DNA from: Candidatus Nitrosocosmicus agrestis
Lineage (GTDB): Archaea; Thermoproteota; Nitrososphaeria; Nitrososphaerales; Nitrososphaeraceae
NCBI RefSeq assembly: GCF_008389435.1
Contig: NZ_VUYS01000004.1
Span: forward strand, 1-64,000
Reading direction: 5' to 3'
Length of the DNA: 64,000 nucleotides
Shown here: in pieces, positions 1-64,000 of the stretch
Layout of the letters: the number at the start of each line of letters is the position of its first letter
Numbering within the stretch: position 1 is the first letter of the stretch
The notes under the pieces: model-generated
The model's input: the letters and a program-made list of their open reading frames with translations, nothing else
What the model was told of the DNA's origin: nothing
The model's database searches: none
Translations under genes and position numbers: made by a program

Positions 1-174
1 CTTGAACCAAGAGATGGAATTGGTGGACACTGTCTACCAAAGGATACAAAGATGTTTATCAATTCATCTAACACAATGAAGAGCAAGATACTTCAAGCTG
101 CCATGGAAATTGATGAGGATTATAGGGAATACAGACAAAAAATACAAAATGAAATAAAGATACCAGTTATCTAG
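1..174 (+). CDS. Nucleotide-sugar dehydrogenase, C-terminal fragment
   Basis: The reading frame is open from the window edge and ends with TAG. It encodes 57 residues. The stretch GIGGHCLPKDT matches the catalytic-cysteine segment of the UDP-glucose/GDP-mannose dehydrogenase superfamily, with Cys15 of the fragment as the expected thiohemiacetal nucleophile. These enzymes oxidise the C6 hydroxyl of UDP- or GDP-sugars to uronic acids using NAD, for surface glycans. The rest of the C-terminal UDP-binding domain after the Cys is short. The Gly-His before the Cys resembles the UDP-N-acetyl-hexosamine dehydrogenase branch, but the substrate cannot be fixed from this fragment. The remainder of the gene lies outside the window. 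Confidence 0.75.
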   Translation, partial: LEPRDGIGGHCLPKDTKMFINSSNTMKSKILQAAMEIDEDYREYRQKIQNEIKIPVI

Positions 175-178
175 TTAC

Positions 179-187
179 TTTATAAAA
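179..187 (+). promoter_or_regulatory. TATA box of the first MFS transporter gene
   Basis: The element TTTATAAAA is centred about 29 nt before the ATG at 212. This spacing would place the transcription start at or just before the start codon, giving a leaderless or nearly leaderless mRNA. Confidence 0.5.
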
Positions 188-211
188 ACAAACTGGTTTG
201 GTTAATCAATA

Positions 212-1750
212 ATGAAAGGCTCTGAAATAGAAAAGTCTGAGAGAATTCAAGTATCCACTTGGACAATGCTTGCCATCTTGGGCTCCACTATCCTGATAAC
301 AATGTACGGAGAAACAATGCTATTACCGGCAATTGGAGATATAATAAGAGATTTTGATATATCATACAGTACCTCATCATGGATTCTGACGGCATATTTA
401 ATAGCTGGAGCAGTAATGACACCTATCGCAGGAAAGCTTTCTGACATATACGGCAGAAAAAAAATGGTATTGGCAATTTTTGTTGTTTATATAATTGGTA
501 TTACTTTGGGAGGTTTTTCAAGTAATATCTATATGTTACTATTTGCAAGGGTTATTCAAGGTATTGGAATTTCAATGTTCCCAATCGCGTTTGGAATCAT
601 CAAGGATCAGTTTCCATCATCTAAGATTGCGATCGGTGTGGGAATTTTTAGTTCAATGTTTGCTGCAGGTGCCGTTGTTGGTATGGCTATAGGAAGTACA
701 ATAGTCCAGAACTTTGGATGGCAGGCTACGTTCTTAACCATCATTCCTATTGCAATACTACTCTGGTTTATTATACAAAAAAAGATCAAAGACGACACTA
801 CGATGAAAGAGAACTCAAATATTCCCAAATCAGACGACAAGCACACTCTCAAATCCGAAGTCAAAAGTTATCAAGTCGGTAAATCAGCTGCCAATCAACA
901 TATAGACATTAAAGGAGCATTGGCATTAGCCTTTTCAATATCATCTTTCCTATTAACATTAACATATTTTGCAAATATGAATGGACAAACAAATGAATCA
1001 TCAAATATGGATAGTTTTGTATTTATTACCTTAATTACCTTGACCATCATATCCTTAACTGTTTTCATACTTGCTGAAAAAAGAGTAAAAGAGCCATTAA
1101 TTCCGCTGAGTCTAATCACAGATAAAGTTTTACTTCCATCAAATATCCTTCTATTAATATTTGGGATCACAATGTTCATGGTTTATCAAACTATTCCAAT
1201 ATTAGTAACCAGTCCTGCACCGGATGGATTCGGTGGTGATGCTATACAGAGTGCTATGGTTCAATTGCCGTTCATGGTAGTATTTTTGATTTTTGCCCCA
1301 TCATCTGGCTTTATCGTTTCCAAAATAGGGAATTTCAAACCTATCATTGTTGGAGGTATATTGACATCAATTGGATTTTTTAGTCTATTTATTTTTCATG
1401 CGAATCAAGCTGCTATTTCAATTAATCTTGTATTGATTTCAGCTGGACTATCTCTCACTCAAGTAGGAGCTTTTAACATCACATTACAACACACCCCTAT
1501 CAAATTCAGCGGAGTTTCTATAGGCATATCAGTTGTTTTGGTCCTTATAGGAAGTTCAATCGGCCCCGTAATTGCCTCGACGTTTATGCAAACTTTTCAA
1601 GATATGTCGGTTGGACCAGCTGATAAACCATTTCCTTCATCACTAGCTTATACATTAATTTTCTTGTCAGCAGGGATAATATCACTATTATCATTTCCTT
1701 GTATGACATTATTAAAGAGTCGAATAATTAAAAAGCAGGTAAGCGAATAA
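212..1750 (+). CDS. MFS transporter, DHA2-like drug:H+ antiporter type
   Basis: This 512-residue protein is hydrophobic throughout apart from a charged central loop at about residues 190-228. Its length fits the 14-helix DHA2 family. The N-terminal half carries the pattern LPAIGDI, then SSWILTAYLI, then the motif-A-like loop GKLSDIYGRKK between helices 2 and 3, all typical of DHA2 exporters. It probably uses the proton gradient to export small molecules or drugs; the substrate is unknown. The gene starts at ATG with a well-placed TATA box and stands alone. It is separated from the upstream sugar dehydrogenase by 37 nt and may also be read through from it. Confidence 0.88.
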   Translation: MKGSEIEKSERIQVSTWTMLAILGSTILITMYGETMLLPAIGDIIRDFDISYSTSSWILTAYLIAGAVMTPIAGKLSDIYGRKKMVLAIFVVYIIGITLGGFSSNIYMLLFARVIQGIGISMFPIAFGIIKDQFPSSKIAIGVGIFSSMFAAGAVVGMAIGSTIVQNFGWQATFLTIIPIAILLWFIIQKKIKDDTTMKENSNIPKSDDKHTLKSEVKSYQVGKSAANQHIDIKGALALAFSISSFLLTLTYFANMNGQTNESSNMDSFVFITLITLTIISLTVFILAEKRVKEPLIPLSLITDKVLLPSNILLLIFGITMFMVYQTIPILVTSPAPDGFGGDAIQSAMVQLPFMVVFLIFAPSSGFIVSKIGNFKPIIVGGILTSIGFFSLFIFHANQAAISINLVLISAGLSLTQVGAFNITLQHTPIKFSGVSIGISVVLVLIGSSIGPVIASTFMQTFQDMSVGPADKPFPSSLAYTLIFLSAGIISLLSFPCMTLLKSRIIKKQVSE

Positions 1751-1853
1751 AAGTAATGATTGAATAAAATTTTAAATTATGATGACAATTTTGCCCCAAT
1801 TAATTTTTAGATATTTGAAAAGACCTAATATATGAAATCAGATAATCAGAAAA

Positions 1854-2141
1854 TTAGACGTTATGTGTCATGTTTACAAATACGTTTATGGGAATACCGC
1901 CAGATCGAAGACCAATCCTAATCTTATTCATATCATACATAACATCACCTATGCTATCTCTTATCCCACGAGAGGCGAAGTGCAAATGATCACCTTCTAA
2001 ATTAAGTGTATAGATTCCGTCTTTTTCACAGTGTTGGCCAGAAACAAATTTCAAATGTCCCTCTTTCACCAAATCGTCCAGTTCTCGACAAACGGGTCTT
2101 AGTAATGCCCAACATTCTTCTTCTTTCAACTGAATGTTCAT
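1854..2141 (-). CDS. Conserved-looking hypothetical protein, 95 aa
   Basis: I do not recognise a family. The protein is soluble and mixed alpha/beta, with a Glu-rich N-terminus (QLKEEECWALL) and the phrases GIYTLNLEGDHLHFASRG and INVFVNMTHNV, which read like beta strands. There is no signal peptide or metal motif, although two Cys (about residues 10 and 18) lie in the first helix. It is convergent with the MFS gene and divergent from hsp20. The ATG is the only reasonable start. The protein-like composition over 95 codons in an AT-rich region supports a real gene. Confidence 0.6.
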   Translation of the reverse strand: MNIQLKEEECWALLRPVCRELDDLVKEGHLKFVSGQHCEKDGIYTLNLEGDHLHFASRGIRDSIGDVMYDMNKIRIGLRSGGIPINVFVNMTHNV

Positions 2142-2335
2142 TCTAAACGTATAAAATATAACTCTATCATCATCTAAACTAAAAAATTCCTGATTATTTG
2201 GTCCATACTATGACATTCAATGAACATTTACACTGTAACATTACTAAGAATAACTAGTAACGTAAATATGCATTATTTGGAATAAAAATGAAATTAATAT
2301 GACTTGTATTTTGTTTAGAAATAATTTTGGTGATA

Positions 2336-2343
2336 TTATAAAA
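2336..2343 (+). promoter_or_regulatory. TATA box of the hsp20 gene
   Basis: TTATAAAA is centred about 30 nt before the ATG at 2370, with further A/T-rich sequence after it. The position fits a short or absent 5' leader. I see no clear inverted repeat that could be a heat-shock operator. Confidence 0.5.
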
Positions 2344-2369
2344 TTTTAATATATTAGCAATCATACTCA

Positions 2370-3047
2370 ATGTCTACCATGAGCGATAAGGAAGTCAACC
2401 CATATGACTGGTATAGAGACTTCTTTGAAAGGAGTTTCAAAGATAGGAAAAATTTTATGAATTTTAACACTGATTTATTCAAAGAATTTAATCAAATGCA
2501 AGAAGAAATGGAAAAAATATACAATCAATTTAATGATGTAGGCTATAACCCTCCAAAAGAACTAGTAAGAGAATATGAAACAGAAGATGGAAGTAAAGTC
2601 AGAGAAGTTGGCCCGATAGTTTATGGATACTCTATGACAATAGGTCCTGATGGATATCCACGTATTAGAGAATTTGGACACATCAAAAGAAGTAGACCAA
2701 CTCAACTGAATGGGTCGAGAGATCAATTAGACCTAGGAGCAGCACCAAGAATAAGAGGTGAAAGGGAACCTCTAGCGGATATTAATACAACTAACAAAGA
2801 GATAAAAGTGATTTTAGAGATTCCAGGTGTCAAAAAAGAAGATATTAGATTGGACTTGTATGGTAACAATTTAGAGATTTCTACCATGCATGGACAAAGA
2901 AAGTACAAAAGAACCCTCGAAATTCCCTCAGATGCAGAGATAGACTCAGCAAGATCGACATACAATAATGGTATTTTAGAAATAACTTTTGATAAAAAAA
3001 AAGATCGACGAAATCAAAGGGTCGAGAGATTAAAATTGACTAAATAG
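2370..3047 (+). CDS. Hsp20/alpha-crystallin family small heat shock protein
   Basis: The 225-residue protein is longer than a minimal Hsp20. It has an N-terminal half of about 120 residues with FNQMQEEMEKIYNQF, then the Tyr/Gly-rich segment GPIVYGYSMTIGPDG typical of archaeal members, then a C-terminal alpha-crystallin domain at about residues 125-220 (LEIPGVKKEDIRLDLYGNNL and NNGILEITFDKK). It is an ATP-independent holdase that binds unfolding proteins as an oligomer. The C-terminal I-x-I oligomerisation motif is not obvious; VERLKLTK is the end. It is transcribed alone. ATG at 2370 was chosen because of the TATA spacing; a second in-frame ATG lies three codons later. Confidence 0.9.
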   Translation: MSTMSDKEVNPYDWYRDFFERSFKDRKNFMNFNTDLFKEFNQMQEEMEKIYNQFNDVGYNPPKELVREYETEDGSKVREVGPIVYGYSMTIGPDGYPRIREFGHIKRSRPTQLNGSRDQLDLGAAPRIRGEREPLADINTTNKEIKVILEIPGVKKEDIRLDLYGNNLEISTMHGQRKYKRTLEIPSDAEIDSARSTYNNGILEITFDKKKDRRNQRVERLKLTK

Positions 3048-3372
3048 CGAAAATTTAGTCGAGATCAGACTTCCTCTATGAACTTGGTTGTATTTGCAAA
3101 AGTATAGTAATAAAATCTATTGTGATTCTTCAAAGACTATTATCATAGGACTCCCCTGTTCAGAAACTATTATCCTCTCACCTTTTATCTTGTCCCTACC
3201 TTACGCATATGAGCAGGAATGCCATGTGGTTTTATACAAATTATAAAAAATGTAAAACCGTTGACAAATCTTTGTACAGACTCCAGGGCCGCTATTAGCG
3301 ATACGCAAAAGTATTGAGATAATCAAGATACGTAATTTTAAAGAAGTTCATAGAATAATTAACAATGTAACT
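3048..3372. other. Intergenic region before polX
   Basis: This 325-bp region holds no convincing gene. On the minus strand there is a TATA-like element at about 3230-3237, 25 nt before an ATG at 3208, and a short protein-like stretch ending at 3117. However, the two lie in different frames (see rejected items). The right part must contain the polX promoter, where only generic A/T-rich sequence is visible. Confidence 0.4.
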
Positions 3373-5247
3373 ATGTCAAATGCAGAAATTGCAACGATGC
3401 TTCGAAGAATTGCATTCTTAATAGAACTAGACTCTGAGAATTCAGAAGCAGAGAACACCAGATTGAACTTTAAAAGTAGAGCCTACATCAAGGCATCTGA
3501 TCAAATTCAAAACTTGCCAATCAATATCAAACAGCTGTATGAAGAAAAAGGCATTGACGGTCTTTTGCAAATTCCATCCATTGGCAAAGCAATTGCAACA
3601 AAGATTTCAGAATTCTTGAACACAGGTACTGTCGATTATTATGAGAAACTTAAGTTAAGATACCCTATTCAAATTGATGATTTTTTAGACCTTGAAGGCA
3701 TTGGCCCAAAGACCTTACGGCGAATTTTCAGCAAAATAAATATCAAAACCCTTGATGAATTAGAAGAACTGGCAAGAAATAGAGAGTTACGAATACTTCC
3801 AGGATTCTCTGCAAACAAGGAGACAGATATCTTAAAAAAAATTGAAATGCATCGCATCGGCAAAAAGAGGTTCTTATTAGGAGATATCTATCCCCTGGCT
3901 CTTAAAATAGAAGAATTTCTAGTGAATAATGAGGAAGTTTCAAAGGCAGCAGCTGTAGGTTCATTCAGAAGAATGAAAGAAACGGTAGGAGATCTGGATT
4001 TTGTAGTTGTTTCAAATGATCCAAAAAAGGTAATAGAAAAATTTGTAACTATGCCAAATGTAAAAGAGATTCTAAGTAAAGGAGTTACAAAGGCATTTGT
4101 AAAACTCAATAATAATATGGATGCAGATCTATTAGTAGTTCCTTCAGAGAGCTTTGGCACAGCATTGTTGTATTTTACTGGTAGTAAGAGACATGGAATA
4201 CACCTACGAAAACTAGCTCAAGTAAAAGGATACAGATTAAATGAATGGGGTTTGTATGAAAACAATACAGATCAAAAGATAGCAGGTGAGTCAGAATCGG
4301 ATGTATACGATTTGTTAGGTTTGGAGTGGATACCTCCGGAAATGCGAGAAGACAATGGTGAAATAGAGCTAGCTAAAAAAGGATCCAATTCATGGCAACA
4401 TAAGATGGCTTTATTAGTAGACTATAATGACGTGAGAGGTGACCTTCAAGTTCACTCAAACTATACTGATGGTAAATTATCGATAGAAGATATGGCGTAT
4501 TATGCGAGAATGTTGTTTGATCTAGATTATATTGCAATTACTGATCACACACAAAGTTTAAAAATTGCTGGTGGCCTTGATGAGAAAGAGATTTTAGATC
4601 AGCAGATAAAAATACATGAAATAAATGATCGGATAAAAAGTAGTCAATTCTTTGAAGATATGGACACATCTGTTGTTAAGAATCAGTTTTATCATTATGG
4701 GAATAATTATAGGAGCAGAAAAAAAGATGACAAAAAGACTGACAAAAAATTTAGGATTTTATCAGGAGCAGAAGTCAATATTCTAAAAGATGGAACACTC
4801 GATATTAGTAACAATGTTTTAGACAAGCTAGATTTAGTTGGTGCTGCAATCCACTCAAATTTTTCACTACCAGAAGAGATCCAAACTGAAAGATTGATAA
4901 AAGTTGCACAAAATCCGAGTGTCGATATTTTATTTCATCCTACAGGCAGAATAATAAATAAGAGAGAAGGGTATCAGATTAACATCTCTAAGGTGTTATC
5001 TGCTTGTTTAGATACAAAAACGGTAATTGAAATTGATGCTCATTATAATAGGCTGGATATTAGAGATGAATTGATCAGGACATCTATCAACAATGGTGTT
5101 AATCTAGTCATAGACTCAGATGCTCACCATCCTATGCACTATGCATTCCTAAATCTAGGAATTTCTCAGGCCAGAAGGGGATGGGCAAATAAAAAAGATA
5201 TTCTAAACACCCAACCGATACCCGAACTTTTGAGTAGTCTAAAATAA
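3373..5247 (+). CDS. polX: DNA polymerase/3'-5' exonuclease PolX
   Basis: This 624-residue X-family polymerase has helix-hairpin-helix segments near residues 64-80 (IPSIGKAIA) and 108-120 (LEGIGPKTL). The nucleotidyltransferase signature GSFRR...GDLDF is at 196-210, and the third acidic residue is in DADLL at about 250-254. The C-terminal PHP phosphoesterase domain has DLQVHSNYTDG at 357-367, followed by ITDHTQ, GAEVNI, HPTGR, EIDAHYNR and DSDAHH. It fills gaps in base excision repair and trims 3' ends. It is slightly longer than usual because of a charged Lys-rich insertion in the PHP domain (around YRSRKKDDKKTDKK). It is followed at 118 nt by nreA on the same strand, which suggests a repair-themed pair. 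Confidence 0.95.
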   Translation: MSNAEIATMLRRIAFLIELDSENSEAENTRLNFKSRAYIKASDQIQNLPINIKQLYEEKGIDGLLQIPSIGKAIATKISEFLNTGTVDYYEKLKLRYPIQIDDFLDLEGIGPKTLRRIFSKINIKTLDELEELARNRELRILPGFSANKETDILKKIEMHRIGKKRFLLGDIYPLALKIEEFLVNNEEVSKAAAVGSFRRMKETVGDLDFVVVSNDPKKVIEKFVTMPNVKEILSKGVTKAFVKLNNNMDADLLVVPSESFGTALLYFTGSKRHGIHLRKLAQVKGYRLNEWGLYENNTDQKIAGESESDVYDLLGLEWIPPEMREDNGEIELAKKGSNSWQHKMALLVDYNDVRGDLQVHSNYTDGKLSIEDMAYYARMLFDLDYIAITDHTQSLKIAGGLDEKEILDQQIKIHEINDRIKSSQFFEDMDTSVVKNQFYHYGNNYRSRKKDDKKTDKKFRILSGAEVNILKDGTLDISNNVLDKLDLVGAAIHSNFSLPEEIQTERLIKVAQNPSVDILFHPTGRIINKREGYQINISKVLSACLDTKTVIEIDAHYNRLDIRDELIRTSINNGVNLVIDSDAHHPMHYAFLNLGISQARRGWANKKDILNTQPIPELLSSLK

Positions 5248-5294
5248 TAGACTGAGCAAAAAAACATCTATAGATATTGAGACAGAGTTGAGAT

Positions 5295-5315
5295 ATTAAA
5301 ATTAAAATTAAAATT
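5295..5315 (+). repeat. Short tandem repeat, ATTAAA x3.5
   Basis: Three and a half head-to-tail copies of the hexamer ATTAAA lie 50-70 nt before the nreA start. It may simply be A/T-rich promoter sequence; no function is implied. Confidence 0.5.
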
Positions 5316-5364
5316 TCATTTCCGTATCTTCAAATATTGTAATTTGTTATCTATTTAGTCATGC

Positions 5365-6579
5365 ATGCAATCACGTAGAACATCTGAAATAAAGGAAGCA
5401 ATTATGAAGAATTGGATTCAGTTACAAAAAACCATGAGGGAAAAAATATCAGAAAAAATGATAGTTAGTTCTCCACCATCGATATTTATTGGCAGTTATT
5501 CATATCCAAAGGTAAGTATTGGACCGCTAGTTTCCACATTTAATGAAGATACTGCATTATTCGACCATCCTGAAGAATGGGCAGGCCAATCATTAGAAGA
5601 TATTATAAAATACAGATTATCTTTAATACGAGGGACAAATCCGACCACGGTAAATATTGCATCAAATAATGACAAGTTAATTGAAACACTTCAAGAATTA
5701 ACCATGGCAATAAAGTCTACAAATATTGAAGTAAACTTTGCGAAGGAACCAATTTTCAATTTTGATGAAATAAAAAAGAATGGGGTTACAGATTCAGATT
5801 CGATACATTATGGTTTGGCCTCAAAGATAAACGACCTAAAATTACCTAGTGGGTTGATTGTTGATAAGAAGATAGAAAAAGCGTATTATGATAAGGATCT
5901 GAAAGCAATAGAAGCCGTTACCAAGTTGTATAATGAAGGCATTGAAATAAGCAAGTTAAGCAAAGCTCTAAGTATAGGAATGATAGGAATTCAAAAAAAT
6001 AGAAGAATAGTTCCTACAAAATGGAGTATTACAGCTATAGATCAAATCCTTTCCTCCGAATTAATTAAAAAAATAAAGAATTTTGATTCTGTGAATTTTT
6101 ACCAAGTGTACAATTATAGCCATTTGGATAACACTTATTCAATTATATTAATTCCTGATAAAACATGGTGTTTTGAAATGCATGAAGCATGGATAGATAA
6201 TACCGGAAATGTGGAAATTGAAACAGATATAGAAGTTGCAGGTAGATTGAGAAATTATCCAAAAATGGGTGGCTCATTTTTTGCAGCAAGAGTTGCTGTT
6301 TCAGAATATCTAGTTCAGAATAGGAAATCAGCAGGCATTATGGTATTTAGAGAAATTCAACCACAATATTTACTGCCTGTAGGCGTATGGCAAATAAGAG
6401 AGGGAATTAGAAAAGCAATGAGAAAAGGACCAAGAGTTTTTGACTCCTTAGAGAAAGCCCTGATTTATGCTTGTAGCACAATGAGTGTTTCAAAGAAAGA
6501 ATGGATTAGTAATAGTAATTTATTAAGATTTGTCAAAAATCAAAGAAGAATCCAAGATTATTTTGACAAAACTCAATAA
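5365..6579 (+). CDS. nreA: Nre-family archaeal DNA repair protein with C-terminal PIP box
   Basis: The 404-residue protein matches the archaeal Nre family, with the conserved phrase IFIGSYSYPKVSIGPL near residue 35 and the GxMVFREIQP segment in the C-terminal half. Nre proteins in halophiles act with PCNA in repair of alkylation or UV damage. The last residues contain QRRIQDYF, a good PCNA-interacting peptide (Q-x-x-I-x-x-F/Y-F), exactly where the family carries it. The N-terminal zinc finger seen in some relatives is absent. ATG at 5365 was chosen because the ATG at 5361 is closed by a stop after five codons. It lies downstream of polX. Confidence 0.85.
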   Translation: MQSRRTSEIKEAIMKNWIQLQKTMREKISEKMIVSSPPSIFIGSYSYPKVSIGPLVSTFNEDTALFDHPEEWAGQSLEDIIKYRLSLIRGTNPTTVNIASNNDKLIETLQELTMAIKSTNIEVNFAKEPIFNFDEIKKNGVTDSDSIHYGLASKINDLKLPSGLIVDKKIEKAYYDKDLKAIEAVTKLYNEGIEISKLSKALSIGMIGIQKNRRIVPTKWSITAIDQILSSELIKKIKNFDSVNFYQVYNYSHLDNTYSIILIPDKTWCFEMHEAWIDNTGNVEIETDIEVAGRLRNYPKMGGSFFAARVAVSEYLVQNRKSAGIMVFREIQPQYLLPVGVWQIREGIRKAMRKGPRVFDSLEKALIYACSTMSVSKKEWISNSNLLRFVKNQRRIQDYFDKTQ

Positions 6580-6836
6580 AATATTGCTCATGTTATTGGT
6601 TTTGATACGTAAAATGTCACATATCTGCAGATTTGACAAAATATCAAAGCAAATTTCTGTATTTTAAATGGAAATAAAAGTAGGGAACAAAAATATCAAT
6701 ATAATCTTATATACTAGCAAAAATCTCAAAGATTTGTAAAGTTATCTTAATCTTCCTACACCGATGATGTATTGAATAATGTTTGACTACCCCTCTCTCC
6801 CATAGTATCATACATCATAAACCAACAGCAAATAAC

Positions 6837-8129
6837 CTATAGTCTTAGTCTGATAATAGGGATGATAAAAACAGCAATCAATAATCCCCCTGTTAACCAT
6901 GCAATAGAATAACCAAAACCTTTTACCATGAAGGAAAACAGGATAGGTGCCCAAAAAGCACCCAAAAGGGATATGCCATTAACGTAGCTTATGGCCAATA
7001 CATCATAATATGGCATCCCCATATTTTCGACCACTATTCTTCTTGCCAAAGTATATGGGATGACAAAACCGCCTGACGCAAATATTCCAATAATAACAAT
7101 TAATGGTATCAATAAATGTAATGGGGCCAATGAGAACAGTGATATACAAACTGCAATAATTAGGCCACATGAAACTAATGATATGACATCAAGTTTGACA
7201 CATTTTTTTCTAACAAAATGATCATATATTTTACCAAACACAGGAGCAAACAGTACATTGACAATTAATGTTGTCATTCCTATTAAACCTGCTAACGCGG
7301 ATGTTAAACCTAAATCAATTTTTAAATAAACAATTATGAATGTCGAAACCAACATCCAACCAATTTGTACTCCTAAAAGAGATAAAGCCACCAGCAAAAT
7401 AGATTTGTTTGTCATAATTTTCTTCAAATTTTTTAAACTAATCTGAGAATTTGGGACTGAAATACGGTGATTAAACTTATAATGTATAGAACCATTGAAT
7501 AATTCTGTAATTCTCCTCATACTTGACAGGAATTTTTTACCCATATTAGTATCATTCAAATATTGTCGCTTAAATAAGTAATAGGATAGTAATACGCCAC
7601 TAAAAAGACCCAATATTCCACCAAAGACAAGACCTGTTCGCCATCCCAACAAATCGGCCAATATTATCCATCCAAACACACCAATAATTCCACCCAAAGA
7701 ATGAGCGGAATTCAACATTCCAACTCCAAGACCTTCAGATCCCTTACCTAGATAATTTGAGATTATGATTACACTAGGGCCAAAGAAAAAGGCCATTCCT
7801 ACGCCAACTAAGAATCGAAGAATTACCATCTGATAAATTTCAGAAACAAATCCAGTTAGAAGCGATGCGGTGGACAGTAATAAAGTACCTCCAACTATTA
7901 TTAGCTTGGGATCATATTTTGCAGAGAGGATGCCAGCCGGGATTTGAAATAAACCTATTCCAATAAGAAAACTAGAGGTTATCAATCCTAACATAGATAC
8001 ATCTTGTCTAAAATCTACGAGAATCAAATAAAATATTGATGAAATGTTGAACCAGTTTATTGCATATAGTATACGGGCAAATATGATTGAGAAAACAGGT
8101 AATGAAAATACCAGAGACTTTGGGGACAT
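6837..8129 (-). CDS. MFS transporter, 12-helix type
   Basis: This protein of about 430 residues is hydrophobic in two six-helix halves joined by a basic loop at about residues 190-225. The motif-A equivalent is degenerate (AGILSAKYDPKLII) and the second half has a related FGKIYDHFVRKKC loop. ILYAINWFNISS and GVGMAFFFGPSVIIISNYLG are typical MFS helices. The substrate cannot be assigned. A TTG lies one codon upstream at 8132, but the ATG at 8129 is the more likely start. It stands alone, convergent with nreA and divergent from the next small gene. Confidence 0.85.
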   Translation of the reverse strand: MSPKSLVFSLPVFSIIFARILYAINWFNISSIFYLILVDFRQDVSMLGLITSSFLIGIGLFQIPAGILSAKYDPKLIIVGGTLLLSTASLLTGFVSEIYQMVILRFLVGVGMAFFFGPSVIIISNYLGKGSEGLGVGMLNSAHSLGGIIGVFGWIILADLLGWRTGLVFGGILGLFSGVLLSYYLFKRQYLNDTNMGKKFLSSMRRITELFNGSIHYKFNHRISVPNSQISLKNLKKIMTNKSILLVALSLLGVQIGWMLVSTFIIVYLKIDLGLTSALAGLIGMTTLIVNVLFAPVFGKIYDHFVRKKCVKLDVISLVSCGLIIAVCISLFSLAPLHLLIPLIVIIGIFASGGFVIPYTLARRIVVENMGMPYYDVLAISYVNGISLLGAFWAPILFSFMVKGFGYSIAWLTGGLLIAVFIIPIIRLRL

Positions 8130-8132
8130 CAA

Positions 8133-8466
8133 TCAATCAAGCCATCAAGAGTATATTATGTTATTAACAATATCTGATTAGATACTCCAATATAAGTAAA
8201 CCAAACAGCAAATGTCTTTCTAAATTCGTCCTGTAATAAAGACCCATAACATTTGAATAAAGCAAAGGTATTAAATAAATTCAAACTACGATACAGAAAG
8301 CTCAATTAATCCGCAATTTATTTGGAATGCGATCTTAATAGTTATAAAAGTATTACTTATGGACCGAAATAAAGCAAATGAATTATCATAACCATCAGAT
8401 AATCAAGATAAAGAGTCTCGCGAAGGGGTCTTAAACTTCATATATGTAACAAATTTTAATTGACAA
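8133..8466. other. Divergent intergenic region
   Basis: This 334-bp region lies between two divergent genes. It holds their promoters and no ORF that I would call. A small GC-richer patch (GTCTCGCGAAGGGGTC, about 8415-8430) sits just upstream of the TATA box of the zinc-ribbon gene and could be a regulatory site, but I see no symmetry that proves it. Confidence 0.4.
8439..8446 (+). promoter_or_regulatory. TATA box of the 75-aa zinc-ribbon gene
   Basis: The element CATATATG is centred about 25 nt before the ATG at 8467, the spacing expected for a leaderless archaeal transcript. Confidence 0.4.
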
Positions 8467-8694
8467 ATGGAGTGTCCTACATGTTTGACAAAATTTCACC
8501 CCAAGATGAATAATGCATTGGTTGGTAGAAATAGAAGGAATAGTAGTATTTTTCTGTACTTCCAACTTTGTCCCGAATGCGAAGAGCCGATAGTAGGAGT
8601 TAAGGAGGCCACGGGTGGCGAAATCTATATGAATCCAAATAACGTAGACGGACTAATTCCATTAACAAAAGAACGCAGAAAAAAATTACAATAA
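8467..8694 (+). CDS. Small zinc-ribbon protein, 75 aa
   Basis: Two CxxC knuckles are visible: CPTC at residues 3-6 and CPEC at about 35-38. They enclose a loop of about 28 residues that reads as beta strands (SSIFLYFQL). This is a classic four-Cys zinc ribbon. The C-terminal part (GLIPLTKERRKKLQ) is basic. Such proteins bind nucleic acids or partner proteins; nothing here shows which. It stands alone between divergent and convergent neighbours. I know no specific family name. Confidence 0.7.
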   Translation: MECPTCLTKFHPKMNNALVGRNRRNSSIFLYFQLCPECEEPIVGVKEATGGEIYMNPNNVDGLIPLTKERRKKLQ

Positions 8695-8711
8695 TAATTG
8701 TAAAGTCAGTC

Positions 8712-10190
8712 CTATACATCATAATAAAACATAAATTGATTTGTTAAGGACTGATCTCTACCTATTTCTAGGATTTCCCTATTTTTGAGATCGTAGTAAG
8801 CATCGATCAAGTCTTGATGGAAACATATTTTCAAGAAGTTTGAATCGGTTTTAAGTGCCGACAAACTTTCTTCGAGGCTTCCAGGGAGAACTTTGATCCC
8901 CAACTCATTGCGTTTGTCTTCAGGCATTTTATAAATATTCTCATTTATTGGATCGCCTGGATCTATTTTATTGTTTATTCCATCAAGACCAGCAGCTAAT
9001 ATTGCTGAGAAAGCCAAATATGGATTAGCAGAAGGATCGGGAGCTCTGTATTCAATTCTTTTAGAATTAGCGCTACGTTTTTCATTTATAGGCACCCTTA
9101 CGACAGCGGATCTGTTTCCTCTTGCCCATGCGACATATACAGGTGCTTCGAATCCAGGCACTATTCTTTTGTAGGAATTAATGGTAGGTGTTACTATAGC
9201 AGATAAAGATGTCGCATGACTCAATATCCCTCCTATAAAGTAACGTCCTTTTTGGCTCAATTCGGCGTAGGAATCTTCTTCGTCATAAAACAGATTTTCA
9301 TTCTTGTGTGAGGACTTTGACCAAATGCTTAGACTTACGTGCATCCCAGATCCATTGTCACTATTTTCAGGATTATATGAATCGAAAATCGGTTTAGGCA
9401 TGAAATTTGCAATTTTATTATATTTTTTTGCTATATTTCGTACAACATCCTTATAAATCTGCACATTATCAGCAGATTTTGTTAAATAATCATGCATAAA
9501 ATTAATTTCAATTTGTCCACTGCTGGCAACTTCGTGATTCATATTGGTTACAGATATATCATAATATTTTTTTAAAAAATTAGAAACTTCAAACCTAAAT
9601 TCAGTGAGCGAATCCTGAAACATTGGCACGTCATATCCTGATTTTTTTCTGATAGGGTATTTACCAACTCCATATTGCTCGGCAGAAATAATTGATACAT
9701 CCTTGAATTTATTTGTGGAAGATGATGGCTTATTGCTCGAAGTATCGCCATCATTAGTATTAAATAAAATTTCATCAAAAATAAAACATTCTACTTCTGC
9801 TCCGACCTGGCATGATAGTTGATTGACAGCAAGATGATTTTCTAAAGATTGTGAAACATTTCGAGGATCGCGTAGGGATCTTCCCCTTGAAAATCCGTTA
9901 TATACATCAGCAATAACGGATAAAATGGTGTAATCAGACAAAGGAATAGTTCTTAATGTTTTTCTGTCTGGGAATAATACCATATCTGATTCATCAATGG
10001 TTGCAAAACCTCTCACTGATGATCCATCCAAGGCAACTCCCTTTCTAAAAATATCATGTATATGATCAACATCTATTTGTATGTATCTTGCAAGAAATTT
10101 CCCCAATAAATCGGTATATCTAATCTGCATAAAGTCTGTTTTTGAGGAATCTGGAAAATCATCTTGTTCATTTCTTGAAATATTTGCCAA
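8712..10190 (-). CDS. glnA: Glutamine synthetase, type I
   Basis: This 492-residue enzyme makes glutamine from glutamate, ammonia and ATP, the main ammonia-assimilation step. The N-terminal beta-grasp region contains GVALDGSSVRGFATIDESDM, with PDRKT after it. Catalytic-domain landmarks are AEVECFIFD, NGSGMHVSLS, NRSAVVRVP and EYRAPDPSANPYLAFSAILA, the last containing the metal/substrate-binding strand. An insertion of about 30 residues, Ser/Asn-rich, follows the AEVECFIF strand (SSNKPSSSTNKF). No clear adenylylation-site tyrosine motif was recognised. The start is TTG in a short MANISRNEQDD leader. The gene is monocistronic and convergent with the zinc-ribbon gene. Confidence 0.95.
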   Translation of the reverse strand: MANISRNEQDDFPDSSKTDFMQIRYTDLLGKFLARYIQIDVDHIHDIFRKGVALDGSSVRGFATIDESDMVLFPDRKTLRTIPLSDYTILSVIADVYNGFSRGRSLRDPRNVSQSLENHLAVNQLSCQVGAEVECFIFDEILFNTNDGDTSSNKPSSSTNKFKDVSIISAEQYGVGKYPIRKKSGYDVPMFQDSLTEFRFEVSNFLKKYYDISVTNMNHEVASSGQIEINFMHDYLTKSADNVQIYKDVVRNIAKKYNKIANFMPKPIFDSYNPENSDNGSGMHVSLSIWSKSSHKNENLFYDEEDSYAELSQKGRYFIGGILSHATSLSAIVTPTINSYKRIVPGFEAPVYVAWARGNRSAVVRVPINEKRSANSKRIEYRAPDPSANPYLAFSAILAAGLDGINNKIDPGDPINENIYKMPEDKRNELGIKVLPGSLEESLSALKTDSNFLKICFHQDLIDAYYDLKNREILEIGRDQSLTNQFMFYYDV

Positions 10191-10481
10191 AGGTTAGTCT
10201 CCCTACTAGATGTATATCTCAAAGGATAATAATTTTGTGAATGCTATTGACATTTTTTACCTTTTTCATTCATATGTATTGAAACAATTAATGATAAATC
10301 AGAATTGATACCCATTTAGATCCGTTACGCTTTGATATCTTATAAATGATAGTAATGAAATACAAGAACGGTCTGAAATTTATTAAAGAAATTGTATAAT
10401 AATAAGCATCATTTGAAACATAATTTAAATTTAGAAATCAATATTGAATCAATTCCGAAAGTTTTTACTATTCAATATATT

Positions 10482-11153
10482 TTATGGAAAAACATGGTTT
10501 CCTGTGTATCTATCAATAATGATAATTGCTTTTGTGGGACAGGTTTTTGCGGCGTCTAAAATGGTTTCAAAGTCTTCTGCCGTTTCGGAAATAACCACAG
10601 CTTTAGGATTAAACTGTCGGTCTTTTTCTACCAAAAACACTTTTGGAGCTAATACTTCACAACTACCAAAAGCTAAACATAAAGAAGGTTCGACTATTAT
10701 TTGATAGCGACTTTGTATTACAGGAATAAATTCATTTTGCAAATCAACAGTTTCCGATGGATTAATTGTTGGCTTGTTGCCTGTTCCTGAATCATAATCA
10801 TCTTTTTTGGAATCCTGATACTCATAATCAATTACCTCAGTGTCTGAGTTCCGCATCTTTTGGTTTTGATTTTGATATGAAAATGTATCTTCTTGTGACA
10901 TTCCGATAGTAGGTGATTTTGACCTCTTTATTTTTTCATCATATTCTTGCCTCTTTTGGATATCAGACAAAGTTTCGAATGCAATATTGATATTTTTCAT
11001 AACATCGTCTGAAACTGCTGAATTTCGGTCCGGATGATATTTTCGTGCTAATCGTCTGTAAGCTATTTTAATTTCCTTCTGATTTGCACTTATAGGTATA
11101 TCTAAAATCCCATAATAATCATCGCTCGTCAAACAGAGATTCGATATATTCAA
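10482..11153 (-). CDS. J-domain protein fused to a ferredoxin domain (DnaJ-Fer)
   Basis: The 223-residue protein begins with a J-domain (about residues 12-75: YYGILDIPISANQKEIK, then RRLARKYHPDRN with the HPD triad that stimulates DnaK). It continues through a low-complexity Asp/Ser/Gln-rich linker and ends with a single-cluster ferredoxin-like domain at about 155-215. DnaJ-Fer fusions are a known thaumarchaeal trait, proposed to have been acquired from plants/algae. The cluster ligands here are C-x5-C (CLAFGSC) plus a distal CP, that is three cysteines, as in [3Fe-4S] ferredoxins. A link between redox or Fe-S state and chaperone recruitment is plausible but not shown. An overlapping plus-strand frame (10444-10704) is a shadow. 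Confidence 0.88.
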   Translation of the reverse strand: MNISNLCLTSDDYYGILDIPISANQKEIKIAYRRLARKYHPDRNSAVSDDVMKNINIAFETLSDIQKRQEYDEKIKRSKSPTIGMSQEDTFSYQNQNQKMRNSDTEVIDYEYQDSKKDDYDSGTGNKPTINPSETVDLQNEFIPVIQSRYQIIVEPSLCLAFGSCEVLAPKVFLVEKDRQFNPKAVVISETAEDFETILDAAKTCPTKAIIIIDRYTGNHVFP

Positions 11154-11421
11154 GTCTAATCATATTGTATTTATACATATGCAATACATAGGGGGTTCAA
11201 GCATAGAATGTAGATATGTCAAGGTATAATACAGAAATATCCAATACAGACTCCATTATTGTCAATTAAGGATCAAAGCAGATCTAAAAACTATTTTATC
11301 AATATCAATATAATTGAATTAATATTTTATTGGCAATATGAGAATAAATACTAAAATATTCATGGGCTTTGAAATAAAACTTTATTGCACATGAATCTAC
11401 TATTATATTGTTAAATGTAGA

Positions 11422-11649
11422 ATGTCAGGTAGCCAAAATCCAAACAGAGGTAAAAATGGATTGATTTCTCGTTTTGTATCGTTTATAGTGCTTGGAATAA
11501 TTCTGCCTTTTATTATAAAAAGGGTTCGAAATCAATTAGTCAAAGAACAATTATCAAATTGTGAAAGGTGCAAAAGAAAGATGGAAAAAATTAGTAAAAA
11601 TGAATACTATTGCAAAGATTGTAAAATTATAAGAATAGTCGATACGTAA
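11422..11649 (+). CDS. Small membrane-anchored zinc-ribbon protein, 75 aa
   Basis: A hydrophobic helix at about residues 17-32 (FVSFIVLGIILPFIIKRV) is followed by a basic stretch and a C-terminal four-Cys ribbon, CERC at about 49-52 and CKDC at about 65-68. The layout suggests a membrane-tethered cytoplasmic zinc ribbon. I know no family name. It is divergent from the DnaJ-Fer gene and convergent with the next minus-strand gene. Confidence 0.65.
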   Translation: MSGSQNPNRGKNGLISRFVSFIVLGIILPFIIKRVRNQLVKEQLSNCERCKRKMEKISKNEYYCKDCKIIRIVDT

Positions 11650-11726
11650 CAGTTAAAATTTAACAGGTCAAATTATGGAAAAACATTATAGATAGAATCA
11701 AGACACAGAGTGTAGATAAAATACCA

Positions 11727-11748
11727 GATCAAAAAAGTTTTTTTTATC
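11727..11748. terminator. A/T-run inverted repeat between convergent genes
   Basis: A run of six A is followed by G and eight T, flanked by GATC and ATC, so the sequence can pair with itself. T tracts end archaeal transcripts on either strand. It lies between the convergent genes ending at 11649 and 11821 and could serve both. Confidence 0.35.
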
Positions 11749-11820
11749 AATAAAGATAATAATTTTTTCTTTTTGGTGTAAACCTTTGAAAATTAGAGAT
11801 GTTAGCCTATAACTATCTTA

Positions 11821-12060
11821 TTAGGATCTAGAATTTCGAATTTTTAACTCATAATTAACTTCAAACATGGTCAATATATTTCTCAGGTTTTCACTCGATG
11901 AGAACCTACAAATTGTAATCCAATCTCTCTTTTGATTTGCCCTTATTTCACAAATTCCATTGTTGGGAATGTCGATTGATTCCACATCAAATTGAAAGCG
12001 TAGTTTTTCTTCAAGTTGAGATTTCAATGGCTCCATCGCCATTATCATAATTTTTTGCAT
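11821..12060 (-). CDS. Hypothetical protein, 79 aa
   Basis: This small soluble protein is mixed alpha/beta with a Met-rich start (MQKIMIMAMEPL) and one central Cys. The phrases FDVESIDIPNNGICEIRA and DWITICRFSS read like beta strands and suggest a compact domain. I recognise no family. The ATG at 12060 is preceded by GGTG at about 10 nt, a possible ribosome-binding site. The composition supports translation, but there is no independent evidence. Confidence 0.5.
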   Translation of the reverse strand: MQKIMIMAMEPLKSQLEEKLRFQFDVESIDIPNNGICEIRANQKRDWITICRFSSSENLRNILTMFEVNYELKIRNSRS

Positions 12061-12189
12061 AATAACACACCAGTATCAAATATTGCATTGTCAAAAGATA
12101 TAATCATGGTTGTAATAATGGCTGGTGGCTAATTTATGGGATACTATGCTTCTAACAGTGCATGATATCTAAAGATAACTCCTTAAAGT

Positions 12190-12471
12190 TTGACTAACTC
12201 AAATCATTTAATAATTAAGCTTTTGAATATCCAAAAATTAATTGGTCAAGTAGATATCAATCACACTAGACAAATCATGATTTTTGTTTCATTGTTAAAT
12301 ACCTTTGTTTTTATGACTCTTTTGATAATATTCAACTTTGTCTTGGAGATATGGCTCAATAGTATGTTATATATATTTTATTTTTACCCTAGTTTATTCG
12401 AATCAACATCTCAAGCCGAGAGTACAAAGAAAAACCCACAGTTACCAACATTAAGAGATTCTACTCAATAG
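12190..12471 (+). CDS. Possible small membrane protein, up to 93 aa
   Basis: The frame opens with TTG and contains one long or two short hydrophobic segments (IMIFVSLLNTFVFMTLLI, then MLYIFYFYPSLF). Its tail is polar and Ser/Thr/Gln-rich. An internal ATG at 12280 (start of MIFVSLLN) would give a protein of about 63 residues. No convincing TATA box stands before the TTG. It lies upstream of cdc48 on the same strand. I call it with low confidence because A/T-rich DNA easily encodes hydrophobic runs. Confidence 0.38.
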   Translation: MTNSNHLIIKLLNIQKLIGQVDINHTRQIMIFVSLLNTFVFMTLLIIFNFVLEIWLNSMLYIFYFYPSLFESTSQAESTKKNPQLPTLRDSTQ

Positions 12472-12565
12472 GAGTATCTAAACAACTACATATAAATAAG
12501 CGATCTCAGGTAAAATATAAAAATTTTACTTGGAATGTTTAAATCTCCTGTTTAATAGATAGTGA

Positions 12566-14806
<2,241 letters not shown>

Positions 14807-14952
14807 AATAGAAAAAATGAAGAAATAAATTCTTCACTCATGCCTACATTGAACTTTACTGCAACATATTGACTGCAAATTAACACAATACAATTCCGAA
14901 GATAAAATTTCTAGATATTACAGAAGTGAATTTGTCTTATTTATAATTATAT

Positions 14953-15720
14953 TTAATTAAAGTCAGGATTTCCTTCCATCTTATGGTTAATCCAGTTTTC
15001 AACTACTCTAACGACATCTTCCCGACTATCATTATTCTTTATCAGATTTGCCAGCCCTATCGCCGTTCGAACGTCTTTGACTCCAAATTCCAATAATATC
15101 ATGCCAATCATTTCATTAATCTCGGCAGGAAGTTTGTTTTGTAGGCAAAAACATACTACCTCGAGGAATTCAGTATCAGAATATTCGCGCAAATGATACT
15201 CCTGAAATCTCGATCTCAAAGGTTTAGACAAACTAGATAAACTGTTTGAGGTAGCAAATACTTTAACATTTTCAAGGGTAAAATCATATCGAGTGTTTTT
15301 CAAAACTTTTACTATCCTACCGTCATTTAACAATCCAAGCAAAGAGTTCAAATCATTTCTTTTTAATTTATCAATCTCATCAATAATGACCAATTTTGCG
15401 CTTCGGTCATGATATAGATCCTCAATTAATCCCGCACTAGTTGTATTTGCTGCATCGAAATAGAAAACATTATTACATTTCTTTAAAATGGTTGACATAA
15501 AAAGAGTTTTGGAAGTTGCGGGCGGACCCAACAGTAGTATATTTACTTGTAATTCAGAGGTCAAGGCACGAAATAGATTTTCTTTCATGCCATCCATACC
15601 ACATATTTCTGAAAAGAAAAGACTAGCTTGCTCCTGTGGTGAATTTGAAACATATTTTTCTTTAAGCAGCGAGCTTCGGTTAAGTCTTAACCGAGCTATT
15701 CGATCCTTTACATCAAACAT
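14953..15720 (-). CDS. Small AAA+ ATPase with MCM/MoxR-like P-loop
   Basis: This 255-residue single AAA module has the P-loop GPPATSKT at about residues 68-75, Walker B LVIIDEIDK, sensor 1 FATSNS and an arginine-finger-like LRSRFQEY. A lid at the C-terminus includes FGVKDVRTAIGLANLI. The last Gly of the Walker A motif is Ser, a change of the type also seen in MCM proteins (GxxxTAK). It resembles the stand-alone AAA proteins with GPPATxKT loops found in archaea, and more distantly RuvB and clamp-loader folds. The substrate is unknown. ATG start. It is convergent with cdc48, with about 146 bp between them. Confidence 0.75.
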   Translation of the reverse strand: MFDVKDRIARLRLNRSSLLKEKYVSNSPQEQASLFFSEICGMDGMKENLFRALTSELQVNILLLGPPATSKTLFMSTILKKCNNVFYFDAANTTSAGLIEDLYHDRSAKLVIIDEIDKLKRNDLNSLLGLLNDGRIVKVLKNTRYDFTLENVKVFATSNSLSSLSKPLRSRFQEYHLREYSDTEFLEVVCFCLQNKLPAEINEMIGMILLEFGVKDVRTAIGLANLIKNNDSREDVVRVVENWINHKMEGNPDFN

Positions 15721-15835
15721 TCAAGTCATTAAGTAACTTGATCATAATTAAGTTTTCTTACATAGTAACCATGAAGATTTTCAACCATTTATAAATAATA
15801 AAAACTACGATTGATAAATCAAGAATTTTATCAGA

Positions 15836-16753
15836 TTAGATTCCATGCATAGATTTTTCCATATCCATTAACTTTTGTATACGGCTTTCAACGGGTGGAT
15901 GAGTTGAAAATAAGCTAGTAAGACTACCTCGGCTTATTGCTGGTATAATAAAAAAAGCATTATAACCTTCAACTCGTTTGATAACTTTTTGTGGTACCAT
16001 ATCCATCCTACCTGTTATTTTTAACAATGCATTTGCCAAGCTAGCTGGTTTTTGTGTTGTTTGAGCTGCACCTCTATCTGCAGAGTATTCTCGATATCTC
16101 GATATTGCTCTGATGATAAGAAAACTTGCTATCCATGTTATGAAGGCAACTACTACAACAATGATGATTGCTCCTCCATTATTACGATCTCTTCCAGCAC
16201 CATACAAGCCACCAAAGAAACTAAATTGCATTATTTGCCATGCCAGGGTAGAAAAGAGGCTTGCGAGGGTTATTACTAAAACATCCCTATTTTTAATGTG
16301 AGTTATCTCATGCGCTAAAACTCCCTCCAGTTCGTCGTCGTCAAGAATATCTAGCAAACCTGATGTTACTGCTACAACAGAATTACGATGACTTTTCCCC
16401 GTGGCAAATGCATTTGGAATTTGACTATTTACTATCGCAATTTTCGGTTTTGGCAAGTTATTGGCAAAGGCAACTTTTTCAACTATTGAGTGCAATTTCC
16501 CAAATTGTTCTTTGGTTACGAGTTTAGCTCCTGTGCTCCACATTACAAGCCTATCAGAAAAGAACCATTGACTGAGAATGAATATCGCTGAAATAATCAT
16601 TATTGGAAAAAACCCCAACCCAAGATAGGCTAATACAGTAATAAATACAATATATAAAAGGGACAATATCCCTAAGCAAATAATGATCCTAATAGTAATA
16701 CCAGAATCTCTTTTTTTCCAATAGCTATCCATGTTTGTATTATATATGCTCAC
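15836..16753 (-). CDS. htpX: HtpX-like M48 zinc metalloprotease
   Basis: The 305-residue membrane protease has two N-terminal helices (about residues 17-60), the HExxH zinc motif in LAHEITHIKNRD (His/His ligands, Glu catalytic), two further helices (LASLFSTLAW, GGAIIIVVVVAFITWIA), and the third ligand Glu in YREYSADRGAA. HtpX degrades damaged or misfolded membrane proteins. ATG at 16753 begins MSIYNTNM. A second ATG at 16732 (MDSYWKKRDSG) is possible and would remove seven residues. It is single and faces the AAA gene in the same direction. Confidence 0.93.
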   Translation of the reverse strand: MSIYNTNMDSYWKKRDSGITIRIIICLGILSLLYIVFITVLAYLGLGFFPIMIISAIFILSQWFFSDRLVMWSTGAKLVTKEQFGKLHSIVEKVAFANNLPKPKIAIVNSQIPNAFATGKSHRNSVVAVTSGLLDILDDDELEGVLAHEITHIKNRDVLVITLASLFSTLAWQIMQFSFFGGLYGAGRDRNNGGAIIIVVVVAFITWIASFLIIRAISRYREYSADRGAAQTTQKPASLANALLKITGRMDMVPQKVIKRVEGYNAFFIIPAISRGSLTSLFSTHPPVESRIQKLMDMEKSMHGI

Positions 16754-16838
16754 TTTTGGTATTTATCTTTAATTTTTGTCTAAATCAGATAACTATCCCC
16801 GATAGAAAAACAAATAATGATAAACTTGGAGTGTTGTC

Positions 16839-17486
16839 TTATATATTCAAATTGATATTATGATCAGGATAAGGAAATTCCATGAATTTTGCTGTCGCTT
16901 TACCAACTTCTAATCCATAGAAATAACTTACAAGATATAGAGCAAGTGATATACCAGAAGTCACGCCGGCGGAAGTAAAGATCTTTTGGTTTATTGTGAA
17001 TAGGACTTTTTTTTCAATCTTTGCTTTTGGTGCGGACTTCTCAAGAAAACCATATGCCCTCCAGTGAGTAGTAGCGAATTGCCCATCCAGCAAACCAGTT
17101 TTTCCCAATAAACTTGAACCAGTACAAATTGTAGCTGTAATAGAGGATTTCTGCGAGATATTTAATATTTTTTGGATCAGTTTATCGTTATTCACTTCAG
17201 TGCGAGTTCCCCTTCCTCCAGGGACAATAAATAGATCTAGAGATGGACTATTCTCAAATATATAATCAGGTTGCAACTTTAGTCCACCTATAGCCTTGAT
17301 AGGTTTCATATCATTTGATAACAATAGAACTTTAAATGGCGATTCAGTAAAGTCCCTATTCGTTTCATCTAATCTCGTAACCGAAAAGACTTCAAATGGT
17401 CCCATTACATCCATTACTTCGACGTTATCGAATACCAAAATTCCAACTGTTCTTGTTTTTGCATCCCCATCATCAAGATTGGACAT
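16839..17486 (-). CDS. DJ-1/PfpI family protein (isonitrile-hydratase/AraC-sensor type)
   Basis: The 215-residue class I glutamine-amidotransferase-like fold has LVFDNVEVMDVMGPFEVFSV at the N-terminus, FIVPGGRGTR, then the nucleophile elbow ATICTGSSLLGKTGLLDG with its Cys. A following THW and VTSGISLALYLV complete the fold. This is the InhA/ThiJ branch in which the acidic DxxGPxEVF motif replaces the protease Glu. Substrates range from isonitriles to ligand sensing; none can be chosen here. It is divergent from the alcohol dehydrogenase gene, separated by 219 bp, and the two may share control. Confidence 0.87.
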   Translation of the reverse strand: MSNLDDGDAKTRTVGILVFDNVEVMDVMGPFEVFSVTRLDETNRDFTESPFKVLLLSNDMKPIKAIGGLKLQPDYIFENSPSLDLFIVPGGRGTRTEVNNDKLIQKILNISQKSSITATICTGSSLLGKTGLLDGQFATTHWRAYGFLEKSAPKAKIEKKVLFTINQKIFTSAGVTSGISLALYLVSYFYGLEVGKATAKFMEFPYPDHNINLNI

Positions 17487-17705
17487 AACAATAGTCTAGA
17501 AATGATCCATTTTAAATTTCGTAAATACATTGCAAATTACATAAGAAATCATGATATTATAGATCTCCAGTCAAGAATCACTATTGTATGATTTAGGTCT
17601 AGTATTTCAGATACCATTTGTTAAAAGATTATCAGACAGTAAAGAAAAAACCCAACTAGAATGTTAAACGGTTAACTATTTATCCATTGTAGTTGAAGAA
17701 TAGTC

Positions 17706-18713
17706 GTGTCAGTCAATGCCTTTGCAGCCAATAAGCCAGGATCAAAGTTAAAGGCTTTCAATTATGAGTTAGGACAACTTAAACCGGATGAAGTAGATAT
17801 TGATGTAGAGTATTGCGGTATCTGTTATAGCGATGTGCATATGTGGAGAAACGACTGGGGTCAGACAATATACCCGTTTGTTCCTGGTCATGAAATCATA
17901 GGCAAAGTATCAAATATTGGTTCAATGGTAACCCATCTAAAAATTGGTCAGCGAGTAGGAGTAGGCTGGCGATCGAGATCCTGTCAAACGTGCGATCAAT
18001 GCTTAAATGGTTATCACAATCGCTGTCCTAACGGAGAAGACGTAATAGTTGCAAGACATGGTGGATTTGCAAATAAAGTTCGATGTCAAGCACTTTGGGC
18101 ATTTCCAATTCCTGAAAAGCTAGACATCAAAAGTGCAGGTCCACTTTTTTGCGGAGGGATAACAGTATTTAATCCATTAGTACAGAACAACATTAACTCA
18201 ACCCATCACGTAGGAGTAATAGGAATTGGCGGATTGGGACATATTGCATTATTGTTCCTTAAGGCATGGGGATGCGAAGTCACAGCCTTTTCTACAAATC
18301 CAAAAAAGGAGCCCGAAGCCAGAAAATTAGGTGCTCATCATTTTTTAAATTCAAAGAATGTAAATGATCTTGAGAATATTTCAAGCAAATTAGATTTAAT
18401 ACTAGTAACTACCAATGTTGACCTGAATTGGGATTTGTATGTTAATGCACTTAATCCTGGTGGTAAATTGCATATAGTTGGTGCAGTAAACAAAATAAGT
18501 GCAACCGTGTTTCCACTAATTTCTCATGAGAGATCAATCATGGGTTCTCCTACTGGAGGGCCAGGAGTAATAAAAAAGATGCTTAGGTTTTGTCAGCGCA
18601 ATAAAATCAAACCACTTGTAGAAGAATTCAAATTATCTGAGGTAAATGAAGCATTAAATTATCTTGAGACTGGCAAAGCAAGATATAGAATTATTTTAAA
18701 AAACGATATTTGA
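17706..18713 (+). CDS. Zinc-dependent alcohol dehydrogenase (cinnamyl-alcohol/YahK-type MDR)
   Basis: The 335-residue medium-chain dehydrogenase has the catalytic zinc ligands in CGICYSDVH and GHEIIG. The structural-zinc Cys cluster is SCQTCDQCLNGYHNRCP, and the Rossmann motif is VIGIGGLGHIALLF at about residue 166. The GLGHIAL form and the YxDVH motif match the NADP-dependent CAD/YahK aldehyde reductase branch, which reduces a broad range of aldehydes. GTG start at 17706; no in-frame ATG lies nearby. It is divergent from the DJ-1/PfpI gene, which hints at a shared aldehyde-detoxification role (inference). Confidence 0.93.
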   Translation: MSVNAFAANKPGSKLKAFNYELGQLKPDEVDIDVEYCGICYSDVHMWRNDWGQTIYPFVPGHEIIGKVSNIGSMVTHLKIGQRVGVGWRSRSCQTCDQCLNGYHNRCPNGEDVIVARHGGFANKVRCQALWAFPIPEKLDIKSAGPLFCGGITVFNPLVQNNINSTHHVGVIGIGGLGHIALLFLKAWGCEVTAFSTNPKKEPEARKLGAHHFLNSKNVNDLENISSKLDLILVTTNVDLNWDLYVNALNPGGKLHIVGAVNKISATVFPLISHERSIMGSPTGGPGVIKKMLRFCQRNKIKPLVEEFKLSEVNEALNYLETGKARYRIILKNDI

Positions 18714-18801
18714 ATAAATTTAAAAATATAATATATTTTATAAAGCAGAGTTACAAACATCATTCTGATGACTACCCCATATAAAAAGACAGAAAAGCCA
18801 A

Positions 18802-21114
18802 TTAAGGAGTATCTGGATGGTTGGATTTACCTTTGTAAGGCAAACTAATTGTGAATTTAGAGCCCATTACCTTTTGTTTTGAAGGATCGCTGTAATAATT
18901 TTCCGCCCAAATCTTACCGTTATGGGCTTCAATAATTTTCTTACAGATGTAAAGTCCCAAACCGGTTCCTTTCTTTGATTTAGAGACAAATTTAGTAAAA
19001 AGTTTAGGCAATATCTTTGGGTCAATACCACTTCCTGAGTCTCTAATACTCAAACATATTTCATTTGATTCATCATTCGAAGACAATTCAACAAGGATTC
19101 TACCTGTCTTGGTGAATTCTACTGCATTTTCGAGTATATTCATAATAACTTGAATAATTCTCACCCGATCAGCATATACTAATTTTGATCGAGAATTTAT
19201 ATCATCAGATTCGTCACTCAATTTCTTTCTTGTTTTCAAGATGATTTCTATTTGATCTTTATTTAATAAATGAAGGGTATTATTGTACTCTCGAACTATC
19301 TCTTTCACCAAGTTTTCCAAATCAAATACATCTTTGTTTAAGAGTAGTAATTCATTTTCTAGCTGAGTTACATCCAACACCTTATCGATTAGCTTTGCAA
19401 GTCGCTTAGTACTTTGATTGATTGTTACTATAAAACTATTCCAAGATTCAATGTTACCTTTAGAATTCATCAGTAAATCTGAATACCCTAATAATGACTG
19501 AACTGGATTTCTTAGTTCATGAGCAGCGATATTAATGAATTCCTTCTGAAGCCGATCTTGAATCCTCAATTTGTCGTATAATTCAGACTGATTCCAAATG
19601 GCATCAAATATCGAGGCATAGGAATTTGAAATTCTCTTGCTATTGGAGAAAGACGATAAACCGATGGATCTGAATGCGCTATCAGAAGAAATATTGTTGG
19701 ATTCTATTAATAACGACTTTTCTCTGTCTATAATCAAAAACCCAATTTCAGTGTGTAATTTTGAATTCAAGAGTTTTAAATGAAAGTTGTCGATATTTTG
19801 GAATTGGAATTGCAACTTCAGATCATCGTCATCCTCAGTAATACTTGTAATATCATCATACCGGTTGAAGATTTCTACAATTTGGTTTTGCATCATATCA
19901 TTAATTTCCTCTGCTATCAGAATTCGGATATCCAAATTCTCATGGATTTGAGCAACTGATCTAATGAGTCCAATCATACCATCATCAATTTGTTGTAAAA
20001 AAGACTCAAAATTGGGTAAAATTCCCAATATCTCATTGCTAGCAGAGGAGATAAGCGTACGAGCAAGATCGAGGGTTTCCTCTGGATCTTCGATGGTTTG
20101 GATAAATGATAACTCGACTTCATTTTCAAGCGATTGAATTATTCTCTCTGGATCTTTTCCATTCTTCCACATTTCATCAAACACCTTTGAAAAATGATCA
20201 ATGTAAGATGGATCATTACTATGTAAAATACTATCATTCTGAATACTATATCCTGTCCCAGTGCCTTTTATCAGTATAGCCAAATCTAAATTTGTAACTG
20301 CATAATTGATTGACAATATATCATTACTGTGTTTAACATCTATTCCCAATTCAATCAGATTCTTTATAGTCCTCAAATTACTTTGGTTGATAGGAACTAA
20401 AATTCGAGTTTGCTTCAAAGAAGACAATTTCTTTTCATTGAACAAATTAATCATAGTATTAATCAGATAATCCTTACTATTCTGTAAGTCTTCTATTGAA
20501 GAACAAAAATTCAGTTCCGAGGCATTTAATAAAATCGTAGAAACCATTTCCTTTGCCCCCGAACCATCAGATCCAGTTATTAATTTTGTTTCAAAAGTTT
20601 TTAGTCCTTCCTTTAATTCTCTTATTTTAACATGAGCAGGTACCGCGTTTTTCCATAAGGTATCAAAGATAAACTGATTCTGCTCCACCACCTCATCAAC
20701 ATTACTATAAATAACTTCCGTTAAAGGTTGAGCTTCTTGCAATACGGTGGTAGCCATGTATTCAGACTCATTTACAGCAATGCCGCCTTTGAGATTATCC
20801 AAATGCCTTAGTTCACTAACTATCTTGATCAATTCCTCGCAATACGGCAAATTTTCTTTTGTAATTATGGTTATGCATCTTATGATACCACCCCTCTTCA
20901 AAATATCTCGATATCCATTATAATATTCAGGGATTTTAATTACTATGGAAGGTGCCCTATGATCAAAGGTGATATCCATTTTTTGTTTAGTATTTTTCAT
21001 GAACTTGACACCTTTACCTACTGCTTTTTCTGCACCATACAAAATCAGGGTATTTTTTAGGAGACGGATCCCATCATAAGAGAAAGGCTTTTCACCATAA
21101 TCCGTCGACGTCAA
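18802..21114 (-). CDS. Sensor histidine kinase with repeated thaumarchaeal sensory modules
   Basis: The last 250 residues form a standard kinase. The HisKA box AAHELRNPVQS has the phospho-acceptor His near 532. The N box is NILENAVEF, the G1 box is DSGSGIDP, and the G2 box is GTGLGLYICKK. The first 520 residues contain no transmembrane helix. They look like three related modules that each end in an (F/I)D-x-(L/M/I)W-(K/N) segment: IFDTLWKNA, VFDEMWKNG and IFDAIWNQ. The first has the phrase YCEELIKIVSELRHLD, common in Nitrososphaerales kinases. It is probably a cytosolic sensor of unknown signal. No response regulator is adjacent. TTG start. Confidence 0.9.
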   Translation of the reverse strand: MTSTDYGEKPFSYDGIRLLKNTLILYGAEKAVGKGVKFMKNTKQKMDITFDHRAPSIVIKIPEYYNGYRDILKRGGIIRCITIITKENLPYCEELIKIVSELRHLDNLKGGIAVNESEYMATTVLQEAQPLTEVIYSNVDEVVEQNQFIFDTLWKNAVPAHVKIRELKEGLKTFETKLITGSDGSGAKEMVSTILLNASELNFCSSIEDLQNSKDYLINTMINLFNEKKLSSLKQTRILVPINQSNLRTIKNLIELGIDVKHSNDILSINYAVTNLDLAILIKGTGTGYSIQNDSILHSNDPSYIDHFSKVFDEMWKNGKDPERIIQSLENEVELSFIQTIEDPEETLDLARTLISSASNEILGILPNFESFLQQIDDGMIGLIRSVAQIHENLDIRILIAEEINDMMQNQIVEIFNRYDDITSITEDDDDLKLQFQFQNIDNFHLKLLNSKLHTEIGFLIIDREKSLLIESNNISSDSAFRSIGLSSFSNSKRISNSYASIFDAIWNQSELYDKLRIQDRLQKEFINIAAHELRNPVQSLLGYSDLLMNSKGNIESWNSFIVTINQSTKRLAKLIDKVLDVTQLENELLLLNKDVFDLENLVKEIVREYNNTLHLLNKDQIEIILKTRKKLSDESDDINSRSKLVYADRVRIIQVIMNILENAVEFTKTGRILVELSSNDESNEICLSIRDSGSGIDPKILPKLFTKFVSKSKKGTGLGLYICKKIIEAHNGKIWAENYYSDPSKQKVMGSKFTISLPYKGKSNHPDTP

Positions 21115-21200
21115 GGATAGAGGATCTTAAGATCCAGTCTATATATCTTATTGGAAAGTATATAATACATATCGAAAACAGTAGGAGCGAATATGCCCAT

Positions 21201-21320
21201 TTAGAAAAAGGAACCCAAGTTATTGAATTGAATCAAGGGCCTATTTTGATTCTTTTTTGGGATAAGGCGGCTTTCGAAAAACTCTGAGGTTGTTGGATGA
21301 AGATCCCCGGTGTTAGCCAT
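21201..21320 (-). CDS. Candidate small ORF, 39 aa, in a GC-richer block
   Basis: An ATG at 21320 opens 39 codons ending with TAA at 21201. The same frame stays open without a start for 22 further codons, back to about 21386. The product begins MANTGDLHPTTSEFF and is polar, with a basic centre. Base composition is clearly higher in G+C than the flanks. It lies between the uracil-DNA glycosylase gene and the histidine kinase on the same strand. No TATA box or family is recognised. It could be a small protein, a decayed gene or a non-coding RNA. Confidence 0.3.
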   Translation of the reverse strand: MANTGDLHPTTSEFFESRLIPKKNQNRPLIQFNNLGSFF

Positions 21321-21391
21321 GGGAATAGGTCTATCTAGCCACCCTCTTTCTACAAATATTAGTGATATCTTAAAAGCCTGTTTTTAGCCGT

Positions 21392-22069
21392 TTAAGTAAT
21401 TTCAATCAGGCGTCTAGCTTCCTTAAAAATCTCAATCCAAGACGACCAAGTTAATACTTTAGTGCTGGTGTTTCTTCTACTTGGATGGTATGAAACTATA
21501 AGATTTACATCTTCGCAAATCTTGTAGGTTGCGCCATGTTTAAACTTTAGTCTCTTATTGGTTGTAATTCGAGAGAATGCGTTAAGTGCAATATTGCCAA
21601 GTGTAATAATTACTTTAAGATGAGGACGTAACAATTTGATTTCGTTCTTCAAATGCTTTGAGCATTGATCTATTTCGCCTAATGTCGGTTTATTGTCTGG
21701 TGGGGCACATTTAACGGCCGAAGTCACATAAGAGTCTTTTAATTGCAAACCATCGTTAGCAGAATAACTATAGGGAGAGTTAGCGAATCCGGTTTCATAT
21801 AAAGCCTTTATCAACCAGTCACCAGTACTATCTCCGGTAAACATCCTCCCTGTCCTGTTGCCACCATTTAATGCCGGTGCCAAACCTATAATTAATAATT
21901 TCGCTTTAATGTCTCCAAATGAAGGTACGGGTCTATTCCAATACTCCTGAGCTTGGAACCTTTTTGGCTTCTTCATCGACATCTGATCAATATAATCAAT
22001 CAAACGTGGACATAACCTACAATTTATGATTTGATTAGCTAAATCATCCAATTTGACTAATTGATCCAA
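21392..22069 (-). CDS. Uracil-DNA glycosylase, family 5-like (UdgB)
   Basis: The 225-residue protein has the Fe-S cysteine pair CRLCPRL near the N-terminus and further Cys in SAVKCAPPDNKP and DQCSKH, matching the four-Cys cluster of families 4 and 5. Motif 1 is GLAPALNGGNRTGRMFTGD, the GGNRTGRxFTGD form of family 5 (UDGb). Motif 2 is SYHPSRRNTST. Family 5 removes uracil and deaminated purines from DNA, relevant to repair of cytosine deamination. The start is TTG; no ATG is in frame before an upstream stop. It lies 24 nt after a small membrane-protein gene and is probably co-transcribed with it. Confidence 0.9.
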   Translation of the reverse strand: MDQLVKLDDLANQIINCRLCPRLIDYIDQMSMKKPKRFQAQEYWNRPVPSFGDIKAKLLIIGLAPALNGGNRTGRMFTGDSTGDWLIKALYETGFANSPYSYSANDGLQLKDSYVTSAVKCAPPDNKPTLGEIDQCSKHLKNEIKLLRPHLKVIITLGNIALNAFSRITTNKRLKFKHGATYKICEDVNLIVSYHPSRRNTSTKVLTWSSWIEIFKEARRLIEIT

Positions 22070-22093
22070 ATCGCATCGTCTATTTTATTTTAT

Positions 22094-22288
22094 TCATGCT
22101 AGCGCAATAATAAGAAAGGTAGAAAAAAAATTGGAGGTGACAAGTAAAACTAAAATAAGTGTAAAAATTCGCCAAAAAAAATTTTCCCTTTTGACCACAA
22201 GTAAGAGTTGTCTTGATGGTTTTAAAAATATGAAATAACCTAATAGAGAGAATACAGATAATATTATATTCACTGGGGTAATAAACAT
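22094..22288 (-). CDS. Small two-helix membrane protein, 64 aa
   Basis: Two hydrophobic segments (NIILSVFSLLGYFIFL and FTLILVLLVTSNFFSTFLII) flank a basic loop (KPSRQLLLVVKREN). The ATG at 22288 has a TATA element about 31 nt upstream, and the gene ends 24 nt before the uracil-DNA glycosylase start, consistent with a short operon. No family is recognised. An overlapping longer frame on the same strand (22080-22316) is judged a shadow because its start precedes the likely transcription start. Confidence 0.5.
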   Translation of the reverse strand: MFITPVNIILSVFSLLGYFIFLKPSRQLLLVVKRENFFWRIFTLILVLLVTSNFFSTFLIIALA

Positions 22289-22314
22289 AAGACGTTACAA
22301 AAAAATTTTTGATC

Positions 22315-22324
22315 AAATATATAT
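22315..22324 (-). promoter_or_regulatory. TATA box of the small membrane protein/UDG pair
   Basis: ATATATATTT, read on the minus strand, is centred about 31 nt before the ATG at 22288. It is the best promoter candidate for both genes. Confidence 0.45.
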
Positions 22325-22569
22325 GAGACCGACATGGCTTCTTTCGGGCATTCGCAAAATCTCAAATCAAGTTAATCTTGGAATCGTGACTAGCATATGA
22401 CCCGACCCATTTTTGATTATTTTTTAGATTAAGATAAAAGATTGCCAAATTCATGAGAATTGTGATTTAGATTAGTGGACAAATATTTTAAAATTACAAA
22501 AATTAACTTAGCATTAAGAGATTCTTTGAATTTAGGTTTCCATGAGTTGATATTTTACTACTGCAAGTA

Positions 22570-23625
22570 TTATGAGTTAAAGAAACTATATGAAGTTAAG
22601 GGAATGTAATCTTGAGAAATCTCATTTAGACTATTATCACCAATACTCTGTGCATATATGACCATTGTCAAAACTTTATTCTTGGTATCCAAGGTGTCTG
22701 GAATCTCGATCTCTAAATTGATATCATCCTTATCTAATTCCCATTTCTTTGCCTCAATAATTTTATAAGAATTGTCATCTCCTTCTTGAACATATTTTAA
22801 ATTTGCGGGCAAGGGTTTAGAGACCATTAACTTTAAGTCACCAAAACGGTAACTACTGACATTCTTATTTTCATCATAATTAAGTTTTGTAGGAAATTCA
22901 TCTAAGAAGAAAGATACATGATTGATAACAAAGTTGTATCGGTCAGGATCATTTATTCGTGCTTCTAACTTAATATCATCATTACTTTTCTTTATTTTCA
23001 AATCTGGACTTAGATAATGATTTTCAAAATTTTGCACCATTACAAAATAATATTCATTATATGCAATTCCAATACTCACATGGGTATGATACTTATTTAG
23101 AATATTGTTTTTATGCCCATCATTGCAACACTGTAGATCATTATACATCATAGAATGCTGCAAGTCAGCAATAGCCTTGTATTTATCAATAACTGGACAA
23201 TAAAATTTTGTATGATCATAACATAGATCGGATACCTGACGGAATTTCTTATCATTGTCAGGCATTACATAGCTTATTTGTCCCACGTTCTGCTGTACGT
23301 AACCCGTTCCATTGTATAAAGAGTATAGCATATATGGTTTAAAACCTTCAATGCTCCAATGAGACAGAGTTTTTGTCTTCAATATTTGATCAGCATGTAT
23401 TTGAGCTGCGGTATTATTGCTCATGACTAGAGATGTCAAACCATAATGTTTACGATCTTCATTTATTTTTGACAACGCAAAAGACCTCAACTTTTGAAGC
23501 GAATCTAATTGTTCCTTACTCGTCATAGCTATAGAATTAGTTGAAAATGACAATAACACATGATTACAAAATATCATAAGAATTAAAAACGAACCAATTA
23601 CCCAAGCAGGGTATTTCCATAGCAT
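22570..23625 (-). CDS. Secreted CAP-domain (SCP/PR1-like) protein
   Basis: The protein of about 351 residues has an N-terminal hydrophobic segment (WVIGSFLILMIFCNHVLL) that would act as signal or anchor. A CAP domain follows at about residues 45-200. CAP signatures are INEDRKHYGLTSL at the start, the conserved His in HADQIL, LSHWS, the second cavity segment GHKNNILNKYHTHVSIGIAY, and FVMVQNF. The C-terminal part of about 150 residues (KSNDDIKLEARI onward) reads as beta-sandwich. CAP proteins bind lipids or act extracellularly; the role in archaea is unknown. TTG at 23631 is two codons upstream; I prefer the ATG at 23625. Confidence 0.85.
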   Translation of the reverse strand: MLWKYPAWVIGSFLILMIFCNHVLLSFSTNSIAMTSKEQLDSLQKLRSFALSKINEDRKHYGLTSLVMSNNTAAQIHADQILKTKTLSHWSIEGFKPYMLYSLYNGTGYVQQNVGQISYVMPDNDKKFRQVSDLCYDHTKFYCPVIDKYKAIADLQHSMMYNDLQCCNDGHKNNILNKYHTHVSIGIAYNEYYFVMVQNFENHYLSPDLKIKKSNDDIKLEARINDPDRYNFVINHVSFFLDEFPTKLNYDENKNVSSYRFGDLKLMVSKPLPANLKYVQEGDDNSYKIIEAKKWELDKDDINLEIEIPDTLDTKNKVLTMVIYAQSIGDNSLNEISQDYIPLTSYSFFNS

Positions 23626-23735
23626 AGACAAAATTTTTTGGCCTAAATAATTATTTTTGTTTTTTGTAATAAAGGTTTAGTAAAATCTTTCTAATAATTT
23701 TTGCAGAAAGTTATAATGTGTTAGACCCACACAAA

Positions 23736-24227
23736 TTAAATGTTGTTCTCATCCTTTTTTTCCATTAAGAATGCAATAGTTTGATTTTTTCTAAAGTCAA
23801 ATATCCGTTTAAGTGATCGAATCATATAACAACTTATTATTCTGCCCTGAAGGTAAAAAGGTAGCTTAAAATCAATCTCATCTTTAATAATAGTCTTGTG
23901 ATTATCCAATTTTACAAAAATGTGAGTATGTCTCCAATGAGGGAATGGTCCATTTATCATTTCGTCTACATACTTGTATTTTTGAGAATATGTAATTTGA
24001 GACTTCCAAGTTTTTTTAATAAATAGGAAAGTACCAGATAAAGTAACCAAAGTTCCGGCATGCAATTCAGATGACGTAGTTGACAGTATTTTAAGATGCA
24101 TTTGTGAAGGAGTAATTCGCTCCAGATGCATGATATCAGTGTAAAAATTCCAGACATAATCAATACAAGTATTTACAATAAATGAATGCTCAAATCTCAA
24201 ATTTGATTTATCTCTTGTTATTGTCAA
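23736..24227 (-). CDS. SRPBCC (START/Bet v1-like) ligand-binding protein
   Basis: The 163-residue protein opens with RFEHSFIVNTCIDYVWNFYTDIMHLERITPSQMHLKIL, the classic strand-helix-helix start of the SRPBCC helix-grip fold; EMINGPFPHWRHTHIFVKL and IIKDEIDFKLPF are the following strands. It resembles polyketide-cyclase/dehydrase and cell-division-inhibitor SRPBCC proteins that bind hydrophobic ligands. TTG start at 24227. The restored reading frame of the upstream VOC gene would end at 24208, so the two genes overlap by about 20 nt and were probably translated together. Confidence 0.8.
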   Translation of the reverse strand: MTITRDKSNLRFEHSFIVNTCIDYVWNFYTDIMHLERITPSQMHLKILSTTSSELHAGTLVTLSGTFLFIKKTWKSQITYSQKYKYVDEMINGPFPHWRHTHIFVKLDNHKTIIKDEIDFKLPFYLQGRIISCYMIRSLKRIFDFRKNQTIAFLMEKKDENNI

Positions 24228-24599
24228 TGGATTGCTCCATCATAATAAATTCATTTCCTTCATTATCCTTAAACAACACATATGATCCTAGTTCAGAATG
24301 CATTGGCACATGAGAAAAGACACGCCATTTTTTGTCATCTGTTCAATTGTGGATTTTATATCCAATGTTTCAAATATAATTGTGGATAAAGGTCTCGACA
24401 TCCTATTAGTTACCATTGATTTGGGGTATAGAATTAGTGAAGTATCTTTTGAGTCATGGTGAATAATTTGAATCCATCTAAGTTTTGGATCTAGAACAAT
24501 ATCTTTTAGAACTGTAAAATTTAGTTTCTCCACCCAAAAGGCCAATGCTTCATTTTGATCTTTTACAAATATAATTATAGATGAAATGCCACTGATCAA
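24208..24599 (-). pseudogene. VOC/glyoxalase-family protein, frameshifted near the C-terminus
   Basis: The frame from TTG at 24599 gives 103 residues beginning MISGISSIIIFVKDQNEALAF, a good VOC (glyoxalase/dioxygenase) beta-alpha-beta start. It has LRWIQIIHHD and TIIFETLDI. After NGVSF the frame runs into a short nonsense tail and stops at 24288. In the next frame the expected C-terminal motif appears directly: HVPMHSELGSYVLFKDNEGN then EFIMMEQ, ending at 24208. One extra T in the run of four T (minus strand, near 24310-24316) restores a full protein of about 130 residues. Either the gene is decayed or the sequence has a homopolymer error. Confidence 0.8.
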
Positions 24600-24753
24600 T
24601 TTTCATCTCTCGTACAAATGATCAAAAAAGGTATTGGATAGAATAATGCGACTACAATTTCTAATAGTAATAAAAATAAAAGAGTTAGAAGCAATAGTTG
24701 TGTTAAATTTGAAACTTGAATCCAATTTTGCCTATAGTTTAAGATAGTTTCAA

Positions 24754-25740
24754 CTATATCCATTCGTCATCCACTGCGTAATAGATCTTTTTACGAATAT
24801 CATCTAAATTTGTTTTTTCTACAATTAACCCTTGTTCTTTTAGTTCTTCCAACCCGGTCTGAACCGTTCTGCGTGGCAGGTTTGTAGTATGAATTAACTC
24901 GCTTTGTTCCATCGAATTTCGATTCCTAATAACATAATAGATAAACTTTGTTGCAGGACTTCCTTTTGCAATTTTTTTCATACTAGAAATTCCATAACTA
25001 GATCTTGACAAGAATCCTTTTCGCTGAGACTCTATTGAAAATACATTTTCAAGATCAATTTCCCCAAGATTTACTCTTTGGCCAAACTCTGCAATCAATG
25101 CAGATTGTTGAATTTCAAGTGGAGCTTCGAATATGATCCTGTTGGGAGATAATTTTGATGTAATTGCACCTAAAGCATTCCATTTAATGTTTCCTTTCTC
25201 ATCGTAAATACCTGCTGCATATCCCAAATTACCTTCCAATAGTATTTTCTCAGCACCAACATTGAGGGCTTCATTCACTTTTACTATTGTCTGTTCAAAT
25301 GTAAGTTGCCTTCTAGGATCCTTCTTGCCGATTTTCCATAAAGGTTGTATTTTTTTTTCAATCAATTTATCAGAGATCTGTTTCTTTTTCTCAGGTGGCA
25401 ATTCAATATTATTTTCACCTATCTCGATAATATCAAAACCCAAACGCTTGACGTCATCAATATATATATCAAGCGATTTTTCTAATAAGACATATTCTGT
25501 AAGAGAACTACCTACAGAAACTAAAACATCGTATTCGTGATAATAATTAATGCGATCTTGTAACTGTTCGTCCGACATTAGTAAGGGTAGTGCGCCATAT
25601 ATCTTGACCATATCAATTAATGGAGACATTAACTTAAAATTGCCAGTATCAAATCCTTGAAATTTATCTACTATGTATGTTAACCCGTCTGTCCTAGGCT
25701 TTTTCCAGTCGATTCTTTTTGTAGATAAATGATCTAACAT
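24754..25740 (-). CDS. Phosphosulfolactate synthase-like (ComA) domain fused to a C-terminal winged helix
   Basis: Residues 1-245 match the ComA TIM-barrel family: KKPRTDGLTYIVDKFQGFD at the start, IDMVKIYGAL, LVSVGSSLTEYVL, LGFDIIEIGENN, AEKILLEGN and IIFEAPLEIQQ. ComA joins sulfite to phosphoenolpyruvate, the first step of coenzyme M synthesis in methanogens. Residues of about 255-328 form a winged helix with a MarR/TrmB feel (PATKFIYYVIRNRNSM, TNLPRRTVQTGLEELKEQGL). The canonical enzyme is about 250 residues long and has no such domain. It could be a metabolite-sensing regulator or a self-regulated enzyme. The ATG start is clear and the gene is single. Confidence 0.85.
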   Translation of the reverse strand: MLDHLSTKRIDWKKPRTDGLTYIVDKFQGFDTGNFKLMSPLIDMVKIYGALPLLMSDEQLQDRINYYHEYDVLVSVGSSLTEYVLLEKSLDIYIDDVKRLGFDIIEIGENNIELPPEKKKQISDKLIEKKIQPLWKIGKKDPRRQLTFEQTIVKVNEALNVGAEKILLEGNLGYAAGIYDEKGNIKWNALGAITSKLSPNRIIFEAPLEIQQSALIAEFGQRVNLGEIDLENVFSIESQRKGFLSRSSYGISSMKKIAKGSPATKFIYYVIRNRNSMEQSELIHTTNLPRRTVQTGLEELKEQGLIVEKTNLDDIRKKIYYAVDDEWI

Positions 25741-25922
25741 ATTCTACAATAGTTCTAGCCAAGTATTGAATGATTCCAATTCAAATTAATATTGAAATGC
25801 CTAATTACTCACAAATAATAGGATACAATCAGGACTATTTGTATTACATTCTTAGTATTATTGTTAGGAATATAGTTTTCGTAAGTAGACAAGAGCATTG
25901 GTATTTTGACATGATTATATCC

Positions 25923-26291
25923 TCAAATTACTTCGATCGATTCCTCTGAAAATCCCATAGATTTTAGAAATTCGGTGACTTTGGTTCGATGATCACCCTG
26001 GAGAACTATTATTCCATTCTTAGATGTTCCCCCAGTTCCAATGGTTTTTTTCAACTCATGGGCAATTGACGCCATTTGTCGTTCGTCAGTAAATCCTTTA
26101 ATGTTAGTAACCCTTTTTCCTCTTTTTATTACATTCAGCTGAACGATTATCTTTAATTGATCTTCGTCAAGTCGTCTTAATAATCCGTCAAATGAATTTT
26201 CATCCTCAAAGGAAATGGATTCAAATTTCTTGCTTGCCAAATTTTCTTGTTTTTCTTTTTTAATCTCTGATATAAGGTAATTTATTGACAA
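25923..26291 (-). CDS. Translation initiation factor eIF1/SUI1 family
   Basis: The 122-residue protein has an N-terminal extension of about 45 residues, then the SUI1 domain: QLKIIVQLNVIKRGKRVTNIKGF, KKTIGTGGTSKNGIIVLQGDHR, and VTEFLKSMGFSEESIEVI. Archaeal aIF1 promotes accurate start-codon choice on the 30S subunit. This matters here because many starts in the window are TTG or GTG. The start is TTG at 26291, reading MSINYLISEI. The upstream 185 bp separate it from the PPOX gene on the same strand. Confidence 0.92.
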   Translation of the reverse strand: MSINYLISEIKKEKQENLASKKFESISFEDENSFDGLLRRLDEDQLKIIVQLNVIKRGKRVTNIKGFTDERQMASIAHELKKTIGTGGTSKNGIIVLQGDHRTKVTEFLKSMGFSEESIEVI

Positions 26292-26476
26292 TGATATTTA
26301 ATTTTTATGTCCTTCGATAATCGCAATCTGCAATTTTGTGATCATTAGATTATTGTTAGGAAAATCCACTTCATCTAATCTACCCATAGTAATGAGAATA
26401 CTAGACATGTATTTTTATATAAAAAAAAAAGGTGTCAGCAGGGTTACAATTCCAAATATAAAACAAAGTAATCTAA

Positions 26477-26863
26477 TTACAAAATTTTTACTTCGATCAC
26501 TACATAATTGCCTTTACCTCGAGTAAAAAGATTCGCAAGGGTGGCTTTAAAACCGTATTTCTCATTCCTCTTCTTTATTAGCTCTTCTTGTTCATCCGAA
26601 CTAACTATCCGTGCTTGTCCATGGATCCAATCACCTGTGATTTTACCTTTAAAATTGCAAGGGGCTATTTTGACATCACCATTGTATCTAATACGCTTTA
26701 CTTTGCCTGTATTCTCTTTTGTTACCACATATATATTCTCGTGATTCACAATAAACCATACAGGAGTTTTGACGGATTTTTTATTTTTTCTATAAGTTTC
26801 AAGGCTTATATAAGACTCATTCGCTAGTCGAGAAACATCTGCTGACATATTATTGATATTCAT
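26477..26863 (-). CDS. PPOX-class (FMN/F420-binding split barrel) oxidoreductase
   Basis: The protein of about 128 residues is a pyridoxamine-5'-phosphate-oxidase-like split barrel: YISLETYRKNKKSVKTPVWFIV, IYVVTKENTGKVKRIRYN, VKIAPCNFKGKITGDWIHGQARI. The pattern matches the small F420-dependent Rv2061-like branch that reduces unknown substrates. F420 use is plausible because NpdG is encoded in this window. The open frame extends to an ATG at 26917, but a TATA element lies inside that extension. I chose the ATG at 26863 (MNINNM); 26848 (MSADVSRL) is also possible. It is divergent from the crotonase gene. Confidence 0.85.
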   Translation of the reverse strand: MNINNMSADVSRLANESYISLETYRKNKKSVKTPVWFIVNHENIYVVTKENTGKVKRIRYNGDVKIAPCNFKGKITGDWIHGQARIVSSDEQEELIKKRNEKYGFKATLANLFTRGKGNYVVIEVKIL

Positions 26864-26897
26864 TCTCAAAATTAATAAACAATTTTCATCACTTTTC

Positions 26898-26906
26898 ATA
26901 TAAATT
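26898..26906 (-). promoter_or_regulatory. TATA box of the PPOX gene
   Basis: AATTTATAT on the minus strand would direct transcription to start near 26876. That excludes the ATG at 26917 and supports a start at 26863 or 26848. Confidence 0.4.
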
Positions 26907-26960
26907 ACATTACACATAGATGTAGCTCAGGGAAGTAGAATTTCTAACACTTAATTAAAG

Positions 26961-26968
26961 GATATAAA
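26961..26968 (+). promoter_or_regulatory. TATA box of the crotonase gene
   Basis: GATATAAA is centred about 25 nt before the TTG at 26989, so the message would begin almost at the start codon. Confidence 0.4.
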
Positions 26969-26988
26969 GCAGTTAGGGTAAGTCACAA

Positions 26989-27789
26989 TTGAGCTATACT
27001 ATCGTTGAACAAAGGGATAATATAATTTTAATTAAAATAAATAGACCTGAAGCTAGAAATGCGGTTAATTATGAACTGGTAACTCAGCTTAAAGAAGATT
27101 TTGCTGAGGCCGAATCAAACGAAAAAGTTTCCGTTGTTATAATAACCGGTGAGGGTCACGACTCGTTTAGTGCGGGTGGAGATATAAAATATGTGAGTAA
27201 TCTAACTCCCCATGAAGCAATTCAATATTCCAGCCATGTTCACGAACTTTTAAATCAGATTGAGGAATTAAATAAACCAGTTATCGCTGCTATTAATGGG
27301 TACGCACTTGGTGGAGGGTGCCAGATTAGCCTAGCTTGCGACATACGATACGCTACTATGAAATCGAAATTAGGACAGCCAGAAGTTAAATTAGGTATAT
27401 GTCCAGGTTGGGGAGGAACTCAAAGACTTGCTAGATTGATTGGTGTTTCAAGAGCAAAGGAATTGATTTTTACGGGTAAAATAATAGATGCTACAGAAGC
27501 CTTTAGAATTAACTTGGTCAACAAGGTTATCTATATTGACGAAAACAAACAAAAGAAAATGAACTTCAAAGAGGAGGATCTGAAAGTTGTCTTAAATGAG
27601 AGATTAATCGATGAATGTATAAACTTAGCTGAGACAATGACAAGGTTGGATTCAAATGCACTAAAAATCTTGAAATCATTAACCAACAAGGCTAGAGATT
27701 TGAATACCAGTAGTGGAAAGTATCTAGAGAGATTGGCATTCTTATCCTATCTTGCTTATAACAAGTCGCACGGACCTAAATTAGAATGA
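26989..27789 (+). CDS. Enoyl-CoA hydratase/isomerase (crotonase) family
   Basis: The 266-residue crotonase has the N-terminal strand IILIKINRPEARNAVN, the oxyanion-hole segment FSAGGDIKYV, and the second oxyanion-hole helix NGYALGGGC, followed by GQPEVKLGICPGWGGTQRL. Where typical hydratases have the catalytic pair Glu/Glu (GGGCEL and GQPE), the first position reads GGGCQI, so only the second Glu is kept. In this lineage a crotonase provides 3-hydroxypropionyl-CoA dehydratase/crotonyl-CoA hydratase for carbon fixation (3HP/4HB cycle). Whether this copy does is open. TTG start supported by the TATA spacing. Confidence 0.9.
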   Translation: MSYTIVEQRDNIILIKINRPEARNAVNYELVTQLKEDFAEAESNEKVSVVIITGEGHDSFSAGGDIKYVSNLTPHEAIQYSSHVHELLNQIEELNKPVIAAINGYALGGGCQISLACDIRYATMKSKLGQPEVKLGICPGWGGTQRLARLIGVSRAKELIFTGKIIDATEAFRINLVNKVIYIDENKQKKMNFKEEDLKVVLNERLIDECINLAETMTRLDSNALKILKSLTNKARDLNTSSGKYLERLAFLSYLAYNKSHGPKLE

Positions 27790-27858
27790 GTCTGAACAAG
27801 ATGATAGTACATACTTTACAGAGTTAGGAGTACTGAGAGCACGACAGGGGCAATATCA

Positions 27859-27867
27859 ACATATATA
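27859..27867 (+). promoter_or_regulatory. TATA box of the coiled-coil gene
   Basis: ACATATATA lies about 34 nt before the ATG at 27897 and would give a leader of roughly 8 nt. Confidence 0.4.
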
Positions 27868-27896
27868 CTTATTTTTATCAAAATCAATATAGATTC

Positions 27897-29222
27897 ATGC
27901 CATCATTTAATTTTTTTAAGAGGAAGAAAAGAATTGTTACAAATTTTGATGTCAAAGATAGTGAATCCCATTCCAATTTATCAACATCGACTCAGCAAGA
28001 GCATGATAATAGAATTTCTATTAACGACGCTTTGATACTACTTGAAAAGATGGAACAAGATATCACAAGAAACCTCTTAATTGAATTAGACAAGATTTTT
28101 GATGATACGAATCAAGTTTTAAAACACATAAACAATGTGGCGGATGATTTGGAAAAAGAAGAAATAGTGATTGAGGAAGAAAAGCTTACACCTTTGGTAA
28201 AGAATACAAAGAATACTATCGTAAGAGCATTAAAACGTGAATCATCAAATATCTTATCCAAGCCTAAGAATTTTGAAGATTTTGTAAATTTCAAGAATTC
28301 GCTTGACTCGTCGATCAACCGTTTTGGGGAGGTGACTAGCTCTCATAGTAGAATCGTCAATACATTTATGAAAAAACACGCAAATAGTCTTAGAGGAGAT
28401 CTTAAAAAAATAAGCGATTATCTTGAGAAACTTAACGATGGATATACAAATATCAAACAAGAGAAAGCTATTATTGAAAGTCTCAGATCGGACTTGCTCA
28501 ATGTAAAATCTAAAAATAACGATATGAACAATACCATAAACGCCATAAAAATGATTGAGACCGAATGCAAGAAGTTGAATGAATTAATAGACAGGAATAA
28601 AGACGAGATCTCCAAATTAAAATCTTCTTCTGATTACGAAAAGGGTTTAAAATATTTAAGGGAAAAAGAAAGCATTGATAAAGAAAAAGCATTATTGCAA
28701 TCAAACTTGAGTGATATTTCTGGTCATTTAACTAAAGCAGCTAACAAATATTCATATGGTTTGACTCAAAGTACCGTAGAAAAAATTAATTTGTTGGTGT
28801 ATAAACCTGAAGAAGTTGCTAAAAAAAACAATATGTCAGAATATATAAGATTATTAAATGAGATAAAAGAATCTATCAAAACAAACAAAATCATTTTAAA
28901 GGATTCGAATAAAATGATCCCTTATTTCGATACCTTGGTACATGAATTACCAATATTCAAGTCCAAAATGGAAAAAATTGACGCAAGAATTGAAAAACTA
29001 AAGGATAAGGATAAGGTTTCTATCATAAACAAAGTCAAAGAAAAAGAAACAGAAAATAAAATTAATATGGATCAACTTGAAGTTGATAACCAAAGAAAGA
29101 GTGATCTACTAAGGAGTAAAGCAGATTTTGAAAATAGTATTAAGACATACTTATTGGATATCGAAGAACAATTTCAAAGATTGTCGACAAAAAAGTACAA
29201 ATTGATGCTTGGATCAGAATAG
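27897..29222 (+). CDS. Long coiled-coil protein, 441 aa
   Basis: The protein starts with a basic segment (FNFFKRKKRIVTNF) and is then almost entirely charged and helical. Several stretches show heptad-like spacing of Leu/Ile among Lys and Glu (for example NKDEISKLKSSSDYEKGLKY). It has no signal peptide, ATPase motif or membrane helix. The centre (ALLQSNLSDISGHLTKAANKYSYGLTQ) may break the coil into two arms. It is SMC-arm-like in composition only. A scaffold or cell-architecture role is possible; I recognise no family. It starts with ATG 107 nt after the crotonase gene. Confidence 0.75.
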   Translation: MPSFNFFKRKKRIVTNFDVKDSESHSNLSTSTQQEHDNRISINDALILLEKMEQDITRNLLIELDKIFDDTNQVLKHINNVADDLEKEEIVIEEEKLTPLVKNTKNTIVRALKRESSNILSKPKNFEDFVNFKNSLDSSINRFGEVTSSHSRIVNTFMKKHANSLRGDLKKISDYLEKLNDGYTNIKQEKAIIESLRSDLLNVKSKNNDMNNTINAIKMIETECKKLNELIDRNKDEISKLKSSSDYEKGLKYLREKESIDKEKALLQSNLSDISGHLTKAANKYSYGLTQSTVEKINLLVYKPEEVAKKNNMSEYIRLLNEIKESIKTNKIILKDSNKMIPYFDTLVHELPIFKSKMEKIDARIEKLKDKDKVSIINKVKEKETENKINMDQLEVDNQRKSDLLRSKADFENSIKTYLLDIEEQFQRLSTKKYKLMLGSE

Positions 29223-29334
29223 ATCTTATATCAATGCAGCGGAATCAGGTCTTAATTGTCATCCGCCTATCAAAATTAAAATACCTAGGTTTTTGTCAGG
29301 TTTTAAAATATACTTATGACATATGAGCAAAGGA

Positions 29335-29895
29335 TCATTTGGTATATATGCCAGTAAACTTTTCAATAATTGACTTGTGCTGTGGAAAAATAGTCAACAA
29401 GTCAGACCTTATTCCCAATTCAAAATCATCAAATTCGAATCCAGGGGCAACAGTACAGCCCAAGAGTGAAAACGATGTCTTGTCATCGACTTCGGCACAA
29501 AACCAGGTGTTCTTCTTGACCACATAATGAAATATGCAACCATCGGAAATATTGTTACCCAATTTTACCAATTTTGTCGTACTGTTTTCATTAAGTATGT
29601 ACAAGGTTAAAGAACTGCCAAGATAAAAATGCCAAACTTCGTCTTGGTTCACCTTATGTAAAGGTGAAATTTGATTACCTTTGAGCAAATAAAAAATCAA
29701 GGTTGAGGATGGTCGGATTTTCGTGCCCGATATTATCTTAGTAGGATCAGATTTATCGGATAAAGTGGAAGATGACTCTTCACGATAGGAAACCATATTG
29801 ATAGATCGATAAGTCTCTTTGTAATAACCACCTTCGAATTTATGCTTTTTAAGTTTCAATTTCTTTATCAAATCATTTGCTTCTATACTATTCAT
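29335..29895 (-). CDS. DUF985 (cupin_5) family protein
   Basis: The protein of about 186 residues has the cupin_5 signatures EGGYYKETYRS near the N-terminus, STLIFYLLKGNQISPLHKV, EVWHFYLGSSL with the conserved His/Glu environment, and the tail CTVAPGFEFDDFELG. These are beta-barrel proteins related to plant-type sugar-binding cupins; function is not established. The frame has an ATG at 29910, but AGGTG five nt before the ATG at 29895 and an upstream A/T-rich box favour the later one. It stands alone and is convergent with the coiled-coil gene. Confidence 0.88.
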   Translation of the reverse strand: MNSIEANDLIKKLKLKKHKFEGGYYKETYRSINMVSYREESSSTLSDKSDPTKIISGTKIRPSSTLIFYLLKGNQISPLHKVNQDEVWHFYLGSSLTLYILNENSTTKLVKLGNNISDGCIFHYVVKKNTWFCAEVDDKTSFSLLGCTVAPGFEFDDFELGIRSDLLTIFPQHKSIIEKFTGIYTK

Positions 29896-29900
29896 CTTAA

Positions 29901-29905
29901 CACCT
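29901..29905 (-). promoter_or_regulatory. Shine-Dalgarno-like site deciding the DUF985 start
   Basis: AGGTG ends five nt before the ATG at 29895 and fits the archaeal 16S anti-SD sequence. It would lie inside the coding region if the ATG at 29910 were used. Confidence 0.4.
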
Positions 29906-29910
29906 TTCAT

Positions 29911-30447
29911 TACTATTTAAAAGGCTAGTCTTAATAAATAACATTATGACAGGAAATCTTAATTATTCAATGTATACTATTGAAGAAGGGTATACACACC
30001 TTTCACCAAATAATGGCCAAACTTCATATACCTTTATTTGCTTAATGTTACCAATTATTATAATTATAAGACTCTAAAGTATTTAGAAATGAGATAAAAG
30101 ATATCGCCCCATACAAAAAAATCAAAAGAAAAATAAAAGACAAACTACAAATCTATCTGAAACCCTATTTATTTTTCTAGAGGAGTGTCATCGATAATTT
30201 GGCTATTTTGGTGATATTACCAAAAACTGCATTTCCAAAGGTATCGCGATTAGACTTATATTGTATTTCTAAAAAACCAAAATAAAAAATAGCATCATTA
30301 GATTTTTTTGAAATATGATATTATTATAAAATCAATCAATATTAAATCGCGTAGTTTATTAATTTAGTTTGCATTTTTAAATGGATCGTAAAATTGAGAC
30401 TTTGATCCTGGCTGCCAATGTCAATCTTATTTATTAAAGTCAGATTT
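29911..30447. other. Intergenic region, 537 bp
   Basis: This is A/T-rich sequence. The left part is the promoter region of the DUF985 gene. The rest has only short ORFs (about 40 codons at most) with poor composition. No RNA structure or repeat is obvious. Confidence 0.4.
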
Positions 30448-31479
30448 CTAATTGTTTAAGTTGGACAAAGAAATGTCATGTACTCCCTGCGGGATAGCCA
30501 AATCCAATAATGTCTTTTCTGATATATTTCTCATTTTTACGTCCTCTACAGGATTTCCATCAATGTACGCTTGAATAGGAACCATTTGAACAGGCATAAC
30601 TTCTAATGATAACGCTCCAGGATAAGGATAAATATTATTTATAGTAAAATCGAATTTGTCTGTAGTAATATTATAACTCATAGAGTCTATTTGTATTAAG
30701 CTGGAAAACTTGTACCCCAAAACCTTGGAAGTTGTAATGTTTACAATGCTATAGTCATCTATTTTCATATCGCCTATATCACCGCCGACACAGCTGTAGA
30801 AATAGACCATATCCTTTATTGCAGGATCTGGAACAAATGTAAACTGCCTAGTTTCATTTGGCTTCAACACAGGGATTAATGTCCTTACAGAGTCGATCTG
30901 GCTACTATTTTTATCATTAACAATAGCAAACAAGGTAATATTGTTTAACTGAACTAGACCAGTATTTGTAATATTCCCATATAATTCCTTATTCGGGCCT
31001 TGTGGAAGAACAGGGTAATTCAAATTAATAGTATTTATTTTAGTATAAGGCAGAGTAACATTCTCGCTCTTGTAAATAAATGGTGCAGAGTTAATCACAT
31101 CGGGATAAATAGTAGAATTTATCATAAATTTGAACGGAAATGGCTCATTATTTTCATATAAAATTGAGTTATAGGGTCTCTCAACCAAGATTTCTTCTTC
31201 ACCCGTAAAGTTATTAATCGTTAGCAATCCAACCGAAACGTTTTGAGGAAAATTTTGAGAGTCGGATTTTGCTACAGACCCGCCTACTATAACAGTATTA
31301 TTGTCATTACTCAAATATTTGAAAGAATTTTTGACGTATGCTCTAGGATTATCAATATTGGTAGAGTTATTATGCTTTTCTGAATAAGCATTTGAATTAT
31401 AATTAGACGAAGACGTCAAACACACAAATATAGCGAGACTAAATAATCCGAATAGAATGTGATTGTAGTTTTTTGACAA
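30448..31479 (-). CDS. Secreted protein with beta-sandwich (FxLYD-like) domain
   Basis: The 343-residue protein has an N-terminal signal-like segment (HILFGLFSLAIFVCLTSS). Asn/Ser/Thr-rich extracellular sequence with many N-glycosylation sequons follows. The phrase YGNITNTGLVQLNNITLFA followed by VLKPNETRQFTF is typical of FxLYD/CARDB-like repeats used outside the cell. The tail AIPQGVHDISLSNL is short and no C-terminal membrane helix is seen. It may be a cell-surface or matrix protein of archaea. TTG start at 31479; an ATG four bases further upstream is in another frame. Confidence 0.75.
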   Translation of the reverse strand: MSKNYNHILFGLFSLAIFVCLTSSSNYNSNAYSEKHNNSTNIDNPRAYVKNSFKYLSNDNNTVIVGGSVAKSDSQNFPQNVSVGLLTINNFTGEEEILVERPYNSILYENNEPFPFKFMINSTIYPDVINSAPFIYKSENVTLPYTKINTINLNYPVLPQGPNKELYGNITNTGLVQLNNITLFAIVNDKNSSQIDSVRTLIPVLKPNETRQFTFVPDPAIKDMVYFYSCVGGDIGDMKIDDYSIVNITTSKVLGYKFSSLIQIDSMSYNITTDKFDFTINNIYPYPGALSLEVMPVQMVPIQAYIDGNPVEDVKMRNISEKTLLDLAIPQGVHDISLSNLNN

Positions 31480-31649
31480 TCATAATGTAAAGTGCAGAAT
31501 TCAAAATATAAATTTTGTCATACTACAAAGACCTCTTCTGAATTTCAGATATCATGATCGATTAAAAAATTGATCCCTCAAACGTTTGGCTACGTATAAG
31601 ATCATATTTGTTTATATAGGTTTTAGGCCAATTGAAATAGCAGGAAAAG

Positions 31650-32129
31650 GTGAACAATCAAGAACATTTCAATGGGTATAACAAGATCTTAGTTCCAATA
31701 GATGGATCTCCAAATTCAAGGAAGGCAATATCATATGGAATTGGAATGGCTCAAAGATATGGTTCTGATCTAATAGTACTTCATGTTTTGTATTCACAAT
31801 CGGGTTTTGTTTTTCACAACGGAACAGCAACTGGAACCATCACAACGAGCTCGCTGGATGACCTAAATGCTGAAGCTAAGGCTGAAGCAAGAAAATGGTT
31901 TGATGAAATCAATGAAACTGCAATGAATAAAGGTGTAAAAGTTAAAACTGAAGTTGTGTTGTCTGTAATTTCTATCGTAGAAGCCATATTAACGTATTCG
32001 GAAAAAGAAAACATAGATTTGATCATAGTTGGTTCAAAAGGCAGATCTGGATGGAAAAAACTGATTTTAGGTAGTGTTGCTTCAGGAATATCTACATATG
32101 CACATTGTCCTGTATTGATTGTAAAATAG
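31650..32129 (+). CDS. Universal stress protein UspA family
   Basis: The 159-residue single Usp domain begins NKILVPIDGSPNSRKAISYGI, has LIVLHVLY, and ends with the ATP-binding loop VGSKGRSGWKKLILGSVASGISTYAHCPVLIV. That loop has the G-x2-G-x9-G-(S/T) pattern, so the protein probably binds ATP. An insertion of about 20 residues (QSGFVFHNGTATGTITTS) follows the second strand. GTG start at 31650. It is divergent from the secreted-protein gene with 170 bp between them. Confidence 0.93.
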   Translation: MNNQEHFNGYNKILVPIDGSPNSRKAISYGIGMAQRYGSDLIVLHVLYSQSGFVFHNGTATGTITTSSLDDLNAEAKAEARKWFDEINETAMNKGVKVKTEVVLSVISIVEAILTYSEKENIDLIIVGSKGRSGWKKLILGSVASGISTYAHCPVLIVK

Positions 32130-32257
32130 TTTCTAATATTTTTACTATAAGACTGGTTTACCTTGGGGATTTTTAACCAGATTTGCCACCTTAGAGTCAA
32201 ATACCAAAGCAAATGTGACCAGAAATTGGATGGTTATTCTTCCGCATTTCCTATATA

Positions 32258-32710
32258 CTATGACAGACGATATGTTATAGATACAATCATCATCAAGATC
32301 AAGGTTATTGTAAGAAGTCCAAACATTACAAAAGGAATGTATCTTCCCATACCCATCCCCGTCGAATTTTTTACTAGGATGAATTTGTGTTGGCCTCCAT
32401 TTAGTACATGAAAATATACTACTAAAGATAGAGAGCCAGAAATTAATATCACAAATCCTGAATATGAATAGATATATGACCCTACATCAAGATTAGAAAA
32501 TAGTCCGTATAGCACCAATCCACTGAAAATTGATACGCTAGACACAATAATAACAAGTCTACGTATTTTAGGCAATATAGAAGATAAGTTGCCAGTCTTA
32601 TTCGAAGGCCTAATAATGAAGATAACGATAAGAGTTGTGCTCCACCATAAAATAGAAAATATCATATGTATACTAATCACAAATGCAACGGGTTCACCGG
32701 ACAATACCAA
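32258..32710 (-). CDS. Four-helix membrane protein, CopD/HemJ-like
   Basis: The 150-residue protein has four predicted helices. The first (FVISIHMIFSILWWSTTLIV) contains a His followed by WW, a pattern shared by CopD-type copper proteins and by the HemJ/UPF0093 protoporphyrinogen oxidases, both of which use a helix-1 His. The third helix leads into a loop with H-V-L-N-G-G-Q-H. The assignment to either family is tentative. HemJ would be odd because archaea of this group make heme by the siroheme route. It is monocistronic and convergent with uspA. Confidence 0.5.
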   Translation of the reverse strand: MVLSGEPVAFVISIHMIFSILWWSTTLIVIFIIRPSNKTGNLSSILPKIRRLVIIVSSVSIFSGLVLYGLFSNLDVGSYIYSYSGFVILISGSLSLVVYFHVLNGGQHKFILVKNSTGMGMGRYIPFVMFGLLTITLILMMIVSITYRLS

Positions 32711-33225
32711 AACACGATAATTTTCTCTATTTCAAATTTCTAAATGTTTCTGATTAGTTTCGCACTAGCAAACTAAATAAAACTAAAATAATTATCATGT
32801 TGACTCTCTAAGTTAATAAAACAACACAATAAATGTATGCAATAAATAACATTTGTTTTGGATCAAAGATTGAATACTTTTCTCTCCTTTATAACACTTT
32901 AAAGTAGTCAAACATCATACCTTAACTACACTTTAATTAACATACAAAAAAGATAATGAAAATGATTTATCTTTTAATTGACATAGCATACAGCAATAAC
33001 TTTTTTCAACCACAAGAGATAAGATCTTTTGTTTTATGTAATACCGCAGTAACTTATTCAGTAGGGTATACTCTGATCGGGATTAATAATTAACAAATAT
33101 CTATAACAGATTATGTCAATGCAAACTCGATCTATCCATAAAAAGTTTAATAATTATATAGTAATGTGAGACTGTATTTGTATCTCCCGTGCTATCATTT
33201 TGTTAAAATATTCTCGATTGGATAA
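32711..33225. other. Intergenic region, 515 bp
   Basis: This is A/T-rich sequence between the four-helix membrane gene and ksgA. It holds the promoter of the former at the left. A plus-strand frame of 45 codons at 32956-33093 has no support (see rejected items). I see no repeat or RNA. Confidence 0.4.
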
Positions 33226-34002
33226 TCAATGTATTGTAACAGTTTCCCTGACATTAGCCTTTAATTCCATGGTCAAATTCAAGATATTGTAAGGTGGCAA
33301 ATTCGCTATCTTACTTGATTTAACGTCAGAATATTTATTTGGATCTATATTCGATTCGTAATTTTTGTTTAGATAATTTATGACAAATGAAACAGTTTTT
33401 TTTCGAAATGAAAACAAGAATTGAATATTATCTATAGTATTCTTAGATAATGATAGAGTTTTAGGACACAGTTCTATTAATTGTGAATCAACTTTGGGTA
33501 TTGGATTAAAAGATGTACGAGGAATATCCATCAGAATTCTTGTTGAAAACCTATTTTGACATATTACAGATATTGCCCTATAATTTTTGTCTCCAGGTTT
33601 TGACAGAAGTTTATTTACAAATTCCCTTTGCAGCATTATGATTCCCTTTTTAAAATTTTTTTGACAAAGCCAAGAAATAGCCCTTCTACTCTCATAATAG
33701 GGCAAGTTAGACACGAATATATCAAAGGATATGCCTAGTTTTTCATTTAAACCATCTCCATTTACCATATCTAAGTTTTTAAAATGCAGATTCTCCTTGC
33801 AATAGGCATATAACAAAGAATCTAACTCAAATGAATGAACAGATTTCGATACTTTACACAATTCGTGTGTTAAGCTGCCCCTCCCCGAACCAACTTCATA
33901 TACAATATCATCGACAGTAATTTTGGACAATTCAATAATCTTTCTTACTAATTTAGGATTGGTAATAAAATTTTGTCCTAGATAAGAACCGGTTTTTTTC
34001 AT
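33226..34002 (-). CDS. ksgA: rRNA adenine-N6,N6-dimethyltransferase (KsgA/Dim1)
   Basis: The 258-residue SAM-dependent methyltransferase has LGQNFITNPKLVRKII, SAM-binding motif I VYEVGSGRGSLTHEL, and motif IV NLPYYESRRAI with the N-L-P-Y catalytic signature of the KsgA/Dim1/ErmB family. It dimethylates two adjacent adenines in the 3' helix 45 of 16S rRNA. The C-terminal helical domain (LFSFRKKTVSFVINYL) is present. It is the last gene of the minus-strand run L21e-rpoF-DUF655-ksgA, an order shared by many archaea. ATG start. Confidence 0.95.
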   Translation of the reverse strand: MKKTGSYLGQNFITNPKLVRKIIELSKITVDDIVYEVGSGRGSLTHELCKVSKSVHSFELDSLLYAYCKENLHFKNLDMVNGDGLNEKLGISFDIFVSNLPYYESRRAISWLCQKNFKKGIIMLQREFVNKLLSKPGDKNYRAISVICQNRFSTRILMDIPRTSFNPIPKVDSQLIELCPKTLSLSKNTIDNIQFLFSFRKKTVSFVINYLNKNYESNIDPNKYSDVKSSKIANLPPYNILNLTMELKANVRETVTIH

Positions 34003-34068
34003 TTATGCTTTACGTATCATCTAGTGTACTATAATTTTGGCAGTAGAAATTTCAATATGCGATAAAGA

Positions 34069-34671
34069 TTATTTTCTAACAAATATATTCATTCGAGTTT
34101 CTCCGGAGATCTCATCATAAATTCGCTTGGCTATTAATTTAGTTCCCTCTCGTAATCCAGTTCGGTTTTGTAAATCCAAAAAGGACTCGAATTTGTGTTT
34201 ATCACGTTCGTCTAGAATGGATTTCATGTAAGTCTTGCCAATTCCTGGGATAAGCTCCAATGAATGCACCCGAGGAGTCATGGGTTGGGCAGAATTGAAA
34301 TATTCTATAAATCTCTGCTCATTAACATTTACAATCTTTTCGATAACTGTGGGCAATTCATTCTTTGCTGATTGAGAAATATGATTATAATCGAGCCTGC
34401 CCAAAACGCTTATTATTTTCTCCCTTCCATCTTTTCCTATATAAAGACGTTCTCCTATGCTGAAACTCTCGTTATTAGATCCCAATAATTCTAATAAGGT
34501 TAAATGCTCCTCACCTATTGCGTGAACTATTACACCTTCGCGCATTCGCACAATCGAAGATTTGCCATTTTGCATATAATCTAGAATATAAGCATATTCT
34601 TCAAATTTTCGTGGTGAAAAATGGTCACCATGTCTTCCATGATTATCTCTATTTGAATTGTACCTTGACAA
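34069..34671 (-). CDS. DUF655 family protein (helix-hairpin-helix, nucleic-acid binding)
   Basis: The 200-residue protein matches DUF655. The N-terminal part is an OB-like barrel (AYILDYMQNGK, GVIVHAIGEEHLTLLEL, GERLYIGKDGREK). The C-terminal part has a helix-hairpin-helix segment, LELIPGIGKTYMKSIL, and a second weaker one, FLDLQNRTGLREG. The fold suggests RNA or DNA binding. Its constant place next to L21e, rpoF and ksgA in archaea argues for a role in ribosome maturation or transcription-translation coupling. ATG start, 66 nt before ksgA. Confidence 0.93.
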   Translation of the reverse strand: MSRYNSNRDNHGRHGDHFSPRKFEEYAYILDYMQNGKSSIVRMREGVIVHAIGEEHLTLLELLGSNNESFSIGERLYIGKDGREKIISVLGRLDYNHISQSAKNELPTVIEKIVNVNEQRFIEYFNSAQPMTPRVHSLELIPGIGKTYMKSILDERDKHKFESFLDLQNRTGLREGTKLIAKRIYDEISGETRMNIFVRK

Positions 34672-34715
34672 AATATATTTTACCTTTACAGTTATTATTA
34701 GAAGTGACTTTTTAT

Positions 34716-35087
34716 TTAACTTTCAATATTTGATCGAGGTTGTGACGATTCATCATTATCTCCAGAGTTTGACAGAAGTATTGATTTTATCTTTTCCAAT
34801 TTTTCAGTTACAATTAATTTCTTCCATCCAAAAGTAAATGCCCTCAATTCTTCAATGGATTTAGGCATAACGTTCATGAGCTCGACCGATTCTTCATTTG
34901 TTAAATCACCTTCTGCAACAAGTCGTTCAAGCATTACTTTGGATATATCGTAATCAACCTTTGAGAATTTTTTTGAATAATCATACGTCCACCTCTGAAT
35001 TTGATCCATTTCCTCAGCAGGGATGGTCTCTAAAATTTTTTTTACCTCAGATAAAGTTATAATTTCTTTTTTTATTACTTCGGTCAA
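34716..35087 (-). CDS. rpoF: DNA-directed RNA polymerase subunit F (Rpb4 family)
   Basis: The 123-residue helical protein has the Rpb4 pattern ITLSEVKKILETIPAEEM, QRWTYDYSKKFSKVD, LVAEGDLTNEESVELMNVMP and SIEELRAF. RpoF pairs with RpoE (Rpb7) to form the stalk of the archaeal polymerase that stimulates initiation, processivity and termination. A charged, Ser-rich tail of about 20 residues follows. It lies 19 nt after L21e and 44 nt before DUF655 on the same strand, the conserved operon order. Confidence 0.95.
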   Translation of the reverse strand: MTEVIKKEIITLSEVKKILETIPAEEMDQIQRWTYDYSKKFSKVDYDISKVMLERLVAEGDLTNEESVELMNVMPKSIEELRAFTFGWKKLIVTEKLEKIKSILLSNSGDNDESSQPRSNIES

Positions 35088-35106
35088 TTATAAACACACT
35101 TTTTTT

Positions 35107-35391
35107 TCAAGTTGTAATTGGCCTTATGTGATTAAATTTTGTTTGTAGATATTTTGGTTTACTTCCAAATTTGACCATCACCCTTAAAGTACGTCTTCCC
35201 ACCTCTTCCACAATACCTATTTTTCCCTGAAATCTCCTATGAGGCATCGTATTATGCTCGCTCGGATCGATATCAACTACAACCTTGTCACCAGGCTTGT
35301 ACTCGATGAGTAAATATGACACGCCGGTAATCTTGTTTGATTTTGTGAGTATTGATCTAGATTTTCTTCTTGTTCCGTGTGATGATGGCAT
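35107..35391 (-). CDS. rpl21e: 50S ribosomal protein L21e
   Basis: The 94-residue protein has all L21e features: a basic N-terminus (SSHGTRRKSRSILTKS), the SH3-like core YKPGDKVVVDIDPSEHNTMP and HRRFQGKIGIVEEVG, and the tail SKPKYLQTKFNHIRPI. It is archaeal/eukaryotic specific and sits near the central protuberance of the large subunit. It begins the L21e-rpoF-DUF655-ksgA run. ATG start. Confidence 0.97.
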   Translation of the reverse strand: MPSSHGTRRKSRSILTKSNKITGVSYLLIEYKPGDKVVVDIDPSEHNTMPHRRFQGKIGIVEEVGRRTLRVMVKFGSKPKYLQTKFNHIRPITT

Positions 35392-35459
35392 AACAAAATA
35401 GATTGTGTATACCCTAATAAAAATTATTTACAGACCCTTACTGATGTTTTTGACAAAAA

Positions 35460-36485
35460 TTAAGCAGGATCAATTACTCCTGACTCGTCAACTGTAAAGA
35501 CTATTTCACTTTCAGGATGGTTGGGAGAATCCACCATTCTTGCAATTCTATTTCTATTAGATTTTCTAAGAAAGACTCTATAGGTACTAGAATGAGCGAA
35601 GATATTTCCTCCAGCAGCCTTGAATGAAATATTTCCAAATCCAGTATCAGGGGTAGATTGTACCTGGTTAGTCACTAAAACTACAATTTGGTGAGTTTGA
35701 GCTATCCTCATTAAAGTATGAATTAACTTATTCAACCGTTGTTGTCTTATTGCAAGAGATGATAAACCCAGAAACTCTGAACGATATAATGCAATCGCAG
35801 AGTCCAGTATTATCAACTTAATATTGTGGGAATCAATAATTTTGCTTGATTCAGACAAGATCAGTTCGAGATGAGAACTGCTAAAAGCTTTGGCAACGAT
35901 GATATTGTCAAGTATAACAGAAGGATCCTGATTTCTCAAGGAACTTATTGCTGCAATTCGTTCCGGTCTAAAAGTATTCTCGGTATCTATGTATAGAGCG
36001 CCACCATTCAGCCCTCCGTGATTTTGATCGAGCTGAACCGTCACACAAACAGTGTGACATAGCTGGGTCTTACCTGTCCCGAACTCTCCGTATACTTCCG
36101 TTATTGCATTGGCCTCTATTCCACCTCCAAGTAGATTATCAAAATTTTTGGATCCAGTAGATATCTTGCTTATTTTTTTTCTCCTATCATATAATGCAGT
36201 AGCACGGACAAAGCGCTTCTCAACTATTCCAATACTTTCAAGAAATGAAATTGCTTGGTTATAAATAAAAAGAGAGTCGTCTTTAGAAATTCCGGACCTA
36301 GTAGATAGTGCGTTCGGTCCATCTATTACTATATCCTTTAGCGAACCAAAACCTGCATTTAATAATTGAGAAGCTAGCTCGTTAGGTAGATCTTCCAATA
36401 GCTTGATAGAAAGCTGACCCCCAGTAGATTTTTTGTCATTTGAAGGTTCGGCAGAATCAGTATGAGAATCAGAACCAAGGTCCAA
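35460..36485 (-). CDS. radA: RadA recombinase (Rad51/RecA family)
   Basis: The 341-residue protein has the N-terminal helix-hairpin-helix domain of RadA (LPNELASQLLNAGFGSLKDI, residues 31-95), missing in RadB. The polymerisation motif FVRATALYDRR links to the ATPase core: Walker A GEFGTGKTQ, Walker B LIILDSAIALYR, L1/L2 region (FGNISFKAAGGNIFAH), and the final beta strands with SPNHPESEIVFTV. It forms filaments on ssDNA for homologous recombination. It lies 69 nt upstream of L21e, so it may be linked to that operon. It is divergent from the precorrin-2 dehydrogenase gene. Confidence 0.95.
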   Translation of the reverse strand: MDLGSDSHTDSAEPSNDKKSTGGQLSIKLLEDLPNELASQLLNAGFGSLKDIVIDGPNALSTRSGISKDDSLFIYNQAISFLESIGIVEKRFVRATALYDRRKKISKISTGSKNFDNLLGGGIEANAITEVYGEFGTGKTQLCHTVCVTVQLDQNHGGLNGGALYIDTENTFRPERIAAISSLRNQDPSVILDNIIVAKAFSSSHLELILSESSKIIDSHNIKLIILDSAIALYRSEFLGLSSLAIRQQRLNKLIHTLMRIAQTHQIVVLVTNQVQSTPDTGFGNISFKAAGGNIFAHSSTYRVFLRKSNRNRIARMVDSPNHPESEIVFTVDESGVIDPA

Positions 36486-36652
36486 AGTATAATAAACTTT
36501 GTCATTCCCAATATTTCAATAATTCTAAATATTATCATGTAAAAATAATGAAATGGCTCAAGCATATGAGTGAAAGGAATAAAATTTTCAACTAACTCCA
36601 TTTTTGTCAGGAATAAGGAAAAAACTCTAATAGATTAAAGTATTAATAAGTC

Positions 36653-37342
36653 ATGCTAGATGTGATTGTAGACCTAAACCTTACCGATAAGAATATTATA
36701 GTTGTTGGTGCAGGCCGCGAAGGGGTGAAAAGGATATCTACACTCATAAAACATGGTTCCAAAATTATCGTAATTAGCGAAGATGTTGATAAATCAATCT
36801 TTGAGATAGAAGGCGGCAAATATCCGCTAATTATTTTCAGGAGAAAAATCCATGATGCAAATTTTCTCAATGAGTTCAAAGATACATTCATGGTAGTGGC
36901 GGCAACTAATAATTTGTCCTTAAACAAGATGATAATTTCCAAGTCCAAAGAGAGTCATGTTTTAACTTACGGTTTGGACTCAACAACTTCTCAATTAGGT
37001 GATCTATCGTTCGCCTCTTTCATAAATATAGAGGAGTCAATCCAGATAGCAGTATCCACATTCGGAAAAAGTCCGTTGATGAGCAAAATAATAAGAATGA
37101 AAATTGAAAAGTATTTAAAAAATATAATAGGGCAAGAAGACATATTAAACATAAAAATTCAAGAATTTGCCAGAGACCGAGCGAAAAAAGTCATTAAGAA
37201 TCAAAATGAAAGAAAAAGATTCTTGTATGGCTTATTTTATGACCAAGAAATTCAAGAATTGATCACAAAAAAAAACATTGATAAAGTCAAAGAATTAATT
37301 ATCAACACATTAGATAAATGGGAGGGGAATAATATCAGATGA
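36653..37342 (+). CDS. Precorrin-2 dehydrogenase/sirohydrochlorin ferrochelatase-like (Met8/CysG-N)
   Basis: The 229-residue protein has the Rossmann start NIIVVGAGREGVKRISTLIKHG, then VVAATNNLSLN, then the FASFINIEESIQIAVSTFGKSPLMSKIIR segment of the Met8/SirC family. It oxidises precorrin-2 to sirohydrochlorin with NAD; iron insertion by the same protein is possible but not shown. The C-terminal half is unusually Lys-rich. It opens a three-gene operon: its TGA overlaps the ATG of hemA by four nt. The product is needed for siroheme, heme (via the Ahb route) and cobalamin. Confidence 0.9.
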   Translation: MLDVIVDLNLTDKNIIVVGAGREGVKRISTLIKHGSKIIVISEDVDKSIFEIEGGKYPLIIFRRKIHDANFLNEFKDTFMVVAATNNLSLNKMIISKSKESHVLTYGLDSTTSQLGDLSFASFINIEESIQIAVSTFGKSPLMSKIIRMKIEKYLKNIIGQEDILNIKIQEFARDRAKKVIKNQNERKRFLYGLFYDQEIQELITKKNIDKVKELIINTLDKWEGNNIR

Positions 37343-38625
37343 CTCTATACTTGGGGGCACAATCTACACAATTCGTCAATTTAAGAGTAACATTCAAAAA
37401 CTCCCCAATTCACATCTTAGAAAAATTCGCATTTAGCGATATGTTTAATGCTCATCAATACATGCTAAACTCTTCTGAATTAAATGAGTGCATAATTTTA
37501 CAAACTTGCAATAGAGTGGAGGTTTATGGTGTTGGATCGGATCCGCAGTTTGAAAATATAATAAAGAGATGGTCGGATTTAGTCGATTTAAACTTAGACC
37601 AGGTAAGAGACAATATTGTTGTAAGCCAAGGAGAGGACGCCATACGTCACCTTGTAAAGTTGACCTCAGGGCTAGACTCTCTTGTAGTAGGAGAGGATCA
37701 GATATTGGGTCAGGTAAAAAGATCTTTAGATTTTTCAAGAAAAAATGGATTTGCAGGTCCAAATCTAAATGCATTATTTGATAAGACAATAAAAATTGGT
37801 AGTAAGGTAAGAATTTTAACAGGTATTAACAAAGGCAGTACTTCTGTTGGATCAATGGCTGTTAACCTGGCCTATGAGTATTTTGACGATATTAAAGAGA
37901 AGGAGATACTATTAATTGGTTCTGGAGAAGGAGCTAGTCTCGTGGCCAAGTCATTAAAGCAACGAGGTATGAAATTTTTTGTAACTAGTAGGACTTTTGA
38001 ACGCGCAAGGTCATTTGCAGACACAGTTGCAGGCGCTCCAATTCCCTTTGAGTCAGCATTAGAGAAACTAAATGAAAATATTGATATTGTATTCATATCT
38101 ACTGTTGCACCTTATTATCTGCTGACTTACGAAAGAATCTCCAATATGATGAAAAATAGAAAGAAAGGATTAATGATTTTTGACTTGTCGAATCCAAGGA
38201 CAGTTGAAGACAAGATAGCTACATTGAATAATATCAAATTAGTTAATATGGACCAAATATCTGAGATTGTAGAGAAAAATGTTGGTAGAAGAAAGAAAGA
38301 GATCCAATCTGCTGAAAAAATAATTGATGAAGAAATAATAACTATCAAGGAAATGCTAAAAAGAAAAAGTTCTGAACCAGCAGTCATAACAATATTTAAG
38401 AATGCAGATTCCATAAGAAATAAGGAACTCAAAAAGGCTTTATCCTTAATTGGTAATAGAATGACTGAAAATGACATTAGAATTTTAGAACAATTTTCTT
38501 ATGCCTTAGTAGAAGGGATTTTGTCAACACCAATGAACAATTTAAGAAAAGAATTTTCAAATAACAAGAATGAAAATGAATTAATAAATTTAGCATTAAA
38601 ACTATTCAACTATGAAAAACCTTAG
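37339..38625 (+). CDS. hemA: Glutamyl-tRNA reductase
   Basis: The 428-residue enzyme has the catalytic Cys in ILQTCNRVEVYG, the signature GLDSLVVGEDQILGQVKRS, the NADPH-binding ILLIGSGEGASLVAKSL, and the C-terminal dimerisation helices (KRKSSEPAVITIFKNADSIR, ALVEGILSTPM). It reduces glutamyl-tRNA to glutamate-1-semialdehyde, the first committed and usually rate-limiting step of tetrapyrrole synthesis. It overlaps the precorrin-2 dehydrogenase gene by four nt and hemB by 14 nt, so expression is tightly coupled. Confidence 0.97.
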   Translation: MTLYLGAQSTQFVNLRVTFKNSPIHILEKFAFSDMFNAHQYMLNSSELNECIILQTCNRVEVYGVGSDPQFENIIKRWSDLVDLNLDQVRDNIVVSQGEDAIRHLVKLTSGLDSLVVGEDQILGQVKRSLDFSRKNGFAGPNLNALFDKTIKIGSKVRILTGINKGSTSVGSMAVNLAYEYFDDIKEKEILLIGSGEGASLVAKSLKQRGMKFFVTSRTFERARSFADTVAGAPIPFESALEKLNENIDIVFISTVAPYYLLTYERISNMMKNRKKGLMIFDLSNPRTVEDKIATLNNIKLVNMDQISEIVEKNVGRRKKEIQSAEKIIDEEIITIKEMLKRKSSEPAVITIFKNADSIRNKELKKALSLIGNRMTENDIRILEQFSYALVEGILSTPMNNLRKEFSNNKNENELINLALKLFNYEKP

Positions 38626-39700
38626 TAGTAAGGGTTCGAAAATTAAAAACATTAAAAGATCCAAAAATATAGAAATTGACAAGTCAATGGCTATGGCCAA
38701 TTCAAATTATCTGAGTTATAAAATATTTCCAAAGATGCGGTTAAGGAGATTGAGAAAGAACCTTGCTATTAGAAATCTATTTCAAGAAGTAAGACTAAAT
38801 TCAAAAGAATTAGTTTTACCTTTGTTTGTACAAGAAGGAATTCAAGAAAATCTACCCATTGAAGCAATGCCTGGTGTTTATAGATATTCTATCAATACAG
38901 TATTAAAAGAAATAGAAGAATGCATAAAAATTGGAATAGAATCAGTTGTTTTGTTTGGACTACCATCACATAAGGATTCTTTTGGAAAAAGCTCATATGC
39001 CGATAAAGGCATTATTCAAAATACAATCAAGGCTATAAGAAATAGTTTTGGGGATAAAATTGTAATAATAACAGATGTTTGCTTATGTCAATATACGTCT
39101 CACGGGCACTGTGGAATCATCACAGGAAATCAAATTGACAATGATAAGACCATACTAACACTTGCAAAGATTGCATTAAGTCATGCAGAAGCAGGAGCTG
39201 ATATAGTGGCCCCTTCAGCAATGATGGACGGTCAAGTAAAGGAGATACGAGACTCATTAGACGACCATGGATTCACAGATAAATTGATCATGGGATATGC
39301 CGCAAAACAAGCATCTTCTTTTTTCTCTCCATTTAGAGATGCGGCTCATTCAAGCCCAGAATTTGGAAACAGGCAAACATATCAAATGAATTATGCAAAT
39401 CCAAGAGAGGCTAAAAGAGAGATTGAGTTTGATATTGAGGAGGGAGCTGATGTATTAATGATCAAACCCGCTTTATCGAATTTAGATTTAATATATGAGG
39501 CAAAGAAAAGTTTCCTGCATCCTATTGCTGCATACAGTGTGTCCGGCGAATATTCCATGATAAAGGCAGCTTCCCTTAATAATTGGTTGGACGAGGATGC
39601 AGCCATAACCGAGTCCCTTAGTTCGATCAAACGAGCTGGAGCAAACATAATAATAACATATTATGCAAAAAGGATGGCACAGATATTAAGTTCAAATTAA
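38612..39700 (+). CDS. hemB: Porphobilinogen synthase (delta-aminolevulinic acid dehydratase)
   Basis: The 362-residue enzyme has a Lys-rich N-terminal extension of about 35 residues, then the TIM barrel. The zinc site is DVCLCQYTSHGHCG (three Cys), the first Schiff-base Lys is in MGYAAKQASSFFSPFRDA, and the second in VLMIKPALSNLD. It condenses two aminolevulinates to porphobilinogen. The Cys cluster shows a Zn-dependent type. It begins inside the end of hemA. In-frame ATGs at residues 22 and 24 could serve as alternative starts and remove the basic extension. Confidence 0.97.
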   Translation: MKNLSSKGSKIKNIKRSKNIEIDKSMAMANSNYLSYKIFPKMRLRRLRKNLAIRNLFQEVRLNSKELVLPLFVQEGIQENLPIEAMPGVYRYSINTVLKEIEECIKIGIESVVLFGLPSHKDSFGKSSYADKGIIQNTIKAIRNSFGDKIVIITDVCLCQYTSHGHCGIITGNQIDNDKTILTLAKIALSHAEAGADIVAPSAMMDGQVKEIRDSLDDHGFTDKLIMGYAAKQASSFFSPFRDAAHSSPEFGNRQTYQMNYANPREAKREIEFDIEEGADVLMIKPALSNLDLIYEAKKSFLHPIAAYSVSGEYSMIKAASLNNWLDEDAAITESLSSIKRAGANIIITYYAKRMAQILSSN

Positions 39701-39754
39701 CAAATTAACAAATTATAGATGCTTTCTAATTTATCTCATATATATTAAAAAAAA

Positions 39755-40714
39755 TTATGGGATTGGATAGAACACATGAACATCTGCATCTCTACCGTCT
39801 GCTACATAGACATCACCTTGAGAATTGAGTGCTATTCCTACGGGATTTTCAATTCTCTCGTGTGATGAACCGGTGTTGCCAAACTGAGTTATATAATTTC
39901 CATTGTTATCAAAGACTTGAATTCTATTATTACCACTATCGGACACGTAAACGTTATTGGATAGATCAATTGCAACATCTATTGGTTGTTTAAATTGACC
40001 ATTACCTGTTCCAAAAACACCGAATTTCATTAAGAAATTACCTGATGGATCAAATTTTTGGACACGGTTGTTTGTAGAGTCAGTGACAAAGATATTTCCA
40101 TTAGAATCTACTGCCACATCGGCAGGATTGTTAAATTGACCGTCACCTGTTCCAGGTGAACCAATACTCATTAAGAAATTGCCATTATGATCAAATTTTT
40201 GTACGTTTGTATTCTCACCAAAATCTGTCACATAAAGATTATTTTCTTTATCAATGCCTACACCCCCGGGACTAATAAACAATCCCGGACCCAATCCAAA
40301 CGATCCTATGGAACGGACAAAGGACCCATTATTAGTGTATTCCTTTACCGCATATGTAGGGTTACCAAAATCTGCAATAAAAATATGGTTGTCAGAATCT
40401 ACTGCAATGCCGGAAGGATTGGTGAAATATTGGGGGCCATTTCCAAATGTTCCAAAACCCAAAATGAAGGTACCGTTAGGAGTAAACTTTTGAATCATTT
40501 TGGTGGTGTAACCGGCAAAATCTGAAACATATACATTATCTTCAGAATCTATACCAATGCCAGATGCCTGATTAAACTGACCCTGTGCTACACCCTTCTC
40601 ACCCCACATGGTTTTGTGAGCAAATTCCAAGGCGTATGCAGGTAAATTATAGGTAGACGATATCAACAAACTAAAGGTTAGCATGCATAATAAAGCAAAT
40701 CGAGAAAACCTCAT
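39755..40714 (-). CDS. Secreted NHL-repeat beta-propeller protein
   Basis: The 319-residue protein has an N-terminal signal segment (ALLCMLTFSLLISSTYNLPAYA). About six NHL repeats of 45-48 residues follow, each with the pattern G-x-F-x-x-P-x-G/D-(I/V)-A-(I/V)-D followed by (I/V)-x-D-x-x-N-N-R-(I/V)-Q-(K/V)-F (for example FVTDSTNNRVQKFDPSGNF). The repeats form a six-bladed propeller that binds partners or carbohydrates outside the cell. It lies between two operons for tetrapyrrole synthesis but on the opposite strand, so a functional link is uncertain. Confidence 0.92.
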   Translation of the reverse strand: MRFSRFALLCMLTFSLLISSTYNLPAYALEFAHKTMWGEKGVAQGQFNQASGIGIDSEDNVYVSDFAGYTTKMIQKFTPNGTFILGFGTFGNGPQYFTNPSGIAVDSDNHIFIADFGNPTYAVKEYTNNGSFVRSIGSFGLGPGLFISPGGVGIDKENNLYVTDFGENTNVQKFDHNGNFLMSIGSPGTGDGQFNNPADVAVDSNGNIFVTDSTNNRVQKFDPSGNFLMKFGVFGTGNGQFKQPIDVAIDLSNNVYVSDSGNNRIQVFDNNGNYITQFGNTGSSHERIENPVGIALNSQGDVYVADGRDADVHVFYPIP

Positions 40715-40778
40715 CGCGTAATATCAAACTATCATTATTTAAATAGTTTTTCCAATGAATTTCAAAAAAATAAAAAAA

Positions 40779-41378
40779 TTAATGAGCCAAAGTGCTATGG
40801 TTTGTGCCATTTGTCATTGAAACTTGATCATAGATTGATAGGTCGAATTCAGGGCTCTCGACTATTCCAAATATAGATGGCAATTCTCCAAAGTGGGCTT
40901 CTACACTCTTTGGATCCATCCAAATTGTCAAGATATTATTATTTGAAAATTTAATCGAGGTAGGAATGTCTAATGCAGGGCCATCTTTGAGACTCACAGT
41001 TGAAGTACCGTTATAGAAAGCAGAATTAGTATCTGTTTGCGATGATGAATTTAAGAGTGTAAAATCTGTTATTGTATGTGTATGCCTTCCAGAACCGTCT
41101 GGTCGAACCATTTCAATAGCGGCATTAAACGAAGCACCAGTATCATTACCCGATGTATCATTAGAAGAAGGCAAACTTGAACGCCATACGCCAGCTAGTA
41201 CCCAACTAATTGTGCCATTCTTGTCTTCTGCGACTCCAGCAATTGGCCCAAAAACATATGTCTTGTCAAGAAAATCCAAAGGTAAGGCAGCCACAGTTAA
41301 TATGTTAGATTTAAGTCCTAAAGATCCAAAACCAGTTATTAAGAAAGCAGTAAAGATTATTGCTATATAATTTTGCAT
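40779..41378 (-). CDS. Secreted protein of unknown function, 199 aa
   Basis: A signal segment (YIAIIFTAFLITGFGSLGLKSN) is followed by a beta-rich extracellular part with KNGTISWVLAGVWRSSL, GASFNAAIEMVRPDGSGRHTHTITDF, and IPTSIKFSNNNILTIWMDP. Asn-X-Ser/Thr sites are frequent, which fits surface glycosylation. The His/Asp-rich phrase GSGRHTHTITDF could bind a metal, but this is a guess. I know no family. It is transcribed with, and 64 nt before, the NHL-repeat gene, so the two secreted proteins may belong together. Confidence 0.7.
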   Translation of the reverse strand: MQNYIAIIFTAFLITGFGSLGLKSNILTVAALPLDFLDKTYVFGPIAGVAEDKNGTISWVLAGVWRSSLPSSNDTSGNDTGASFNAAIEMVRPDGSGRHTHTITDFTLLNSSSQTDTNSAFYNGTSTVSLKDGPALDIPTSIKFSNNNILTIWMDPKSVEAHFGELPSIFGIVESPEFDLSIYDQVSMTNGTNHSTLAH

Positions 41379-41653
41379 TATGATAAATTCATCCTTGTTA
41401 TTATTATCTTTTATGAATTTTTGTTATCATCGTTTAATTACTAAACACCATCAAATCATAAATCGCATTTCATAGATTAATAGCCTCAATATTGGTAAAG
41501 TATTCAAGCCAGATTGTTTTTCAGGCATGTTTGAAGATTAGCAGGACTTATCAAAATAAAAATTTTTTAGTTTTGTCGATAAAACGGACCAATAAATCAA
41601 GATAAATAACAGAACAAATTCTGAAACATCCGATGTAAAATACCAAGACAAAA

Positions 41654-41821
41654 TCATTGAACTGTAGTTACTTTTTTAATTAGAACAGGTCGCTTTACAA
41701 ACTTTCTAGCTTTTTCCAATATTCGAAAATAAGTAACCGTTTGATTGAATACCAGAGATATAACAAAAATCGATACGAGTATCACAGCGAGCAAAAAAGT
41801 TAGTTGCTGTAAGAGACTCAT
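41654..41821 (-). CDS. Small single-helix membrane protein, 55 aa
   Basis: The 55-codon frame begins MSLLQQLTFLLAVILVSIFV, has one hydrophobic helix at residues 8-26, and ends with a basic amphipathic tail (ILEKARKFVKRPVLIKK). The ATG at 41821 has a TATA element centred 25 nt upstream, which supports a leaderless gene. The positive cytosolic tail fits the inside-positive rule. No family is recognised. It lies between the secreted-protein gene and hemL. Confidence 0.55.
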   Translation of the reverse strand: MSLLQQLTFLLAVILVSIFVISLVFNQTVTYFRILEKARKFVKRPVLIKKVTTVQ

Positions 41822-41842
41822 GTGTATTTTAGTATCATTAAG

Positions 41843-41850
41843 ATATATAT
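41843..41850 (-). promoter_or_regulatory. TATA box of the 55-aa membrane protein gene
   Basis: ATATATAT is centred about 25 nt before the ATG at 41821. Confidence 0.4.
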
Positions 41851-42038
41851 GTCTAATCTAAAATGCAAATATTCATTCTACCTTATTAAAACTATTCACA
41901 ACTACGAGTCAAATCTGCTCAAAGATCTCAATGCAAATATCTAAATATTCAGGGATTGAACACGTATCAGTAGATTCGCTAAACAAATCTAGATAACGTA
42001 TATCTACGACGGTAGAGAAATATGTATAATCAAGTTCC

Positions 42039-43337
42039 ATGACTGACAGTACCTTTGATAAATCACGTAATTTGTTTGAAAGAGCAGTAAAACTTTTTCC
42101 CGGAGGAGTCAATAGTCCGGTCAGATACTTTCAACCACATCCTTTTTTTGTGGAATCAGCCAATGGAAGCAAATTATTTACAAATGATGGAAATGTATTG
42201 ATTGATTATTGTTTAGGATATGGTTCAGTATTCCTAGGACACGGTAATCAAGAAATAGGTTCAGAAGTTAAACATCAAATTGAAAAGGGTAATCTTTTTT
42301 GCATCCCAACAGAGAAGGAGATAGAATTGGCAGAGGTATGTACAGAAATAATTCCCTGTGCTGAGATGGTTAGAATCATGAACACAGGTGCAGAGGCTAC
42401 AATGCATTCCATAAGACTAGCAAGAGCTTTTACGAAAAAGACAAAGATTATAAAATTTGAGGGCGGGTACCACGGTGCGTATGATTATGTTCTTAACAAA
42501 GCAGGGTCCGGAGCTGCAGTGCAACAATACGCTGACGGGATCCTTAGCGAAAGCTCAGCCAAAACCATTACCATGCCATTTAACAATTTTGAAGCTTTAG
42601 AGTCGACTATAAAGAAAGATGAAAACCAGAATGATATTGCGTGTATTATTGTGGAGCCAGTTTTGGCAAATACAGGTCTAATTCTTCCTGAGAAAGAATA
42701 TCTTAATGATTTAAGAAATATAACTAAAGAAAATAACATAGTATTGATTTTTGATGAAGTAATAACTGGATTCAGATTAGCATTAGGAGGTGCAGGAGAA
42801 TTCTTTGGAATAAAACCAGACCTTGCAACATTTGCCAAGACATTGGGAAATGGATTTCCCATTTCCCTCATAGCAGGCAACAAAGAGATAATGTCAGGAT
42901 TTGCGCCAAGTGGTTCGGTTTATCAGGCCAGTACCTTTGCAGGTAATCCAATATCAGTAACAGCAGCATTGAAGACATTAGATATACTAACCAATAAAAA
43001 AAATACAATTTATCCCAATGTGGCACGTACATGTGACAAGATGGTCAAGGCGATAAGAGATATCGTTGAAGGAAAGAAATTAAATGTTACCGTAAATTCA
43101 ATTGGCTCCATGTATCAGTTATTCTTTACCAAGAATCCAGTTAGAGATTATGCATCCGTAAAAACGACTGATGGCAAAAGTTTTGACAGATTGTTTAGGA
43201 CTTTGTTGAGTAAAGGTATTTTCATTCCCCCTTCGCCTTTTGAAACGTGTTTCGTATCGACAGTTCATAATGAAGAAGATTTGGAAAAGACTATTGACGC
43301 GTATGAATTTGCCCTATCCAAGGTGACGAACATTTAA
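42039..43337 (+). CDS. hemL: Glutamate-1-semialdehyde 2,1-aminomutase
   Basis: The 432-residue PLP enzyme has FPGGVNSPVRYFQPHP at the N-terminus, YCLGYGSVFLGHG, RIMNTGAEATMHSIRLARAFT, FEGGYHGAYDY, IFDEVITGFRLALGG, and the PLP Lys in TFAKTLGNGFPISLIAG. It turns glutamate-1-semialdehyde into 5-aminolevulinate, directly after HemA. It starts the second tetrapyrrole operon (hemL-hemC-SUMT-hemD). The stop codon TAA at 43335-43337 lies within the first in-frame bases of hemC. ATG start. Confidence 0.97.
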   Translation: MTDSTFDKSRNLFERAVKLFPGGVNSPVRYFQPHPFFVESANGSKLFTNDGNVLIDYCLGYGSVFLGHGNQEIGSEVKHQIEKGNLFCIPTEKEIELAEVCTEIIPCAEMVRIMNTGAEATMHSIRLARAFTKKTKIIKFEGGYHGAYDYVLNKAGSGAAVQQYADGILSESSAKTITMPFNNFEALESTIKKDENQNDIACIIVEPVLANTGLILPEKEYLNDLRNITKENNIVLIFDEVITGFRLALGGAGEFFGIKPDLATFAKTLGNGFPISLIAGNKEIMSGFAPSGSVYQASTFAGNPISVTAALKTLDILTNKKNTIYPNVARTCDKMVKAIRDIVEGKKLNVTVNSIGSMYQLFFTKNPVRDYASVKTTDGKSFDRLFRTLLSKGIFIPPSPFETCFVSTVHNEEDLEKTIDAYEFALSKVTNI

Positions 43338-43341
43338 AGAA

Positions 43342-44301
43342 ATAATAGTTGCCACAAGAGGAAGCAAACTTGCCACTTATCAGACAGATATAATAACTTC
43401 ATCTTTAAAAAGGATTCATAAAGGATTTCAATTTAAAACAGAAAAGATTAGTACTCAGGGAGATAGAGACACCAGACCATTTTATGCAATGAATCAAACT
43501 GGAGTATTCGAAAAAGAAGTAAATGAGAAACTATTAAGGTATGAAGCAGATTTTGCGGTTCACAGTCTCAAAGATTTGCATGCAGGTATATCGGATAAAT
43601 TAGTTATCGCATGTATTCCAAAAAGAGAAAGACCAAATGACGTATTTATAAATAATTTTGATCAAAAAAAACTGGATCAACTCGTGCCAAATTCAATAAT
43701 AGGAACCAGCAGTATAAGACGAGCCATCCAAATCAAGACTAAATATCCTCATCTGAAGATAAAATCAATAAGAGGAAATGTTGAAACAAGAATAAGGAGA
43801 TCAAAGGAAAATAAATTTACAGGCATTATATTGGCAGAAGCAGGTATAGATAGATTGAAATTAAATAGTCAAATTACCCAGCGTCTAAGTACAAATATTT
43901 TTGTCCCAGCTCCAGGACAGGGTGCTTTGGCAATAGTATGCAGGAAGGACAGCACTGAAATTATCAAAATTTTAAAAAAAATCGAACATGAAAAATCTTC
44001 CAAAGAAATTGTAGCAGAAAGGACCATAACAGAATCAATAGGAGCAGGGTGCACTGTTCCTTTGGGTGCCTTGGCCTCCATCAAAACTAAGGAGAAAGTC
44101 ATGTCATTGTCTGCAATTGTATACTCTATAGATGGGAGTAAAGTTGTTAAGGTAAATAAAAAACTTAATTTGGATAATCCACAAAAATTGGGGCGAATAG
44201 TTGCAAAAGAGTTAATTTCAAAAGGTGCCAAAGAATTAACAAAGGATTGGAATAATAATACTAATATGAATATCGATATTTTAAATGAGTTGATAGAATG
44301 A
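43342..44301 (+). CDS. hemC: Hydroxymethylbilane synthase (porphobilinogen deaminase) without a standard start codon
   Basis: The protein has the full family pattern: IIVATRGSKLATYQTD at the very N-terminus, TQGDRDTRPFYAM, ADFAVHSLKDL, SSIRRAIQIK, IRGNVETRI, LAEAGIDRLKLN, and the cofactor Cys in GAGCTVPLGA. It polymerises four porphobilinogens. The frame is open from 43327 (after a TGA) but contains no ATG, GTG or TTG before the conserved first strand. Only ATA codons at 43342 and 43345 are near-starts, so the start given is tentative. The first ATG, at 43489, would delete about 50 essential residues. It overlaps the end of hemL. Confidence 0.88.
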   Translation: MIVATRGSKLATYQTDIITSSLKRIHKGFQFKTEKISTQGDRDTRPFYAMNQTGVFEKEVNEKLLRYEADFAVHSLKDLHAGISDKLVIACIPKRERPNDVFINNFDQKKLDQLVPNSIIGTSSIRRAIQIKTKYPHLKIKSIRGNVETRIRRSKENKFTGIILAEAGIDRLKLNSQITQRLSTNIFVPAPGQGALAIVCRKDSTEIIKILKKIEHEKSSKEIVAERTITESIGAGCTVPLGALASIKTKEKVMSLSAIVYSIDGSKVVKVNKKLNLDNPQKLGRIVAKELISKGAKELTKDWNNNTNMNIDILNELIE

Positions 44302-45065
44302 GTATAGACGAATTTTCAGGTATAGTATACATTTGTGGTGCCGGTCCAGGAGATCCAAAATTATTAACGTTAAGAGCTCTCGATCTTATTAAACAATCAG
44401 AGGTAATATTATATGATAGACTAGTTGGTGATGAAATAATTGATCTGTTTCCAAATGATGCTGAGAAGATTTATGTTGGGAGAAATGTAGGAGATCCTAC
44501 AACACATCAGGACAAGACCAATCAATTCATGCTAAAATATGCTAAAATGGGCAGAAAAGTCTTGAGACTAAAAGGGGGAGATCCGTTTATTTTTGGAAGG
44601 GGAGGCGAAGAAGCAGAAATATTAAAAGAGAATAACATCCCATTTGAAATTATTCCAGGCATTACCTCTGGAATTGGCGCAGCAATTTATTCCGGCATAC
44701 CCCTTACACACAGAAAATATGGTTCGACTGTTGCTTTTGTTACTGGTCACGAGGATCCTGACAAAAAAACACCAGAAGTAAGATGGGAAAAGCTATTACA
44801 AGCGGTTGATACTGTGGTCATATATATGGGAACAGAAAAGTTAAACATTATCATTGAAAAAATTAATACAGGAAACAACAATGCTAAAACACCTGTAGCA
44901 ATAATCCAAAATGGAACACTTAAAAATCAAAAAATAATAAAAGGAACCTTGGAAGATATAGTCGAAATAGCAAGAAAATCAAAGGTAAAACCCCCAGCCA
45001 TTGTGATAATTGGGAATATTGTAAAGCTTAATGAAACAATAAATTGGTTCGGTGATCACAAATAG
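44298..45065 (+). CDS. cobA: Uroporphyrinogen-III C-methyltransferase (SUMT)
   Basis: The 255-residue enzyme has the SAM-binding signatures GAGPGDPKLLTLRALDLIK, LYDRLVGDEII, RLKGGDPFIFGRGGEE, PGITSGIGAAIYSGIPLTHR, and VIYMGTEKL. It methylates uroporphyrinogen III at C2 and C7 to give precorrin-2, the branch point to siroheme, archaeal heme and cobalamin. The ATG overlaps the TGA of hemC by four nt. Its product feeds the precorrin-2 dehydrogenase encoded at 36.7 kb. cobA here means the SUMT sense of the name. Confidence 0.95.
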   Translation: MSIDEFSGIVYICGAGPGDPKLLTLRALDLIKQSEVILYDRLVGDEIIDLFPNDAEKIYVGRNVGDPTTHQDKTNQFMLKYAKMGRKVLRLKGGDPFIFGRGGEEAEILKENNIPFEIIPGITSGIGAAIYSGIPLTHRKYGSTVAFVTGHEDPDKKTPEVRWEKLLQAVDTVVIYMGTEKLNIIIEKINTGNNNAKTPVAIIQNGTLKNQKIIKGTLEDIVEIARKSKVKPPAIVIIGNIVKLNETINWFGDHK

Positions 45066-45109
45066 TTATTTTTTGCTCAAATTTTCCCTGATCAGAGTGT
45101 ACGCGTGAC

Positions 45110-45967
45110 TTGCAAAAAGTAAATATCATTATAACAAGAGCATCGATATCTCAAGAGGATTTACCTAATTGGAATCATGATGGACAAATAAAATTTAATT
45201 ATATCACCTTACCACTCTTATCATTTCAAAGAATTGATTCTAACGAAGTAAAATGCGCAATTGAAAGAATTAGACAAAACTACTATGATATAATAATCTT
45301 ACTAAGCGCAAATGCTGTAAATATTTTTTTTGAAATATTGCGGGAACAACGCGATTTTAAAACTTTATTCAAGAATTTAACCAATATGAAATTTGTTGTT
45401 ATAGGACCTAAGACAATGACGGCGTTATCAAAATATGGAATTACTTCAGAATTGGCTAATAACAACAACAGCAATTATTCAAGTTCAAAAATAATTCATT
45501 TCCTCATGAAACTAGAAGAGGAGAATAAACATAAAAAGAAAGACAAATTAACTAAAATACTATTGCCGAGAAGTGCAGAGTCTCTCAAGTCAGACAATTA
45601 TATTAAACTCAATTTCGACACAATTTTTTTAGACCAAGTTTTATTTTATAAAATCAAGGACAAGACCAAATTAGGTAATTTTGAACAACTGGCAAAAATT
45701 GTCAACCGATCAAAAGATTATGAAAAAAATTTTATAATTTTTACGAGCCCTTCTGCAGTTAGGACTTTCTTTCAAGATATTATATCAGAACTGCCACAGG
45801 TAATAGGAATGAGAGATAAAGAGATACTCTATCATTTGAATGCTAGTGTTATACTATCCATAGGGCCAAAAACATCAATTGAACTCGAAAAACGAGGAAT
45901 TGAATATAATGAATCTTCAAATCATACTGTAAAGGGTGTTTTTGAGTTGATCCGCAAATTCATTTAG
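45110..45967 (+). CDS. hemD: Uroporphyrinogen-III synthase
   Basis: The 285-residue protein has the two-domain HemD pattern: IIITRASISQEDL, a middle strand IIILLSANAVNIFFEIL, MKFVVIGPKTMTALSKYG, and the second-half FIIFTSPSAVRTFFQDI and SIGPKTSIELEKRG. The HemD sequence is poorly conserved. The fold pattern together with the position after SUMT makes the call firm. It closes hydroxymethylbilane to uroporphyrinogen III. TTG start at 45110, 44 nt after SUMT. The centre (EEENKHKKKDKLTK) is an unusually basic insertion. Confidence 0.9.
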   Translation: MQKVNIIITRASISQEDLPNWNHDGQIKFNYITLPLLSFQRIDSNEVKCAIERIRQNYYDIIILLSANAVNIFFEILREQRDFKTLFKNLTNMKFVVIGPKTMTALSKYGITSELANNNNSNYSSSKIIHFLMKLEEENKHKKKDKLTKILLPRSAESLKSDNYIKLNFDTIFLDQVLFYKIKDKTKLGNFEQLAKIVNRSKDYEKNFIIFTSPSAVRTFFQDIISELPQVIGMRDKEILYHLNASVILSIGPKTSIELEKRGIEYNESSNHTVKGVFELIRKFI

Positions 45968-46049
45968 AAAAAATAAGTCTTCTAATGTTACTATTCAAAT
46001 TAGAAGTTACTATAAAACAAAATACAAATAATTTTAATAAATTAGACTT

Positions 46050-46373
46050 TTAAATCAATATAAATAGCTTGTTTTTTTCCTTTTTAATCTTGTAAATACG
46101 AAGAGGCTTTTCGGCTGGGAGATTTAAGGCATCACCACTTTTTAAGTCGAAGGATGACAAATGTAATGGACATGTGACCCTTTTTTCAGACTCATCGAGG
46201 AAACCGCCTGTAAGATCTACGTAAGCATGAGTACATATACGATCAGATGCTACAAATTCACCATTCAAATTTAAAATCATTATTTTCTTATCCTCATAGT
46301 CAAAATCAATCATTTCTCCCTTTTTAAGACTCAGAAATTGAGTGATATCAACCCACTTTTGTATTTCAGACAT
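46050..46373 (-). CDS. Rieske [2Fe-2S] ferredoxin
   Basis: The protein of about 107 residues is a soluble Rieske domain. The ligand boxes are CTHAYVDLTGG (C-x-H) and CPLHLSSFDLKSG (C-x2-H), followed by PAEKPLRIYKI. It lacks a membrane helix or signal, so it is a cytosolic electron carrier of the dioxygenase-ferredoxin type, rather than a bc1-type Rieske. It follows sufD by 83-90 nt on the same strand and could be part of the sufB-sufD transcript. ATG at 46373 was preferred to the TTG two codons upstream. Confidence 0.92.
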   Translation of the reverse strand: MSEIQKWVDITQFLSLKKGEMIDFDYEDKKIMILNLNGEFVASDRICTHAYVDLTGGFLDESEKRVTCPLHLSSFDLKSGDALNLPAEKPLRIYKIKKEKNKLFILI

Positions 46374-46462
46374 ATTCAAGTCGAACCTGATTAAATGTAG
46401 AACTACTGAATGAAGTAAAATTCATCAGTAATGGAATAAAATACAAGATCCCAAAATTGTTA

Positions 46463-47971
46463 TTATCTGTATTTGTAGTGTTTTTCAAATATATCAGCGG
46501 TCTCCTTATAGCGAGACTTTTCAACTTCCAAAATTTGTTCCATTACTTCATCACCTTTCAACAACAATGGTTTTCCAGTCCATTTATTTTCGAATAAATA
46601 ACTAATCCAAGCTCGTATAAATGGGCCCATCTTCCGGGATAAAGGTTCGACAAAACCGTTGATGATTTCGCGTTTTGCACTTTCCCGATCCAATCCCTTA
46701 CACATTAGATAGAAAATCTGTTCCTCATCAATTTGGGAAACAGATGCGGAATGAGTGGCCTTCACTTCATTAGTTTCAATTTCTAATCCAGGTATTGCAT
46801 CTGCTTGTGCTCCCTTGTTTAATAAAATAGCATGTCCTGCTAAGTAAGCTTCCGAAGTCTGCGCATCCTTTCGGATCTTAATCATACCTTTAAACAAGGA
46901 TTTGGCAGAATCTTTTACAATAGATTTAACCAATACTCTGCCTCGCGTACTAAATCCAGAATGATCAAGATTAGATGAAATATCAAAGAGTTGGTTATTT
47001 GTACCAAATACGATTTGAACATCTTCAGATTGAGCACCAGAACCATTCATAACACTGTCTGTTTTGAATCTACTAAGCAAACTACCAAACATTCCAGAAT
47101 ACCAAGATATCTTTGCATCCTTTTCAACAAATGCCTTCCTATTTGACACACATATAGAGTCAGAGTTCATTGCTTGAAGAGTAATAAATTCTAATTCCGC
47201 AGTAGGTTTTAGATGGCATCCCAGATATTCAAAGTAACATTCTTGGAAAGGCTTACCCATCATATTCACATCTTGATCTATCGTCGCTCCTTTTACGACA
47301 CTTTCACCTTCTCTCGTATGCGACAATTTATTTCGCAAATTATACATAGAAGATAAAGACGCCGAATAGAGTTCTTGAACTATCGTTGCCTTAGAACCCA
47401 CCTCCGATACTACAATATTTCTACATATAGATGAAGTACTATCTCCTTTCAAAGAATAAACTACGCGGATTGGATCTTCAATTATCATATTTCTTGGAAT
47501 ATAAATAAAAAATCCAGATTGAAATGCAGATGATCCTAATGTAAGATATCGATCTTCCTCATAGTTAACCGAATCATCAATCAGGTATTTTTTAATCAGT
47601 TCGGGCTGACTTTTCAGGGCATCTTGAATAGTAGAGATGACGAGCCCCTTTTTTGACAATTCATCTGGAACAAATATGTGCATAGCAGTTGATCCAACCA
47701 TAAGAATACTTGGTGAAGACTTTATCTCCTCCAAGCGTATTTTGAGATCATCTGAAACAAAAGATGTTTGTGTGTTTGAAAAATAGACTTTACTGGGTTC
47801 TAAAACCGTGAGTCCAGTATACTTTGAATAGAGAGGCGAAACTTCTGACGGCAACTTAGTAAATTTTGAAATAATTGATTTTCTAGAAGACTGTACCCAT
47901 TCAGGTTCATTATTTTGCTCAGGTAGTATTTCAGTGATATTGTTTTCTGATAGTAATGATAGTGGTATCAA
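46463..47971 (-). CDS. sufD: Fe-S cluster assembly protein SufD
   Basis: The 502-residue protein is a SufB/SufD family member with the beta-helix core (SIVKDSAKSLFKGMIKIRKD, QTSEAYLAGHAILLNKGAQA, IPGLEIETNEVKATHSASV) and the family ending IDEEQIFYLMCKGLDRESAK. SufD pairs with SufB and the ATPase SufC as the Fe-S scaffold. The N-terminal part (EPEWVQSSRKSIISKFTKLP) is typical. TTG start at 47971. It lies 49 nt after sufB. sufC is not next to the pair in this window. Confidence 0.93.
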   Translation of the reverse strand: MIPLSLLSENNITEILPEQNNEPEWVQSSRKSIISKFTKLPSEVSPLYSKYTGLTVLEPSKVYFSNTQTSFVSDDLKIRLEEIKSSPSILMVGSTAMHIFVPDELSKKGLVISTIQDALKSQPELIKKYLIDDSVNYEEDRYLTLGSSAFQSGFFIYIPRNMIIEDPIRVVYSLKGDSTSSICRNIVVSEVGSKATIVQELYSASLSSMYNLRNKLSHTREGESVVKGATIDQDVNMMGKPFQECYFEYLGCHLKPTAELEFITLQAMNSDSICVSNRKAFVEKDAKISWYSGMFGSLLSRFKTDSVMNGSGAQSEDVQIVFGTNNQLFDISSNLDHSGFSTRGRVLVKSIVKDSAKSLFKGMIKIRKDAQTSEAYLAGHAILLNKGAQADAIPGLEIETNEVKATHSASVSQIDEEQIFYLMCKGLDRESAKREIINGFVEPLSRKMGPFIRAWISYLFENKWTGKPLLLKGDEVMEQILEVEKSRYKETADIFEKHYKYR

Positions 47972-48020
47972 TCAAATCATCCTCAAATTGTAATAATGTG
48001 TAAATAAAAAGTAGGTATTA

Positions 48021-49430
48021 TTAACCTACTGAGCCTTCCATTTCCATTTTTACCAGTCGATTCAATTCGACTGCATATTCCATTGGTAGTTCCTTTGTAA
48101 AAGGCTCCATGAAACCACCGATTATCATGCTCAATGCATCGGATTCTGAATATCCCCTGCTCATCAGATAAAATATTTGTTCATCACCAATCTTACCCAC
48201 TGTTGCTTCGTGAGTGATCGTTGCATCCTCCTCATTAACTTCTACATAGGGATAAGTGTCTGTCCTTGAAAACTCGTCTAACAAAAGAGCATCACATCGA
48301 ACGTTGGATTTAACACCATAGGCTCCTTTGGCTACATGAAGCAGTCCTCTATAGGTAGTTCGCCCAGAATCCTTGCTGACAGATTTGCTTGTAACCCTCG
48401 AAGTTGTATTTGGTGCAAGGTGAACTACCTTAGCACCTGCATCTTGATGCTGTGAGTCTCCTGCAAATGCCACCGAGACGATTTCAGCATGTGCATTTTT
48501 ACCAAGCATGTAAACTCCAGGATATTTCATTGTCAATTTACTTCCCAGGTTGCCATCTATCCACTCTACAGATGCGTTCTCATATGCGTAAGCCCTCTTT
48601 GTGACCAAGTTATACACATCCTTACTCCAATTTTGGATTGTAGTGTAACGGATCTTTGCCCCTCTTTTTGCAACTAATTCTACAACCGCAGAATGCAAAG
48701 ATTCAGTCGAATAAACCGGAGCAGTACATCCTTCTATATAGTGTACATCAGCACCCTCATCAGCTATAATCAAGGTTCTTTCAAATTGTCCAATATTTTG
48801 TGCATTTATCCTAAAGTATGCTTGCAATGGGAGATCGACCTTTACATTTGGAGGGACGTAGATAAATGATCCTCCAGACCAAACTGCACTATTAAGCGCG
48901 GCAAATTTGTTATCTTCTGGTGGGATAACCTTACCAAAATGCTTCTTAACTAAATCAGGAAATTTCTTCACCGCTGTATCTGTATCAAGAAATATTACAC
49001 CTTGCTTTTCAAGGTCCTCTCGAAGGTTATGGTAAACAACTTCAGATTCATATTGAGCTCCTACTCCTGCTAGAAATTTTCTTTCTGCTTCAGGAATACC
49101 TAATTTTTCAAAAGTATTTCGCACTGACTCTGGAACATCATCCCAACTCTTACTTTGTTTCTCCGCAGCTTTAGCATAATAATAAATATTTTGAAAATCT
49201 ATATGAGATAAATCACCGCCCCAATTTGGCATCGGTTTACTATTAAAAACATCAAAAGATCTTAGCCTGAAATCACGCATCCAGTCAGGTTCTCCTTTCA
49301 TTTTACTTATTTCCTCGACAGTACCCCTCGAAAGACCTTTTTTACTTAAATAGACATAAATCTCAGTTGAATCCTTAAAATCATATTTGCTGTAATCCAT
49401 ATCTAATTCTTTTGCGGTCATAGTGTTCAT
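48021..49430 (-). CDS. sufB: Fe-S cluster assembly protein SufB
   Basis: The protein of about 469 residues has [119 protein letters not shown], and [16 protein letters not shown]. These include the Cys (about IEGC) and the conserved Asp/His environment of the SufB scaffold. The frame extends to 49469, but the extra [13 protein letters not shown] is unlike SufB. The ATG at 49430 (or 49421) is preferred and A/T-rich TATA elements lie upstream. Confidence 0.95.
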
Positions 49431-49552
49431 AACGGCGTTATGGATTATAAATATTTTTATTAAAAACATTATAAATCAATCAAATTTATATAAATAACAT
49501 CTATGTTGATTGAAATTTATTAGGCCTACCTAATAACAGAAACAATTGGACT

Positions 49553-49563
49553 GATATAAAAAG
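49553..49563 (+). promoter_or_regulatory. TATA box of the SerA-like dehydrogenase gene
   Basis: GATATAAAAAG lies about 42 nt before the ATG at 49600 and would give a leader of about 16 nt. Confidence 0.4.
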
Positions 49564-49599
49564 TAATCAATATATTCCTACACGAAAGAGTTTTCACAT

Positions 49600-50541
49600 A
49601 TGCAGTTAGAAGGCAATGTAATAGTATGTGATACAATTGATGAAAAAGGATTAGGAATATTAAAAAATGCGGGATTACATGTAGAATATTTACCAGAAAT
49701 TACAAATCAAGATCTCATTTCCAGAGCGAAAGATTACGATGTAATTATAGTCCGTAGTAGGACAAAAATAACAAAAGATGTTATTGTTAGTGCAGTCAAA
49801 GCTAAAATCATAGCAAGAGTTGGGGTAGGGTTGGACAATATAGATGTCAATGAAGCACAAAAGAGAGGTATTGAGGTAATCAATGCTGGTGAAGCCTCAG
49901 TAACTGCAGTCTCAGAACTGGTTTTAGGATTTATGTTTTCATTAAGTAGAAACATACCAATAGCAAATAATGCAACCAAGAATGGTAAATGGATTAAAAA
50001 AGACCTAATGGGGGGAGAGTTGAAAGGTAAATATTTAGGAATCATAGGTCTGGGAAAAATTGGCAGAAATGTTGCAAGATTAGCAAGAGGTTTAAGAATG
50101 AATCTTATTGGCTATGATGTAGTTCCCATAGACAATAGTTTTACTCAGGAAGTATCGCTGATAACTACTGACTTGAAAACACTATTAGAAAGTTCAGACT
50201 TTGTTACTTGTCATGTACCTTTTACTGAACAAACCAAGCACTTGATAAATAAGGACATGTTATCAAAAATGAAAAAAAATGCATTTTTAATTAATACGTC
50301 TAGAGGTGAGGTAATCGATGAACAAGCACTTATAGAATGTTTGAAAAATAAAAGAATTGGTGGAGCGGCTTTGGATGTATATGAAGTAGAACCACCAACA
50401 AATAAAGAATTGCTAGAGTTGGATAACATTATATGTACTCCCCACATAGCCGCCCAAACTAGAGAAGGACAAGAGCTTGCGTCCATGGTTATTGGAGAGA
50501 AAATTGTTCAAAAACTATTGGAAAAACAAATAGACAACTAA
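49600..50541 (+). CDS. serA: D-3-phosphoglycerate dehydrogenase-like 2-hydroxyacid dehydrogenase
   Basis: The 313-residue enzyme has the substrate Arg in ARVGVGLDNIDVNEA, the NAD-binding GIIGLGKIGRNVARLARGL, INTSRGEVIDEQALIE, catalytic Glu in DVYEVEPP, and catalytic His in CTPHIAAQTREGQ. It is the short form without the C-terminal ACT or ASB domain, so serine feedback in the usual way is not expected. It probably makes 3-phosphohydroxypyruvate for serine, but related hydroxyacids are possible. It is divergent from sufB. Confidence 0.9.
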   Translation: MQLEGNVIVCDTIDEKGLGILKNAGLHVEYLPEITNQDLISRAKDYDVIIVRSRTKITKDVIVSAVKAKIIARVGVGLDNIDVNEAQKRGIEVINAGEASVTAVSELVLGFMFSLSRNIPIANNATKNGKWIKKDLMGGELKGKYLGIIGLGKIGRNVARLARGLRMNLIGYDVVPIDNSFTQEVSLITTDLKTLLESSDFVTCHVPFTEQTKHLINKDMLSKMKKNAFLINTSRGEVIDEQALIECLKNKRIGGAALDVYEVEPPTNKELLELDNIICTPHIAAQTREGQELASMVIGEKIVQKLLEKQIDN

Positions 50542-50685
50542 TTTCTATTTAACATGAGGGTTCTATAGTTAGAATCATTTTAAGTCGGGATTAAAAAATG
50601 ATTAAAATGGAAATTTTCAATATGTAGATCGAATTTGACTTCAAATAGATTTTATTTACTTACATGAGTTTTTAAAATTTTGAGG

Positions 50686-50871
50686 TCATAATTCATTTTG
50701 AATTTTCACACTTTTAGTAATGCTAAATTTGCCATGGATAATCTCGATGTTGGATGATTTTACATTAAAGTATTTTGACAACTTTTTTATAATCTCTTTG
50801 TTTGCCCTTCCTTTTATAGGTAATACATTTATAGAAATATCTATTTCCATAGCATTTTCATTAATCACCAA
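50686..50871 (-). CDS. DUF167/YggU family protein, start displaced by a probable frame change
   Basis: The C-terminal part matches DUF167: MEIDISINVLPIKGRANKEI then KLSKYFNVKSSNIEIIHGK and KSVKI, with the GxANxxxI motif. The 61-residue frame from TTG lacks the expected first strand. That strand (KVRVRFSQ) is encoded just upstream in the same frame, open to 50931, but with no standard start codon. An ATG at 50938 sits in a neighbouring frame, and one G fewer in the GGGG run after it would join both into a normal protein of about 83 residues. Function of the family is unknown. Confidence 0.72.
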   Translation of the reverse strand: MVINENAMEIDISINVLPIKGRANKEIIKKLSKYFNVKSSNIEIIHGKFSITKSVKIQNEL

Positions 50872-50938
50872 TTTTTGAATCTGGCTAAATCTAACCCTAA
50901 CTTTATAGACCTTTGATATCTTGATTCTCCCCTACCAT

Positions 50939-51411
50939 TATAAGAAAACATATTTTAAGTTTGTGTGCAATGCATATCTTAGTAAACACTCAAGTTTGTT
51001 ACAAGAACACATATTACCACTCAATTTATTGTCAAATGTAGGCTCAATCAGCCTAACCAAAAAATATCAAGAAACATCATAACATGGGTTTTTTGCAAGA
51101 TTGTAGTGCGACTCCAAGATATTACTACCGGATTTATTTAAGTACGATATAAAAATTTCATAAATTTGTCTGATAATGAATTAGCAGAAAATGGATAAAA
51201 AGAATAGTTGACAATATATCGATTTAATTACATAATATTTATTGGGTTACGTATTCCACACTTGCAAAATATTAACAATAGTTCACTTCTGCATAAAGAT
51301 TTTGTATTCTCCTTTTAAAATATCATACTCACCAATTTTTAGAAGCATACTAATATGATTTAGGTAATACAAATGTTTATTTCAATATTTAAAATTTAGA
51401 AAAATAACAAT
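50939..51411. other. Intergenic region, 473 bp
   Basis: This is A/T-rich sequence with no ORF that looks coding, no tRNA and no repeat that I can see. The left edge should hold the promoter of the DUF167 gene (TATTTTAA at 50951-50958 is a candidate). Confidence 0.4.
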
Positions 51412-51603
51412 CTATCTCATATTGTCTATTAAATCTCTTTTGAACGTTTGTCTGGCCTTATTTAAATATAGATAAAAAGAAGCAATAGCAAAGCTAGCAA
51501 TACCACCAACGATAAATATATAATTCAATGTAATAACAGCTAGCAATGAAACAATTAAAGTATTAATTATGAATATAATAGTAATTTTCTTTAATTTATT
51601 CAT
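51412..51603 (-). CDS. Small two-helix membrane protein, 63 aa
   Basis: The protein reads as two transmembrane helices (ITIIFIINTLIVSLLAVITL and FIVGGIASFAIASFYLYL) between basic ends (MNKLKK and KARQTFKRDLIDNMR). The ATG at 51603 has a TATA element centred 25 nt upstream. I recognise no family. It stands alone ahead of the oxidase region, on the same strand. Confidence 0.6.
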   Translation of the reverse strand: MNKLKKITIIFIINTLIVSLLAVITLNYIFIVGGIASFAIASFYLYLNKARQTFKRDLIDNMR

Positions 51604-51623
51604 ATGAATATAGTATCACAATA

Positions 51624-51632
51624 TAATATAAA
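51624..51632 (-). promoter_or_regulatory. TATA box of the 63-aa membrane protein gene
   Basis: An A/T-only element (TTTATATTA on the minus strand) is centred about 25 nt before the ATG at 51603. Confidence 0.4.
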
Positions 51633-51776
51633 TACATCTAGGAATCATCGTTTATTATTTTCGTCTCATGAGCTCTGTCTATGGAAGATTCTGTAATCAA
51701 GAATGTGGATAATAATGTTTTTAATAAAGGATTAAACAAATAATATGCCATCTTAATTTATTGAATCTTTAATACT

Positions 51777-52406
51777 CTAACTTGATGTCTTATTTTTTCG
51801 CCTTTGTTTTAATATCCATACAATAGTAACCGTAATTATTAAAAGTATACTAAAGATAATTCCATATGTTGTCAAAGTAGAAATTAATCCATAGGTTTCA
51901 GAAATGGAAAGGTTAAATACGGCTCTTTCACAATTGCAACCCATATTATTTGTAAGCATTATTCTCTCTTCGGGTATCGCATCAGATCCATGTGGACGGG
52001 CTGCATCCTCGTTTAAGATACTTAAAACTACCTGATAATTGCCACTTTTATTGAAGGTATATGGTACATCAAAATCACCAATTGCCAAATTAGTCCATGG
52101 ATAAAGATAGATACGGTGGCCGTCTGCTGAGTAAATTTCAACCATCACAAAAATGTTTGAAACATCATTGCCCTTTGTATCTTGAATACTAAAAAGAATT
52201 CTAGATGACTCATTTGGTCTTGCATATTCAGGCATTAATTCCTGATCAATATGATACTTATTTCCAACACCAAAGCTCTCACTGTTGTAATAAGTTATGT
52301 GATCAAAATGTCCATCCACATTCTGAAACGGGGAACAAATAAAGCAAATCACATTTATTACTAATATCAAGATACAAAAAGATATAAGAGTTAATTCCAT
52401 TTTCAC
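51777..52406 (-). CDS. Membrane-anchored extracellular beta-sandwich protein, 209 aa
   Basis: An N-terminal helix (LTLISFCILILVINVICFIC) and a C-terminal helix (IIFSILLIITVTIVWIL, then a basic RRKNKTSS tail) enclose about 150 extracytoplasmic residues. The phrases RILFSIQDTKGNDVSNIFVMV and FNKSGNYQVVLSIL look like an Ig-like or FixG-like beta sandwich, and CNC near the end could bind a metal. I know no family name. It lies 61 nt downstream of the compact CtaA gene on the same strand, so an accessory role for the oxidase is possible. Confidence 0.7.
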   Translation of the reverse strand: MKMELTLISFCILILVINVICFICSPFQNVDGHFDHITYYNSESFGVGNKYHIDQELMPEYARPNESSRILFSIQDTKGNDVSNIFVMVEIYSADGHRIYLYPWTNLAIGDFDVPYTFNKSGNYQVVLSILNEDAARPHGSDAIPEERIMLTNNMGCNCERAVFNLSISETYGLISTLTTYGIIFSILLIITVTIVWILKQRRKNKTSS

Positions 52407-52467
52407 CCTATAAACTATTTTACCATTATTATACTACACTTGGATTGCCACTATATATAAAAAGAAC

Positions 52468-52971
52468 TTAAAGATTAACATTTGAGGGATGATCTGGGGT
52501 TGAAAGGCTGGCTGGGTTTTGAGATTTCAGTTTTTGATTAGTATAAAAGATATTTATTACAACATATATCATACTACTAAACAGTATCAAACCTAAAGCC
52601 AAGTGTGCAGTAACCAAGTCAGCATGCAATTTCTCATTGATAACAATGGCACCCAGAGTTATTTGTCCCACAACTGCAGCAGCTGCGATTACTGAGAATA
52701 TTTTAGTAGACTTTAGAGAATTTCGTCCTCTTAGTACAAAAGCCATGGTCAAGAAAACTACCAAACCGGTTGTGGCCGCAAGTGTTCTGTGAATATATTC
52801 AATTATGAATTCATATGAAGGGACTAATCCCTGAGGACATAATGGCCACTGAGGACATGACAAACCAACACCAGAGGAACTAACATATCCTCCAAGAGTC
52901 ATTAAGCTGAATAGAACACAAAGAGATCCTACTGAAAAAATTTGAAGAAATTTATCATAATTAGTCTTCAT
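52468..52971 (-). CDS. ctaA: Compact heme A synthase (CtaA/Cox15 family)
   Basis: The 167-residue, four-helix protein corresponds to one half of the eight-helix bacterial CtaA. It has the loop SSGVGLSCPQWPLCPQG with the Cys pair after helix 1, the heme-ligand His in IIEYIHRTLAATTG, the second His in LVTAHLALGLILF, and QITLGAIV. Compact archaeal four-helix heme A synthases are known from Aeropyrum; they probably dimerise. It makes heme A for the terminal oxidase encoded just upstream. ATG start; 38 nt after the cupredoxin gene. Confidence 0.9.
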   Translation of the reverse strand: MKTNYDKFLQIFSVGSLCVLFSLMTLGGYVSSSGVGLSCPQWPLCPQGLVPSYEFIIEYIHRTLAATTGLVVFLTMAFVLRGRNSLKSTKIFSVIAAAAVVGQITLGAIVINEKLHADLVTAHLALGLILFSSMIYVVINIFYTNQKLKSQNPASLSTPDHPSNVNL

Positions 52972-53009
52972 ATTTGATAAACGGCGATGGGCTAAACCAG
53001 ACTAAAAAA

Positions 53010-53549
53010 TTATTGTACTGTTAAAGTTCCTTTCATGAAGGGATGAACAGTACAATGGTAATCATAGTCATTTGCATCAAGACTTGCCGTATCGATTTTT
53101 CCTGATTCACCAGCCATGATAAGACTTGTGTCAAATAGTTTTCCCGAGTTTGGATCTTCTGGCCCTGTACCGCTAGTAACTGTATGAGGGACAGTATCAT
53201 CATTGGTCACTGTTATTACATCTCCTTTTGACACAGTAATAGTATCAGGCTGATAAGATGGATTACCTTGTGTTGCCGCTCCAGCCGGAATAGAGATTGA
53301 GGTAGCTGAGGCAGCTGCAGGAGCTGACCCTCCACCAGAAGTAGATGCTTCCGATCCTGTCGTTGCAGGAGGTGCAGGTGGAGGCGCGGATACAGGTGGA
53401 GGCACACTTGCGGTATCATGCCAGTGGAATATTGCAAGGTATCCTACGAAAATCAAAGGGATGATGATCATCACCAAACCCTTTGCGAATCGCTGGGGTG
53501 ATGTTCTAGTGATGTGGTTCTCGTCTGGCGTAGTCATAGTAATATTCAA
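53010..53549 (-). CDS. Membrane-anchored plastocyanin-like blue copper protein
   Basis: An N-terminal helix (GLVMIIIPLIFVGYLAIFHW) and a Pro/Ala/Ser-rich linker tether a C-terminal cupredoxin domain of about 95 residues. The copper ligands are His in VPHTVTSG and the CTVHPFM cluster (Cys, His, Met), a normal type 1 site. It would carry electrons to the oxidase outside the membrane. The first 44 nt overlap the end of coxA in another frame; a second ATG at 53537 would still overlap. The domain is a close paralogue of the C-terminal domain of subunit II. Confidence 0.92.
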   Translation of the reverse strand: MNITMTTPDENHITRTSPQRFAKGLVMIIIPLIFVGYLAIFHWHDTASVPPPVSAPPPAPPATTGSEASTSGGGSAPAAASATSISIPAGAATQGNPSYQPDTITVSKGDVITVTNDDTVPHTVTSGTGPEDPNSGKLFDTSLIMAGESGKIDTASLDANDYDYHCTVHPFMKGTLTVQ

Positions 53550-55038
53550 CTCCGGTTCCTAATCCGAATGGGTCCTTTGTATCAGCTAGTTTACCAAACA
53601 TTGTGGACTTTATCATGTTGTAAAGGAATATCGCCATTCCTGCTCCCATCATCCATCCTCCAAACGTTGCTATCTGATTCATGATTATCAGCTCTGGTAT
53701 AGGCAAATAGTCAACGACTCTTCTAGGCATTCCATATAGACCTAAGATGTGCTGGACTCCAAATACGAGCACAGCCCCTACAAAGAGTAATACAAAATGT
53801 ATATTCGCCAACTTTGTGTTATACATACGTCCAGTTATCATTGGGAACAAATAGTAAATGAATCCAAAGAATCCAAAGGAAATTGTACCCATAATAAACA
53901 GGTGCATATGCCCTACCACCCAGTAGCTGTCATGTGTGAGAAAGTCAAGCGGCATGGCAGTATTTACGACACCACCCGCCCCAGCAGAGAAGAATAGCAA
54001 TATTCCCCCAACTGCAAAGAGCATTGGTGCCGCAAACTTAATTCGCCCACCCCACATAGTAGCTAGGAAATTAAACACGTGCATAGCAGACGATGGCACT
54101 GCAGCCAATGTTCCCACCATGAAGACAGTTTTTTCAGTAAAGCTCATACCCACGGCAAACATGTGATGTGCCCATGAGCCAAAGCCAATTACCGCTATAA
54201 CTACCAGCGCTATTACACCAGAATAGTAGCTGAAAAGAGGCTTTCTGGAAAATGTAGGAATAATTTCATACATCATTCCGATAGCCGGCAGCGTAAATAT
54301 GTAAACCTCTGGATGGAATGTAAACCAGAACAAGTGTTGATATGCTATTGGATCTCCTCCCATCTCAGCGTTAAAGAATCCAGTAACGCCCAACCTATCT
54401 GTATAAAGCATAACTAGCGATGCAGCAAATGTCGGAATAGCGACTATAATCATCATAGATGTGACAAGAGTAGCCCAACAGAACAAAGACATTTTCATCA
54501 AGGGTAGATCAGGATGTTTCATCTTAAGCATAGTAACAGTAAAGTTTATAGCTCCTAAAACTGATGATAAACCTAAAATTTTCAAACCAACTATCCACAT
54601 ATCCGCCGCAGGGCCTGGAGCCTTCAAGATAGAATAAGGTGGATAGGCATTCCAAGTTGTATCAGAAAATCCCGCCCAAATTAAGATCATACATGGTGGA
54701 ATCATCCAAAAAGCTACAGCATTAAGCTTTGGCCAAGCCATATCTTTATACCTGACCATAATAGGAACTAGGTAATTACCTACTCCTGCTGCAAATGGAA
54801 TTAACCACAAAAATAAAAGTGTTGTTCCGTGTACCGTGAAAAATCTCGAAAAATCTGCTTGGCCGGAAAAAACTTGCAGTCCTGGCAAAAATAATTCTGC
54901 TCTGATTGCCATTGCTAGACCGCCTCCAGCAAACAACGCCACCATTGAGGCTATAATATATAATAAGCCAATATCAGTATGGTGGGTAGAAAATATAATC
55001 TCCCATAAAGGACGAGGTTTTTTTAATTCTAGTACCAT
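53506..55038 (-). CDS. coxA: Heme-copper oxidase subunit I, type A
   Basis: The 510-residue protein has about 12 helices. Heme and copper ligands are visible: HGTTLLFLWLIPF (low-spin heme His), HPEVYIFTLP (CuB His with cross-linked Tyr, and the D-channel Glu that defines the A1 type), WAHHMFAVGM (two CuB His), and WVVGHMHLFIMG (high- and low-spin heme His). It reduces oxygen to water and pumps protons. The short end (YYYDYARREPHH) is unusual in its Tyr/His content. It is part of a cluster with subunit II, a cupredoxin and CtaA. Confidence 0.97.
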   Translation of the reverse strand: MVLELKKPRPLWEIIFSTHHTDIGLLYIIASMVALFAGGGLAMAIRAELFLPGLQVFSGQADFSRFFTVHGTTLLFLWLIPFAAGVGNYLVPIMVRYKDMAWPKLNAVAFWMIPPCMILIWAGFSDTTWNAYPPYSILKAPGPAADMWIVGLKILGLSSVLGAINFTVTMLKMKHPDLPLMKMSLFCWATLVTSMMIIVAIPTFAASLVMLYTDRLGVTGFFNAEMGGDPIAYQHLFWFTFHPEVYIFTLPAIGMMYEIIPTFSRKPLFSYYSGVIALVVIAVIGFGSWAHHMFAVGMSFTEKTVFMVGTLAAVPSSAMHVFNFLATMWGGRIKFAAPMLFAVGGILLFFSAGAGGVVNTAMPLDFLTHDSYWVVGHMHLFIMGTISFGFFGFIYYLFPMITGRMYNTKLANIHFVLLFVGAVLVFGVQHILGLYGMPRRVVDYLPIPELIIMNQIATFGGWMMGAGMAIFLYNMIKSTMFGKLADTKDPFGLGTGVEYYYDYARREPHH

Positions 55039-55226
55039 TTTCTCGCTATTAGCACCCCTATAGTCATAAAATCAGAATGAGTCTATAAAAGCATTTGGAT
55101 TATGATAGTTTACAATATCGTCTAAAATATATTATACAGCATAAATAAAACGAATTTTCTAAAAGAAATAGTATTTTTAATATAAAACTTATATTTTAAA
55201 GGTTTAGAAAAAGTAGAAATTAAATC

Positions 55227-56186
55227 CTATTGTACCGTCAATGAACCCGTCATAAACGGATGAACAGTACAATGGAATGGGTGTTCTCCGGCTTCCAGAG
55301 ATGCAGTATCAATTGTCGCAGTAGCGGCGGGCATAATGATACTCGTATCAAATAACTTTCCCGCATCAGCATCACTTGGACTTGCACCATTAGTTACAGT
55401 ATGTGGTGCAGTGTCATCATTAGAGACAGTGATCACATCACCTTTTGATACGGTTAATGTTGCAGGCGAATATGAAGGATTGCCAGGTGTGGATGCTCCT
55501 GCAGGTATCGACAAAGAGGGACCGCCTGCTGTTGCTCCTGAAGTTGCGTTGTCACCAGACGTGCCGTTTGAGGAAGTGTCACCAGATCCATTTGCTGTAC
55601 CTCCACTCGGAGTTTGAGTAAGATTTCCAGGTTCTACAACTCTCATTGTACCCGTACCAGTTGATCCAACCTCACTACCTCCAGGTGATACAATAGTAGC
55701 AGTACCAGTACCTTGGGAGATAGTTGGTTCGGACTCAGTTGATGAGGTACTTGAGGTACTATTTTCAGTATTTGGCTCTACAAAAAGCCTTGCTCTCATA
55801 TCCATATGGAGCATACCACAATACTCTCTACACTCGATCAGATACTCCCCCGTTTCATCAAAGATATTCCACATTGTATTTACACGACCCGGCACTGCAT
55901 CCATAAGAATAGCAAAGTCAGGGATATTGAAGCTGTGAATTACATCATTTGATACGATCTCAAATCGATAAGGAACTCCCTGTTTAACATGAAGTTCGTT
56001 TATTTCCTGAGTACCATCAGCATGCTGGAATGACCAGAACCACTGCTGACCTATTACTCTCACTGTTTCGGAGTTAGGTGGAGCATACTCCAAGCTATGC
56101 TCAACTTGCCATGATTCTGCCCCTACCCAAATTAGAATGGCAGTCACAACTCCAATGAATACCCATTCAGGTGTACCGTGTCCCAC
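55227..56186 (-). CDS. coxB: Oxidase subunit II (CuA) fused to a C-terminal cupredoxin domain
   Basis: The 319-residue protein starts with a single helix (WVFIGVVTAILIWVGAESW). The CuA domain follows: VIGQQWFWSFQH, the CuA His in DVIHSFNIPDF, and the cluster CREYCGMLHMDM with Cys, Cys, His and Met in standard spacing. A low-complexity Ser/Thr/Gly linker of about 80 residues leads to a type 1 copper domain (about 225-319) with PHTVTNG and CTVHPFM. A normal subunit II has no such domain. GTG start; it overlaps the upstream gene by one nt (TAGTG), so the two are translated together. Confidence 0.93.
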   Translation of the reverse strand: MGHGTPEWVFIGVVTAILIWVGAESWQVEHSLEYAPPNSETVRVIGQQWFWSFQHADGTQEINELHVKQGVPYRFEIVSNDVIHSFNIPDFAILMDAVPGRVNTMWNIFDETGEYLIECREYCGMLHMDMRARLFVEPNTENSTSSTSSTESEPTISQGTGTATIVSPGGSEVGSTGTGTMRVVEPGNLTQTPSGGTANGSGDTSSNGTSGDNATSGATAGGPSLSIPAGASTPGNPSYSPATLTVSKGDVITVSNDDTAPHTVTNGASPSDADAGKLFDTSIIMPAATATIDTASLEAGEHPFHCTVHPFMTGSLTVQ

Positions 56187-56461
56187 TAAATCTTACCTCC
56201 AGTATTGCTAATCTTCTTCCATCTCGGATTACTCTCTCTATTATGCCAGCAAATGTAAGCATTCAATCCCTGGACAACAGCACCTACCATGAAGGCTGCT
56301 ATCATCATTCTATAAAATAAATCCCATATTACGACTCTACGTATTACGGTTTCACCTCCTTCTGCAGCATATGCCATTTGAAGTATGCTCTCGATGCCGA
56401 TGACAGCCAAAGAACTTAAAATAAAAATCAACAACGTTTTGTTAACAGAGGAAAAGGCCAT
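56186..56461 (-). CDS. Two-helix membrane protein, probable separate N-terminal part of oxidase subunit II
   Basis: The 91-residue protein has helix 1 (TLLIFILSSLAVIGIESIL) and helix 2 (MMIAAFMVGAVVQGLNAYICW) followed by a basic HNRESNPRWKKIS. The second helix and its polar end resemble the first membrane helix of ordinary subunit II. The next gene, subunit II, has only one helix. The genes overlap by one nt. I infer that subunit II is split, with this protein supplying the missing first helix. A stand-alone accessory subunit is the alternative. Confidence 0.65.
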   Translation of the reverse strand: MAFSSVNKTLLIFILSSLAVIGIESILQMAYAAEGGETVIRRVVIWDLFYRMMIAAFMVGAVVQGLNAYICWHNRESNPRWKKISNTGGKI

Positions 56462-56585
56462 AACTCTTAATCTCCACTCTCTTTGGATTGGTGAATCTTT
56501 CTGTCATTTAAGGTTTTTGTTGCTGCAGATTTTATGACGCTTAACCTATCTGGGTGTAACTAGATTTAAAAGTAATAGTAGCACG

Positions 56586-57218
56586 TTAAAACTCAGAAAG
56601 ATAGCGCTTCATGTTTAAAATATTCATACCACATAAGGAAAGTTTATTATCATAATTCTTTAATACATTAATCGACGCGTTAGGAACTTGTACACTGTAA
56701 ACCGATGATGGTTTTATGTTCATTGCCAAGGATATTGCAGCTTTGATCGGATCCAAATGAGAAATAAATAGAATGTTCTCATTTTCATGTTTTCTTATCA
56801 TCTCATTTATTAAATGACGAATTCGTTGTCTGACGGAGCCAAAAGATTCTACCTCAAATTCTAACAAAGAATTTTCCTCTTCATTATCCGAATAGAATTT
56901 TGCAAATAAATCACCATGAGCAGAGATGACATCGTCATAGTATAGTCCAACAAGCTTACCAAGTTCAATTTCAAATAGTCTTTCATCAATTTCAAAAGGC
57001 AAATCCAAGGTTTTAGAAGCAATCTCAGCTGTCTCAACAGTCCTAATAACAGGACTAGAATAAATTTTGTGAATTGGTATAGATTTTAATAATTCGCTAC
57101 TTTGAGTTACCTGTTCTCGCCCTACTTCAGTCAAGTGAGATTCAAGATTCCTCCCTACAAGTAGCCGTTTTACGTTATTATATGCTTGACCGTGTCTCAT
57201 AAATATAAGCAGCGACAT
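56586..57218 (-). CDS. Histidine phosphatase family protein (phosphoglycerate mutase-like)
   Basis: The 210-residue protein has the catalytic motif LIFMRHGQAYNN (the RHG His is the phospho-acceptor), the second site IYSSPVIRTVETAEI with the Arg, an acid segment FEIELGKLVGL, and the second His in ILFISHLDPIKAAI. The family includes cofactor-dependent phosphoglycerate mutases and broad phosphatases such as CobC. The role in cobalamin cannot be judged here. ATG start; it stands alone upstream of the oxidase region. Confidence 0.9.
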   Translation of the reverse strand: MSLLIFMRHGQAYNNVKRLLVGRNLESHLTEVGREQVTQSSELLKSIPIHKIYSSPVIRTVETAEIASKTLDLPFEIDERLFEIELGKLVGLYYDDVISAHGDLFAKFYSDNEEENSLLEFEVESFGSVRQRIRHLINEMIRKHENENILFISHLDPIKAAISLAMNIKPSSVYSVQVPNASINVLKNYDNKLSLCGMNILNMKRYLSEF

Positions 57219-57801
57219 AATCTGATAGAAATATTAAAAAGATTATTTCAATATTAATCATGCAGAACTAAAATGATAAAGACAAGATTCTTTTGGTATT
57301 AGAAAGGGATTTTGTATTAAGGTATGTGTGGATTGTTAAACTGATTGTTAAAAAACCTGCTCATCAAATCCTTCTAACAATATAAGAGAAATTACTTTGA
57401 ATAGTTACAAGTAGAGATATAAACATCGTTGTGAATGCTAATGTATTATTGGTATAATATGGTCAATTTCTACTACAATCATTGCTAAAGAAACAAATAT
57501 ATGAAAACTTATGGATCGTTACTAAATTTATTTTGTAAAAATCCAATATTTGCGTAACTAACAATAGGAATTAGTTTAAGAAATTATAAAGAAGTAGTTT
57601 TCGATATACCATCATTTTATTTTTACAGATTCTGTTGAACCCAATAACATCATGGTTAACAACAATGAAGATATAACACCAATATTTGATTCATTCAATC
57701 TAAAACATAGCTAATTTGGTCCGAGCCCAACTTACAGACAAAATAATCAAAATATCTACATTATTGGAGGTTGACTGAAGCATCAATATTTATACTTGTC
57801 G

Positions 57802-57822
57802 AACACGATTTATGAGCGTGTT
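57802..57822 (+). promoter_or_regulatory. Inverted repeat just upstream of the npdG TATA box (candidate operator)
   Basis: AACACG and CGTGTT form a perfect 6-bp inverted repeat with a 9-bp spacer, immediately before the TATA/BRE region. The position is where archaeal activators or repressors commonly bind. The site is GC-richer than its surroundings. Confidence 0.45.
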
Positions 57823-57823
57823 G

Positions 57824-57834
57824 TTTAATATATA
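57824..57834 (+). promoter_or_regulatory. TATA box of npdG
   Basis: TTTAATATATA is centred 30 nt before the ATG at 57859, the expected spacing for a near-leaderless mRNA. Confidence 0.5.
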
Positions 57835-57858
57835 AGAACAGAATAGTAAATTCATTAA

Positions 57859-58536
57859 ATGAAGATTGGGATAATTGGAGGTACTGGAGGAATGGGCGAA
57901 GGGTTTGCTTTACGTTGGAGTTTTAATCACGAGATAATATTGGGTTCAAGGGATAAGCAAAAGGCCCAAGATATTGCAAAAAATCATATGGATGTATTAA
58001 AAGGATCATCTTACCATGAAAAAATAAATGGAAATATATCAGGAAACGACAATGTCTCGGTTGCTCGAGAAAGTGATGTTCTAATTCTTTCTATACCTTA
58101 TGAAAACATACAAAATACATGCAAGGATATCGAGAATGTGATAAGTGAAGATTGCATAATTGTATCTCCCATAGTACCAATGAGCAGAAATCAGTCTGGA
58201 TTTTATTATGTTCCCTTTGTTGAGGGAAAAAAGTCAGCAGGAGTCATGGTCAGAGAGAATCTGCCAAATTGTGACAAAATAGTTTCTGCGTTCCATACAA
58301 TCTCTGAAGTCAAACTAAAAGATATAGAGAGTCCTCTAAATGCAGACACCTTTATCTGTACAGACAATAAAGAGGTTTTGGTGAATATTAACGACCTCAT
58401 TGGTGAGATAGAGGGCCTAAGATCAATTTACCTAGGATCATTGGAACTATCCTATCAAGCAGAGATGATGACACCTATGATTCTCAACGCATCAAAACAA
58501 AACAAGCTAAAGCATCCAGGAATAAAACTAGTTTAA
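57859..58536 (+). CDS. npdG: NADPH-dependent F420 reductase (F420-dependent NADP oxidoreductase)
   Basis: The 225-residue protein has the Rossmann motif IGIIGGTGGMGEGFALRW, the NADP-phosphate-binding GSRDKQKAQDIA, and the Npd-family segments ILSIPYENI and IIVSPIVPM, and SAFHTISEVKLKD. NpdG passes hydride between NADP and coenzyme F420, keeping F420 reduced for F420-dependent enzymes such as the PPOX-like protein at 26.5 kb. ATG start with a good TATA box and a palindrome upstream. A small membrane protein gene follows at 17 nt. Confidence 0.93.
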   Translation: MKIGIIGGTGGMGEGFALRWSFNHEIILGSRDKQKAQDIAKNHMDVLKGSSYHEKINGNISGNDNVSVARESDVLILSIPYENIQNTCKDIENVISEDCIIVSPIVPMSRNQSGFYYVPFVEGKKSAGVMVRENLPNCDKIVSAFHTISEVKLKDIESPLNADTFICTDNKEVLVNINDLIGEIEGLRSIYLGSLELSYQAEMMTPMILNASKQNKLKHPGIKLV

Positions 58537-58553
58537 ATATTACATCTAATAAA

Positions 58554-58820
58554 ATGGATTTCGATAAGATAGATAAAAAAATAAGAGATAGACGCAAGGA
58601 GTGGATGTTTCCACTTGGAATACTATTTATAGTTATGGCAACTATCATTCTAGTTAGGAATTTAGTCTTAATAACTACAGAATTTGGATTTGAGTTCTTT
58701 ATAGTTAATTTCTTTAACTCTGAGATAACAAATGAAAAATTTGCTATAATAATGTATGCAATAGGTTTGATCCTAGTTTATTTTGGAAGGAAAAAACGAT
58801 TGGAAGAGTCTATAGGCTAG
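58554..58820 (+). CDS. Small two-helix membrane protein, 88 aa
   Basis: The protein has a charged start (DKIDKKIRDRRKEW), helix 1 (FPLGILFIVMATIILV), a short loop, and helix 2 (FAIIMYAIGLILVYFG) ending in basic RKKRLEES. It follows npdG by 17 nt and is probably on the same transcript. No family is recognised. Its last four nt overlap the end of the convergent aminotransferase gene. Confidence 0.65.
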   Translation: MDFDKIDKKIRDRRKEWMFPLGILFIVMATIILVRNLVLITTEFGFEFFIVNFFNSEITNEKFAIIMYAIGLILVYFGRKKRLEESIG

Positions 58821-60007
58821 ACAGAATAGTTATCTTTCATAAAAACTTCGATTTTGTTCATTGATTTTTCTAAAATTTCCTCTTGGGGTAGATAAACTAT
58901 TCTGAAATGATTTTTACCAAGGTCGCCAAAGCCTGACCCATGTACTGTTAGTACGCCCGTAGAGTTTAATAACTCGATAACAAATTCCAAGTCACTTTTC
59001 CATTTATTACCAAGATCTATTTGAGGAAACATATAAAATGCACCTTTTGGCTTCCTGCAATAAAGCCCTTTAATTTCATTTAATCTTTTAAACACCAGAT
59101 CTCTTCTTTTTTTCAGCTTGTGAACCATCACAGGCAGATGATCCTGAGGACCATTTAAAGCGGCGTCAGCAGCAATTTGAACCGGAAGGTTTGATGCGAT
59201 TCTGACTCGGGCAAGTTTAAATATATTCTGTCTTAATGGATCGAGCTGTCTGGATTTATTGTTCATACATACGTAACCACATCTAAGTCCAGTCATCAAG
59301 TATGTCTTTGAAAATCCATTTAAAAGTACAACTGGAGCGTCATTAGATACTCCCCCTATACCACTAAACTGACCATCAAATACTATTTCATCATAAATTT
59401 CATCACAAATAACATACAAGTCATTCTCTGCTGCGATATCCACCATAGATTTAAGACTTTTCTGTGAAAAGACTTCTCCAGTAGGATTATTTGGGTTAAT
59501 AATACAAATCGCTTTTGACTTTGGCGAAATTTTGCTTTTGATGTCATCTATATTTGGAGTCCCGTCATCATATATTTCAAATTCAGATATACTTCCTCCA
59601 TAATATTTTGCATATGAAGAATATGGAGGATAGTATGGACCAGGCAAAAGTACATGATCCCCCTCTTCGACTATTGAACCCATTACCATATCGAGCCCTT
59701 CAGATACACCATTTGTGACTAGGACGTCATCAGAAGTTAGTTCGAGCCCTTTCCTATCATTTTCCTTTGTAACAATAGAATTCCTAAGGCTTATCCAACC
59801 CTCGGAATCAGTATAATAATCATTATCATTGGCCAGAGCATCTGAAAGAGCACTTTTTATATGATTTGGTGTCTTGAAATCAAATGCAACAGGGTCTCCA
59901 ATATTCAGGTACATTAGATCTTTGCCTGTTTTTTGATACTCCCTAGCATGAAGCATAATATCTCGGATTGCATATTCCACACGACTAATCCTATCAGATA
60001 CTCTCAT
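58817..60007 (-). CDS. Class I/II aminotransferase (alanine/aspartate type)
   Basis: The 396-residue PLP enzyme has YLNIGDPVAFDFKTPNHI, VLVTNGVSEGLDMVMGSIV, GPYYPPYSSYAKYYGG, NPNNPTGEVF, CDEIYDEIVF, the PLP Lys in LNGFSKTYLMTGLRCGYV, and the substrate Arg in FRIVYLP. The sequence fits the archaeal AlaT/AspC-like group, which moves amino groups between glutamate and pyruvate or oxaloacetate (the exact substrate is open). ATG start. The gene after it on the minus strand at 60.2 kb encodes chorismate mutase, so a role with aromatic amino acids should be considered. Confidence 0.93.
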   Translation of the reverse strand: MRVSDRISRVEYAIRDIMLHAREYQKTGKDLMYLNIGDPVAFDFKTPNHIKSALSDALANDNDYYTDSEGWISLRNSIVTKENDRKGLELTSDDVLVTNGVSEGLDMVMGSIVEEGDHVLLPGPYYPPYSSYAKYYGGSISEFEIYDDGTPNIDDIKSKISPKSKAICIINPNNPTGEVFSQKSLKSMVDIAAENDLYVICDEIYDEIVFDGQFSGIGGVSNDAPVVLLNGFSKTYLMTGLRCGYVCMNNKSRQLDPLRQNIFKLARVRIASNLPVQIAADAALNGPQDHLPVMVHKLKKRRDLVFKRLNEIKGLYCRKPKGAFYMFPQIDLGNKWKSDLEFVIELLNSTGVLTVHGSGFGDLGKNHFRIVYLPQEEILEKSMNKIEVFMKDNYSV

Positions 60008-60204
60008 TGATCATCTATTTCCATTAATATATCTGATTCAATTCATATTTGTATTTTATCAAAATTCAGCTATGATTGTGAGTTTATAGAGTTGTTTTGA
60101 CAAAAATGCCTTTCACGACATGTGCTTATACTTATAACTTAATTTCAATTCTTCAGAAACGAGTACACATTTTCGGGACTAATTACTTGAAAAAAAATTA
60201 AAAG

Positions 60205-60522
60205 TTAATACTTGCGTTGCCTAAATGATTTTTTTTCATATTCTACATAAATCCTTATCATAAACTCGTAAATCTGCGAAACAATAGATGAATCAAAATT
60301 GATTTCATTTGCATATTTTTCGACTTTAGTTATAATCTCATTAATGCGATGTTTATCTTCGACACTCCCAATATTTTCCTTGAATTTGGCGGCCTGTCTT
60401 ACATATTCACCTCTTTTAGCCAAAAGTAAAACAATTTCCCTATCTAACAAATCTATATGATGTCGAATCTCCTTTAAAGATGAACAATCTTTTATGTCCA
60501 ATATATAATAACTAAAATTCAA
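60205..60522 (-). CDS. Chorismate mutase, AroQ type
   Basis: The 105-residue helical protein has LKEIRHHIDLLDREIVLLLAKRGEYVRQAAKFKEN, the classic AroQ helix 1 with catalytic Arg, Asp and Lys positions. It ends with FMIRIYVEYEKKSFRQ. It converts chorismate to prephenate for phenylalanine and tyrosine. It is single-domain, without prephenate dehydratase or dehydrogenase. Start uncertain: TTG at 60522 opens MNFSYYILDIKDCSS, about 14 residues before the family start, and no ATG is in frame there. Confidence 0.9.
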   Translation of the reverse strand: MNFSYYILDIKDCSSLKEIRHHIDLLDREIVLLLAKRGEYVRQAAKFKENIGSVEDKHRINEIITKVEKYANEINFDSSIVSQIYEFMIRIYVEYEKKSFRQRKY

Positions 60523-60572
60523 TCATTTAAGTGAATCATACCGATATAATCGAATTCATTGCATTAGTTATA

Positions 60573-60581
60573 GATATAAAC
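60573..60581 (+). promoter_or_regulatory. TATA box of the 62-aa gene
   Basis: GATATAAAC is centred 25 nt before the ATG at 60602. Confidence 0.4.
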
Positions 60582-60601
60582 ATTGTTATCAAATATAGAT
60601 C

Positions 60602-60790
60602 ATGATTAATACTAATAGGATTAAACAGTTGATTAGAAAATGCATTTACGAAGAAGATACGGACGATAAGATAAAATTATTTATCAAGATCAACAAGCTT
60701 TTACCATCGCATTTACGTATGGAGTCACCAACCATGATTACAAAGGATTTCATTGACAAACGCTTGTATGGTCTGCAAGGAAGTCTATAG
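60602..60790 (+). CDS. Small helical protein of unknown function, 62 aa
   Basis: The protein is charged and helical (RIKQLIRKCIYEEDTDDKIK, then TKDFIDKRLYGLQGSL). The well-spaced TATA box supports a real gene. There is one Cys and no domain signature. It is divergent from the chorismate mutase gene. I do not recognise it. Confidence 0.6.
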   Translation: MINTNRIKQLIRKCIYEEDTDDKIKLFIKINKLLPSHLRMESPTMITKDFIDKRLYGLQGSL

Positions 60791-61685
60791 CGTATTCTTT
60801 GGACTTTCAGTTTTATTAGAATGTATTTTACAAAATCCAAGCGGATATTAAAATATAATATATAAACAACAAAATTTTTTTCATGGTGTTATTTAAATGT
60901 AATTAAGAATTTCACTATCAGATAGATTGATCATTTGGCCATGAGTCATCCATACCTTTGAAATAACAGCGGGTGAAATAAGGCGAAACAGTGTAAGGCG
61001 ATATAGAAAAATGTATTTCGTGACCATTGTACCGAAGAAAGAAAACTAGGAATGAATAAACTAAAGGCTTTTTCAGATCTTTTCATGGTTAACATAGCAA
61101 CGACGGATTTGTACTAAATAAGCCTGGACAAGTTTTATTTTAGGATACTATTTTAAGAGATTATTATTATATTGATCCTCTAGAAAAATGAAAGATTATT
61201 CAAATTGACATATGTTACGAATTTAGCAATAATTCTTTCTGGGTACTCTCGAAACATTATATTATATGTAGCAAATTTTATATAATAAAATAATAAAAAA
61301 ATATCATGATATAACATTTCTTTACCAACATGAAGAATAGCTTGAAGGTCAGATATTTCTAATTTACAAAAAAAGATTACTCTTAATTAGTAAAGCCAAT
61401 GTCGTAAGCAAATGTCTCATTTTTAGAATCATCTTAGTCACGAAATCAATACCCAATTTGAATAAATACAAGTTTGTTTACATCGACTTTTATGATGTTA
61501 CATAGAAATTCTATGCGTCTAAATTACGAAATCCAACTGGTTCAAATCGGAGTTCCATTATTATCCGGAGTTTATTTTTTTTTGACTTCTAGGTAATAAA
61601 ATTCTTTGTTATTGAATATTAACACAAGATATCATTAAAGGTCTTGCCCCTTAGAATTTAAATAACGTAAAATACTATCTTTCTT
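60791..61685. other. Longest gene-poor stretch, 895 bp
   Basis: The sequence is mostly A/T. A GC-richer patch at about 60965-61005 contains two copies of AAGGCGA 15 bp apart. A minus-strand frame of 49 codons (60946-61095) has weak support. The segment around 61545 resembles a tRNA T-loop only by chance. The antiporter promoter is at the right end. This gap deserves a search for a non-coding RNA. Confidence 0.4.
61657..61664 (+). promoter_or_regulatory. TATA box of the antiporter gene
   Basis: TTTAAATA is centred about 25 nt before the GTG at 61686 and supports that start. Confidence 0.45.
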
Positions 61686-62912
61686 GTGGAAATACCAATT
61701 GAGCAAATTTTACAAGATTTTGCAGTGATAATGATAATAGCTTCGGTAATGACTTTGATTTTTTATAGGTTGAAACAACCTATAGTTATTGGATTCATTG
61801 TTGCTGGTATAATTATAGGACCACATACTCCTCCTTTTAGTTTGATACACAATACTGATGTCTTAAATCTCTTCGCGGAAATGGGAGTAATATTATTACT
61901 CTTCACAGTAGGGATGGAATTTCCAATTCAAAAACTAAAGCGAATAGGCAGAAAAGCAATAATTATAGCAACCAGCGAAGCTTTAGGTACTCTCGCTATA
62001 GGATTTCTTACAGCACAGGCTCTAGGACTGGGATTCTATGACAGTTTGTTTATAGCTTTAGCAATATCGGTAACAAGCACTGTGATTGTTATGCGGGTGT
62101 TAGGAGAGCTGAACATGATGAAAGAGGAATCAGCAACACTGATTCTCGGAACAGCCATAATAGAAGATATACTAATTATTTCATTACTTGCGGTATTTCA
62201 GTCCGCAGGTGTAAGTGGAGATATATCGATAAACGAAATAATGATATCCATAGCTATTACAATCGGGTTCATCACGGCAGTTTTGGCAGTCGGGTCCAAA
62301 ATCGTCCCCAAATTAATAGATATAGTAGCGCGAACTAATCAACACGATGTTTTGATAGTTGCTGCAGTAGGAGTTGCCTTTGGATTTGCGTTCATATCTT
62401 TTCAACTTGGCATATCAGTTGCCGCAGGTGCATTTTTTGCAGGGGTATTGATAGCAGAGTCAAGATCCCATGCAGTAACCAGCGTCCTTGCCACTCCTGT
62501 AAAGGATATTTTTGCAGCACTGTTTTTTGTATCTGTAGGTGCGTTGATGGACTTTAAACTTATTCCTCAATTTATTATACCTGCTTTAATATTGATTGGA
62601 GTGTCAATAGGTGCAAAATTCTTGACTGTTTATATATCTTCAAGAATGCAAAAAGTTAGCAATATTACTTCAGCACGAACGGCGGTAGGTTTATCGTCCT
62701 CAGGTGGTGAAATAGCGTTAGTAGTTGCAAAAGGAGGTATCGACGTGGGGGCGGCCAGTGCTTTTATACTACCAATGATTGGTACTATGACCATAATTAC
62801 GACATTTATTTCTCCATATGTTATTAAGTATGGCTGGAGATTAACAGAGAGATTTAAAAAGGATACTAAAGCAGATAAGGATCAACCTTTGGGCAAAGCA
62901 ACATATGACTAA
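61686..62912 (+). CDS. CPA2-family cation:proton antiporter (KefB/NapA-like)
   Basis: The 408-residue protein has about 12 helices: YRLKQPIVIGFIVAGIIIGP after helix 1, ILLLFTVGMEFPIQKL, SVTSTVIVMRVLGELNMM, IIEDILIISLLAVF, GISVAAGAFFAGVLIAES, and ALFFVSVGALMDFKL. These are the signatures of CPA2 exchangers (Na+/H+ or K+/H+). It has no TrkA-N (NAD-binding) tail, unlike full-length KefB/KefC. It moves K+ or Na+ against H+, probably for pH or salt balance. GTG start. Confidence 0.93.
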   Translation: MEIPIEQILQDFAVIMIIASVMTLIFYRLKQPIVIGFIVAGIIIGPHTPPFSLIHNTDVLNLFAEMGVILLLFTVGMEFPIQKLKRIGRKAIIIATSEALGTLAIGFLTAQALGLGFYDSLFIALAISVTSTVIVMRVLGELNMMKEESATLILGTAIIEDILIISLLAVFQSAGVSGDISINEIMISIAITIGFITAVLAVGSKIVPKLIDIVARTNQHDVLIVAAVGVAFGFAFISFQLGISVAAGAFFAGVLIAESRSHAVTSVLATPVKDIFAALFFVSVGALMDFKLIPQFIIPALILIGVSIGAKFLTVYISSRMQKVSNITSARTAVGLSSSGGEIALVVAKGGIDVGAASAFILPMIGTMTIITTFISPYVIKYGWRLTERFKKDTKADKDQPLGKATYD

Positions 62913-62988
62913 TAAGTCATTTCATTTCTTTAGGAATTTTAATTTTAGGTCAAAAATGAGAGGAAACGTTACTCTCTCACTAGGCTAA

Positions 62989-63321
62989 TCAATAAATAAG
63001 CTGATCATTTCTATCACAATGCTGCTTTAAACAAATAGCAAATCCAACATGTCCACAATCGTCAGTATTACAATTCATGCACCACGGCATGCTATCGCGA
63101 TAGCCTACTATTACAGATTTTGAAATACATTTATCAAACAAAATCACGTATTTATTTTCAAAAAAATCTTTTACAACTACCAAGCAATCCCGTGTATTTT
63201 CTTTATCCGCCATTAACCACTTCATAAATTCCATCGTGCCTAAATCAAGAGTTGATAACTCATGATCGTCTTCCATTAATTGGGATTTTCCAGACAATCT
63301 TACCTTATCTTTCCTTTCCAA
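62989..63321 (-). CDS. Cys-rich protein, 110 aa, unknown function
   Basis: The first 75 residues are plain alpha/beta (STLDLGTMEFMKWLMADKEN, CLVVVKDFFENKYVIL). The C-terminal 35 hold a dense Cys/His set: WCMNCNTDDCGHVGFAI, then CLKQHC. This could bind zinc or an Fe-S cluster. I recognise the local pattern (CxxCxxxxCxHVxF) as common in archaeal small proteins but know no function. ATG start. Next to another small Cys-rich gene on the same strand. Confidence 0.65.
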   Translation of the reverse strand: MERKDKVRLSGKSQLMEDDHELSTLDLGTMEFMKWLMADKENTRDCLVVVKDFFENKYVILFDKCISKSVIVGYRDSMPWCMNCNTDDCGHVGFAICLKQHCDRNDQLIY

Positions 63322-63462
63322 CCTGACTTCGATAATAAGGGTATTAAAGATATCTATTCTATTGAACCTAAGAAACGATCACTATTGTTTATATATATAA
63401 TTTATCATAAAACTGAGCAAAATCATTACTTTTCCTTTTTGTTTTATACTAGATTTTTAAAT

Positions 63463-63747
63463 TTAATCCATTTTAGCACCCAATTCATTGAACTTTTGGC
63501 ATTGAGGGCACTGTAATACAATTCCATTTTCAATTTGAGTGATATTTAAGAGCTGAAGAATTTGATCTGAGTGAATATTCTTTGCTAGGACAAATTCACA
63601 ATTACCGCAAAGATATGAAGTTTTAGTAGAAACGACATTTTCGTAATCATCTCCATCAAAGTATGGGGATTTCACAAAAGTCTGTCTAAAAACTGCCTTG
63701 TGTTCATGATGAGGTTCGGGCACGACTCTACATCGCATTTCAGTCAT
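63463..63747 (-). CDS. Small zinc-ribbon protein, 94 aa
   Basis: The protein has CGNC at about residues 47-50 and CPQC at about 79-82, a four-Cys ribbon separated by a helical insert (NIHSDQILQLLNITQ). The first half is His-rich (VPEPHHEHKAVFRQ) and may add metal ligands. The ATG at 63747 has a TATA element about 28 nt upstream. The pair of small Cys-rich genes (this and the one at 62989) may be co-transcribed, with about 140 bp between them. Function unknown. Confidence 0.7.
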   Translation of the reverse strand: MTEMRCRVVPEPHHEHKAVFRQTFVKSPYFDGDDYENVVSTKTSYLCGNCEFVLAKNIHSDQILQLLNITQIENGIVLQCPQCQKFNELGAKMD

Positions 63748-63770
63748 TAACCTAATTGTAGTTATACAAT

Positions 63771-63780
63771 CTTATAAAAT
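63771..63780 (-). promoter_or_regulatory. TATA box of the 94-aa zinc-ribbon gene
   Basis: ATTTTATAAG, read on the minus strand, is centred about 28 nt before the ATG at 63747. Confidence 0.45.
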
Positions 63781-64000
63781 ATATTAGATTTTATGTTTAC
63801 ATCCATCTTCTTCTAACAAATGATGAAAAATTGCTTGCTTAGTAAAATAATTATTCAAATCTGTAAAGTGTCGTTTAAATTTGTTAATTAACACAATTTA
63901 TCACAACCTAGAAACCGCCGTTTGAATACCTGTTTAAATAAAAATGACATTCAGGTCTTGAGAAAACCACCTTTTTCACATTGCCATCCCATGCAAAATC

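Follow-up and report, generated by a model that had tools for sequence, protein, structure and literature searches.

BirA and NadR each combine an enzyme domain with a helix-turn-helix and control a related transport or synthesis locus, and the bacterial sulfonate regulators Cbl, CysB, SsuR and TauR are proteins of the LysR or GntR type. The gene studied here lies in a stretch of 64,000 nucleotides from Candidatus Nitrosocosmicus agrestis (the window; contig NZ_VUYS01000004.1) and codes for a barrel of the type of ComA, the (2R)-phospho-3-sulfolactate synthase, followed by a winged helix. This fusion is of the same kind as BirA and NadR but belongs to another enzyme family, its putative sensor being the ComA barrel, and its winged helix is C-terminal. 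With Cbl, CysB, SsuR and TauR it shares the proposed role on sulfonate transporter genes but no domain. The methanogen regulator MsvR differs in having an N-terminal winged helix (profile positions 12-71 of 236) and a sensor that is not a ComA barrel, and NAD kinases of Thermoproteota carry a related C-terminal winged helix on a different metabolic enzyme. An enzyme-derived regulator is a known kind of protein; neither this ComA fusion nor a sensor of the ComA-barrel type is described in the literature searched.

Positions 24754-25740 form a complete ATG-to-stop open reading frame of 328 amino acids on the minus strand. The Pfam ComA model PF02679 matched residues 13-244 (25009-25704, minus strand; E-value 1.5e-61, 208 bits), which places the protein in the wider Pfam family, and Foldseek aligned the barrel with the ComA structures of M. 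jannaschii (1qwg) and B. subtilis (1u83) at TM scores of 0.83 and 0.84, respectively, by target length. The AlphaFold2 model, computed from a 42-row alignment, had a mean pLDDT of 85.7 and exhibited a complete barrel, a flexible linker (residues 245-255, 24976-25008, minus strand) of low confidence, with pLDDT below 50 at residues 244-255, and a winged helix-turn-helix (residues 256-324, 24769-24975, minus strand). In the latter, helix 262-274, strand 276-278, helices 279-286 and 290-303 and a two-strand wing (306-310/318-322) form the canonical H1-H2-H3-wing fold, with block-mean pLDDT values of 80-92 across residues 261-320. The HMM matches of the tail were weak but consistent: TrmB (0.0014) and HTH_43 (0.0021), both under the Pfam family cut-offs, HTH_11 and MarR_2, the best named relative being the NCBIfam MsvR model (NF053755), which matched residues 261-321 at 6.6e-6. 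The recognition helix spans residues 290-303 approximately and is preceded by an LPRRT motif; R290, R291 and T292 are invariant in the 42 aligned sequences. The earlier note had read a ComA barrel and a winged helix in one reading frame, and both domains were confirmed. The fusion is real, and is neither a chance match nor a sequencing artefact, because dozens of genomes have the same layout without internal stop and the dN/dS is low within Nitrosocosmicus.

The two characterised ComA structures, from M. jannaschii (1qwg) and B. subtilis (1u83), lack the tail, and so does the archaeal ComA model with its 241 positions, M. jannaschii being the methanogen sampled. The comparison with PDB sequences found the same enzymes, with chains of 251 and 276 residues and matches ending at 244 and 270, and therefore the tail has no room in these ComA enzymes, which end after the barrel. 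A similar tail was observed on another protein. NAD kinases with a C-terminal winged helix akin to that of the ComA fusion are encoded at L003:1489-2493 (minus strand; G000:C39) and L118:1492-2382 (minus strand), the kinase tail matching the window tail at 35% and, for genomes G390 and G579, the kinase and fusion tails matching at 49%. Tail matches were also located in frames of about 330-350 amino acids in most sampled Nitrososphaeria genomes and in frames of about 300-340 amino acids in several genomes of another class; two of these proteins in all were confirmed as NAD kinases. This second enzyme-winged-helix fusion perhaps has a common origin with the tail of the ComA fusion.

We then compared the barrel pocket with those of the ComA enzymes at the positions where the ComA proteins of M. 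jannaschii and B. subtilis (1u83) agree with the fusion of G579, a genome outside the class (M. jannaschii numbering). The fold is common to both, the fusion aligning structurally at 29% identity with 1qwg and 26% with 1u83, and many acidic and lysine positions of the active-site face are conserved, D20, K43, E79, E103, K137, E168, E205 and Q212 being kept or nearly so in the 46 sequences of the clade of the window copy. In the same clade, E133 is replaced by K (45 of 46), R170 by N (46), S49 by P (46), N227 by E (45) and G107 by N (43); in nearly all sequences G75 is replaced by S and W46 by G, N or S, and S105 is mostly replaced by G. The changed positions sit, in the secondary structure of the model, at the C-terminal ends of the barrel strands or just beyond, and in such barrels these strand ends form the active-site face. 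The comparison with characterised ComA that the earlier note had called for is thus divided: many acidic and lysine positions are kept, but several active-site-face residues common to the characterised enzymes (E133, R170, S105, G107 and N227) are replaced in this clade, and therefore the ligand may differ from the sulfite and phosphoenolpyruvate suggested earlier. Because the replacements are uniform across the clade, they would favour a novel binding site under selection over decay.

The conserved residues could also be read in terms of an enzyme that still catalyses the phosphosulfolactate synthase or a related reaction, its tail reporting the substrate level to its own genes. The window's clade indeed keeps D25, K46, E82, E106, K140, E169, E205 and Q212 (window numbering), and the deep fusions of G579, G627 and G165/G170 retain residues common to the M. 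jannaschii and B. subtilis enzymes. We nevertheless hold such a catalytic role to be improbable for the fusion, since the replacements of E133, R170, S49, N227 and G107 are fixed or nearly so in the 46 sequences and the window protein reaches only 159.7 bits with the archaeal ComA equivalog model TIGR03849, below its 280-bit cut-off. Coenzyme M biosynthesis by the window gene was set aside on the same two grounds, the missed equivalog cut-off and the changed pocket.

The search for the fusion across Nitrososphaeria, also called for earlier, found it throughout the Nitrososphaeraceae and in a few relatives. In the class-wide sample, most Nitrososphaeraceae genomes have it, often in two copies, as do three Nitrosopumilaceae genomes (four copies) and two genomes of a further family, f7; it is also present in two genomes of another class, G579 and its congener G627. 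Broken remnants of the fusion were observed in some other genomes. A phylum-wide PF02679 search found ComA-type genes in 13 of 398 genomes. Six tailless ComA-like proteins from other genomes of the phylum (L085, L086, L087, L090, L091 and L094) are separated from ComA by a very long branch and were kept apart as a subfamily of their own. In a tree built from the barrel only, all fusions group together (support 86): G579/G627 branch off deepest and f7 next, followed by a clade of Nitrososphaeraceae and Nitrosopumilaceae (100), in which the window copy belongs to a six-row subclade (support 100); the deepest joins are tentative because the enzymes are on long branches. The f7 (G165/G170) and G579/G627 fusions retain the enzyme-like residues E133, S105, G107, R170, E171 and N227 (M. 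jannaschii numbering). The simplest reading of the tree and residues would be one fusion event followed by the pocket change; transfer between lineages may also have taken place.

The window copy had been presented as a lone oddity, and it is not one: the same genome has a second fusion, 62% identical, on contig C22 (20599-21582) within a sulfonate-transporter locus. Gene neighbourhoods were compared for 49 distinct fusions, 42 of them outside the window's subclade. An SsuABC-type transporter gene was located within three genes of the fusion in 34 of these 42 loci, and six of the eight exceptions are near contig ends. The transporter binding protein passes the cut-off of the SsuA-family model TIGR01728, and the ATPase and permease resemble the SaoA/taurine/nitrate and SaoP/SsuC types, respectively, under the equivalog cut-offs. 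The binding-protein gene is the divergent neighbour of the fusion in 13 loci, and the f7 fusions, with their intact pocket, are likewise divergent from an SsuABC-type operon. The G579 and G627 fusions adjoin a PF04143 (Sulf_transp) gene and a peroxiredoxin gene in conserved order. Genes for rhodanese and for a rhodanese-metallohydrolase are close to several copies, and in two Nitrosopumilaceae loci (L075 and L076) the fusion is part of a larger island that also contains genes for rhodanese, PF03601, a NifU-type protein and a second binding protein, to which L075 adds DUF326. Sulfonate genes are mentioned in the description of N. viennensis. In the transporter locus of the host genome (L048), two permease genes (7549-8373 and 10886-11818) are near-identical and two binding proteins (11967-13112 and 13469-14662) have an identical internal stretch, which suggests recent duplication or gene conversion.

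A palindrome-constrained EM search of 45 fusion-gene upstream regions led to a 21-bp palindrome, TATATGCAAAATTTGCATATA, present on many fusion-gene promoters, with a score of 218.7 compared to 31-34 for mononucleotide shuffles. The matrix was trained on the fusion-gene upstream regions alone and then applied to promoters that these training intervals do not include. At a threshold of at least 13 bits, 12 of 41 held-out transporter promoters were positive compared to 5 of 494 control promoters (Fisher 3.7e-11, a value that overstates independence because the genomes are related). The other 29 transporter promoters stayed under this threshold, some of the genes concerned being inside operons. 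Of the five control positives, one precedes a truncated transporter ATPase gene and two precede NifU-type genes belonging to the same island. Promoters of Cys-rich DUF326 genes in three genomes scored 20.6, 25.1 and 19.3 bits. With a sequence-only profile, the best matches of most fusion genomes (up to 19.3 bits) were at fusion, transporter or DUF326 loci, compared to a maximum of 14.7 bits across six genomes that lack a full-length fusion, a result that is supporting rather than independent because some of these sites were in the training set. For the Nitrosopumilaceae fusions, three of the four genes showed no site and the fourth a weak one of 8.9 bits. Small stand-alone winged-helix proteins without barrel, which match the fusion tail at 53-58% identity, are encoded at L075:3137-3358 (plus strand) and L077:9051-9359 (minus strand) and adjoin palindrome-bearing DUF326 genes.

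In the host genome, the derived pattern is matched exactly at the promoter of the paralogue (C22:20571), and with one mismatch at the ATPase promoter (C22:17591) and at C14:48710. Tandem palindromes at C22:10193 and 10245 (L107:10193-10265), which are exact matches too, start 52 bp apart, a distance of about five helical turns, and the second site ends 63 nt 5' of a Cys-rich DUF326 gene (L107:10328-10684, plus strand). A palindrome pair with equal 52-bp spacing was observed in G100 (2189148/2189200). A further exact match, C2:33837, is within the glyA coding sequence and was taken as chance, and matches at G070 727373 and 1226650 and at G093 2853127 gave no coherent target. The position of the palindrome differs between the two groups of promoters: on many fusion-gene promoters it ends 7-14 nt 5' of the start codon, whereas on transporter promoters it mostly ends 57-70 nt 5' of the start codon, upstream of an AT-rich, TATA-like stretch. 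At divergent loci such as L065, a single site serves both genes.

The DUF326 sites bear on what the signal might be. DUF326 proteins resemble copper-storage proteins, and a palindrome ahead of these Cys-rich genes, together with the rhodanese and rhodanese-metallohydrolase genes near several copies, would fit a response to copper or to thiol or persulfide stress, the SsuABC-type transporter then moving something other than sulfonate. The most constant partner is however the SsuA-family transporter, the deep fusions adjoin the PF04143 sulfur transporter and the peroxiredoxin, and the main text of a copper-limitation transcriptome of N. viennensis (PMC7785015) mentions no sulfonate, DUF326 or phosphosulfolactate genes. 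We therefore regard copper or thiol stress as an unlikely signal and sulfonate supply as the better candidate.

The window copy itself stands apart from its transporter-linked paralogues. Transporter linkage and a common operator, the features expected of a Cbl-, TauR- or SsuR-like regulator, are found among the relatives outside its subclade, with the linkage in 34 of 42 loci and the held-out operator matches; within its subclade no transporter gene was near the fusion in any of the seven loci, and no sulfur gene is beside the window copy. Its own promoter has no palindrome, the maximum of the weight matrix over the 64 kb of the window being 11.1 bits. The earlier suggestion that the protein controls its own operon consequently fits the transporter-linked paralogues, which have the palindrome at their own and their partners' promoters, but not the window copy. 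The promoters of the subclade have in common a TATA-like element of TTCAATA type (six informative upstream rows), located in the window at 25764-25770 (minus strand), in a conserved promoter-like element 24-30 nt 5' of the ATG, which we infer to be the promoter. Downstream of the fusion, a glyoxalase-type gene (24193-24599, minus strand) is frameshifted near position 24321 compared to Nitrosocosmicus relatives, the rest being readable in another frame.

If the window copy were a redundant duplicate that regulates nothing itself, this would account for the missing operator and transporter and for the frameshifted neighbour, and broken fusion remnants do exist in some other genomes. We consider such redundancy very unlikely, because the copy is retained in several Nitrosocosmicus genomes under strong purifying selection, with dN/dS of about 0.03-0.06 within the subclade where dS was measurable, and because its recognition helix averages 98% identity within the subclade (78% to the linked paralogues). 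Low dN/dS and a conserved recognition helix point to a maintained, regulator-like paralogue. Having a similar recognition helix, it would most likely act in trans at promoters that it shares, wholly or in part, with the linked paralogues, most simply at the C22 sites.

A ComA barrel joined to a DNA-binding tail, the loss of active-site residues, and copies beside a sulfonate pump and near a palindrome together make a genetic switch responsive to a sulfur compound the most likely function. The regulatory role proposed in the earlier note is hence largely supported, through the palindrome and synteny of the relatives. We propose that the barrel would sense a small ligand that contains sulfur and is probably an anion resembling a sulfonate or sulfite, and that the winged helix, as a dimer, would bind the 21-bp palindrome. 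The geometry of the sites suggests autorepression, as the palindrome overlaps the start region of the transporter-linked regulator genes, and activation, as it is placed about 55-70 nt 5' of the start codons of the transporter and DUF326 genes, ahead of the TATA-like stretch; the sign of control is deduced from this geometry. The fusion protein would thereby turn sulfonate uptake, and the sulfur functions associated with it, on or off. With DNA binding, dimer, ligand and sign predicted from the genes, we hold it to be quite probable that the protein is a one-component regulator that arose from ComA and governs sulfur acquisition, autorepressing and transporter-activating. With somewhat less assurance, we favour the broader view of a new archaeal regulator class with a repurposed ComA sensor, formed in a series from plain enzyme through a tailed enzyme with intact pocket (G579/G627, f7) to the remodelled pocket of the Nitrososphaeraceae, in which one palindrome would control sulfonate and sulfur uptake, the Cys-rich DUF326 proteins and, in some species, Fe-S assembly in ammonia-oxidizing archaea.

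Little is known about the regulation of nutrient uptake in ammonia-oxidizing archaea, and we found no sulfur regulator of these organisms in the literature searched. In these archaea, a gene annotated for coenzyme M biosynthesis is no evidence of that pathway. The present analysis gives a specific, testable regulator together with its DNA site and gene set, and different genomes seem to retain intermediates on the way from enzyme to sensor.
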